Below, one piece after another: positions 1-38,510 of a stretch of 38,510 nt of DNA; the stretch's first letter is position 1, and every line of letters starts with the position of its first letter. A program made the position numbers and the translations under genes. The notes beneath the pieces are model-generated. The model saw only the letters and a program-made list of their open reading frames with translations. It had not been told where the DNA came from and did not search any database. The stretch comes from Planctomycetia bacterium. GTDB taxonomy: Bacteria; Planctomycetota; Planctomycetia; Gemmatales; Gemmataceae. Where the stretch lies: NCBI GenBank assembly GCA_005808665.1, contig SYLG01000092.1:1-38510 (forward strand). Direction: 5' to 3'.

Positions 1-809
1 GTCCCGGACCGGTGATGATTTCGCTGATGCCATCCCCGTTCAGTTCAGGCAGCAGGATGGACCCCTCCCTGAAATTGGGAATCGTAGGCATAGAAGCTGT
101 GGAGAAGGTTAAGGGATCTGGCCTCGAAGACTTGGACATGGGGACCACCCCCCATTCCGGCAGCAGTAAAGATCGCTGCGTTTCCGTTCCCGGCGTAACC
201 CAGGGCGACTTTTACCCCGCCAGTGAAATCAGGTTCGTAAGCGTTGAAGGTTTTAAGCAAAGCACCGGTGGGCGAAAAGACCCGGACTTGGGGACCCAGG
301 AGGCTATCAGGCGCGGTGATGATTCCCACCAGGCCATTGCCGATGTCCCCGGCAGCGATGTTAAGGCCTCCGGAAAAGGTGGAATCGTAGGCGAAGAAGC
401 TGGAGAGGACTTGGTGGGTCTTGCCATCAAAGACCTTGATGTGGGGACCACCCCCGGCACCTGCTGCGGTGATGATGTCGGGTTGATTGTCCCCATTGAG
501 GTCGGCAAGGACCGCGTTCACTCCGCCTGTGAATTCGGAGGAAAAAGGTTGAAAAACCTCACGCGGAGCCGCGGAGACACCGAGAAAATCAAACAGTTGG
601 ACCTGGGGTGGAACGCCTGGCGGGGCACCAATGGCAAAAAGGTGGGAAGCAAACAGACAACGATCTTCGAGGGGATCCAAACGGGGAGAAAAGGGAGCGG
701 AAACAGGATTTAGCTGCTTGAACCAAGGAGAAATAAGAGGGTTTACCAGCGATTGGAGCCTGCAAATTAAGGCATGGCACCAGGCGAAACGGGATCTGAG
801 TAGGAGCAT
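1..809 (-). CDS. FG-GAP/VCBS-repeat surface protein, N-terminal part, frameshifted and cut by the window edge
   Basis: The product has an N-terminal segment ending in a PLEDRCLFAS motif, the LEDR signature seen at the start of many planctomycete exported giant proteins. About four FG-GAP-like repeats follow, each with a GGGPH..VF strand, an F.GGV turn and an NGD-type metal loop (for example LADLNGDNQPDIITAAG). Such repeats fold as a beta-propeller and serve in surface adhesion or matrix roles. I chose ATG 809 because GAGG lies 8 bases upstream and it puts PLEDR at about residue 50; an ATG at 941 adds 44 hydrophobic residues and cannot be excluded. Near bases 58-66 the frame breaks and stops at 45-47, but another frame continues the repeat to base 1 (LLPELNGDGISEIITGPG). 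The repeat register fits a two-base loss. The rest of the gene lies outside the window. Confidence 0.7.
557..587. repeat. Copy of a dispersed CTCACGCGGAG/GCGGAGACAC-type repeat inside the coding region
   Basis: The plus strand reads CTCACGCGGAG, then CCGCGGAGACACCGAG, then an A-rich end. This closely resembles a GC-rich dispersed element I know from many environmental bacterial genomes (CTCACGCGGAGACGCGGAG type). Here it is read through in frame by the FG-GAP gene and gives the residues FLGVSAAPREVF. Only one clear copy is in this window; related motifs occur at 38185-38340. Confidence 0.45.
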
Positions 810-1252
810 GGGTGCAACCTCGATCCGGCAGGGAATGGAAAGCAAGACAAACAAGAGGGAAAGAAGGCCTGATTGTTTTGTACCACGGTTGAAACAAACC
901 GGCAAGGGGGAAAATAAGAAAAGGGGGGAAATTAAGCCCAAGTTAAATAGTTCGACCCAAGAAATCCCGAATTTACCGGGGAATCTTCAAATCAGCCTGT
1001 CCAAGCAACTTGATCGGGACTACCGGCTGTTTGGAAGCCGATATACTCCCAATTACCGGAAAAGCCACAATCAATGCTCCAAAATGGGCCAAAAAATCGT
1101 AAATACTCCTTTCAACCGCTTAACTCGTGTTAAACCAAAAGACCTAAAAAGGAGGTCTTTCCAAATCGTTTGACAAAACCTGTGAAATATGGGATACGAT
1201 TGGTCAGGGCAGGATCAGGAAAAGTTCAAATATAGCCTTATTTTGGCTACCT
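810..1252. other. Intergenic stretch between FG-GAP gene start and phosphatase gene end
   Basis: No credible gene is seen in these 443 bases; the plus-strand open frame here is a lysine/arginine-rich antisense shadow. The stretch should hold the promoter of the minus-strand FG-GAP gene and the terminator of the minus-strand phosphatase gene. Two small inverted repeats are present (1138-1160 and 1233-1249). Confidence 0.5.
1138..1160 (-). terminator. Possible Rho-independent terminator of the phosphatase gene
   Basis: AAAGACCT and AGGTCTTT form a perfect 8-bp stem around a 7-base loop. Read on the minus strand it is followed by a short T-rich run (TTTTGGTTTAA). It lies about 95 bases after the stop codon of the minus-strand phosphatase gene, so it could end that transcript. 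The T-tract is short, which keeps this uncertain. Confidence 0.4.
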
Positions 1253-2920
1253 TTATTTACCCAACCATTTTTCCAAACTTTGGGGTATTTTGAGTGTGTT
1301 TCCTTTAACCATGGGAATTCCCAATTGGGCTGCAATAATGATTGCTACCTGCTGGGGAGACACTCTTTCCTCGGACGCCAAATAAGGGATGCCTGAGCCA
1401 AGGATCATTAAGGGAACATGGGTGTCATAGGGGTGCGGCATTCCGTGGGTCGTGCCTGTTCCACTGCTCACCAACCAGAAAGGCTTGAGAATCACCATCA
1501 GGTCGCCACTGCGATCAGGATGAAACGAATTGCGACACATTTGCTGGATAGGATCTGCTTCCTTAACGCTTTTTAGCAAATCCCCCCGGGTATAGACATT
1601 TTGAATACCGGTTTGCAATTTAAGCCATTTTGCAAGGCATTGGGCAACCACTTCATAATCCAACCCCCGTGATTTGAGGTAGGGGCGATTCAAGTAAAGG
1701 TTTTCCTCCAGGTCCCCGGCGAAAAACGAAACCTTGGGATCGGGTTCGCCAAACACCTCGTGCAGGTGGTTTTCCATTTCCAATTTCAAAAGGGTGGGAT
1801 CGATTCTCCCTGCGTCCAAACCCTTTGCTTTGGAAACTTCTGGAAGCGGACAAACCCCATGATCGGCGGTAAGGTACATTGTCCATTGGCCTTTGCCAAT
1901 TTTTTCATCAAGCCGGGTAAACAAGCGGCGGAGGAGGTCATCTGTTCTCAGGGTAATATCCAATACTTCCTGGGAATCCGGGCCCCAGGAATGCCCTACC
2001 AGATCGTTGGAAGAGAAACTTAAAAGCAACAAATCGGTGGTATCTTTTTGTCCCAGTTTTTCTGAATCGATAGCTTGGAAGGAGGCATTCAACAAAACCT
2101 CATTGGCAAATGGGGAGGCATAAACGGCATTAAAATACTCCTTGCCCATATCGCTGGGGAATGGATGGGGGAACACTCTGCCCTGTTTTTTGTTTGCGCC
2201 CTCACCTTCTCCTGGTATTTCATCAGGACCTGAAAAGTTGGAATAATCGATTTCAGGCCGAAACTTTTGCCAGGATGTCCCTAACCACTGTTTTGCCATC
2301 CCGGTTTGGTTCCATTGGGTAACCCAGTCGGGCAAGGCATTCCCATAAAAGGTGGAGCTTCCCAAAAGGCCGGTTTCTGTATCCCACCAGAAACAGCCAT
2401 CCGATTGGGCGCCCGCAAGGAGGACTGCACCCCGATCTTTGGAAGAGAGGGCGATTACTTTGGATTTACCCGCCGAGGATTTCTTCAGGGCCTCTCCAAT
2501 GGTGGGGACAAGCAGGCGTTCCGCAGATCCACCCGGTTTTTTGGCCCCGGGTTTTTCAGGAAAGTTTTGGTGACGACTGCTAGTGGCACAATAAACCATT
2601 TGACCTAATTTGTTGTCGTACCAATTATTGCCAATGATTCCATGAACCGAAGGCAGGGCCCCGGTGACAATCGTGGCATGGCCAGCCCCGGTTAGGGTAT
2701 AGGCATAGGGATAATGGCAGTTGGTGAAATGGGTTCCCTGGTCCATGATCCGGCGAAAACCACCCGGGCCCATTTGGGATTTCCACCTCATTGGGTAATC
2801 CCCCCGCAGTTGATCGACCACGCAGAGCACCACCAGTTTGGGTTGGGTTCCAGGGAAACTTGGCTCAACGCCTTGAGACAAAGCAAAAACCGCCAAACAG
2901 GTTACTGCCATCCCAACCAT
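1253..2920 (-). CDS. Secreted PafA-like alkaline phosphatase / type I phosphodiesterase family protein
   Basis: This 555-residue protein matches the alkaline phosphatase superfamily, closest in layout to the PafA type of phosphate-irrepressible monoesterase (about 546 residues). The N-terminus is a signal peptide. Metal and catalytic sites are visible: D36 in VVDQLRGD, nucleophile T77 in TLTGAGHATIVTG, K161 and R163 in SSKDRGAVLL (the Lys/Arg pair used for monoester phosphate), the SNDLVGHSWGPDS site, YLTADHGV, and the C-terminal THGMPHPYDTHVPLM. It probably removes phosphate from organic phosphomonoesters outside the cytoplasm. The ATG at 2920 has a strong GGAGG ribosome binding site 7 bases upstream. 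It is divergent from the hydrolase gene that follows. A nucleotide pyrophosphatase role is the alternative, but the KDR motif favours monoesterase. Confidence 0.85.
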   Translation of the reverse strand: MVGMAVTCLAVFALSQGVEPSFPGTQPKLVVLCVVDQLRGDYPMRWKSQMGPGGFRRIMDQGTHFTNCHYPYAYTLTGAGHATIVTGALPSVHGIIGNNWYDNKLGQMVYCATSSRHQNFPEKPGAKKPGGSAERLLVPTIGEALKKSSAGKSKVIALSSKDRGAVLLAGAQSDGCFWWDTETGLLGSSTFYGNALPDWVTQWNQTGMAKQWLGTSWQKFRPEIDYSNFSGPDEIPGEGEGANKKQGRVFPHPFPSDMGKEYFNAVYASPFANEVLLNASFQAIDSEKLGQKDTTDLLLLSFSSNDLVGHSWGPDSQEVLDITLRTDDLLRRLFTRLDEKIGKGQWTMYLTADHGVCPLPEVSKAKGLDAGRIDPTLLKLEMENHLHEVFGEPDPKVSFFAGDLEENLYLNRPYLKSRGLDYEVVAQCLAKWLKLQTGIQNVYTRGDLLKSVKEADPIQQMCRNSFHPDRSGDLMVILKPFWLVSSGTGTTHGMPHPYDTHVPLMILGSGIPYLASEERVSPQQVAIIIAAQLGIPMVKGNTLKIPQSLEKWLGK

Positions 2921-3042
2921 TGCAATTCCTCCGTATCTTTATTGGATGAGAGACTGGTCCTTTTTCCGGGTCAATCCCATGAAATATTCGCAAGGATTTT
3001 GTGAAGCCGTGGGGCTGGTGGTATTTTACAAAAGGAATACCG

Positions 3043-3612
3043 TTGTTTGGGTTGCTGGATAGCGTTCTGGTAATGGTTGACCTACAAGGGAAAATCCTAG
3101 GGGCCCTTCCACGCCATGAAGAAATCCTTTTTAGGAACATTGCCTTGGCCGAAGGTGCCAGGTTATTGAACATTCCCACCCTGTTCACCGAACAGAATCC
3201 AGACAAGCTGGGTGGTACCGATCCCCAACTAAAGCCTGATCCGAAATGGCTTTTTGGCAAGATGGCATTTTCAGCGGTGGGAGCCCCCGGGTTTTGTGAA
3301 ATGTTGGAAAGGGCGGCCTGTCGCGGTGTCATTGTTAGCGGCATAGAAACCCATATCTGCATCCAACAAACCTGTTTTGATCTTCTGCAAAACGGTTTTC
3401 GGGTTGGAGTTGTAGCCGATGCTTCTTGTTCGGGAACCGACCAGGACCACCAGTTGGCACTCCAAAGAATGGCAAACAGGGGGATTGAAATTTTGACCGT
3501 GGAATCCATCCTTATGGAATGGACCCGATCCGCGGATCATCCGGCATTTCGGGAGATCAGCGGGATTTTGAAACGAATACGCCGTTTTTCGGCGGAAAAA
3601 ACAGGTAAGTGA
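3043..3612 (+). CDS. Isochorismatase-like cysteine hydrolase
   Basis: The protein belongs to the isochorismatase/nicotinamidase-like hydrolases. Counting from an upstream GTG at 3001, the catalytic triad is visible as D27 (VMVDLQ), K87 (FGKMAFSAV) and C120 (GIETHICIQQTC). The family hydrolyses amide or vinyl ether bonds, but the substrate cannot be read from the sequence. I prefer TTG 3043, with AAGGA 6 bases upstream, because it gives a family-like start (MFGLLDSVLVMVDLQ); GTG 3001 also has AAGGA upstream but adds a Trp-rich leader unlike the family, and ATG 3073 would cut into the first strand. The gene begins the long plus-strand run and ends 6 bases before the aminotransferase. Confidence 0.8.
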   Translation: MFGLLDSVLVMVDLQGKILGALPRHEEILFRNIALAEGARLLNIPTLFTEQNPDKLGGTDPQLKPDPKWLFGKMAFSAVGAPGFCEMLERAACRGVIVSGIETHICIQQTCFDLLQNGFRVGVVADASCSGTDQDHQLALQRMANRGIEILTVESILMEWTRSADHPAFREISGILKRIRRFSAEKTGK

Positions 3613-3618
3613 GAAAAA

Positions 3619-4797
3619 ATGTCCCTTCCCATTTCTTTTGACCCACCCCGTCGCCTCCTTTTGGGGCCGGGTCCAAGCGACTGTCACCCACGCGTTCTCC
3701 GGGCCATGGCGGCACCATTGCTCGGCCATTTGGATCCTGCTTTTGTGGGGTTGATGAGCAACCTCCAAGACCTTTTACGACAAGCATTCCAGACGAAAAA
3801 TACGCTTACCCTTGCCATTAGTGCCACCGGAATGGCTGGGATGGAATGCACCTTGGTCAACCTGTTGGAACCTGGCGACAAGGTTGTAATCTGTGCGGCG
3901 GGACACTTTGGCCAAAGGATGGTGGAGGTCGCAGGAAGGGCGGGAGCTAAGGTATCGACATTGGCAATGCCCTGGGGGCAAGTGTTTGACCTTAACCAAA
4001 TCCGCGAAGTTCTGCAATCCGTTCGCCCTAAGGTCCTAGGCATTGTTCATGCCGAAACCTCCACCGGTGCTTTGCAACCCTTGGCTGATTTGGGCAAATT
4101 AAGTCACGAGTTTGACACGCTTTTGGTGGTGGATACTGTCACCTCGTTAGGTTGCGTTGAGCTCGATGTGGATGGTTGGGAAATTGATGCCGTTTTTAGC
4201 TGCTCCCAAAAAGGGTTGAGTTGTCCGCCTGGCCTTTCGCCTGTTTCGTTTTCTGAACGATCCGCAGAGGTCATTCGTAACCGGAAGACCCCTTGTCAAA
4301 GTTGGTATTTGGACCTTGGCCTGCTCATGAAATACTGGGGACAGGACCGGTTTTATCACCATACAGCTCCCATTACCATGAATTATGCCTTGTTCGAGGG
4401 GCTAAGGCTGGTGATAGAGGAAGGTCTTGAAACCCGTTGGAATAGACACAAGCTTCACCACAGGGCCCTTAAGGCCGGTTTGGAGTCGTTGGGTTTTCAG
4501 TATGCAACTCAACAGGATGCGATTTTGCCCCAACTCAATGCCATTCTGATTCCCAAGGGTTTGGAAGATTTGCCCGTTCGTAAGGCAATGCTTGAAGACT
4601 ATGGCATTGAAATCGGGGCGGGCCTTGGTGATTTTCGGGGGAAAATTTGGCGCATTGGCCTAATGGGTTATAACGCAAGAAAAGATGTCGTCATGCAGGT
4701 ATTGGCGGCTTTGGGTTCTGTAATGAAACGCCTGGGACACCCTTGCGACATTGCCTTGGCACTGGAAGCTTCCGATGGTATCTATTCCAAAGCCTAA
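3619..4797 (+). CDS. Class V aminotransferase, alanine-glyoxylate / serine-pyruvate type
   Basis: This 392-residue PLP enzyme starts with the family signature RRLLLGPGPSDCHPRVLRAM and keeps the SATGMAGME phosphate-binding region, VVDTVTSLGCVELDVDGWEID and the PLP-lysine motif SCSQKGLSCPPGLSPVSFS, with K198 as the Schiff-base lysine. The C-terminal part (GIEIGAGLGDFRGKIWRIGLMG) is typical of alanine-glyoxylate and serine-glyoxylate/pyruvate aminotransferases, which move amino groups between serine, alanine and glyoxylate or pyruvate. The exact substrate pair is not readable. It begins 6 bases after the isochorismatase-like gene and is probably co-transcribed with it; the ribosome binding site is weak. 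Confidence 0.88.
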   Translation: MSLPISFDPPRRLLLGPGPSDCHPRVLRAMAAPLLGHLDPAFVGLMSNLQDLLRQAFQTKNTLTLAISATGMAGMECTLVNLLEPGDKVVICAAGHFGQRMVEVAGRAGAKVSTLAMPWGQVFDLNQIREVLQSVRPKVLGIVHAETSTGALQPLADLGKLSHEFDTLLVVDTVTSLGCVELDVDGWEIDAVFSCSQKGLSCPPGLSPVSFSERSAEVIRNRKTPCQSWYLDLGLLMKYWGQDRFYHHTAPITMNYALFEGLRLVIEEGLETRWNRHKLHHRALKAGLESLGFQYATQQDAILPQLNAILIPKGLEDLPVRKAMLEDYGIEIGAGLGDFRGKIWRIGLMGYNARKDVVMQVLAALGSVMKRLGHPCDIALALEASDGIYSKA

Positions 4798-4815
4798 CTT
4801 CCGGATGTAACCCCC

Positions 4816-5817
4816 ATGATCCAAGCGACTTTTCCTTCATATCGGCCCAGGCGGAGGCGTAATACTCCTGGGCTTTTGGCCTTAACCCGGGAGACAAGGC
4901 TCGCCGCTGACCAACTCGTTTATCCCCTTTTCATTCGGCCAAAGGACACCTTTCGCAAGGAAATTGGGTCCATGCCTAACCAGTTTCAATGGGGATATGC
5001 CGATGCGGAAAGGATGGTTGGCGACGCTATCAAACTCGGTGTTCGGTCGTTTCTCCTTTTTGGAATACCCGATCACAAAGATGCCGAAGGAAGCTCTGCA
5101 TGGGACTCTGAAGGGGTAATCCCTACCGTCCTTAGGCGTTTGAGGCGGGCTTTTGGATCAGAAATCCTTCTGATAACAGATGAGTGTTTTTGTGAATATA
5201 CCTCCCATGGCCATTGCGGGCTTATCCAAAAAAAAGGCGAACGGGTTGTCCTTGAAAATGATAAGACGGTTGCCAATTTGGCCTCCCAATGTGTTGTCCA
5301 CGCCCAGGCTGGAGCCGACATCGTGGCACCCAGCGGTATGCTCGACGGTATGGTAGCGGGTATACGGTCTGGCCTCGACCATGCGGGACTCGAAGACATT
5401 CCAATTCTTGCCTATTCCGCAAAATATGCTTCTGCTTTTTATGGCCCGTTCCGGGAGGCGGCCGAATCACCACCACAATTTGGCGACCGGACCAGTTATC
5501 AAATGGATCCTGCCAACCGATTGGAAGCACTCACGGAGGTTGCCCAGGACATTTCCCAAGGGGCTGATTTTGTCATGGTCAAACCCGCCCTTGCCTATCT
5601 GGACATTATTCGCGAAGTGAAAAATGCCTTCCCTGTTCCCGTGGCAGCCTACAATGTTTCTGGTGAATATGCCATGCTCAAGGCCGCTGCCCAAAACGGA
5701 TGGATTGACGAAAAACGGGCCATTCTGGAAACTCTTGGTTCCATTCATCGTGCGGGGGCAGACATTCTAATTACCTATCACGCCCTTGAAGCTGCCCCTT
5801 GGATCAAAGGTGGCTGA
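4816..5817 (+). CDS. hemB: Delta-aminolevulinic acid dehydratase (porphobilinogen synthase)
   Basis: HemB joins two molecules of 5-aminolevulinate into porphobilinogen in haem synthesis. The 333 residues match the family length. The two active-site lysines are K203 in AYSAKYASAFYGPFREAAES and K256 in FVMVKPALAYLDII. The zinc-site cysteines are present in DECFCEYTSHGHCGL, so this is the zinc-dependent form rather than the magnesium/aspartate form. PLFIRP near the N-terminus and AYNVSGEYAM near the C-terminus are also conserved. A kinase gene starts 38 bases later, and hemL, the enzyme that makes its substrate, follows that. Confidence 0.96.
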   Translation: MIQATFPSYRPRRRRNTPGLLALTRETRLAADQLVYPLFIRPKDTFRKEIGSMPNQFQWGYADAERMVGDAIKLGVRSFLLFGIPDHKDAEGSSAWDSEGVIPTVLRRLRRAFGSEILLITDECFCEYTSHGHCGLIQKKGERVVLENDKTVANLASQCVVHAQAGADIVAPSGMLDGMVAGIRSGLDHAGLEDIPILAYSAKYASAFYGPFREAAESPPQFGDRTSYQMDPANRLEALTEVAQDISQGADFVMVKPALAYLDIIREVKNAFPVPVAAYNVSGEYAMLKAAAQNGWIDEKRAILETLGSIHRAGADILITYHALEAAPWIKGG

Positions 5818-5855
5818 AAAACCGACCAAGCTTGACCATCCTTAGGAATTGCTCC

Positions 5856-7778
5856 ATGCAGCCTGGCCAAATGTTCGGCCCGTTCAAAATCCTTAGCCCC
5901 CTTGGCCAAGGGGCCATGGGAATTGTTTATTTGGCGGAATACACCAAAAATAGTGCCAAAGTTGCCCTTAAACTGATTGCTCCCCATCTGGTAATAGCCA
6001 ATCCTCAAGGGTTGGCTCGGTTTGAACGGGAAGCCCAGATTCTGAAACAGCTAAACCATCCCAACATCGTTCAAATCTATGGCAATGGTCGGACCAGTGG
6101 CACCCCCTATTACGCCATGGAACTCCTGACCGGGGAGTCGATGGACAAGATTTTGGCCAGGCGGGAAAAACTATCGTGGCAGGAAGTCCTGGACTTTGGA
6201 ATCCCATTGGCACTTGCCCTGCAGCATGCCCATGAACGGGGAATCATTCACCGGGACTTAAAGCCTGCCAACCTGATTCTGGGTGCCGACAATGTCCTCA
6301 AATTGGCAGATTTTGGCATTGCCAAGGACCTTGTAGGAACACAATTGACAAGTGCACATTGTGCCGTGGGAACGGCGGCCTATATGTCCCCGGAACAGTG
6401 CCGGGCCCAGAAGGACATTGACAATCGATCCGACCTCTACTCCATGGGAATTGTTTTCTACGAATGGATTACGGGTCAAAAACCATTTCGATCCGAAAAC
6501 TCCGTGGAAATGTTCCGGCATCACCTTGAATCCAAGGCACCAAGGCCCTCCAGAGTTGTCCCTGAAATCCCGGTTTGGCTTGATTCGCTTGTTGTTCAGC
6601 TCATGGAAAAAAAACGCGAACTTAGGCCTCGTGATGCCGCCGCGGTGGCGGATGCCCTCCAACGGATTCGCGATAAGGTCACCTCAAACCAGAGTGCTGC
6701 GGTTGAGGTTTCCGGTTCTGCCAAAAAAATGAAAAAGGCCACTCCCCAGGAAAAGGAATTGGCACGACTGGTTCGGAACAAGGGAAAAGCGGTGAAAGCA
6801 CCCTCCGGACCCCCTATTCATCAAACAGGCTGGTTTGTTTCCCTTGCTGGAGTCATGTTTCTAGCTATCCTCGGGCTAGTTTTCTGGATGGTCTTTCTGA
6901 AACCACCCTCGCCCGAGACTTTGGTGGAAAAAGCCACCTTTCTTGTCAATGAAGGATCATCCGAGTCAATCAATGAAGCGTCGGTTGGGCCCATCGCAAC
7001 TTGGACCCGTTACTATTCAGGGTATTCCGATCCCCTTTCCGAGAAAATGGCAACCCTGAAAAGGAGAATACGCCGGGTGGAAGGGGAGGAGCGTCTGGAA
7101 CGCTACCTGCGTCGGCTGGATAAAAAATTTCAGATGGTTGCCGCTAACCAGGACGAGGAAACTGCATTTGCAGCCGTAAAAAAGGAATCCGAGGGTGATC
7201 CCGAATTGGCACTGCCATTGTGGGGCACCTTGGCCCAAAAAGAGGGGGGGGCCTGGCGGGATATAGCATTATCCCATATCGCCATGATTGATGCCCAGGA
7301 AGTCTTGAGAAAAGGGCATGAGGAAATGTACGCATCGGTTTTTCTGGGGAAACCACCACCCGCTTTGGAAGGGAATTGGCTGCTGGCATACGATGCTTTT
7401 CGACTCCAGGCATTGGGGGATGAACCAGGGTCCTGGCTACGCTATTCCAAATTAAGAGACCAAATTGGGTTATACCCCTATCAGGGTCGATTGCCTGACA
7501 TGGACAAACCCGAGCAGGATATGTTGGGATTGTGGATTTTGGCGAATAAAGCCTTGGCAAAACCCAAGCCCGAGGGCACCTCCGATGCTTTGGCCAAAGC
7601 CCGCAATCAAAAAATTGCCGCTTCCGTGGAAGCGGCCCTTTTGCCGACCGCATCTCCCAATCAAATGAGGCTTTGCATCCCTATTCTTGAGGTATACCGC
7701 AATTTTCCGGAGGCCCGTGTGGAAATGGACCTATTGGAAAAAGCCGAATTGGTGGTTAAGCGCCTCAACAATCCATAA
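5856..7778 (+). CDS. Transmembrane Ser/Thr protein kinase (PknB-like)
   Basis: The N-terminal half is a complete Hanks-type kinase domain: Gly-rich loop LGQGAMGIVY (residues 16-25), ATP lysine K39, helix-C glutamate E59, catalytic HRDLKPAN (132-139), DFG at 152-154 and GTAAYMSPEQ. A single membrane segment lies at about residues 325-348. The remaining ~290 residues are helical, charged and of unknown function; they should lie outside the inner membrane and may be a sensor. No PASTA repeats are seen. ATG 5856 is chosen because AGGA lies 8 bases upstream; an in-frame start at 5799 would overlap hemB. The position between hemB and hemL suggests, but does not prove, a regulatory link to haem synthesis. 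Confidence 0.9.
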   Translation: MQPGQMFGPFKILSPLGQGAMGIVYLAEYTKNSAKVALKLIAPHLVIANPQGLARFEREAQILKQLNHPNIVQIYGNGRTSGTPYYAMELLTGESMDKILARREKLSWQEVLDFGIPLALALQHAHERGIIHRDLKPANLILGADNVLKLADFGIAKDLVGTQLTSAHCAVGTAAYMSPEQCRAQKDIDNRSDLYSMGIVFYEWITGQKPFRSENSVEMFRHHLESKAPRPSRVVPEIPVWLDSLVVQLMEKKRELRPRDAAAVADALQRIRDKVTSNQSAAVEVSGSAKKMKKATPQEKELARLVRNKGKAVKAPSGPPIHQTGWFVSLAGVMFLAILGLVFWMVFLKPPSPETLVEKATFLVNEGSSESINEASVGPIATWTRYYSGYSDPLSEKMATLKRRIRRVEGEERLERYLRRLDKKFQMVAANQDEETAFAAVKKESEGDPELALPLWGTLAQKEGGAWRDIALSHIAMIDAQEVLRKGHEEMYASVFLGKPPPALEGNWLLAYDAFRLQALGDEPGSWLRYSKLRDQIGLYPYQGRLPDMDKPEQDMLGLWILANKALAKPKPEGTSDALAKARNQKIAASVEAALLPTASPNQMRLCIPILEVYRNFPEARVEMDLLEKAELVVKRLNNP

Positions 7779-7813
7779 CCCTTTCAATCCGTTTCATTCC
7801 ATTGAGAAACCCA

Positions 7814-9127
7814 ATGTCCGTTTCCAAAATCCGCCGTCCGCAAAGTCACGCCGCCTTTCAAAAAGCAAAAAATCTCATCCCGGGTGGAGTGAATAGCCCG
7901 GCCAGGGCTTTTGGTGGAGTAGGGGGGGAACCCCTTTTCATTGCAAACGCAAAAGGGCCATGGCTTTTTGACCTCGATAATAACAGGTACCTTGATTTTA
8001 TCGGGTCTTGGGGCCCCATGATTTTGGGCCATCAGCATCCCAAAGTTATTGCTGCCGTTCGTCAAGCATTGGACAGGGGTTTTAGTTACGGGGCCCCAAG
8101 TGAGGCGGAATCGGAACTTGCCTCGATTGTCATTGAAGCTGTGCCGACGGTTGAAATGGTTCGATTTGTCAGCTCCGGGACGGAAGCATCCATGAGCGCC
8201 ATTCGTCTGGCCCGTGGGCATACAGGTCGGGATAAAATCATCAAATTCAGCGGTTGCTACCACGGCCATGTGGACAGTCTCCTTGTGGCAGCGGGTTCGG
8301 CGGCAACGACTTTGGGGGTCCCCTCCAGTCCGGGAATTCCGGCGGGGACCACGAAGGATACTTTGGTCCTGGACTACAACGATTGCCAATCCCTAAGGGA
8401 GGCCTTTCAAACCCATGGTCCTTCTGTTGCGGGTGTAATCCTGGAGCCGGTGGCAGGGAACATGGGTCTGGTCCTGCCCACGGAGGATTTCAGGAAAACC
8501 CTTCGGGAATTGACTTTGAAGTATGGATCCCTTCTGATCTATGACGAGGTTATGACAGGGTTCCGGTTGGCATTCGGGGGAGTTCAGGAATTGTTTGGGG
8601 ACCAACCCGATTTGACGGTCCTTGGAAAAATTATTGGTGGCGGAATGCCAGTAGGGGCCTATGGTGGCCGCCGTGAAATCATGAACAGGGTGATGCCGGC
8701 AGGACCTGTTTTTCAGGCCGGAACCCTATCCGGCAACCCCGTGGCCATGGCGGCGGGAATTGCGACCTTGAAAGAGTTGAAAAATATTAATCCCTATCCC
8801 ATGCTTGACCAATTGGCCAAACGACTGGGAGATGGGTTGCAAAAAGCGGCTTCCCGCTTGAATTTGCCCCATAAACTGAATCGGATCGGCAGCATGTGGA
8901 CGCTTTTTTTTACCGACACCGAGGTAACCGACTATGCCACCGCAAAAACCTCCAAGACAGCAAGATTTGCGAAATTTTTCTGGGGAATGATGGATCGTGG
9001 CTATTATCTTCCATGCAGCCAATTTGAAGCGGCTTTTACCTCCATCCTTCATGATGAGGGACTCATTGATGCCACGGTAGCCGCCGCGGAGGATTGCCTC
9101 GCCGAAATCGCAATGGAATGCGGTTGA
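7814..9127 (+). CDS. hemL: Glutamate-1-semialdehyde 2,1-aminomutase
   Basis: HemL converts glutamate-1-semialdehyde to 5-aminolevulinate, the last step of the C5 route and the source of the HemB substrate. Family motifs are clear: IPGGVNSPARAFGGVGG, FVSSGTEASMSAIRLARG, FSGCYHGHVDSLLV, LIYDEVMTGFR, and the PLP-lysine motif LGKIIGGGMPVGAYGG with K272. SGNPVAMAAGIATL and the C-terminal YLPCSQFEAAFTS are also typical. Length is 437 residues from ATG 7814; a TTG four codons upstream is possible. The gene is 35 bases after the kinase and in line with hemB. Confidence 0.95.
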   Translation: MSVSKIRRPQSHAAFQKAKNLIPGGVNSPARAFGGVGGEPLFIANAKGPWLFDLDNNRYLDFIGSWGPMILGHQHPKVIAAVRQALDRGFSYGAPSEAESELASIVIEAVPTVEMVRFVSSGTEASMSAIRLARGHTGRDKIIKFSGCYHGHVDSLLVAAGSAATTLGVPSSPGIPAGTTKDTLVLDYNDCQSLREAFQTHGPSVAGVILEPVAGNMGLVLPTEDFRKTLRELTLKYGSLLIYDEVMTGFRLAFGGVQELFGDQPDLTVLGKIIGGGMPVGAYGGRREIMNRVMPAGPVFQAGTLSGNPVAMAAGIATLKELKNINPYPMLDQLAKRLGDGLQKAASRLNLPHKLNRIGSMWTLFFTDTEVTDYATAKTSKTARFAKFFWGMMDRGYYLPCSQFEAAFTSILHDEGLIDATVAAAEDCLAEIAMECG

Positions 9128-9181
9128 CCCAACCGGTTTAAGGATTGCGGTATTGCCCCAAGTCATGAAGTGGGAATAACA

Positions 9182-10021
9182 ATGGCGATGCTTCCCATGG
9201 AAGGCTGGGTCCTCAAAGGCATTGACTACAGCGAAACAAGTCGCATTGTCACCCTTTGGACCAAGGAAAAAGGGAAAATCCGGGCATTGGCCAAAGGTGC
9301 CAGGCGATTGAAGTCGCCTTTTGAAAATGCACTTGACCTATTGAATCTGTGTCGATTTCAGGTCATCCACAAAGGGGGAAATTCCCTCGACCTCCTTACG
9401 GAATCAAGGGTGGTGGATGCCTACAGCGGGATTCGAAGTCACCTACCCAACCTTTACGCCGCTTATCATCTGGCCGAACTTCTTGCCGAGGGAACGGAGG
9501 ATTTGGACCCACACCCGGAACTTTTTGGTGGAGTTCATGAAACTTTGCAGTGGTTTTCCAGGGAAGGTCCAGAAACACGGAAACCTGGCCGTTTAAGTCC
9601 GGAAGCCAGCTGGGTTCTTATTCAATTTGAATTTTTCTATTTATCCCAAACAGGCTATTTGCCCAGTTTTCGCCATTGTCATGCATGCAATCTTGTCCCT
9701 TCCCTAAATAATGCCCAATGGACCTTTCAAGCCGACACCGGTACCATCACTTGCGATAAATGTTTTGGTTACCAATCTCCCTATTTTTCCCAATCAACCA
9801 AAATGCCCCCTCATTCAAAATCAAGCTTGGGGGCCCTTTTCGCACCCTCTCATCCGATTTCCCCAGATGCCCTTGACGCCGCTGGCCGCCTAGGAAATAG
9901 GGGACAGTGTCCCGAAGTGGTTGCGGAAAAAATCCGCAGGGAACTTCGGGCCCTGCTAAATCATTACCTGACATGGCTCAGGGGCAGGCGACCCAAATTG
10001 ATTGGATTTCTTGGGGGCTGA
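9182..10021 (+). CDS. recO: DNA repair protein RecO
   Basis: RecO works with RecR and RecF to load RecA on gapped single-stranded DNA coated with SSB. The N-terminal OB fold shows the family pattern GWVLKGIDYSETSRIVTLWTKEKGKIRALAKGARR, and the C-terminal zinc knuckle has CHAC and CDKC pairs separated by about 30 residues. The length of about 280 residues is slightly above the usual 240-260. ATG 9182 is preferred over GTG 9170, with GGGA just upstream; ATG 9188 is also possible. It follows hemL after a short gap, on the same strand. Confidence 0.88.
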   Translation: MAMLPMEGWVLKGIDYSETSRIVTLWTKEKGKIRALAKGARRLKSPFENALDLLNLCRFQVIHKGGNSLDLLTESRVVDAYSGIRSHLPNLYAAYHLAELLAEGTEDLDPHPELFGGVHETLQWFSREGPETRKPGRLSPEASWVLIQFEFFYLSQTGYLPSFRHCHACNLVPSLNNAQWTFQADTGTITCDKCFGYQSPYFSQSTKMPPHSKSSLGALFAPSHPISPDALDAAGRLGNRGQCPEVVAEKIRRELRALLNHYLTWLRGRRPKLIGFLGG

Positions 10022-10027
10022 GTCCTA

Positions 10028-11332
10028 ATGGCGTATAGACAAACCCAACCCGCCAAAGTCTCCCTTAATGCGTTCTTTGGTGGTTTTGTCCTATCCGGGC
10101 TTGTCCTCGGATGCCATCATTTCGAAAAGGACAAAACCCGCAATTTCATCGATAGCCTTCCCATCATTGGTATGCCCAATACACCCCTGCCTCCTGTTGA
10201 GTCTGTGGTGTTTCGTGGAGAGGAGGTTATGGATGAGGTTCCCGTGGAGCCAAATTCTCCCGAAGGTAAACTTGCCGGGGCCAAGGAGCTTTTCCGCCAG
10301 GGGAACTATGCTACGGCGGAGCGGGTATTTCATCGCCTTTTTGAAAACAAGAAAAATGCCCAACCCTTGCTGGAGGAAGCCAGATTCATGGAGGCGGAGT
10401 GCCTGAGGCTTCAGGGCAAGTATCCCAAAGCTGCCGACACCTATGTCGATTTGCTTAAAAAATTTGACCGCACTCCTTATAAGGATGCCGCTATTCAACA
10501 CATGTTTGACATTGCCAATTATTGGTTGGACGACTCGCGTGAAGAAATGAAAGAAACACGGGAATTTCGCGAAGGAAGCCGCTTTTTTGTGGTGCCAAGG
10601 TTCCTGTCTTTCGAGCGAACGAAACCCTTTATGGACAGGGAAGGGCGGGCGATTGAAAAACTCGAGCAGGTTCGTTGGAATGACATCAATGGACCCTTGG
10701 CAGATCGGGCCCTTTTCCTGGCAGGAAGCATCAAGTTTTTCCACACGGATTACAAGGAAGCCGATCATTATTTCTCCCAAATTCACGAGCGCCATCCCAA
10801 CAGCGAACTTGCGGCCCAGGCTGTGGAATTGGCCATCATTTCCAAGCACTTAAGTACAGGTGGGTCGGATTATGACGGCCGCAAGGTTGCCGAGGCGCGA
10901 AACCTTGTCCACTCGGCGATGCAAAATTATCCGGACCTTGCCAACAAGCGCCGCGTTTTTCTGGATAGGCAAATTGTGGGAATCACTCACCAACAAGCCG
11001 ATAAAGATTTCAAGATCGCTGAGTTTTATGAACGAACGGGCCATCCCGGTTCAGCTTTCTTTTATTTTGAGATGATCAAACGCCGTTATCCTGAAACGGG
11101 CTATGCGGATCGCGCCACGGACCGGATCGCACAACTTCGGAAGAAACACGAGCGGAAAGAGGAACTTGAAGAAAAGCTCTCGCCTTTCGAAAAACTGTGG
11201 CCCCAGAACCTCCCTTCCTTCGGGCTTCCCGGGTTTACTCCTTCCGACAATGTTCCGGGAGCAAGGCCATTGCCCGCCGGCATAGGCCCCCCCTCTGCCA
11301 GTCCCTCGGGAAGTTCGCAATATGTTCCCTAA
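10028..11332 (+). CDS. TPR lipoprotein, BamD-like
   Basis: The N-terminus has a signal peptide ending in a lipobox (LSGLVLGC), so the mature protein should be attached to a membrane by its cysteine. At least four tetratricopeptide-like helical pairs follow, for example AKELFRQGNYATAERVFHRLF, ECLRLQGKYPKAADTYVDLL, HYFSQIHERHPNSELAAQAVELA and FYFEMIKRRYPETGYADRATDRI. This is the layout of BamD/YfiO, the lipoprotein partner of the BamA outer-membrane assembly machine, but 434 residues is longer than the usual ~250 and the tail is Pro/Ser-rich. The next gene is an LptE-like lipoprotein, which fits an outer-membrane assembly theme. The BamD role itself is an inference. Confidence 0.72.
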   Translation: MAYRQTQPAKVSLNAFFGGFVLSGLVLGCHHFEKDKTRNFIDSLPIIGMPNTPLPPVESVVFRGEEVMDEVPVEPNSPEGKLAGAKELFRQGNYATAERVFHRLFENKKNAQPLLEEARFMEAECLRLQGKYPKAADTYVDLLKKFDRTPYKDAAIQHMFDIANYWLDDSREEMKETREFREGSRFFVVPRFLSFERTKPFMDREGRAIEKLEQVRWNDINGPLADRALFLAGSIKFFHTDYKEADHYFSQIHERHPNSELAAQAVELAIISKHLSTGGSDYDGRKVAEARNLVHSAMQNYPDLANKRRVFLDRQIVGITHQQADKDFKIAEFYERTGHPGSAFFYFEMIKRRYPETGYADRATDRIAQLRKKHERKEELEEKLSPFEKLWPQNLPSFGLPGFTPSDNVPGARPLPAGIGPPSASPSGSSQYVP

Positions 11333-11348
11333 CCAAAGGACACCGATC

Positions 11349-11957
11349 ATGAACCACCTGTCTTTTGAGAAACCCAATCGCCGGGTAGCACTTTTTGCGA
11401 TGGCTGGATTCCTTGCTGGCTGTGCATCGGACAACAACCTGAAAATATTGGGTTATCAGGTAGGCCCGGTCCATACGAATCATATTCGCACGGTTCGTGT
11501 ACCAATATTCAAGAATCGGACCTACCGGCTTGGTCTCGAAGATGACCTCACCCGGGCCGTTATCAAAGAGATCGAGGGCAAAACCCCCTACAAAGTCGTG
11601 GCGGGGGGCCAGCCTGCCGATACCGAATTGGATGGTGTCATTGTCAATTCCGGGAAGAACATTATCAATCGGAACCAACTGAACGAGGTTCGGGAAGCAG
11701 AAACCACCGTGTCGGTGGAAATTTATTGGAGGGATTTACGAACCGGGGAATTATTGAGCCAACCCAAGAAAAAAGTGGCTCAATTACCCCAGGCATTGGA
11801 CCCTGTACCGGTAGGAATAACCCCGGAAAAACCATTATTGGTCACCTCGACCTGGACCTTCATTCCCGAATTGGGGCAATCACTCAATTCTTCCCAATTA
11901 AAAGCCTGTGAAAAACTTGCCTCGCAAATCGTGGGCATGATGGAAAATCCATGGTGA
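11349..11957 (+). CDS. LptE-like lipoprotein
   Basis: A short signal peptide ends in the lipobox AGFLAGC. The mature part begins YQVGPVHTNHIRTVRVPIFKNRT and has LEDDLTRAVIKEIEGKTPYKVV, the pattern of LptE-type proteins (fixed Val-Pro-Ile-Phe-x-Asn strand, then a helix starting with LT.A). LptE plugs the LptD translocon that inserts lipopolysaccharide in the outer membrane. ATG 11349 has AAGGA 8 bases upstream; an earlier start at 11322 overlaps the preceding gene and has no obvious ribosome site. About 202 residues. The planctomycete version may have a different partner; family placement is from pattern only. Confidence 0.7.
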   Translation: MNHLSFEKPNRRVALFAMAGFLAGCASDNNLKILGYQVGPVHTNHIRTVRVPIFKNRTYRLGLEDDLTRAVIKEIEGKTPYKVVAGGQPADTELDGVIVNSGKNIINRNQLNEVREAETTVSVEIYWRDLRTGELLSQPKKKVAQLPQALDPVPVGITPEKPLLVTSTWTFIPELGQSLNSSQLKACEKLASQIVGMMENPW

Positions 11958-11981
11958 CACTTACCTGTCAGGAAGGGTAGG

Positions 11982-12830
11982 ATGTCAAGAAATTATTATT
12001 TTCGTGGAAGGTCGATTTCCCTTGGACCAGAAGCCAGGGTAATGGGCATCCTGAATGTTACCCCTGACAGTTTCAGCGATGGAGAGACTCATTTCGAACC
12101 AGGTCGGTTGGCGGAATCGGCAAGGCAAATGATTGAAAATGGCGCCAGCATCCTCGACATTGGTGGAGAATCCAGTCGTCCCGGAGCAGTTTCGGTAAAT
12201 GTCGCGGAAGAATTGCGCCGGGTAATTCCATCCATTCAACGCATTCGTTCCTTTTCCCAAATTCCAATATCGATTGACACCGTAAAACCAGAAGTTGCTT
12301 CCGAAGCAATTGCCGCAGGGGCAGACATTATTAACGATATTACCGGGATGACAAACCCAAATATGCGCCAAGTCGCCGTTAGGGAGGGGGCCGGAGTCGT
12401 CATCATGCACATGAAAGGTGTTCCCCAAAACATGCAGGAAGCACCAGAGTATTTGGATGTACTCCATGAAGTAAGTGGATTTTTGCGATCACAAGCCAAT
12501 CAATTAATCGAAGAAGGGTTGCCTTTACAAAACATCCTCATTGATCCTGGAATTGGTTTTGGCAAAACACAAAACCACAATATTTCCCTAATTCGCGGGT
12601 TACCTCAATTGGCAAAATTGGGTTTCCCACTACTGCTTGGGGTTTCCCGAAAAAGTTTAATAGGAAAGCTAACCGGGCGTCCCACCCCCGAAAGAATGCC
12701 TGGATCCCTTGGTGTGCATGCATTTGCGTTGTCTCTTCCCGGTTCACAGAACAGTGGATTGATTCTACGGGTCCACGATGTCGGACCAACTTGGGATTTG
12801 GTGCGTGTCTGGCATGGCCTGTCGGTATAG
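11982..12830 (+). CDS. folP: Dihydropteroate synthase
   Basis: FolP condenses p-aminobenzoate with dihydropterin pyrophosphate in folate synthesis and is the sulfonamide target. All signature blocks are visible: MGILNVTPDSFSDG, ILDIGGESSRPGA, ISIDTVKPEVA, IINDITGM, VVIMHMKGVPQNMQ, ILIDPGIGFGKT and LLGVSRKSLIG. At 282 residues it has the usual length. The start has a good ribosome site (GGAAGGGTAGG directly before ATG). It precedes cdaA by a short gap on the same strand. Confidence 0.96.
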   Translation: MSRNYYFRGRSISLGPEARVMGILNVTPDSFSDGETHFEPGRLAESARQMIENGASILDIGGESSRPGAVSVNVAEELRRVIPSIQRIRSFSQIPISIDTVKPEVASEAIAAGADIINDITGMTNPNMRQVAVREGAGVVIMHMKGVPQNMQEAPEYLDVLHEVSGFLRSQANQLIEEGLPLQNILIDPGIGFGKTQNHNISLIRGLPQLAKLGFPLLLGVSRKSLIGKLTGRPTPERMPGSLGVHAFALSLPGSQNSGLILRVHDVGPTWDLVRVWHGLSV

Positions 12831-12849
12831 AATGTCCCATTAGAGATGG

Positions 12850-13743
12850 GTGCCAACCGGGGGAGAAACCAGCTTGGGATTGGATATTCGCGATCTGGCG
12901 GAAATTGGCATTTTAGCCCTCGCACTCTATTTTCTCCTTCGGGTTTTGGGCAGAACGCGAGGGGCAGCCTTGGTTCGGGGCGTCGGGTTGATCTTTGCCC
13001 TGCTGTTTTTAGGTGCCCAATTCCTGGTGATTCGGTTTGACCTTAGTGTCTTGGCAAGGATTCTTGATTATGTCCTGGCAACCGGGCTTTTAGGCCTTGT
13101 GATCGTTTTTCAACCAGAACTTAGGAGGGGGCTTTTGGTTTTGGGAAGGTACCCCCTTTTACAGTGGTTTCAACCCGGCAAGGAACATCACATTGCCGAT
13201 CCCTTGGCGGATGCCTTGGAAGCCATTTCCCGTCAGGGGCTCGGGGCACTCATCGCAATTGAAAGGGAAAATGGATTGGATGCGTTTGTTGAATCAGGGG
13301 TCAAAATCAACTCCGACCTTAGCGCTCCTTTGTTGCGCTCGATTTTCGGCAAACAAAGCCCCCTCCACGATGGGGCGGTAATCGTTCGATCGGGAAGCAT
13401 CCTTGCCGCAGGTTGCCAACTACCACTGGGGCCTCCCCCCGAGGATAACCAGGCCCATTTGGGAATGCGCCACCGGGCGGCCCTTAGTTTCAGTGATGAA
13501 ACAGATGCGCTATTATTGGTTGTGAGTGAGGAAACAGGAAAAATATCCCTGGCCCAATCGGGCCAACTCAAAGCGGTGCATCGGGAAAACCTTGCCAGGG
13601 CAATTGCCGAAGCCATCAAAGGGGGGCCAGGAAATGCGTCACTTGCCCTGAACATTCCCAAGAAAGACCCGCCAACAAGGTTACACACCAAGGCCGACCT
13701 GACCATGGGAATTTCCACCGGGCGGAGAACCGCCGATGGTTGA
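12850..13743 (+). CDS. cdaA: Membrane diadenylate cyclase (c-di-AMP synthase) CdaA
   Basis: Three N-terminal membrane segments (about residues 18-35, 44-62 and 70-88) are followed by a DisA_N/DAC cyclase domain. The catalytic DGA motif is at residues 174-176 (PLHDGAVIV) and the RHR motif at 207-209 (LGMRHRAAL), both intact, so the enzyme should make c-di-AMP from two ATP. The gene overlaps the YbbR/CdaR gene by 8 bases, the same pairing as in Firmicutes. The start is unsure: GTG 12850 is used here, while TTG 12874 has a GGGGGAGA ribosome site and would begin close to the first membrane helix. Confidence 0.92.
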   Translation: MPTGGETSLGLDIRDLAEIGILALALYFLLRVLGRTRGAALVRGVGLIFALLFLGAQFLVIRFDLSVLARILDYVLATGLLGLVIVFQPELRRGLLVLGRYPLLQWFQPGKEHHIADPLADALEAISRQGLGALIAIERENGLDAFVESGVKINSDLSAPLLRSIFGKQSPLHDGAVIVRSGSILAAGCQLPLGPPPEDNQAHLGMRHRAALSFSDETDALLLVVSEETGKISLAQSGQLKAVHRENLARAIAEAIKGGPGNASLALNIPKKDPPTRLHTKADLTMGISTGRRTADG

Positions 13744-14728
13744 TCGGATCATTTCCGCCTTGCTGGCGCTTGGACTTGCATCGATGATTTGGTTTCAAAC
13801 GCGCAACCGGAACATCGAGACCTTGGCCCGGGTTGCCATTCCCCTTGAGATTTCCATTCCCAAGGAAAAGGAGGGAGACTTTATCATTAACCTCCGTTCC
13901 AAGCCAAATGTCGAGGCCAGTTTCCATGGTTCGCCCAGGCTTATTCGCGAAGTTGAATTGAGGTTAAAGCGGGATGACTTTCGGATTAAATTGGGAATTT
14001 CCATCCCCCCGGAAAGGCAATTGGAAAACTTTTGGGAGGAACAATTGACGGTTGAAGCCGATTCACTTCCCTTATTGCCGCCTGGAGTTTCGGTCACTTT
14101 GGACGACCGAAGCAATCGGATTTCGTTTCTGGTTACCCGAATTGTGGAAAGGGAACTTCCCGTCCGATTACTTGCGGATTCAGGGACAGCTCTTCCAGAT
14201 TTGATACTGGACCCTGCCTCCGTTACGGTTCGTGGGCCAAAGGAGGTCCTCCAGAACGCATTATTTATTCCAACGGTGGCCATGCAGGTAAATTCCCAGC
14301 CCGGTTCGCCATTCAGGTTACCTCCGAGCATCCCAATCGCCACCGAAATAGATGGAAAACAAGTGGTTTCAACGCCCTCAACGGTTGGCATTCGCCAACC
14401 GGCAAGGCCCCAAAAAACCTATGAAATCCCCGATGTCCCGGTTGCATTCCTTTATTCCCCAAATTTGGGACTAAAGCCCCGGTTCATCAATGACCGGGAT
14501 GCAAAGGTTACTGTTCGGGTCCGTGGACCCAACCAGGACCAGCCTCCGGTGGTCTACGCCTTTGTGGATTTGACCAAATCCCGATTTCTTTCAGGTCTGA
14601 CCACGGAACCCCTTTTGATCCTTCCTCCGCCGGATTTCCAACTTGTCCAGGAGGAAATCAAAAAGGTTGGAATTGAACTGCTCCCGGAAACCGTGACAAA
14701 ACCCCCCACAACCCCGATAAAACCCTGA
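13736..14728 (+). CDS. cdaR: YbbR-domain protein, CdaR-like regulator of diadenylate cyclase
   Basis: The protein has one N-terminal membrane segment (IISALLALGLASMIWF) and repeated extracytoplasmic YbbR-like beta domains, seen in the recurring pattern VEREL.V.....G..L....LDPASVTVRGPKEVLQN. YbbR/CdaR proteins bind and modulate CdaA from outside the membrane. The start codon lies within the last codons of cdaA, which implies translational coupling. The C-terminal end is Pro/Thr-rich. At 330 residues it would hold about three YbbR units. No glmM follows, unlike the Firmicute operon; proA follows instead. Confidence 0.8.
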   Translation: MVDRIISALLALGLASMIWFQTRNRNIETLARVAIPLEISIPKEKEGDFIINLRSKPNVEASFHGSPRLIREVELRLKRDDFRIKLGISIPPERQLENFWEEQLTVEADSLPLLPPGVSVTLDDRSNRISFLVTRIVERELPVRLLADSGTALPDLILDPASVTVRGPKEVLQNALFIPTVAMQVNSQPGSPFRLPPSIPIATEIDGKQVVSTPSTVGIRQPARPQKTYEIPDVPVAFLYSPNLGLKPRFINDRDAKVTVRVRGPNQDQPPVVYAFVDLTKSRFLSGLTTEPLLILPPPDFQLVQEEIKKVGIELLPETVTKPPTTPIKP

Positions 14729-14734
14729 TAGGCT

Positions 14735-16009
14735 ATGGCAAATACCTCTCTCTCCTCCGTTTCAATCGATCCAGAAGGCTTTGGCCCCAGGTCCAAGGCT
14801 GCCTCATGGGCTTTGGCGTTAACTTCAACCGAATTGAAAAACCAATTCCTCAGGCTTTATGGGCAACTGATCGGGGAGGCCGTGCCGTTGATCCTTGAGG
14901 CAAATTCCAGGGATATTGCTTATGCCCTTTCCAATGGCCTAACCGGGGCATTTCTCGATCGCCTGACCCTTTGCCCCGACCGGATCAGGCAAATCGTGGA
15001 GGGTCTAATCCAGGTTACCCACCTTCCGGATCCCATCGGAGGCATCAGGGAATCGCGCACCATGCCCAATGGCCTGGTTGTCAACAAGGTTGGCGTTCCC
15101 CTGGGGGTTGTGTTTTTTATTTACGAATCACGCCCCAATGTTACCGTGGATGCCATTGCTTTGTGTGTAAAAAGCGGGAATGCCGTCCTTTTGCGGGGAG
15201 GATCGGAATCCTTCCATTCCAATGAAATATTGGTTTCGCTGGCTACCAAGGCTTTGGGAGAAGTTGGGTTAAACCCGGACTCGGTCATTCTGGTTCCCCC
15301 CCGTCCCCGGGAATTGGTGGACCTGTTGTTGGCGGATCCGGATCACATTGACCTCGTAATCCCCCGTGGGGGGAAGGCCTTGATTGAGCGGGTTGTCAAG
15401 GGGGCAAAAATGCCCGTGATCAAGCATTTTACCGGTAATTGCCATGTGTATGTCGAGTCCTCGGCAGATGCCCAAATGGCCTTGGATATTGTTGTGAATT
15501 CCAAATGCCAACGCCCCGGTACATGCAATGCTTTGGAAAGTCTTTTGATCGACAAATCTCTCTCCCATAGCATTGCTCCCATCCTGTTGAAGGCTTTGGA
15601 GGCAAAAGGGGTGGAAATCAGGGGATGCGAAGAGACGATGGCAATTTGGCCCCAGGCGGTCTTGGCCACCGAATCGGATTTTTTCACGGAGTATAACGAC
15701 CTTGTAATATCCGTTCGAATGGTAAACGGCCTCGACGAAGGTATTGCCCACATCCAGAAGTACGGTTCTGGCCATACGGAGGCCATCGTAACCAATTCCG
15801 TGGAAATGGCCAATGAATTCACCCGGAGGGTGGATTCTGCCGCGGTGATGGTAAATGCAAGTACCCGTTTCAACGACGGTTTTGAACTTGGGTTGGGTGC
15901 GGAGATTGGTATCTCGACAGACAAATTTCACGCCCGTGGTCCTTGCGGCCTAATGGAAATGACATCAACAAAGTATATTGTCAATGGGACAGGTCAGATT
16001 CGCAGGTAA
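14735..16009 (+). CDS. proA: Gamma-glutamyl phosphate reductase
   Basis: ProA reduces gamma-glutamyl phosphate to glutamate-5-semialdehyde in proline synthesis, using NADPH. Family motifs include PNGLVVNKVGVPLGVVFFIYESRPNVT-type nucleotide binding, SGNAVLLRGGSES, the catalytic cysteine C264 in CQRPGTCNALESLL, and near the end the stretch GLGAEIGISTDKFHARGPCGL. Length 424 matches the family. It begins 6 bases after the cdaR stop. The partner kinase gene proB is not in the window. Confidence 0.96.
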   Translation: MANTSLSSVSIDPEGFGPRSKAASWALALTSTELKNQFLRLYGQLIGEAVPLILEANSRDIAYALSNGLTGAFLDRLTLCPDRIRQIVEGLIQVTHLPDPIGGIRESRTMPNGLVVNKVGVPLGVVFFIYESRPNVTVDAIALCVKSGNAVLLRGGSESFHSNEILVSLATKALGEVGLNPDSVILVPPRPRELVDLLLADPDHIDLVIPRGGKALIERVVKGAKMPVIKHFTGNCHVYVESSADAQMALDIVVNSKCQRPGTCNALESLLIDKSLSHSIAPILLKALEAKGVEIRGCEETMAIWPQAVLATESDFFTEYNDLVISVRMVNGLDEGIAHIQKYGSGHTEAIVTNSVEMANEFTRRVDSAAVMVNASTRFNDGFELGLGAEIGISTDKFHARGPCGLMEMTSTKYIVNGTGQIRR

Positions 16010-16059
16010 TACGAATCAGTAAAGTTTCAGGCAATGCTTTCTTTGGGAGTATGTAATTC

Positions 16060-17619
16060 ATGTTTTGGTGGGGGGCAATTTCGGCAACTGTATTGTTATT
16101 GGCGACGCTGTGGTTATTTCGATACAAAATGCATGTCAAACAGCCTGGAATCAAGGTTTCACCTTTAAGCCAACAACACTTTGATACTTTTCAGGGGGGT
16201 GACCTGGATCCAATCCAACTGGAATCGGTGCAAACCACGCTGCAAAAGCAATTAGGGAACGAATCCCCTGAATCGATTGCCCTGGGGGTTAAGGCGGATT
16301 TGGATTTTATTTTCCAAACCGAAGCCTTGGCACTCCTTGCAACGGAATCTGCCGCAGAAACATTGGTTCTCATTCTCCATAAACGGCTTGGGGGAGACTT
16401 TCTTGAGCGGGGTTGGATCCTTTTCGATTTGGTGCGAGCCCTCAAAACACTTGACTGCACCGAGTCCATTGAGGAGCTTTTGGCCCAGGTCGTCGGATTG
16501 GGGAAAGAAAATCCCCTTGCCACCTACTGCGCTACCGAAATGATTGGTTTCCCGGGAATCAGAAAACACTTCCCCATCGTTTCCAAAGCGCCTGCCAATA
16601 AAACCATGCCAAGTCCCATTTGGGGTGTATTATTGTTAGCCATCGAAGGCTTTCGGTTAGGAGTCAACGCCCGCCAGTTTTCGGATTCCCAAATGGGAGA
16701 CCTTCTTGACTTTCTTTGGTCCAACCTTGGCTATCGGTATGAACCTGAATTTCTCTTGTGTCTGGCGGAATCGTTCCGTGTCACCAAGCGTGGGGATCTT
16801 TTAAGGCGGCAGATGGACGAGGAGGATCAATTGCTTCTCCTTGAAAGTCAATTGGCAATAATTGAAAGCCTGGAAGAAACGCTTGGGGAGCATCGCATCA
16901 AAGCAATGGAATCCCTGATTCTCCATGCCAAAGGCAAGGATCCGGTTAGGCGTCGGACTGCCTTGACCGCCCTGTTTCGACTTAGGTGGGATACGGAATT
17001 GGGTTTGCTGAACCTCTTGAACGAAAAATCCCTCCTTCCCGACTCGGACCTGATATTCCCCATTCTTTCCTTGACCAAAAACCGCACCTGGTATCCCCAA
17101 CTGGTCACTTTTCTCCATTCTGTAGTTGGGCAAAAACCCACCAAGGTTAAGGGGGATAATTTGAATCAGGTGGTTTTTTGCAGGGCTCTTGACCTGTTAA
17201 GGGGCTTCCCAGGGCATTCCGCAGAAAAAGTACTGCTTCAGTGTGCAAAATCCAGGGACCCCATGTTGAGATGCAGTGCCTATAGAAACCTGGGCTGGTG
17301 GGAGCCGATGGATCGAACGGCCGTTTTGGGAGCCCTTAAGCTTGGGGTTGCTACCAAAAAAACAGCCGAAGTACGATGGTTTGCCAAGGCGGCCCTGGCC
17401 CGTTTGGGTGAACGCAATTCCCTCAATTCCTTTCGTTCCCTCCTTTATTCCGAGGATTATTCCAAGGTTCACCTTGGAATCCAAACGGTTGGAACGGAAG
17501 GCATCAGCCTGTTATGGCCCGATTTGGACCAACTCATGGACAGCGAGGATGAAGGGATTTCCTACCACGCGTGGGAAGCAACCGAAAAACTGGGACTGGA
17601 AGCAGAATTTGGGATTTGA
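16060..17619 (+). CDS. Membrane-anchored helical (HEAT-like) protein of unknown function
   Basis: I do not recognise a specific family. A single N-terminal membrane segment (WWGAISATVLLLATLWLF) is followed by about 490 residues of Leu-rich helices that look like degenerate HEAT-type repeats, for example KDPVRRRTALTALFRLRWDTELGLLNLL and AKSRDPMLRCSAYRNLGWWEPMDRTAVLGAL. Such helical solenoids usually act as scaffolds. It follows proA after 50 bases and has GGAG about 10 bases before ATG 16060. It could be co-transcribed with the preceding genes. No catalytic motif was seen. Confidence 0.65.
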   Translation: MFWWGAISATVLLLATLWLFRYKMHVKQPGIKVSPLSQQHFDTFQGGDLDPIQLESVQTTLQKQLGNESPESIALGVKADLDFIFQTEALALLATESAAETLVLILHKRLGGDFLERGWILFDLVRALKTLDCTESIEELLAQVVGLGKENPLATYCATEMIGFPGIRKHFPIVSKAPANKTMPSPIWGVLLLAIEGFRLGVNARQFSDSQMGDLLDFLWSNLGYRYEPEFLLCLAESFRVTKRGDLLRRQMDEEDQLLLLESQLAIIESLEETLGEHRIKAMESLILHAKGKDPVRRRTALTALFRLRWDTELGLLNLLNEKSLLPDSDLIFPILSLTKNRTWYPQLVTFLHSVVGQKPTKVKGDNLNQVVFCRALDLLRGFPGHSAEKVLLQCAKSRDPMLRCSAYRNLGWWEPMDRTAVLGALKLGVATKKTAEVRWFAKAALARLGERNSLNSFRSLLYSEDYSKVHLGIQTVGTEGISLLWPDLDQLMDSEDEGISYHAWEATEKLGLEAEFGI

Positions 17620-17746
17620 TGTCAATTAACGGGGTTGGAGAGGCCAACCAACCAGTGGTCCCAACTTTTTTTTGGAAAAAAGTCAAGTTCAATGTCCTGA
17701 ATGGGATAGGATCGGTTGGATTACCTATTTGGACTGGAGCCTTAAA

Positions 17747-17935
17747 ATGCGGTTTTCATCCTTGGCATTTCGGGCGGGCGGATTGGGTTTGCTGCTTTTG
17801 GTAGTGGCGTCATGTAAACAAACCAAAACCGCAACCAATGTCGATCCCCTCCTTCCTTCGACGGCCCAGTTGATACCTCCTGCCAAGGCAGCACCGGTCG
17901 TTGAGCCTCCCGTTGCCAATCCTGGTTCCCAATAG
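17747..17935 (+). CDS. Small lipoprotein, 62 residues
   Basis: The short product starts MRFSSLAFRAGGLGLLLLVVASC: an N-terminal arginine pair, a hydrophobic core and a lipobox (VVASC), followed by a Pro/Ala/Val-rich tail of about 40 residues. ATG 17747 has GGAG at 17736-17739, 7 bases upstream; an upstream in-frame ATG at 17672 lacks a ribosome site and would bury the signal. It ends 14 bases before the convergent WD40 gene. Function unknown. Confidence 0.6.
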   Translation: MRFSSLAFRAGGLGLLLLVVASCKQTKTATNVDPLLPSTAQLIPPAKAAPVVEPPVANPGSQ

Positions 17936-17949
17936 AGCAATTGGACTCC

Positions 17950-18915
17950 TTATTGGGGTAGGTCCACCACCTGAATTTGGTGGTTGTCCATCCCAACATA
18001 CAGGCGTTTTCCGTCTTTTGAAACCTGAATGCAATAGGCTCCAAAATGCGGCAGCTTTTTTGTAAACTGTTGCTTTTTCGTTTCCAGGTTCCAAATCGAT
18101 ATGTTGCCTCCATAACCGCTAACGGCGATACGCTTGCCATCTGGCAAAAGGCAAAGGCCATACAAGTCATCGGCGGTGGGACCCAAATCCAAAACCGCCT
18201 TACCTGTGGCTGCCTCCCATGTCCGGATTTTTCGGTCATGGCCAATGGAGACCAAGGTTTTGTTGTCAGGAAGGAATAGGATTCCAGTCGTCCCGCCAAT
18301 GGTACTCCCTTTGAAGGCTTTGAGTTCTTTGCCAGTCGGGATTTCCCAAACCTTGATTTGGCCTTCAGCACCGGCGGCGGCAGCGGTTTTGCCATCAGGC
18401 GAAATGGTAGCACAAAATGCTGCCCCAGTAAGGCTTCCCAGGTTTTTTGTTTCCTTGGCTTGTTCGATATTCCAAAGTCGTGCGGATTTATCGGAGGAAG
18501 CAGTCATGAGATTTTTACCATCAGGCGTAGTAATGACCCCGTCCACAATGCCGGTGTGGCCTTTGATCTCCTTTAATTCTTTGGCCTCTTTTACATTCCA
18601 CAACCGAATGGATTGATCGGTAGACACGCTTGCCAATGTTTTGCCATCGGGAGTAAAGACCACACCATAAACCGGCCCGGTATGGCCTTTGAGTTCGGCG
18701 GTTGTTTTCCCGCTGGCGACATCCCACAGCCTTATGGTTTGGTCAAATCCTGCCGAGGCAAGGGTTTTCCCATCGGGTGACAAGGCAAGGTTGTGGACCA
18801 ATGCGGTATGCCCGGACCAGGTGGCATCCGCCCAGGCTAACCCAATCATTCCCGTAAGTAATCCCCCTGTTATCAAGGTTAAAGCGAAAATTGTCATAGT
18901 GCGAAATCGGTTCAT
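17950..18915 (-). CDS. Secreted WD40-repeat protein
   Basis: A signal peptide (FALTLITGGLLTGMIGLAWA) precedes about seven WD40 repeats that should close one beta-propeller. Typical blades are GHTALVHNLALSPDGKTLASAG...IRLWDVASGK and GHTGPVYGVVFTPDGKTLASVS...IRLWNVKEAK. The last blades are more diverged. WD40 propellers bind other proteins, so this is probably an exported scaffold. The minus-strand ATG at 18915 has GGAGG 7 bases upstream. The gene is divergent from the small kinase gene (121-bp gap) and convergent with the small lipoprotein gene. Compositional repetition makes this gene a likely site of misassembly in short reads, though the frame is intact. Confidence 0.88.
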   Translation of the reverse strand: MNRFRTMTIFALTLITGGLLTGMIGLAWADATWSGHTALVHNLALSPDGKTLASAGFDQTIRLWDVASGKTTAELKGHTGPVYGVVFTPDGKTLASVSTDQSIRLWNVKEAKELKEIKGHTGIVDGVITTPDGKNLMTASSDKSARLWNIEQAKETKNLGSLTGAAFCATISPDGKTAAAAGAEGQIKVWEIPTGKELKAFKGSTIGGTTGILFLPDNKTLVSIGHDRKIRTWEAATGKAVLDLGPTADDLYGLCLLPDGKRIAVSGYGGNISIWNLETKKQQFTKKLPHFGAYCIQVSKDGKRLYVGMDNHQIQVVDLPQ

Positions 18916-19036
18916 TGCATGCCTCCAAAGGCTGTTTTCTTCAGGAAATTTGGGTAGGGGATACCCGGTTTGGGAGCACCAAATTGGTTGGGTTGGATCT
19001 TTGCTCCTTCATAAGAAGATAGAAAGGAAAGTGGAC

Positions 19037-19897
19037 ATGAAAATAGGCAGTTTCAAAATCCTTGGCACTTTGGGTACTGGGGCCCACAGTACCATCTTCC
19101 ACATCCGGCGCGATTTGGACCAAAAAGCCTATGCACTGAAGGTCGTTTCCATCGACGACCCCGAGGAGGACAACAAATTCAAGGAACAGGCCGAGCACGA
19201 ATGGAATGTGCTCCAAAAACTGGATCATGGTAACATTATCAAGGGGCTGGCACTTGAATATTCCAAAAATTGGCTTTTTCGGGTTACAAAATTGCATTTG
19301 CTTCTGGAATATGGTTTGGGCAAAACCTTGGACAATGTGAAAGGCCTGAACCTCCCGCGCACCGTCGAAATTTTCCAGAAAATTGCCTCTGCAATGGTTC
19401 ATATGCACCGCCGGGAGATCATTCATGGCGACCTCAAACCCAATAATGTTCTCTTGGCACCGGGGGGCATTTTAAAGGTGATTGATTTTGGGCTTGCCCA
19501 TATAAAGGGCCAGCCAAAGGGGAGGATCCAGGGCACTCCTGATTACATCGCCCCGGAAACGGTCAAACAAAAAATCGTGAATGAGCGCACCGACATTTTC
19601 AATTTTGGTGCCACCATGTACCGAATGTTTTCATGGAAGTTGCCCCCAACGGTTATGGGAAATAGTGACTCAGGTGGGGTCCTTGATGCGAAAATTTGGC
19701 AAAGTCAGCTCAAACCTGTTGCCGAGGTCAATCCCGCCATTCCGGAAAACCTGGCTCAACTAATTCACAATTGCATGAGTTACCAAGCCTCGGGCCGACC
19801 CGAACGATTTGGGGAAATCCTTAATGCTTTGGAGGAGATCAGGGCAGCCCTTCCCAACGATCCCGATTCCACCCTCAACGAAATGGAATCGGTTTAA
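19037..19897 (+). CDS. Small soluble Ser/Thr protein kinase, non-RD type
   Basis: This 286-residue protein is little more than a kinase domain: Gly-rich loop GTLGTGAHSTIF, ATP lysine K35 (YALKVV), catalytic loop HGDLKPNN (130-137), DFG at 150-152 and GTPDYIAPE. The arginine before the catalytic aspartate is replaced by glycine, so it is a non-RD kinase and need not depend on activation-loop phosphorylation. There is no membrane segment. ATG 19037 lies after GGAAAG; the open frame continues upstream only as antisense of the WD40 gene. The next gene starts 16 bases downstream and is probably co-transcribed. Confidence 0.88.
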   Translation: MKIGSFKILGTLGTGAHSTIFHIRRDLDQKAYALKVVSIDDPEEDNKFKEQAEHEWNVLQKLDHGNIIKGLALEYSKNWLFRVTKLHLLLEYGLGKTLDNVKGLNLPRTVEIFQKIASAMVHMHRREIIHGDLKPNNVLLAPGGILKVIDFGLAHIKGQPKGRIQGTPDYIAPETVKQKIVNERTDIFNFGATMYRMFSWKLPPTVMGNSDSGGVLDAKIWQSQLKPVAEVNPAIPENLAQLIHNCMSYQASGRPERFGEILNALEEIRAALPNDPDSTLNEMESV

Positions 19898-19913
19898 CCA
19901 GATTGAAATTATC

Positions 19914-20999
19914 GTGTCAGAATCCCATTCCCTTTCCACTGATCCCCCTGACCCCCAATCCCTCCATGATAGATTGGGACCTGCAAACACCCTTTTAAAT
20001 ACCAGTTCTGGCCTGGATGCCTGGGTGGCCTACGATGCCGCAAACCAGGTCTCCCATTTGGCTCGTTTGTACCATGGCTATGATCCGGAGCAAACATTCG
20101 AGGAAAACCATGTACCTCCTCCACCGGAGCAATTGAAACAGTTATTCGAAACGGCACTCCCCTTTTTCGAAAGTGCCGGGTTCCAGGAAATCCCCTGGGA
20201 TGAAATCCGGAATGCTTCCCGATCCTCAACCCCCCATGGTGTCAACCTCTTTGTAGACCAATCCTGGTACCAGGCGATGCTAGTCCTTGGACGGGGCAAA
20301 GACCGCAGTTCCAGGGAACATTGGCCCTGGTGGAGATTTTGGCGTAAACAGGAATATGATTTTGAGGTTTACAACCGCATCATCCTGATGCTTAAGCCTG
20401 ATCCAGCAAAGTTTTTTGATAAGGACCTCGATACCGATAGCGTATTCCTCAGGCTGTTTCGGGATGTGCCTGTAAAGGACCTGGAAATGATTCTGCCAGG
20501 CGGGAAAGTCAAAATCACTCTTTTGGACCGGGCCCTCATTTACTACCCGGTTTTTGCCGGGTTGGGTTTGCTTTTTTACCAACTACTACCCCAACTTGTA
20601 AACAACGCTTTTTTTGCAGTGGGTGTTTATGCGTTTTTCAAATGGACGGTTGCCATGGCTTTGGGGGGCTGGAGCTGGCGATCCTATAGCGCCTACAGGG
20701 GCAAAATGGAACGCTATGGAATGAAACTTTCCAAGCACCTATACCTCCAGACACTGGACAGTAACCTTGGCGTTTTCACCCGACTTGGGGCCGATATTGC
20801 CTCGGTCCAGCGGGCGGTTTTGGGCGATTGGATCCAGGCCTCTGGCGTTGATAAATCTCCAGATCGTTTAAGGCAGGTTGCCTTGGATCGCATCCTATCC
20901 GCACCCAATACCTCCCAACCCCGATTGACAACTCTCCTCAATCGTTGGTTGGCCAACTCCCCGATCATGAATCCTCCTGAATCCCAAAGGGCTCCCTGA
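19914..20999 (+). CDS. DUF3754 (TMEM143-like) membrane protein
   Basis: The C-terminal half has two hydrophobic segments (IYYPVFAGLGLLFYQLL and FFAVGVYAFFKWTVAMALGG) followed by a pattern I associate with DUF3754: a Tyr-rich YGMKLSKHLYLQTLDSNLGV motif and a conserved helix after it. The N-terminal part contains FDFEVYNRI-like and FRDVPVKDLEMILPGGKVK blocks also seen in that family. The function of the family is unknown; the eukaryotic member TMEM143 is mitochondrial. The likely start is GTG 19914, 16 bases after the kinase stop; no strong ribosome site is visible. Its stop overlaps the next ATG (TGATG). Confidence 0.7.
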   Translation: MSESHSLSTDPPDPQSLHDRLGPANTLLNTSSGLDAWVAYDAANQVSHLARLYHGYDPEQTFEENHVPPPPEQLKQLFETALPFFESAGFQEIPWDEIRNASRSSTPHGVNLFVDQSWYQAMLVLGRGKDRSSREHWPWWRFWRKQEYDFEVYNRIILMLKPDPAKFFDKDLDTDSVFLRLFRDVPVKDLEMILPGGKVKITLLDRALIYYPVFAGLGLLFYQLLPQLVNNAFFAVGVYAFFKWTVAMALGGWSWRSYSAYRGKMERYGMKLSKHLYLQTLDSNLGVFTRLGADIASVQRAVLGDWIQASGVDKSPDRLRQVALDRILSAPNTSQPRLTTLLNRWLANSPIMNPPESQRAP

Positions 21000-22120
21000 T
21001 GAACCATCCCAATTGGAATGCCGACCGCCTTGCTTACCTCGATCCCAGCGGCATCCGGAAGGTCTTTGACCTTGCCAAGAATCTGAAAAATCCGGTGAAC
21101 CTCAGTATCGGTCAACCAGATTTCCAGGTGCCCGATATCGTTAGGCAAAAGGCCGTTGATTCCATTCAAAACCACGCCAATGGGTACACAGTTACCCAAG
21201 GCATTGATGCGGCAAGGGACGCCCTGAAGATTCGCGAAGGCATCCAACACTTACAGGACAGGGAACTCATCCTTACCTCGGGAACAAGCGGCGGTTTGGT
21301 ACTGGCGCTTTTGGCAACCATCAATCCCGGCGATGAAGTCATTCTTTTCGATCCCTGGTTTGCCCTTTATCCCAATATGATCCGACTCGCCGGAGGCACC
21401 CCCGTTACGGTGGATACCTATCCTGATTTCGACCTTCCCCTTGACCGTATTGGTAAAGCAATCACTGCAAAAACGAAGGCAATTTTACTCAATAACTCGG
21501 GTAACCCTTCCGGCCGGGTCTATCCCAAGGGACAGGTGGAGGCCCTTGCCAATTTGGCAAAAGAAAACGGAGTTCTCCTCATCAGTGATGAAATCTATTC
21601 GTCTTTCACCTACGATACGGAGTTTGTTTCTCCGGTTTGTTTCAACCCGGACACCCTGGTCGTTTCGGGCCTTGGAAAAAGCTATGGGTTCACAGGTTGG
21701 CGAGTGGGGTTTGCCCATGGTCCCAGGGATATTATCCAGCAGATGATCAAGCTGCAACAATTCATTTATGTTTGCACGCCTACGCCGGCCCAACATGCCA
21801 TTCCAGCCGCTTTGGAATGTGATATTTCCCCCCTGATCAAAAATTATCAGGCCAAAAGGGATTACCTTTCCGATCGCTTGCAAAGCGCCTTTCCACATAA
21901 AAAACCCGAAGGTGCCTTTTACCTATTCCTTCCTGTTCCCAAGGGTTGGACCGGTTCCCAATTTGTTGCGGAGGCCATTCGCAGGGAGTTGCTCATAATT
22001 CCAGGCAATGTTTTTGGCGAAAAAGATACCCATTTCCGCGTAAGTTATGCAGCCAGCCAAGCTACCTTGGAAAAGGGGGCGGACATTCTGCTTGAGTTGG
22101 CACAATTGGCCCCGGGTTAG
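20999..22120 (+). CDS. Class I/II PLP aminotransferase, aspartate aminotransferase-like
   Basis: The protein has the fold-type I aminotransferase motifs NLSIGQPDFQVPD, LTSGTSGGLVLALLA, NNSGNPSGRVY (usually NPxNPTG), LISDEIYSSFTYD, the PLP-lysine K227 in VSGLGKSYGFTGWRVGF, and the substrate-arginine region HFRVSYAAS. At 373 residues it is of usual size. It most likely moves amino groups from aspartate or another amino acid to a 2-oxo acid; specificity cannot be read. The ATG shares one base with the stop of the preceding gene, so translation should be coupled. Confidence 0.9.
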   Translation: MNHPNWNADRLAYLDPSGIRKVFDLAKNLKNPVNLSIGQPDFQVPDIVRQKAVDSIQNHANGYTVTQGIDAARDALKIREGIQHLQDRELILTSGTSGGLVLALLATINPGDEVILFDPWFALYPNMIRLAGGTPVTVDTYPDFDLPLDRIGKAITAKTKAILLNNSGNPSGRVYPKGQVEALANLAKENGVLLISDEIYSSFTYDTEFVSPVCFNPDTLVVSGLGKSYGFTGWRVGFAHGPRDIIQQMIKLQQFIYVCTPTPAQHAIPAALECDISPLIKNYQAKRDYLSDRLQSAFPHKKPEGAFYLFLPVPKGWTGSQFVAEAIRRELLIIPGNVFGEKDTHFRVSYAASQATLEKGADILLELAQLAPG

Positions 22121-22339
22121 TCAGAATTACCGACCCATCAACCTCCAATGCCTGATGCCCATGCCAAATTGTTGTTTTGGGAAAACTGCACAAACTGGGG
22201 CCAATTTGATTAATTAACTTCCCATGATCTTCCGTTGCCTCAATGGTCTTTGCCGGATAACAATGGGTTAGGAATACATTTTCGCCATGGGAACTGGGGT
22301 GCCTGGCAAACCTCGCCCCTGTAGCAAAGGACTTTGCAA

Positions 22340-24940
22340 ATGATGCGTATGTTTAGTTGTTTGATTGTCGGAATCCTGATGACTGGGGAATCCCTTCCGG
22401 GCCAGGAAAATCCACCCAAAGGCAAAGCGTTTGGCCTCCTTATTGGTGTTTCGGCCTATAAAGACGGCCAAATCAAGCCTCGCCCCAATGCCGAAAAGGA
22501 TGTCCTTGCGATTGCGAAAGTGCTTGCCGATCCTGGCCACCTTGGTATTGCCAAGGACGATTTGCGGGTGGTGTTAAGCGATGCCTCCAAGTATGCCGGA
22601 GCGGTCGAGGCCACCAAGTCGAACATTCTCAGGGAACTCAATTGGCTGGCCAAGGCAGCTGGTCCAACAGATCGGGTCTATCTGGTAATGATTGGCTCGG
22701 GTGGCCCCTTGGGCGACACCGGAGACCGTCGAGGGTACTTTGCCACAGACACGACTTTTGCAGGGCGCAATGAAGGGGCGATTTCGTCCGCGGATATTGG
22801 AGATATCCTCAAAACATGCAAGTCGGATCGTTTTGTCTCCTTTGTGGATGTGAATTTTAATGGATTTACCGCCATGGGTAGGGGGGTTGCGGAAGCGACT
22901 CTTGGTCAAAACCCCTACAAGGAATTTTTGGGCGATGATGGAAGCGATGAACATGGGCCAGCCAATGGCCATGTGGTTTATCTAGCCAACATTGGCCTTA
23001 GCCCCTCCTTTGACCTGGAAGGCCATGGTGTGTTTGGCAAGGTAATTGCCGAGGGGCTGGATGGAAAGGCGGACAAGGAAGGCTACGAGCCAGACGGACT
23101 GGTTACTGTTGATGAGTTAAGCGAATACCTTGTTAAAAACCTTCCTGAAATCTGTCGCAAAGATGGCAAAACAAAGGTGGAAAAGGAACAGTTGCCCATT
23201 GTTTTGGGCGGACTGGCCAGCCACTATGTCCTTACCAACAACCCGGTTGGAACCGCCAAATCCAACGCCCGGATGGAGGCTTTTGCCAAGCTGGTCACCG
23301 GTAATCAGGCGGTTGAAAAATTCAAAACCGAAGGCAATCGCCTGTTGGCCAGGATGCCCAAACTGGAAGCCCAGCGAAGCCTTCGCAAGGACTACCAGGC
23401 ACTCATCGATGGCAAAGTGGACCTTGCTGCCTTTGAAAATACCAGAAATGAAATCCTCGAAGGCACCAAACTCAATGAGGCGGATGCGGGTGATTATGCT
23501 CAACAGGTAATCAAAGCGACCCGGATCATTCGGGACAATTATGTAAAGTCGATCAAACAGCCTGACATGGTAAGGTGGGCGATCAATGGTTTGTACAAAC
23601 GCATCGAGGAGTTGGTTCCCGCCAAAATCGAAGAAAAACTCAAAGACTTGACCGGAGCCAATGAAGAAAAACTCACCCAACTTTTAGTCGAGGCCAGGGT
23701 GGCCTTGGGCAAAAGGGAGGATTTGGAAAAACACAAGGATGTGGACATTACCCTGCAAAGGATGATGTCCAACCTCGACCCCTACACCAACTATATTGAT
23801 GCCGAAACCAAAGCCGCCTTTGACAAAGAAGTTCAGGGAAACTTTACAGGCATTGGGGTGCAAATCCGCAAGGATAGTGCCACAGATATGCTCCTGGTGG
23901 TAACCCCCATAAAAGGGAGCCCCGCCTACAAGGCAGGCGTTCAGGCCGGCGACCTGATTACCAAAATCGTCCGTCCGGTAGACAACGAAGGAAATGCCCT
24001 CGAAACCCCGGAAGAAATTTCCACCATCGGCATGAGTACCCAGGATGCTGTCAAAAAAATCCTGGGTAAAAAGGGGACCAAGGTAACCATCTTTATCCAG
24101 CGCGAAGGGGAAACCAAACCCCGTGAGGTCTCACTCCTCCGCGGTCAGGTCGAGGTGGAAAGCGTTTTTGGTTTCAAGCGCGATGGCAACGACGACTGGG
24201 ATTTTTTCATCGATCCCAAAACAAAAATTGCCTACTTGCGGCTGTCCAATTTCGCCCGGTTCTCCGCCCGGGACCTCATCCGGTCGGTTGAGGAGCTCCG
24301 GAAAAAAGGCCTTAATGGCTTGATCTTCGATATGCGTTTCAACCCCGGTGGCCTCCTGGACGCAGCCGTTGCCATCTCGGATTACTTCATCGACGATGGC
24401 CTGATTGTAACCATCAGGCCCCGCCTCAAGGACTCCACGGTCATCACAGGCCGGACTCCAAACAGTGTGACCGATTTCCCCATTGCCATCCTCGTTAATG
24501 GAGGCAGTGCCTCGGGATCCGAAATTGTTGCCGCGGCTCTTCAGGATCATGGCAGGGCGTTTGTCTTTGGGGAAAGAAGTTATGGCAAGGGCTCGGTTCA
24601 AAACATTCAACCGTTTGGGGAAGGTGAAATCAAATTGACCACCGCCACTTTTTGGCGCCCCAATGGTAAAAATTTGAACAAATCAAGCACCAAGGGAAAA
24701 GAGGAGGAAGACTGGGGCGTGGTTCCCAACGAGGCCTTAGCTCTTACCCGCAGGGAACGGGAAGACCTGCAGGAACATTTGAGGGATACGGAAATCATCC
24801 AACCCAAGGTAAAACCCCCAAGCTTCAAGGAAAAACCAAAATTCGTGGACAAACAACTGGATGCGGCACTTGCCTATTTGAAAAGTCAAATCAAAATTGC
24901 CGGAATTCCTGGGGCAAAAAGTGAAAATATGGAAGATTAA
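22340..24940 (+). CDS. Caspase-like (C14) domain lacking catalytic residues fused to PDZ and S41 C-terminal processing protease
   Basis: A signal peptide is followed by a caspase-like domain at about residues 28-290, starting KAFGLLIGVSAYKD. The places where His-Gly and Asp-x-Cys should stand read MIGSGGPLGD (119-122) and FVDVNFNGF (170-175), so neither catalytic residue is kept. From about residue 380 the protein is a C-terminal processing protease: a helical N-terminal domain, a PDZ domain at about 500-600 (FTGIGVQIRKD, GSPAYKAGVQAGDLI), and an S41 core with Ser at 725 (NGGSASGSEIVAAAL) and Lys at 750 (GERSYGKGSVQ), both intact. It should cleave exported proteins near their C-termini. ATG 22340 has AAGGA 8 bases upstream. 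A strong terminator follows the stop. Confidence 0.88.
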   Translation: MMRMFSCLIVGILMTGESLPGQENPPKGKAFGLLIGVSAYKDGQIKPRPNAEKDVLAIAKVLADPGHLGIAKDDLRVVLSDASKYAGAVEATKSNILRELNWLAKAAGPTDRVYLVMIGSGGPLGDTGDRRGYFATDTTFAGRNEGAISSADIGDILKTCKSDRFVSFVDVNFNGFTAMGRGVAEATLGQNPYKEFLGDDGSDEHGPANGHVVYLANIGLSPSFDLEGHGVFGKVIAEGLDGKADKEGYEPDGLVTVDELSEYLVKNLPEICRKDGKTKVEKEQLPIVLGGLASHYVLTNNPVGTAKSNARMEAFAKLVTGNQAVEKFKTEGNRLLARMPKLEAQRSLRKDYQALIDGKVDLAAFENTRNEILEGTKLNEADAGDYAQQVIKATRIIRDNYVKSIKQPDMVRWAINGLYKRIEELVPAKIEEKLKDLTGANEEKLTQLLVEARVALGKREDLEKHKDVDITLQRMMSNLDPYTNYIDAETKAAFDKEVQGNFTGIGVQIRKDSATDMLLVVTPIKGSPAYKAGVQAGDLITKIVRPVDNEGNALETPEEISTIGMSTQDAVKKILGKKGTKVTIFIQREGETKPREVSLLRGQVEVESVFGFKRDGNDDWDFFIDPKTKIAYLRLSNFARFSARDLIRSVEELRKKGLNGLIFDMRFNPGGLLDAAVAISDYFIDDGLIVTIRPRLKDSTVITGRTPNSVTDFPIAILVNGGSASGSEIVAAALQDHGRAFVFGERSYGKGSVQNIQPFGEGEIKLTTATFWRPNGKNLNKSSTKGKEEEDWGVVPNEALALTRREREDLQEHLRDTEIIQPKVKPPSFKEKPKFVDKQLDAALAYLKSQIKIAGIPGAKSENMED

Positions 24941-24973
24941 ACGGTAACTCCAGGCTTGCCGTTATTGCCAATT

Positions 24974-25008
24974 GATCGGGGGGCGAAATCCTCCCGGTCT
25001 TTTTTTTT
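24974..25008 (+). terminator. Rho-independent terminator after the S41 protease gene
   Basis: A 10-bp stem (GATCGGGGGG with CCTCCCGGTC, two G-U pairs) closes a six-base loop CGAAAT and is followed directly by nine T bases. It begins 33 bases after the protease stop codon and should end that transcript. Confidence 0.85.
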
Positions 25009-25100
25009 GCCCATTTGATTTTGATTTTTCCCCTCCGGAAAGAGATCATGGGAGGTGAAAAATGGGGAGCAATGGCTTTGGGCCATAGGAGAAATGAACC

Positions 25101-25508
25101 ATGACTACTCGCCGATTACTAGCATCGTTTCTAATAGTGGGACTGCCGTTTGCAATGGGATGCCAGGGCAATCGGCAAACCCTCAATTCGGGAACGCACC
25201 ACCCAGGGTTTTTCGCCCGACTTTTCGGCCACAAGAACCATGAGGAACCCAAACCAAATATGGCGTGCGTCCCCCAGCAGGATCAAGGTTATGCTTCCAT
25301 GTACATGGAAGGGCCAAGCTTGACGGGAGCTGCCCCCTGTACAACAGGCACCATCCTCCCCGGGGCAGCTTTGCCCTGCGCCCCGGGTGCAGGCGGCGCC
25401 ATCAGTCCCATACCCGCAAACCCTGGCGTGCCCAATCCTTCGCGCACGGTGCCCCACGCCCAACCCATTCCCGCAAGCCCTACCAAGCTTTCACCAACCA
25501 TAGACTGA
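25101..25508 (+). CDS. Pro/Ala-rich lipoprotein of unknown function
   Basis: The 135-residue product begins with a signal peptide ending in a lipobox (GLPFAMGC). The rest has no family I know. It is low in complexity and rich in Pro, Ala, Gly and Thr, with repeated PIPA, PGAALP and NPGVPNP segments, as in surface-exposed or wall-linked tails. AGGAG at 25087-25091 lies 9 bases before ATG 25101. The gene follows a strong terminator, so it has its own promoter in the 92 bases before it. It converges with the ceramidase-like gene, whose stop is only 7 bases away. Confidence 0.7.
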   Translation: MTTRRLLASFLIVGLPFAMGCQGNRQTLNSGTHHPGFFARLFGHKNHEEPKPNMACVPQQDQGYASMYMEGPSLTGAAPCTTGTILPGAALPCAPGAGGAISPIPANPGVPNPSRTVPHAQPIPASPTKLSPTID

Positions 25509-25515
25509 TTCTGGT

Positions 25516-26937
25516 TTATTTGGCCAATAGCTCCCGAAAAGCCTCGCTTAACCGCGGGGCTGTTTCATTTCCCAAGCTGTTGATTTCGCCATACTGACTC
25601 TTTTCCCGTCCATAACAAAACGGCGCCTTTTCGTCCCATTGCCTTTTGGGAATGATGTAACCCACCTCGTCATTGGCCAAACCAACCGTCATTTTCCATT
25701 TGGCTTTGCTCATCGAAAACAAAGACTTCTCAAGCGGCGCTTCCGGGAAATCGGCCCCAGGTTCCACAGGATCCTGATACTTTCCAAGTACCAATTCGGG
25801 ATAGATTTCCCCAGGCACAAGGAAAAACTCGGCATCCCCCAAGCCAATCCAGCCAACCTCCGATTGCATCCAGAATTTGCGATCCCCGCTATCGGCGGGT
25901 TGAATCGACTCAAACTGCCCCTTGCCCGTTTCCACAAACGCCTTGCGGTTGAATGCCCCCAGTTTAAAAAAAGCTTGATATCCCTTGTTTTCAACCGGAA
26001 AATGAACGATTTTTGACCTGTACTCCAATTGCGAAATCGAAACACCCTTTGCCTCTTTCAAGGCGCCCAGGGCTTTTTCCCCCAACAATTCTCCCAAACG
26101 GTTCATGGTTTCAAAAGTTTTAAGAGCCAATTCCTTTCCAGCTTTGTCTTTCACTTTAACCCCAATCGTGGTCATCAACCCACCCACGGTTCCCGTCAGG
26201 TAAATCCCTTTGCAGCCAAGGCGTTTGGCCATGGTTTCTAGGGCCGGGGTCGGAAAATCCGCCGTGATCAGGGTGCCATTGGAATCCACCGTTTCGGGAT
26301 GATTGTTCCACTGCAATAAAAATCCGTGCGTTTTGCCCGACTTGATTTCATCAAAGCGGAGAACCACCAAATCCTCATGTTTAATATCCGGTAACCTTCC
26401 GTCCCGAAGCAATTCCGGTGCTGCCGCCTTGGCCGCCACCACCTTGCAGGGCTTCCGGTCGGCCATGGCTTCCCTGATAAGGTTGGGAATCCGGTTTTGA
26501 ATCGACCTTACATAGGCCTTGTCCACTCCCGACCGCCCAAAACCCGGGCCCCACAAGCCCAGCGTGTCCGGGCCGTTGTGATTGTGGGTCGAACAGACAA
26601 CAAGGTAATCCAGTTCCGGAACCAGTTTTCGGGTTTCCAAAGTGAAATCATGGAAAAGTCCAACAAGGTCCACCGAAACAATGCCGATTTTTTTACCCCC
26701 CGGTTGCTCCAGAACGATGGCCCTTGCAAATAGGGGGTCGTGAACCCCGGTGGCTACCCGGTTGTTGCCAAACCCGGCAATATACACCTTGGCCGCCTTG
26801 GTATCAGGCGTAATGTCCATCTGGGCAAACCCGGCCTGAATGATGTTTTCCGGGGATTCGCCTTGAACCGGATTCATCCCCCCGGTTCCCGCAAAAAGCG
26901 TCCCTCCAACCAACAAAAGAGTGATAAACCAACGCAT
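25516..26937 (-). CDS. Neutral/alkaline non-lysosomal ceramidase-like hydrolase
   Basis: A signal peptide (ITLLLVGGTLFAGTGG) is followed by the ceramidase N-domain pattern AGFAQMDITPD, GVHDPLFARAIVLE, IGIVSVDLVGL and the zinc-binding CSTHNHNGPDTLGLWGPG with H118 and H120. True neutral ceramidases are about 650-780 residues, so this 473-residue protein lacks most of the C-terminal domain; many bacterial short forms of this kind have unknown substrates. It is predicted to be exported and zinc-dependent. The minus-strand start has AAGGA 9 bases upstream. It is divergent from the HEAT/TPR gene. Confidence 0.82.
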   Translation of the reverse strand: MRWFITLLLVGGTLFAGTGGMNPVQGESPENIIQAGFAQMDITPDTKAAKVYIAGFGNNRVATGVHDPLFARAIVLEQPGGKKIGIVSVDLVGLFHDFTLETRKLVPELDYLVVCSTHNHNGPDTLGLWGPGFGRSGVDKAYVRSIQNRIPNLIREAMADRKPCKVVAAKAAAPELLRDGRLPDIKHEDLVVLRFDEIKSGKTHGFLLQWNNHPETVDSNGTLITADFPTPALETMAKRLGCKGIYLTGTVGGLMTTIGVKVKDKAGKELALKTFETMNRLGELLGEKALGALKEAKGVSISQLEYRSKIVHFPVENKGYQAFFKLGAFNRKAFVETGKGQFESIQPADSGDRKFWMQSEVGWIGLGDAEFFLVPGEIYPELVLGKYQDPVEPGADFPEAPLEKSLFSMSKAKWKMTVGLANDEVGYIIPKRQWDEKAPFCYGREKSQYGEINSLGNETAPRLSEAFRELLAK

Positions 26938-27040
26938 AATGAGGTTCCTTTGACAAAGGTGATCGGGATATCGTTATCATTGTAAGTAGGGCATCCTTTG
27001 CCCAGCCATTTCCACCCAGAAGATCCTCCGGGGGTTTTGC

Positions 27041-29665
27041 ATGAAATATCCAACCGCCCCCAAAATCCTTGCTTGCTCCCTTTTTGCCCTCCTCCTGTTT
27101 TTTGGCCCTTGGATTCCCTGGGTCCATACCTTCCAGGATCCTCCGGAATCCCTGATCGAAAAACTGGGCGCTCCCGATTTTTCGGCCCGCGAGGAAGCAA
27201 GCCTTGCCCTGGGCAAACTGGGCGAAAAAGCCATCCCCCATCTCGAAAAAGCCAAGGTCCATCCCGATCCCGAAGTCCGCCACCGTGCCAACGAAATTTT
27301 GGAAAGCTTCCGCTTTGGCATCCTCCCCGATACTCCACCCATCCTTCGCACCGCGATGATGGACCTTCGGCGACAATCGACCGAGGAGGGCAGGAGGGCC
27401 GAAATCAGAAAACTCGCCAAGTCCGGAATCCCTGGCCTCCAGAGTTTGGAAAGGCTCGTTAGGCTTTCCCGGAACAACGATGAATCCAAGCAGCTCCTCC
27501 AGGCCATGGTCAAGGAGCTACCTACCCTTTTGGGAACCCTTTGGATCCGCGAATCCAGGGCCGAGGTCCGCCGTTTTCTGGAAGCCTTCGCCCTAACCCA
27601 CGAAGAGATCCTCCCCGAGGAGGTTTACAAATTCCTCACCGTCTGGGATTCCCTTTCCAGGGAGCCCCCCTTGCTACCCCCAGACAGTGAAAAACCGCTG
27701 GTGGCCGCCTTGGGCCTCAGGGTCCTTGGAAAATATTCCGAAGCAGGCAAAAAAGCCGAAACGATCAAAAACAGGGATAGCCTGAGGATGGGTTTTCTGG
27801 TGGAGTCTGGCCTCTGGGCAAGTGCTTTTACCACCCTGAAAAACAGCCCATTGGAAGAAGGCGATGCCGAGTTTCTTGCCCTGGCCTGTATGTTCGAACA
27901 TTTGCTTGGTAATGCCAAAGAATGGGAAAAATGGTTTGAAAAATACTCCAACCACAAAGACTTGACAACCCTCAACGGCCCGGAAAAACTCCCCGCCAAT
28001 CTCAAAATGTTGTTCCTCTGTGATCAACCCGAAAAAGCGATTGCAAAACTAAAGGAATTCCCCCCCGGCCAAAGCTATTTCCAGGTCCTTTCTGCCCGGA
28101 TGGAGCTGGACGATGCCCTGCTTTTGGCAAAAGGCAAAGAGGGAGAAAAAATGCCCCTCGAGCTTGTGATCCAGGCCGGCAAATTAAAAGCCTTATTAGG
28201 ACAAAAAAAGGAGGCTATCGAAACCCTGGCCCCCTTGCGGGCAAAGATCCTTCCCACCGAATCGTTGCCCCTCGTTGAAAGCTTTTTGGAGGCCACCTTG
28301 GCCCACGGCCTGACCGATTTTGCCTGGGAAAGTGCCCTCGCCTGGTTGGAACCTTTGAAAGCGGAGGATTTGCAGGCCAAAATCGTCGCCAAGGCAACCC
28401 ATAACGATTTCGAAAAAATGGGCGACCTTTGCCGCCTCGTTGCTCTCCTCATGGCAGAAACCAAAGAGGTTGATAGGAAAAAAGCCTGGCTAAATGTATT
28501 GCTCGGAAAGGAAAAAGCTGAGGAGGCCAATGCCAAAATCACCCTCCTCCGCGATGTGCTTAACCGACCTGGCCTTCCGGGACAAGCCCCGCCCCGGATG
28601 GCCAAACGAATCCAGCAACTGGCAAAGCTGGCTGGCCACTACAAACAGTTGAACACCCAATTGGCCTTGCTGGCCCCGCCCCACCTCGAACCGGAATTGG
28701 CCCTGGATTATGCTGCCGCCCTTTTGGAATCCTCCCAGGGGGAAAAGACCGTTCCCTTCCTTTTGCCTTTCCTCGAAGCCAATCCGGGAAACTCCCGAGG
28801 CTGGCTCCTCCTGGCCCAGGCCCATTTCCTTGCCAAAAATCCAAAGGAATCGATCCGTTGCCTGGAAGCGGCCATGCTGGTTGGGGCAGGGGATTCAAGG
28901 TCTTTATTGGAGCACATGGCCGAAATGGAGGGGGGCGAAAACCCAAGCCAATCCCTTCGCTGGACATCTATCCTCCTCCAGTCCACCCTCCCGGGTTCCT
29001 TTGAAAGTGGCCGGATCTTTCGCCACCGGGCCAGGTTGTACGCCAATAAAAACCAATTTGTCCCTGCCGCCCAAGCCCAGCTTCAATCGCTGCTCCGGGC
29101 CGCCGACCCCGCGGTCTATTTCATTTCGGTGGGGGCCTACCTGGCCTCGCCGGTTGCCCTGCACCGCTATCTGTTGGAGGCTGCCCTTCTCCAAAACGAT
29201 TTGGAAATGGCCAAGCGCGAAGTGGCCTTGATCTCGCAATACCTCCCCTTTGATGTCGACCTCCCCATTGCGATCCATGAAAAAGCAACCTCACCCGCTA
29301 CCAAAGCCCTGGAGGAACCCCTGTACCGCAAAAGTCGTGACCGCCACCGCACTCTAATCCAAGCCTTTCCCGAAAGTGCATGGCTACGAAATAGTGCCGC
29401 CTGGCTCATGGCGTGTTGTCAAAAAGATCTCGAAGAGGCCATCGTCCACGCCACCAAGGCTACTCAATTGGAACCGGAAAAGGCGGGGTATTGGGACACT
29501 CTGGCCGAGGCCCAATTCCAGGCGGGAAAAATGGCCGAGGCAACCCTTTCCATAAAAAAAGCAATCACTTTGGACCCTCAAAAACAGTATTACAATCGCC
29601 AAATGAAACGGATCCTTGCCGGGGATCGAAATGCCAAACGGTCGGAGGAAGGGGAGGGGGATTAG
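27041..29665 (+). CDS. Large exported HEAT/TPR-repeat protein
   Basis: An N-terminal signal or anchor (LACSLFALLLFFGPWIPWV) is followed by HEAT-like pairs (KLGAPDFSAREEASLALGKLGEKAIPHLEKAK, HPDPEVRHRANEILES) and then some 600 residues of TPR-like helices. The last repeats are clear: NSAAWLMACCQKDLEEAIVHATKATQLEP and DTLAEAQFQAGKMAEATLSIKKAITLDP. Such HEAT-TPR exported proteins are frequent in planctomycetes and probably act as scaffolds; no enzyme motif is seen. The 874-residue reading frame is intact with strong codon bias. Its stop codon is two bases before the first unit of the palindromic repeat array. Confidence 0.8.
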   Translation: MKYPTAPKILACSLFALLLFFGPWIPWVHTFQDPPESLIEKLGAPDFSAREEASLALGKLGEKAIPHLEKAKVHPDPEVRHRANEILESFRFGILPDTPPILRTAMMDLRRQSTEEGRRAEIRKLAKSGIPGLQSLERLVRLSRNNDESKQLLQAMVKELPTLLGTLWIRESRAEVRRFLEAFALTHEEILPEEVYKFLTVWDSLSREPPLLPPDSEKPLVAALGLRVLGKYSEAGKKAETIKNRDSLRMGFLVESGLWASAFTTLKNSPLEEGDAEFLALACMFEHLLGNAKEWEKWFEKYSNHKDLTTLNGPEKLPANLKMLFLCDQPEKAIAKLKEFPPGQSYFQVLSARMELDDALLLAKGKEGEKMPLELVIQAGKLKALLGQKKEAIETLAPLRAKILPTESLPLVESFLEATLAHGLTDFAWESALAWLEPLKAEDLQAKIVAKATHNDFEKMGDLCRLVALLMAETKEVDRKKAWLNVLLGKEKAEEANAKITLLRDVLNRPGLPGQAPPRMAKRIQQLAKLAGHYKQLNTQLALLAPPHLEPELALDYAAALLESSQGEKTVPFLLPFLEANPGNSRGWLLLAQAHFLAKNPKESIRCLEAAMLVGAGDSRSLLEHMAEMEGGENPSQSLRWTSILLQSTLPGSFESGRIFRHRARLYANKNQFVPAAQAQLQSLLRAADPAVYFISVGAYLASPVALHRYLLEAALLQNDLEMAKREVALISQYLPFDVDLPIAIHEKATSPATKALEEPLYRKSRDRHRTLIQAFPESAWLRNSAAWLMACCQKDLEEAIVHATKATQLEPEKAGYWDTLAEAQFQAGKMAEATLSIKKAITLDPQKQYYNRQMKRILAGDRNAKRSEEGEGD

Positions 29666-30073
29666 CCCTGGGAGCGCGGGCATCTTAATGTCCTGTTTCC
29701 TGGGAGCGCGGGCATCCTGCCCGCATCTTAAATCTTCTGGGAGCGCGGGCATCCTGCTCGCATTTTAATGTCCTATTTCCTGGGAGCGCGGGCATCCTGC
29801 CCGCATCTTAAATCTTCTGGGAGCGCGGGCATCCTGCCCGCATCTTAAATCTTCTGGGAGCGCGGGCATCTTGCCCGCTTCTTAAATCTTCTGGGAGCGC
29901 GGGCATCCTGCTCGCATTTTAATGTCCTATTTCCTGGGAGCGCGGGCATCCTGCCCGCATCTTAATTTCCTATTTCCTATTTTCTTTCCCCGGTTTCCTG
30001 GGAGCGCGGGCATCCTGCCCGCATTTTTTGTCCTACTTCCTACTTTCCTTTACTCCGGTCATCCTGCTCGCTT
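29666..30073. repeat. Array of GCGGGCATCCTGCCCGC palindromic repeats, nine full units and one partial
   Basis: Nine units beginning CTGGGAGCGCGGGCATC start at 29668, 29700, 29737, 29780, 29817, 29854, 29891, 29934 and 29998, with a partial one near 30055-30073. Spacings are 32, 37, 43, 37, 37, 37, 43 and 64 bases. Most units contain the inverted repeat GCGGGCA/TGCCCGC with a 3-base loop; copies with TGCTCGC carry one G-U pair, and the first is cut short. The linkers are T-rich (CTTAAATCTTC or TTTAATGTCCTATTTC). This element is dispersed in planctomycete and verrucomicrobial genomes, where wrong translation gives AGILPA peptides. It is not a CRISPR: the spacers are near-identical. The hairpins may end or protect the upstream mRNA. 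Confidence 0.85.
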
Positions 30074-30257
30074 TTCCTCTCTTTTTCCTGCCATTTTTCC
30101 TCTTTCCAAATATTTTTTCTTTTTCCTGAAATCTTTCCCGAGATCCAGGGAAATGGTCTGTAAGCGGGGTCTAGGGACCTTGAATCAGGCAATAAAATGC
30201 GGGCCATTTTTTTTTGGCCCGTTGGAAGATTGCTAAAGTTTGGTTAGGATCAGAAGA
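30074..30257. other. T-rich leader region before the cas operon
   Basis: About 180 bases without a gene, T-rich at first (CTTTTCCTCTCTTTTTCC). It should carry the cas operon promoter. A hairpin CGGGCCA/TGGCCCG with a loop made only of T lies at 30200-30221. No clear -35/-10 pair stands out. Confidence 0.4.
30200..30221. promoter_or_regulatory. Hairpin with T-only loop upstream of cas3
   Basis: CGGGCCA and TGGCCCG are perfect inverted repeats separated by eight T bases, 36 bases before the chosen cas3 start. It has no T-tract after the stem, so it is not a normal terminator on the plus strand. It could be an operator or an RNA structure in the 5' leader; neither is shown. Confidence 0.3.
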
Positions 30258-33005
30258 ATGGCTCATTGTGTCGAGGTCGCCCCAATGCCCGATTCGTTTG
30301 CAAAGTCGTTCGAAATCCTGACAGGTAATAAACCCTTCCCTTGGCAGGAAGAGTTGGCCAAGGAAACCTCATGTAGGACCCGGGTGATTCGTATACCAAC
30401 CGGGTTCGGGAAAACACAAGGTACCCTTGCCGCTTGGGGTTATCATCGCATTAACCGTCAGGATGACCTTTGGCCACGAAGGCTCATTTGGTGTTTGCCA
30501 ATGCGGGTTTTGGTTGAACAAACCGAGCAGGTTGCAAATCAGTTTTTTTCCACAATTCCGGTAAATCAACGCCCCGAAGTCCATGTATTGATGGGAGGCA
30601 AAGATGTTGGCGATTGGTTTCTTTCCCCCGAAAAAAACGCCGTTATCATTGGCACCCAGGATATGCTCCTGTCACGAGCTTTGAACAGGGGTTACGGAAG
30701 CGGAAGGGCTCGTTGGCCACAAGAGTTTGGCCTTTTGAATCATGATGCGTTATGGGTAATGGATGAAGTACAGCTTATGGATGTGGGACTTGCTACTTCC
30801 GCCCAAATTCAGGCGTATCGGGAACAGGATCAAGCCAAAAGCTTTCGCCCTTGTCACACTTGGTGGATGAGTGCAACTTTCCAGGCAAATTGGCTCAGTA
30901 GCGTGGACACGATTTCACACCACGCCGGTTGGATAACCAATCCATGTATCATTCCTTCCAGTCATCGCATGGGCCATTTGTGGGATGTGGAAAAATCTCT
31001 GGTTTGCGATGGGGTTGACCCAAATGACAATAAATCATTTGCTAGTGCTATTCTCCAAAAACATGATGATATTCCCACAAAAAACAACAGTCGCATTACC
31101 TTGGTGGTTTGCAACACCGTCGATCGGGCTTGCGCTACCTATGATGCGTTAAAGGCGAGTGGTCGGAAGGACGAATTGGAGTTGGTTCACAGTCGATTTC
31201 GCCCGGCGGAACGGGAAACTTGGCGGGATCGGTTTTTGTCGCGTGAAAGTTGCACCGGAAAAATAAATCGCATCATTGTTGCAACCCAGGTTGTAGAAGC
31301 TGGAGTCGATATTTCGGCCGATTGCCTTATTACAGAATTGGCGCCTTGGCCAAGCCTGGTCCAACGATTTGGCCGTTGTGCCCGATATGGTGGATATGGA
31401 CAGGTAACTGTGGTCGATAGGAGAGGGGAAAAAGGCCAAACAGCCCCTTATACCACCAAGGAATTGGAAAGTGCTTGGGAATCCATTCAGGGAATGAAGG
31501 ATGTCGGGATTTCTGCTCTGGAACGCTTGGAGGAATCTTTGGATACAAATGCCAAAGAAAGGCTTTACCCCTTCTCCCCCGCCCACCTTCTTCTTCGCAG
31601 CGAGTTTGATGAATTATTTGATACAACCCCCGACTTGACCGGTGCAGACCTTGATATTAGCCGTTTCATTCGCTCGGGTGATGAAAAGGATTTGCAAGTT
31701 TTCTGGCTCGATTTGCCGAAGGACGAAACTCCCCCTGCCAAACGACATCCACACCGGAGGGAGTTGTGTTCCGTTCCTTTCCTGATGGCTCGCGATTGGC
31801 TTTGTGGTGAAGAAACCATTTCCAATCGCAAACCGAAACTTCGGGGCGGAATCCGTGCTTGGGTCTGGGATTGGATTGAAGGCGAATGGTCCGAAGCGAA
31901 CCGGGCAAGCCTTTTTCCTGGTCGGAACGTCTGCGTAGATGCCGCCTGCGGAGGTTATCGGCCTGGTCGTGGATTCGACCCTGATTCGAAAGGACTGGTC
32001 CCGCCTGTTGCTTTGTCCTTGACCCCCCAAGAAAATCAGGAGGCCGATGCGGCGGATGATCAACAGGATGGGGAACAACTGAGCTTTAACCCCTGGAAAA
32101 CCATTGGCTGCCACTCTGCCGAAGTGGCAACGGAGGCCAAAGAAATATCGACCCAATTGGGATTACCCACACCCATTAAAGACACACTCGCTTTGGCTGC
32201 CTGGTGGCATGATTGGGGAAAAGCACACCCGGCATTTCAGGGGGCAATGCAAGGAATTGAGCGACCAGAATCCAACAGCCAGCCAAAGGAATCCTCTTCA
32301 AAAGGGCTTCCCAAGCCTCCAAAGGTCTTTGATCGACCCCACTGTACCGACTTGGCGAAGGGACCAGATAATGCTTGGCGCAAGGGCCCATACAAGTACA
32401 AATATCTCGATAATAGTGACTCTCGCCCGGCATTTCGCCATGAGCTCGCCAGCGCACTTGGGTTAATCGCCATATTGCAAAACTACGCACCCCACCATCC
32501 GGCCCTCCTGGGTCCTTGGTTGGAGGTCCTGGCCCAAATGGGCAGGTCTCCACTGACCAAGGAATCACTTCCCGTTACCTCACCTTTGGTTCAACGGCTC
32601 CTAGACTGTTCCTCAGAAACATTCGATCTTTTGGTCTACCTCGTAGCCAGCCATCACGGCAAAGTTCGTGTCGCCCTGCATGCCGCCCCCAAGGATCAGG
32701 AATACCGCGACAGGGATGGGCGTGGATTGCCCATTCGGGGTGTCCGCGAAGGAGATCGATTGCCGCCGACCACTCTGGTTCCCGGTGAACCGGCTTTACC
32801 CGAGGTAACGCTCACCCTTGCCCCTGCCTCTCTCGGAATTTCACCCAATACGGGAATCAGTTGGCGTGAACGAAGTCAGGGGGTTATGGAACGCCACGGC
32901 CAAACCGGCTTGGCCTTTCTGGAAGCCTTGCTACGGGCTGCTGATGTTCGTGCTTCCAGATTAAAAACCAACGACCCTGCTTTGCCACTGGAGGCAACCC
33001 CATGA
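30258..33005 (+). CDS. cas3: CRISPR-associated helicase/nuclease Cas3, type I-G, HD domain at the C-terminus
   Basis: Cas3 unwinds and degrades the target strand after Cascade binds it. The helicase comes first: Walker A PTGFGKT at residues 47-53, DEVQ box at 169-172, SAT at 205-207, VVCNTVDRA, and the VEAGVDIS and QRFGRCAR motifs. The HD nuclease is at the C-terminus (WWHDWGKAHPAFQ, H651 and D652). In most type I systems HD is N-terminal; the swapped order is typical of I-G (old I-U). ATG 30258 has AGGA 8 bases upstream; ATG 30285 (MPDSFAKSFEILTGN) also fits family starts, and a TTG at 30240 is less likely. The next gene overlaps it by four bases (ATGA). Confidence 0.93.
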   Translation: MAHCVEVAPMPDSFAKSFEILTGNKPFPWQEELAKETSCRTRVIRIPTGFGKTQGTLAAWGYHRINRQDDLWPRRLIWCLPMRVLVEQTEQVANQFFSTIPVNQRPEVHVLMGGKDVGDWFLSPEKNAVIIGTQDMLLSRALNRGYGSGRARWPQEFGLLNHDALWVMDEVQLMDVGLATSAQIQAYREQDQAKSFRPCHTWWMSATFQANWLSSVDTISHHAGWITNPCIIPSSHRMGHLWDVEKSLVCDGVDPNDNKSFASAILQKHDDIPTKNNSRITLVVCNTVDRACATYDALKASGRKDELELVHSRFRPAERETWRDRFLSRESCTGKINRIIVATQVVEAGVDISADCLITELAPWPSLVQRFGRCARYGGYGQVTVVDRRGEKGQTAPYTTKELESAWESIQGMKDVGISALERLEESLDTNAKERLYPFSPAHLLLRSEFDELFDTTPDLTGADLDISRFIRSGDEKDLQVFWLDLPKDETPPAKRHPHRRELCSVPFLMARDWLCGEETISNRKPKLRGGIRAWVWDWIEGEWSEANRASLFPGRNVCVDAACGGYRPGRGFDPDSKGLVPPVALSLTPQENQEADAADDQQDGEQLSFNPWKTIGCHSAEVATEAKEISTQLGLPTPIKDTLALAAWWHDWGKAHPAFQGAMQGIERPESNSQPKESSSKGLPKPPKVFDRPHCTDLAKGPDNAWRKGPYKYKYLDNSDSRPAFRHELASALGLIAILQNYAPHHPALLGPWLEVLAQMGRSPLTKESLPVTSPLVQRLLDCSSETFDLLVYLVASHHGKVRVALHAAPKDQEYRDRDGRGLPIRGVREGDRLPPTTLVPGEPALPEVTLTLAPASLGISPNTGISWRERSQGVMERHGQTGLAFLEALLRAADVRASRLKTNDPALPLEATP

Positions 33006-35452
33006 CCATGCACCTCCATGTCTTGAAGGGATGTTCGCCGGCCCCGCTTGCCAATTACTTGAAAGCCTTGGGAATCCTCCGACTTGTCGGAGAACAAGCG
33101 GATAAACAGGTTCGAGGCTGGTGGGATGGCCAGGCCTTTTGCTTGTTGACATCCCTTTCAAAGGTTGAATTGGAAGTGTTTTTTCTGGAAAAGTATGCTC
33201 CAACCCCATTGCTTTCGCCTTGGAGCAAAGGATGTGGTTTCTTTAAAGAAGAGGATCCTGGACTTGCCCCTCTGGAATCCTCCCAAGCCAAAAGGTTTGA
33301 ATCCTTTCGCCAAGGTATAATCGCCGCACGATGCCTTACAAATGACATAGAAAAAACCGATGCGATCAGTCGCTCAATAAAAGCCCGAACAAAGTCAACA
33401 AAACCCACCGCAAAAAAACCAAATATTGCGTTTCAAACAGAAAAACAACGACAAGAATTAAAACAGTCAGAGCCTTTTATAACCACCATTCAGGACCTTG
33501 AGAGACAATGTGAAAAACCCAATCTTGCGTCAGAAAAAAAAATAAGCTTGGAATCCGAGCTCAAATCCATTCGGGACATTGTTTCTCCCAAAGACAAAAT
33601 TAACCCAGCCGAAGCAAAGTCCTTAAAGGCCTCACCCGGTTACAAACGCCTCCTTGCTGTGGTTGCTCGTAAATACCAAGCCCTCAAAGAAGATGATTTA
33701 ATCCCCAATTGCAGGCGCACTTGGCGAGGGCCCCATGCAATGTGGTTGGCTTCCGCCGTGGTGCTCGACGAAAAGGGCTCCCCAGAATATCCATCTCTTT
33801 TGGGAACGGGAGGAAACGATGGCAGGCTGGACTTTTCAAATAACTTTATGCAACAGTTGGGAAAACTTTTCAATATCCCTTCCCCCGAGGGTGGTCCCTT
33901 GGAACACACTAGGGAACTGCTGGAAAATGCCCTCTGGAGGGAGGCAACCAATCATCTTTCAAGTTCAGCAATCGGACAATTTCAACCCGGGGCCGCCGGA
34001 GGGGCCAATAGTTCAACAGGTGCCGATGGTGATAGTTTGATCAATGCTTGGGATTTTGTCCTGATGCTGGAAGGTTCCTTATTCTTTACCTCCCGATCGA
34101 CCCGGCTACTGGACCCTTCCGGGTTTTCCCGTGCTAGCGCACCTTTTGCCGTTCGCCCCCATGCGGCCGGATTTGCTACCCCAGGCACAGAAAAAGCCCA
34201 ACGCGGCGAACAATGGATGCCTTTTTGGAACCAGCCAGCAACAATTCCAGATGTGGCCGCACTATTCGGAGAAGCCAGGGTCCAACTGAAACGCCAGACC
34301 GCCAATCGTCCGGTGGAAATGGCTCGAGCCATTAGCCGCCTGGGCGTGGCTAGGGGTGTTGATTCCTTTATGCGATACGGGTATCTGGAACGAAATGGCC
34401 AATCAAACTTGGCGGTTCCTTTGGGCTATATCAATGTCAGGCAGCATCCTCGGGCCTATTTATTGGATGACCTTGAAGGCTGGATGGAACGACTTCAATT
34501 TCAAAGCCGTGAAAAAAATGCTCCCAATAGGTTCATTCACGCGGAGCGACAATTGGCAGACGCTACCTTTGCGGCACTAACCCATGATTTTTCACCCGAT
34601 CGATGGCAAGCGATCCTTGAAGCCGCTGCAACCATTGAATCCATTCAGGCGACTGGATCCGCTATCAAGGCAGGTCCGATTCCACCAATCAGCCCGGATT
34701 GGGTTGCCGCAGCCAATGATGGGAGTCCCGAGGTGCGGTTGGCCCTTGCCTTGGGCAGTGCCGCTGCGGAATACACTCCAAATGGAAATCCCATCGATCC
34801 CATCAGGCACCATTGGCTTCCCTTGGAAAAAGGTGCCAGACGATTTAAAACTTCTGACAAACGCCTTTTCAATGACTCCCGGGTTGTCGCTTCGAACCGT
34901 GAACTGTTGTCAGACATGGGTGCCGTCGTTATAAGACGCCTTTTGGAAGCCGCAATGAAAGGGAAACGAAGATCCCAAATGGTGGCAGCAAAGGGCTGTA
35001 GTGCAAAATGGATTGACCTTTCCCATTTTCTTTCTGGTTCAATCAACCTCAACAAAGTGATGAATTTGGCTCGAGCTTTTATGGCAATCAAATGGAATCA
35101 ATGGGCTCCTAAACATTACCTCAGGTCGCCCTTTGGAGCCGAAATCCCCGAAGAAGCATGGTTGGCTGTGCGCCTTGCCTGTCTTCCCTGGCCCCTGGCC
35201 CCGGGCAAAGATATTCCCGCCGATTCCCGAATCGTTCGCCTTTTGATTGCAGGCGAAAGTTCAAGGGCCATTAATGGCGCCCTAATACGGCTCCGTTCGG
35301 TAGGCATCCGTCCCCCTTTGCAGACAGGCTTCACGGATACCCATTCCAGCAGATTATGGACGGCAGCCCTTGCGTTTCCTATTGACCCAAGCAGTGCACT
35401 TCGTGCTGCTTCTACCCTTGACCCCCGTTTGAAAGGTTTACTTCATGCTTGA
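33002..35452 (+). CDS. csx17: Csx17 / Cas8g, large subunit of type I-G Cascade
   Basis: The start (HLHVLKGCSPAPLANYLKALGILRLV, then VRGWWDGQAF) and the inner motifs SLLGTGGNDGRLDFSNNFMQ (about residue 266), GQFQPGAAGGAN (about 325) and NAWDFVLMLEGSLFF are signatures of Csx17, the Cas8-like large subunit that is expected to recognise the PAM and recruit Cas3. A region at about residues 115-235 is rich in Lys, Glu and Gln and looks like an insertion or long helices. At 816 residues it is rather long for the family. Its ATG overlaps the cas3 stop, and its end overlaps cas7 by eight bases, so all are translationally coupled. A second ATG two codons in is an equal candidate. Confidence 0.93.
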   Translation: MTMHLHVLKGCSPAPLANYLKALGILRLVGEQADKQVRGWWDGQAFCLLTSLSKVELEVFFLEKYAPTPLLSPWSKGCGFFKEEDPGLAPLESSQAKRFESFRQGIIAARCLTNDIEKTDAISRSIKARTKSTKPTAKKPNIAFQTEKQRQELKQSEPFITTIQDLERQCEKPNLASEKKISLESELKSIRDIVSPKDKINPAEAKSLKASPGYKRLLAVVARKYQALKEDDLIPNCRRTWRGPHAMWLASAVVLDEKGSPEYPSLLGTGGNDGRLDFSNNFMQQLGKLFNIPSPEGGPLEHTRELLENALWREATNHLSSSAIGQFQPGAAGGANSSTGADGDSLINAWDFVLMLEGSLFFTSRSTRLLDPSGFSRASAPFAVRPHAAGFATPGTEKAQRGEQWMPFWNQPATIPDVAALFGEARVQLKRQTANRPVEMARAISRLGVARGVDSFMRYGYLERNGQSNLAVPLGYINVRQHPRAYLLDDLEGWMERLQFQSREKNAPNRFIHAERQLADATFAALTHDFSPDRWQAILEAAATIESIQATGSAIKAGPIPPISPDWVAAANDGSPEVRLALALGSAAAEYTPNGNPIDPIRHHWLPLEKGARRFKTSDKRLFNDSRVVASNRELLSDMGAVVIRRLLEAAMKGKRRSQMVAAKGCSAKWIDLSHFLSGSINLNKVMNLARAFMAIKWNQWAPKHYLRSPFGAEIPEEAWLAVRLACLPWPLAPGKDIPADSRIVRLLIAGESSRAINGALIRLRSVGIRPPLQTGFTDTHSSRLWTAALAFPIDPSSALRAASTLDPRLKGLLHA

Positions 35453-36533
35453 CCTCAAATCTTTGGAAAAAGCCAACAGGCTTTTATTTTCCGTCCCCCT
35501 TCGTCCCGTCCAAGGCGACCGTTTTCAACCCACTGGTTTTCCCAGTCTTGGTGCGGCAAGTTATCAAACCAAGGATGGGCCAAAACTCCTGGTCGAAAGT
35601 GCCCAAAGCATGGCAAACCGACTGGAAGCCACCTGCTGGGACCGCACAACTAATAAGCCAGTGGCGGTTCTTGACGGCATCAGCCACATCACCATCAATC
35701 GGAAAGGCGCATTCATGACAGATTCCATGTTGGAATCACACCGGATGAATAGCCCTTACATTCTTGAAGGTATACCGAACCAACGCATTGAGCAAGGACC
35801 CGGGGAATCACACCGGATGAATAGCCCTTACATTCTTGAAGGCAAAGAAAAGAAATTTATGGAAACCCTTAAAGGGGAACTGGGCGGACTCGAGGAAGGG
35901 CCCATCGATCCCAAAAAACTTTTGGATGTCCTTTTGAAATATGATGTTGGTAGCCTTCTACACGGAGTTTTCTTCGCAAAAAAGGAACTGGCTGGCGGAA
36001 GGTTGCGCATTGCCAGGGCTTTATCCGCCTTTATTGAAGCTTCAGGCGTCAAAATTGCCGCCTCGGGCGGGGTTAAAAATGACCATGTCAATCCCCAGGG
36101 TGACACAAAAAGTGGCTTCGGCAATGTCCCCTTCTCCCGAGATGAATATGTAGCGGACAAAATCGAATGTCACATCAATTTCGACCTCGCCCAAATCCGG
36201 GGTTACGGTCTTGAACCCAAATTGCAGGACCTACTAATTCTTCTGGCACTTTATCGGCTCCGAAAACTTCTCAATGGAGACCTCCGTTTGCGAACGGCTT
36301 GTGACCTTGAGCCTATCGACAGGGACAATATTGTTGCCCTTCGCCCCATCGGTTACAAATTGCCTTCCCTTTCTGACCTTGAAGAAAGCCTGAAAACCGC
36401 CATCCAAAATGCCAAAGGACGCATGGTTCATTCAACCGTTAACTTCAACGATGAGCTGAAAAAAGGTAAGGAAAAGGAAGAAGGTGGGTCCGGGGATGAT
36501 TCGGATAATGATGATGAAACCGAGGAAGGTTAA
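35445..36533 (+). CDS. cas7: Cas7 (Csb1, GSU0053 family), backbone subunit of type I-G Cascade
   Basis: Cas7 coats the crRNA guide in several copies. Family motifs are plain: VQGDRFQPTGFPSLGAASY, LLVESAQSMANRLEATCWD, KYDVGSLLHGVFFAKKELAG, RIARALSAFIEASGVKIA, SGGVKNDHV and AQIRGYGLEPKL. An odd point is that the segment ESHRMNSPYILEG occurs twice, at residues 97-109 and 121-133, encoded by two identical 39-base stretches with a period of 72 bases. Family members normally have this segment once. The C-terminal 20 residues are acidic (GGSGDDSDNDDETEEG). The start overlaps the csx17 end. Confidence 0.92.
   Translation: MLDLKSLEKANRLLFSVPLRPVQGDRFQPTGFPSLGAASYQTKDGPKLLVESAQSMANRLEATCWDRTTNKPVAVLDGISHITINRKGAFMTDSMLESHRMNSPYILEGIPNQRIEQGPGESHRMNSPYILEGKEKKFMETLKGELGGLEEGPIDPKKLLDVLLKYDVGSLLHGVFFAKKELAGGRLRIARALSAFIEASGVKIAASGGVKNDHVNPQGDTKSGFGNVPFSRDEYVADKIECHINFDLAQIRGYGLEPKLQDLLILLALYRLRKLLNGDLRLRTACDLEPIDRDNIVALRPIGYKLPSLSDLEESLKTAIQNAKGRMVHSTVNFNDELKKGKEKEEGGSGDDSDNDDETEEG
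35732..35842 (+). repeat. Identical 39-base direct repeat inside cas7, period 72 bases
   Basis: Bases 35732-35770 and 35804-35842 are identical over 39 bases and are separated by 33 unrelated bases. The period of 72 keeps the reading frame and adds 24 residues to Cas7. Identity at all positions, synonymous ones included, points to a recent event. Confidence 0.95.
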
Positions 36534-36553
36534 TCCAAACCATAGGAGAGGTT

Positions 36554-38155
36554 GTGCCTACACTTCAACTGAATTTCCCGGCAGGAAAATACCATGCGAC
36601 ACCCTCAGGCCATCATGTCAACGAAGGCCTGATCGAATGGCCACCCAGCCCATGGCGCCTTCTGCGCTCTTTGATTGCAACCGGGTTCTCCTGCCATCAT
36701 TGGTCTGAAATCCCAACCATTGCTAACCGGCTTTTTTGCCGATTGGCAGAATCAAACCCTTCCTATCTACTTCCTGAAGCGAGTATTGCCCACAGCAGGC
36801 ACTTCATGCCCTTGGGAAAGCTTGACAAAGGTCGCGAAAAAACGACTCTTGTCTTTGATACCTGGGCTAATGTCGGAACGGATTCGCTCGTAGTTGCCTG
36901 GAATTGCAAACTATCCTCCGAGGAAACCCAACTCCTCTCCGATCTCGCCTCCACCCTTAATTATTTAGGCCGAAGCGAAAGTTGGGTCGAGGCTACTGTT
37001 ATTCCCGACAATCCCTCCCTGGTTTTCAATGCCTTTCCCCATCAACAAGGGGTTCATGCAGGCCATAATTGGGAACAGGTTTCACTCATGGCGCCGATCC
37101 CAACCGAACAATATTCCCAATGTTTTCAGGAATGGAGAAAGAAGATTCATGCAGATTATCCGCTACCCATGGGTAAAAAGGAACCTCCACTGAAATGGAA
37201 AAAAGACATGGAAATTGCTTTGGCTCCCTATCCGGATAGTCTGTTGAATTGCTTGACCAAGGATACCGCTTGGTGGAAACAGCACGGTTGGTCCCAGCCA
37301 CCCGGTTCCCACCGGGTTCTTTATTGGCGAAAAAGTGATTCCCTTCAGGTGGGAGTGCCCATCCATTCCAAAAAACAGCCCGTCCCTTCCGTAACAACCA
37401 TGTTGCTGGCTCTCACCACTCCCAGTGGAAATCGTTCGGCTTTGCCACCTTGTACACGCACTCTCCCCCAAGCCGAATTGTTTCATCGTGCAATTGTTGC
37501 TCGCGTTGGCAAAGGCGGTCGTATTCATTGTCCCGAATTAACGGGTAAGGATGACCATGGTAAACCACTCCACGACCATCATGACCATGCCCACACCATC
37601 CCTTTAGACCTGGATGGGGATGGCCATTTGGATCATCTCGTTATTTATGCAAAAATGGGACTGAACCATGACGCTCAACAAGCAATCCGCACACTCAGGC
37701 GTACCTGGACCAAGGGGGGCGTGGGCGATATTCAATTAGCACTTGCCGGTTATGGAAACATTGACTTCCTTCGGAATTTACCCCCGCCTTTGGATGCTTC
37801 TATCGAAAAAATCCTTGGGTCTTCCACAGGATCCCTTGTTTGGGAAAGCCTTACCCCTTTTGTTCCGCCCAGATTCCTGAAACCGCGTGGAAAAAACTCC
37901 CTTTTGGGTCAAGTCAATGCTGAACTTCTGTCCCGAAACCTCCCTGAGGTTGCCTCCCTGGAACGCATTCCCTTGGAACTTTTGAAACAATCCTTTCGCC
38001 ATTTTGTTCGGCGAAGATTCCACGGAGGATCCCTCCCCCCTGTCGATTCTGGTTTTGGATTAAAATTGACCTTTTCTGAACCCATTTCAGGTCCGCTATT
38101 GCTTGGCTATGCCTCCCACTACGGCCTTGGTATGTTTCAGGCAGTAAACCCTTAA
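36554..38155 (+). CDS. csb2: Csb2 (GSU0054 family), Cas5-Cas6 fusion of type I-G
   Basis: The N-terminus (LQLNFPAGKYHATPSGHHVNEGLIEWPPSPWRLLRSL) is a near-perfect Csb2 start and forms the Cas5-like part, which caps the 5' end of the crRNA. In type I-G the same protein carries a Cas6-like part that cuts the pre-crRNA, and there is no separate cas6 here. A His/Asp-rich stretch at about residues 335-360 (HDHHDHAHTIPLD, then LDGDGHLDH) may bind metal. The C-terminal glycine-rich end GYASHYGLGMFQAVNP is like the G-loop of RAMP proteins. The start is GTG 36554 with AGGAG just upstream, 20 bases after cas7. It has 533 residues. Confidence 0.92.
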   Translation: MPTLQLNFPAGKYHATPSGHHVNEGLIEWPPSPWRLLRSLIATGFSCHHWSEIPTIANRLFCRLAESNPSYLLPEASIAHSRHFMPLGKLDKGREKTTLVFDTWANVGTDSLVVAWNCKLSSEETQLLSDLASTLNYLGRSESWVEATVIPDNPSLVFNAFPHQQGVHAGHNWEQVSLMAPIPTEQYSQCFQEWRKKIHADYPLPMGKKEPPLKWKKDMEIALAPYPDSLLNCLTKDTAWWKQHGWSQPPGSHRVLYWRKSDSLQVGVPIHSKKQPVPSVTTMLLALTTPSGNRSALPPCTRTLPQAELFHRAIVARVGKGGRIHCPELTGKDDHGKPLHDHHDHAHTIPLDLDGDGHLDHLVIYAKMGLNHDAQQAIRTLRRTWTKGGVGDIQLALAGYGNIDFLRNLPPPLDASIEKILGSSTGSLVWESLTPFVPPRFLKPRGKNSLLGQVNAELLSRNLPEVASLERIPLELLKQSFRHFVRRRFHGGSLPPVDSGFGLKLTFSEPISGPLLLGYASHYGLGMFQAVNP

Positions 38156-38510
38156 AGGACTTTGCCTGGGCCATACCACCTAGCCTCCGCCCCTCCGCCT
38201 GAAACAAGGCAGCCATCCCCACTCCCGCTGCCACCTCTTCCCCGCCTCATTGGCCCCCAAATCCCCGCCCGTCTCCGCACCTCCGCCTGAGATTGCCTTC
38301 TTCCGGAAGAAACTCCGTGAAATCTCCCCTCCGCATGAACCAACCTCCCCACCACCCACCAACCCACATTTAACCCAAGTTACGCAGTTGGGACCATGAA
38401 AACCGTGTTTTTCCCGGGAAAAAGTTAAATCAGGCTGCAAAAGTCGGGACTACAAATCCTCTTTACAGGTTCTGTTTCAAGGCGTTTGATCCTGATTGGC
38501 GAGAGACTGA
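38156..38510. other. Downstream region of csb2 with palindromes and repeat fragments; possible CRISPR leader
   Basis: No gene is seen in these 355 bases; open frames on the minus strand are low-complexity. The first part is C-rich and holds an 18-base near-duplicate (38185-38202 and 38273-38290, one mismatch) of CTCCGC/CCTCCGCCTGA type. Two perfect palindromes follow: TTCTTCCGGAAGAA at 38298-38311 and TTTTTCCCGGGAAAAA at 38408-38423. The last 37 bases may be a CRISPR repeat. In type I-G loci the next genes are often cas4-cas1 and cas2, which are not present here. Confidence 0.5.
38474..38510. CRISPR. Possible first CRISPR repeat at the window edge (single copy)
   Basis: The stretch starts GTTTCAAGGCG and ends GAGAC (TGA follows), the kind of ends common in type I repeats, and is 34-37 bases long. 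It lies about 320 bases after csb2. Only one copy is visible because the window stops, and no internal palindrome is clear, so repetition is not shown. This is a guess from end sequences and position. Confidence 0.2.

What the first reader, a model, noticed from the sequence alone, without database searches (positions are those of the whole stretch)
35732..35842. In-frame duplication of a signature motif inside Cas7 (Csb1)
A 39-base block coding for ESHRMNSPYILEG occurs twice with full identity and a 72-base period, adding 24 residues to the crRNA-coating subunit. The two blocks flank a new linker (IPNQRIEQGP). The motif lies in a family-conserved segment, so a second copy in every backbone subunit would change Cascade geometry or create a tolerated loop. 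The identity suggests a young event, and recombination between copies could switch it off and on.
Basis: partly seen in the sequence, partly recalled or inferred. Interest (0 to 1): 0.62.

Follow-up and report, generated by a model that had tools for sequence, protein, structure and literature searches.

The report
CRISPR spacer written into its Cas7
A bacterium's CRISPR memory-writing enzyme appears to have mis-inserted a 36-letter memory into the gene for its own Cas7 protein, copying the target site just as it does in a CRISPR array and adding 24 in-frame amino acids, which would be a rare natural example of off-target CRISPR integration changing a protein.

Summary
Csb1/Cas7g (35445-36533) carries an exact 39-nt direct repeat (35732-35770, 35804-35842; period 72) around an insert found nowhere else in the genome, adding 24 residues in frame. 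All other Csb1 proteins aligned have one copy. It is not a simple tandem duplication, because the insert resembles neither flank. The anatomy is that of one type I-G CRISPR repeat-spacer-repeat unit: arrays of relatives use 36-nt repeats with a modal period of 72, ending ATTGAAG(C/G/T). Of the four 36-nt registers inside the 39-nt block, one (35735-35770, ending CTTGAAGG) resembles I-G repeats and ranks in the top 0.02% of window sites; the insert is then exactly 36 nt. Best explanation: off-target spacer integration by a Cas4/1-Cas2 complex into the Cas7 gene. The scar probably makes no crRNA (no repeat hairpin) and is modelled as a disordered loop on an otherwise normal Cas7 fold. Gaps: no protospacer was found, and cas1, cas2 and the array are missing from this draft genome, whose contig ends 355 nt after csb2. 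Off-target integration is a known kind of event; a natural, in-frame one inside a cas gene seems new.

The parts
35445..36533 (+). csb1 (cas7g), 362 codons, with a 24-residue addition
   Evidence: ORF; TIGR02570 and PF09617 hits in two stretches; PADLOC Cas7g; PDB 8ane
35735..35770 (+). first copy of the inferred 36-nt target site (neo-repeat), ending CTTGAAGG; the exact identity extends 3 nt to the left, to 35732
   Evidence: Direct repeat; the only register resembling I-G repeats
35771..35806 (+). inferred 36-nt spacer TATACCGAACCAACGCATTGAGCAAGGACCCGGGGA (33 nt if the duplicated site is 39 nt)
   Evidence: Unlike both flanks; single copy in the genome; no protospacer found
35807..35842 (+). 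second copy of the inferred 36-nt target site (exact identity from 35804)
   Evidence: Direct repeat, 100% identical to the first copy
30240..33005 (+). cas3g (neighbour; interference gene)
   Evidence: TIGR02621
33002..35452 (+). cas8g/csx17 (neighbour)
   Evidence: TIGR04113
36554..38155 (+). csb2, Cas5/6-like crRNA-processing subunit (neighbour)
   Evidence: TIGR02165

Best explanation
The 72-nt addition is the scar of one off-target (non-canonical) spacer integration into csb1 by a type I-G adaptation complex (Cas4/1 fusion + Cas2). The complex mistook the csb1 stretch ATCACACCGGATGAATAGCCCTTACATTCTTGAAGG for a CRISPR repeat. It attacked both strands 36 nt apart and joined in a 36-nt prespacer; gap filling duplicated the 36-nt site on either side, as in a normal array. 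Because 36+36 = 72 = 24 codons and this spacer holds no in-frame stop, the gene stayed open and Cas7 gained 24 residues. Shown: the anatomy, empty sites in relatives, the match to the I-G unit size, the register at TTGAAGG, and the lack of a repeat hairpin. Inferred: that Cas4/1-Cas2 did it, that the insert came from foreign DNA, and that Cas7 tolerates the loop. Recombination between the copies could restore the original gene (inferred).
For: Exact 39-nt direct repeat, period 72, around an insert unlike both flanks. Single copy in all other Csb1 proteins aligned. Relatives' I-G arrays: 36-nt repeats, period mode 72 of 339 units, 3' end ATTGAAG(C/G/T), AATTGAAGG in G027. All 18 I-G repeats compared fit best in the register ending TTGAAGG; mean identity in the top 16 of 76,950 window sites. 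Published: I-G repeat 36 nt and mature crRNA 72 nt (PMC9638904); I-G Cas4/1-Cas2 integrates part of its prespacers at wrong sites in vitro (PMC10274657). Only isolated direct repeat of its kind in 1.50 Mb of this genome.
Against: No cas1, cas2 or I-G array in the assembled genome, so the own repeat could not be compared; the contig ends 355 nt after csb2. No protospacer found. Identity runs 39 nt, not 36, which needs about 3 chance matches (roughly 5%) or a sloppy cut. The resemblance of the site to I-G repeats is partial, 13-20 of 36. No likeness to relatives' leaders was seen upstream. The hypothesis was formed after seeing the period.
Confidence: 0.74

Rival explanations
1. Error-prone repair of a staggered double-strand break: 36-39-nt overhangs were filled in and 33-36 nt of captured or template-switched filler DNA was joined between them, without any CRISPR enzyme.
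For: Gives the same outline, a duplicated site flanking unrelated DNA; no Cas1 in the assembly.
Against: Does not predict period 72, a 36-nt unit or the TTGAAGG boundary. No other isolated repeat of similar size and period in 1.50 Mb of this genome. No template for the filler of 12 nt or more in the window and none in the genome at up to 3 mismatches over 33 nt.
Confidence: 0.15
2. Assembly or chimera artefact in a metagenome-assembled genome.
For: Draft genome of 186 contigs; no reads available here; a 39-nt repeat can confuse short-k assembly.
Against: A repeat collapse or expansion would not bring in 33 nt of unrelated sequence found nowhere else in the genome, keep the frame, and fit CRISPR geometry.
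Confidence: 0.05
3. A selected structural innovation: a duplicated motif and linker kept because they change the Cas7 backbone, for example against anti-CRISPR proteins, whatever made them.
For: The ORF is intact and in frame, and the rest of the operon is intact.
Against: Seen in one genome only; the loop is predicted with very low confidence; identical copies suggest a recent event with little time for selection.
Confidence: 0.04
4. Old 72-nt tandem duplication whose linker half has since diverged.
For: Period and in-frame length.
Against: The linker is no more like either flank than shuffles, while the adjoining 39 nt show no change at all.
Confidence: 0.02

Closest known systems
Off-target spacer integration / spontaneous CRISPR loci (Nivala, Shipman and Church 2018, Nat Microbiol 3:310; not held here, known from citations and from memory)
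   Same: Genomic site of repeat length duplicated around a spacer-length insert, at a place resembling the native repeat.
   Different: Here type I-G instead of type I-E, in a cas gene, in frame so that the protein is lengthened, and seen as a natural allele; the inserting enzyme and the protospacer are not identified.
Canonical type I-G CRISPR array unit
   Same: 36-nt repeat + 36-nt spacer = 72 nt, repeat 3' end TTGAAG(G/C).
   Different: No palindromic hairpin, no leader likeness seen, one spacer only, and translated.
Ectopic spacer acquisition within arrays (S. thermophilus, PMC7999890, PMC5338259; titles and abstracts only)
   Same: Spacer placed at a site other than the leader end.
   Different: There it is inside an existing array at true repeats; here it is in a protein gene.
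Cas7 of the type I-G effector, PDB 8ane
   Same: Same family and fold, TM 0.75/0.85, 51% identity in the structural alignment.
   Different: 8ane has one EAHRLNSPYILEG segment and no 24-residue addition.

Membership tests
Off-target CRISPR spacer integration | Target site of repeat length duplicated exactly | tested here: met
   39-nt identity containing a 36-nt register; relatives' I-G repeats are 36 nt
Off-target CRISPR spacer integration | Insert of spacer length, unrelated to the flanks | tested here: met
   36 nt in register (33 at least), total 72 = array mode
Off-target CRISPR spacer integration | Empty site in relatives | tested here: met
   Single copy in all other Csb1 proteins aligned
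Off-target CRISPR spacer integration | Site resembles the native repeat | tested here: met
   Against relatives' I-G repeats only: one register, top 0.02% of window sites; the own repeat is unknown
Off-target CRISPR spacer integration | Insert traceable to a protospacer with PAM | tested here: inconclusive
   None found in IMG/VR (exact 20-22-mers), phages, plasmids or own genome; most spacers have no known source
Off-target CRISPR spacer integration | Adaptation genes in the same cell | tested here: inconclusive
   No Cas1/Cas2 hit in the draft assembly, whose contig ends just after csb2; Cas1 found in 10 of 18 genomes searched
Functional CRISPR array | Repeat forms a hairpin for crRNA processing | tested here: not met
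   MFE -2.9 kcal/mol, z 0.30, against -10.6 to -14.5 for true I-G repeats
Csb1/Cas7g | Family profile and fold | tested here: met
   TIGR02570 83 bits (cut-off 38), PF09617 138 bits (cut-off 25), 8ane fold match
Tandem duplication | Whole 72-nt unit repeated head to tail | tested here: not met
   Linker unlike both flanks

The most novel reading that the evidence does not exclude
Type I-G adaptation complexes act as natural in-frame protein mutagens: because their unit is most often 72 nt (24 codons), off-target spacers can add 24-residue cassettes to coding genes, here a reversible loop on every Cas7 backbone subunit that alters or switches the cell's own CRISPR interference.
Probability: 0.1. 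Interest if true: 0.85.

Novelty: new variant of a known kind. Interest (0 to 1): 0.6.

Why it matters
Natural off-target spacer integrations are rarely documented, and I found no paper reporting one inside a cas gene. It would show that CRISPR adaptation can mutate its own interference genes, give an in vivo footprint of what a I-G Cas4/1-Cas2 complex accepts as a site (a TTGAAG end, 36-nt spacing, no palindrome needed), and suggest a simple genome screen for such scars.

Tried and rejected
Simple tandem duplication: rejected, the linker is unrelated to both flanks. Insert copied from elsewhere in the genome: rejected for the assembled part. Protospacer search in IMG/VR, phages and plasmids: nothing above chance. 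Own CRISPR array by periodic TTGAAG patterns and by GGCCNNATTGAAG: no array and no repeat-like context; the C144 hits are a 69-nt-period repeat. Cas1 and Cas2 in the own genome: none. New array that makes crRNA: rejected, no repeat hairpin. Rfam hits in 29000-38510: none. Resemblance to relatives' leaders: none seen by eye. A second look by VIA-align was started and not collected.

Full report
Observation. The 39-nt block GGAATCACACCGGATGAATAGCCCTTACATTCTTGAAGG occurs exactly twice, at 35732-35770 and 35804-35842, with period 72, in frame in a 362-codon csb1 gene. The gene is Csb1/Cas7g by TIGR02570, PF09617 and PADLOC. Its neighbours are cas3g, cas8g/csx17 and csb2: a type I-G interference operon. 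The window is a whole contig of a 4.48-Mb draft genome of 186 contigs. Judging by relatives of its family that are the same contigs as named Gemmata and Gemmataceae MAGs, the family is probably Gemmataceae (inference).

Relatives. All other Csb1 proteins aligned, from several genera of the same family, from Gammaproteobacteria, Deltaproteobacteria and others, have a single copy...TDSML-EAHRLNSPYLLEGK.... So does PDB 8ane. The 24-residue addition is therefore derived, and seen only here.

Not a tandem duplication. A tandem duplication of 72 nt would leave the linker repeated in one of the flanks. It matches the 33 nt before copy 1 at 7 of 33 and those after copy 2 at 12 of 33, no better than shuffles even with sliding, while the 39 nt beside it are identical. 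The linker has no other copy in the genome with up to 3 mismatches and no 12-nt template in the window. So DNA of unknown source sits between two copies of a duplicated site.

CRISPR geometry. I-G arrays of relatives have 36-nt repeats. Over 339 units the period runs from 70 to 82, mode 72 (30%), with 71-73 covering 68%; the repeats end ATTGAAG(C/G/T), or GTTGAAGC in one case. Published I-G repeats are 36 nt and mature crRNAs 72 nt (PMC9638904). I-G prespacers tested in vitro had a 22-bp duplex and were integrated with 7-nt overhangs, which makes 36 nt (PMC10274657). The csb1 unit is 72 nt. A 36-nt target can sit in four registers inside the 39 identical nt. All 18 I-G repeats compared match best in one register, 35735-35770 (ATCACACC...CTTGAAGG), at 13-20 of 36 positions without gaps; the other registers give 5-13. 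Mean identity there is in the top 16 of 76,950 sites of the window, both strands, the two copies included (2e-4; about 8e-4 for four registers). A position weight matrix gives 4e-4 before correction. In this register the insert, 35771-35806, is exactly 36 nt.

Background. In 1.50 Mb of the same genome, 11 isolated direct-repeat pairs of 24 nt or more with an insert between exist. Only the csb1 pair is longer than 26 nt with a period under 100. In 633 kb of related I-G neighbourhoods, all isolated pairs of 36 nt or more with period 72-74 were short CRISPR arrays.

Mechanism. I conclude that a I-G Cas4/1-Cas2 complex integrated a spacer off target into csb1. In vitro such a complex puts 10-20% of leader-side and 30-40% of spacer-side events at wrong sites for a pre-processed prespacer (PMC10274657), so the activity exists. 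The csb1 36-mer has no repeat hairpin (MFE -2.9 kcal/mol against -10.6 to -14.5 for true repeats). Csb2 should therefore not process it, and it is a scar, not a working array. Because 72 is a multiple of 3 and there is no in-frame stop, the protein is extended. AlphaFold2 (19 sequences, mean pLDDT 77.7) leaves residues 98-122, the first copy plus linker, at pLDDT below 50. It places the second copy in the family position and matches 8ane with TM 0.75/0.85. The alignment itself favours the second copy, so the choice of copy is not independent. A tolerated loop is the likely outcome; function was not tested.

Weak points. The own genome draft contains no cas1, cas2 or I-G array. The contig stops 355 nt after csb2. 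Of 18 genomes searched, 10 had Cas1; in several (for example G013 and G022) the Cas4/1-sized ORF lies on another contig than csb1. The module may be unassembled or lost. No protospacer was found. The identity is 39 rather than 36 nt. The idea came after seeing the period, so the register test is the more independent support.

Precedent and novelty. Off-target integration in E. coli, with putative natural cases, was reported by Nivala et al. 2018 (not held in the library; cited; details from memory). Ectopic acquisition within arrays is reported in S. thermophilus. I found no report of an integration inside a cas gene or one preserving a protein frame, but most subscription papers are not in the library. 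I rate it a new variant of a known kind.

Noticed in passing
L052:13317-13420 (G022:C55, Gemmata MAG SKYG68): Isolated intergenic direct-repeat pair, 32 nt exact, period 72, about 7 kb from a I-G operon; read as 36-mers the first copy ends CACTTGAAGA. Possibly another off-target spacer scar, or a dispersed repeat.
   Followed up: partly
L071:9546-9646 (G022:C86): Isolated intergenic 27-nt direct-repeat pair, period 74, 2-3 kb from a Cas4/1-sized gene of the same genome.
   Followed up: partly
L123:3179-3274 (G000:C16): In the window's own genome, an isolated 25-nt exact direct-repeat pair (longer with mismatches), period 71, apparently intergenic; it does not end in TTGAAG.
   Followed up: partly
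window 29680-29965: Tandem repeats of a GCGGGCATCCTGCCCGC-containing unit (periods 37/80/117) just upstream of cas3; not CRISPR-like in sequence.
   Followed up: no
L001 (NKPT01000017.1): The closest Csb1 (78% identity in the alignment, 72% in the best tblastn segment) sits on a contig labelled Chloracidobacterium CP2_5A, in another phylum than the other close relatives: transfer or mis-binning.
   Followed up: no
L018-L023 (G000:C144:9304-9792): Tandem repeat of 69-nt period starting TTGAAGA, possibly coding for 23-residue protein repeats.
   Followed up: no
window 38156-38510: The contig ends 355 nt after csb2, with no cas4/1, cas2 or CRISPR array on it or found elsewhere in the assembly.
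   Followed up: yes
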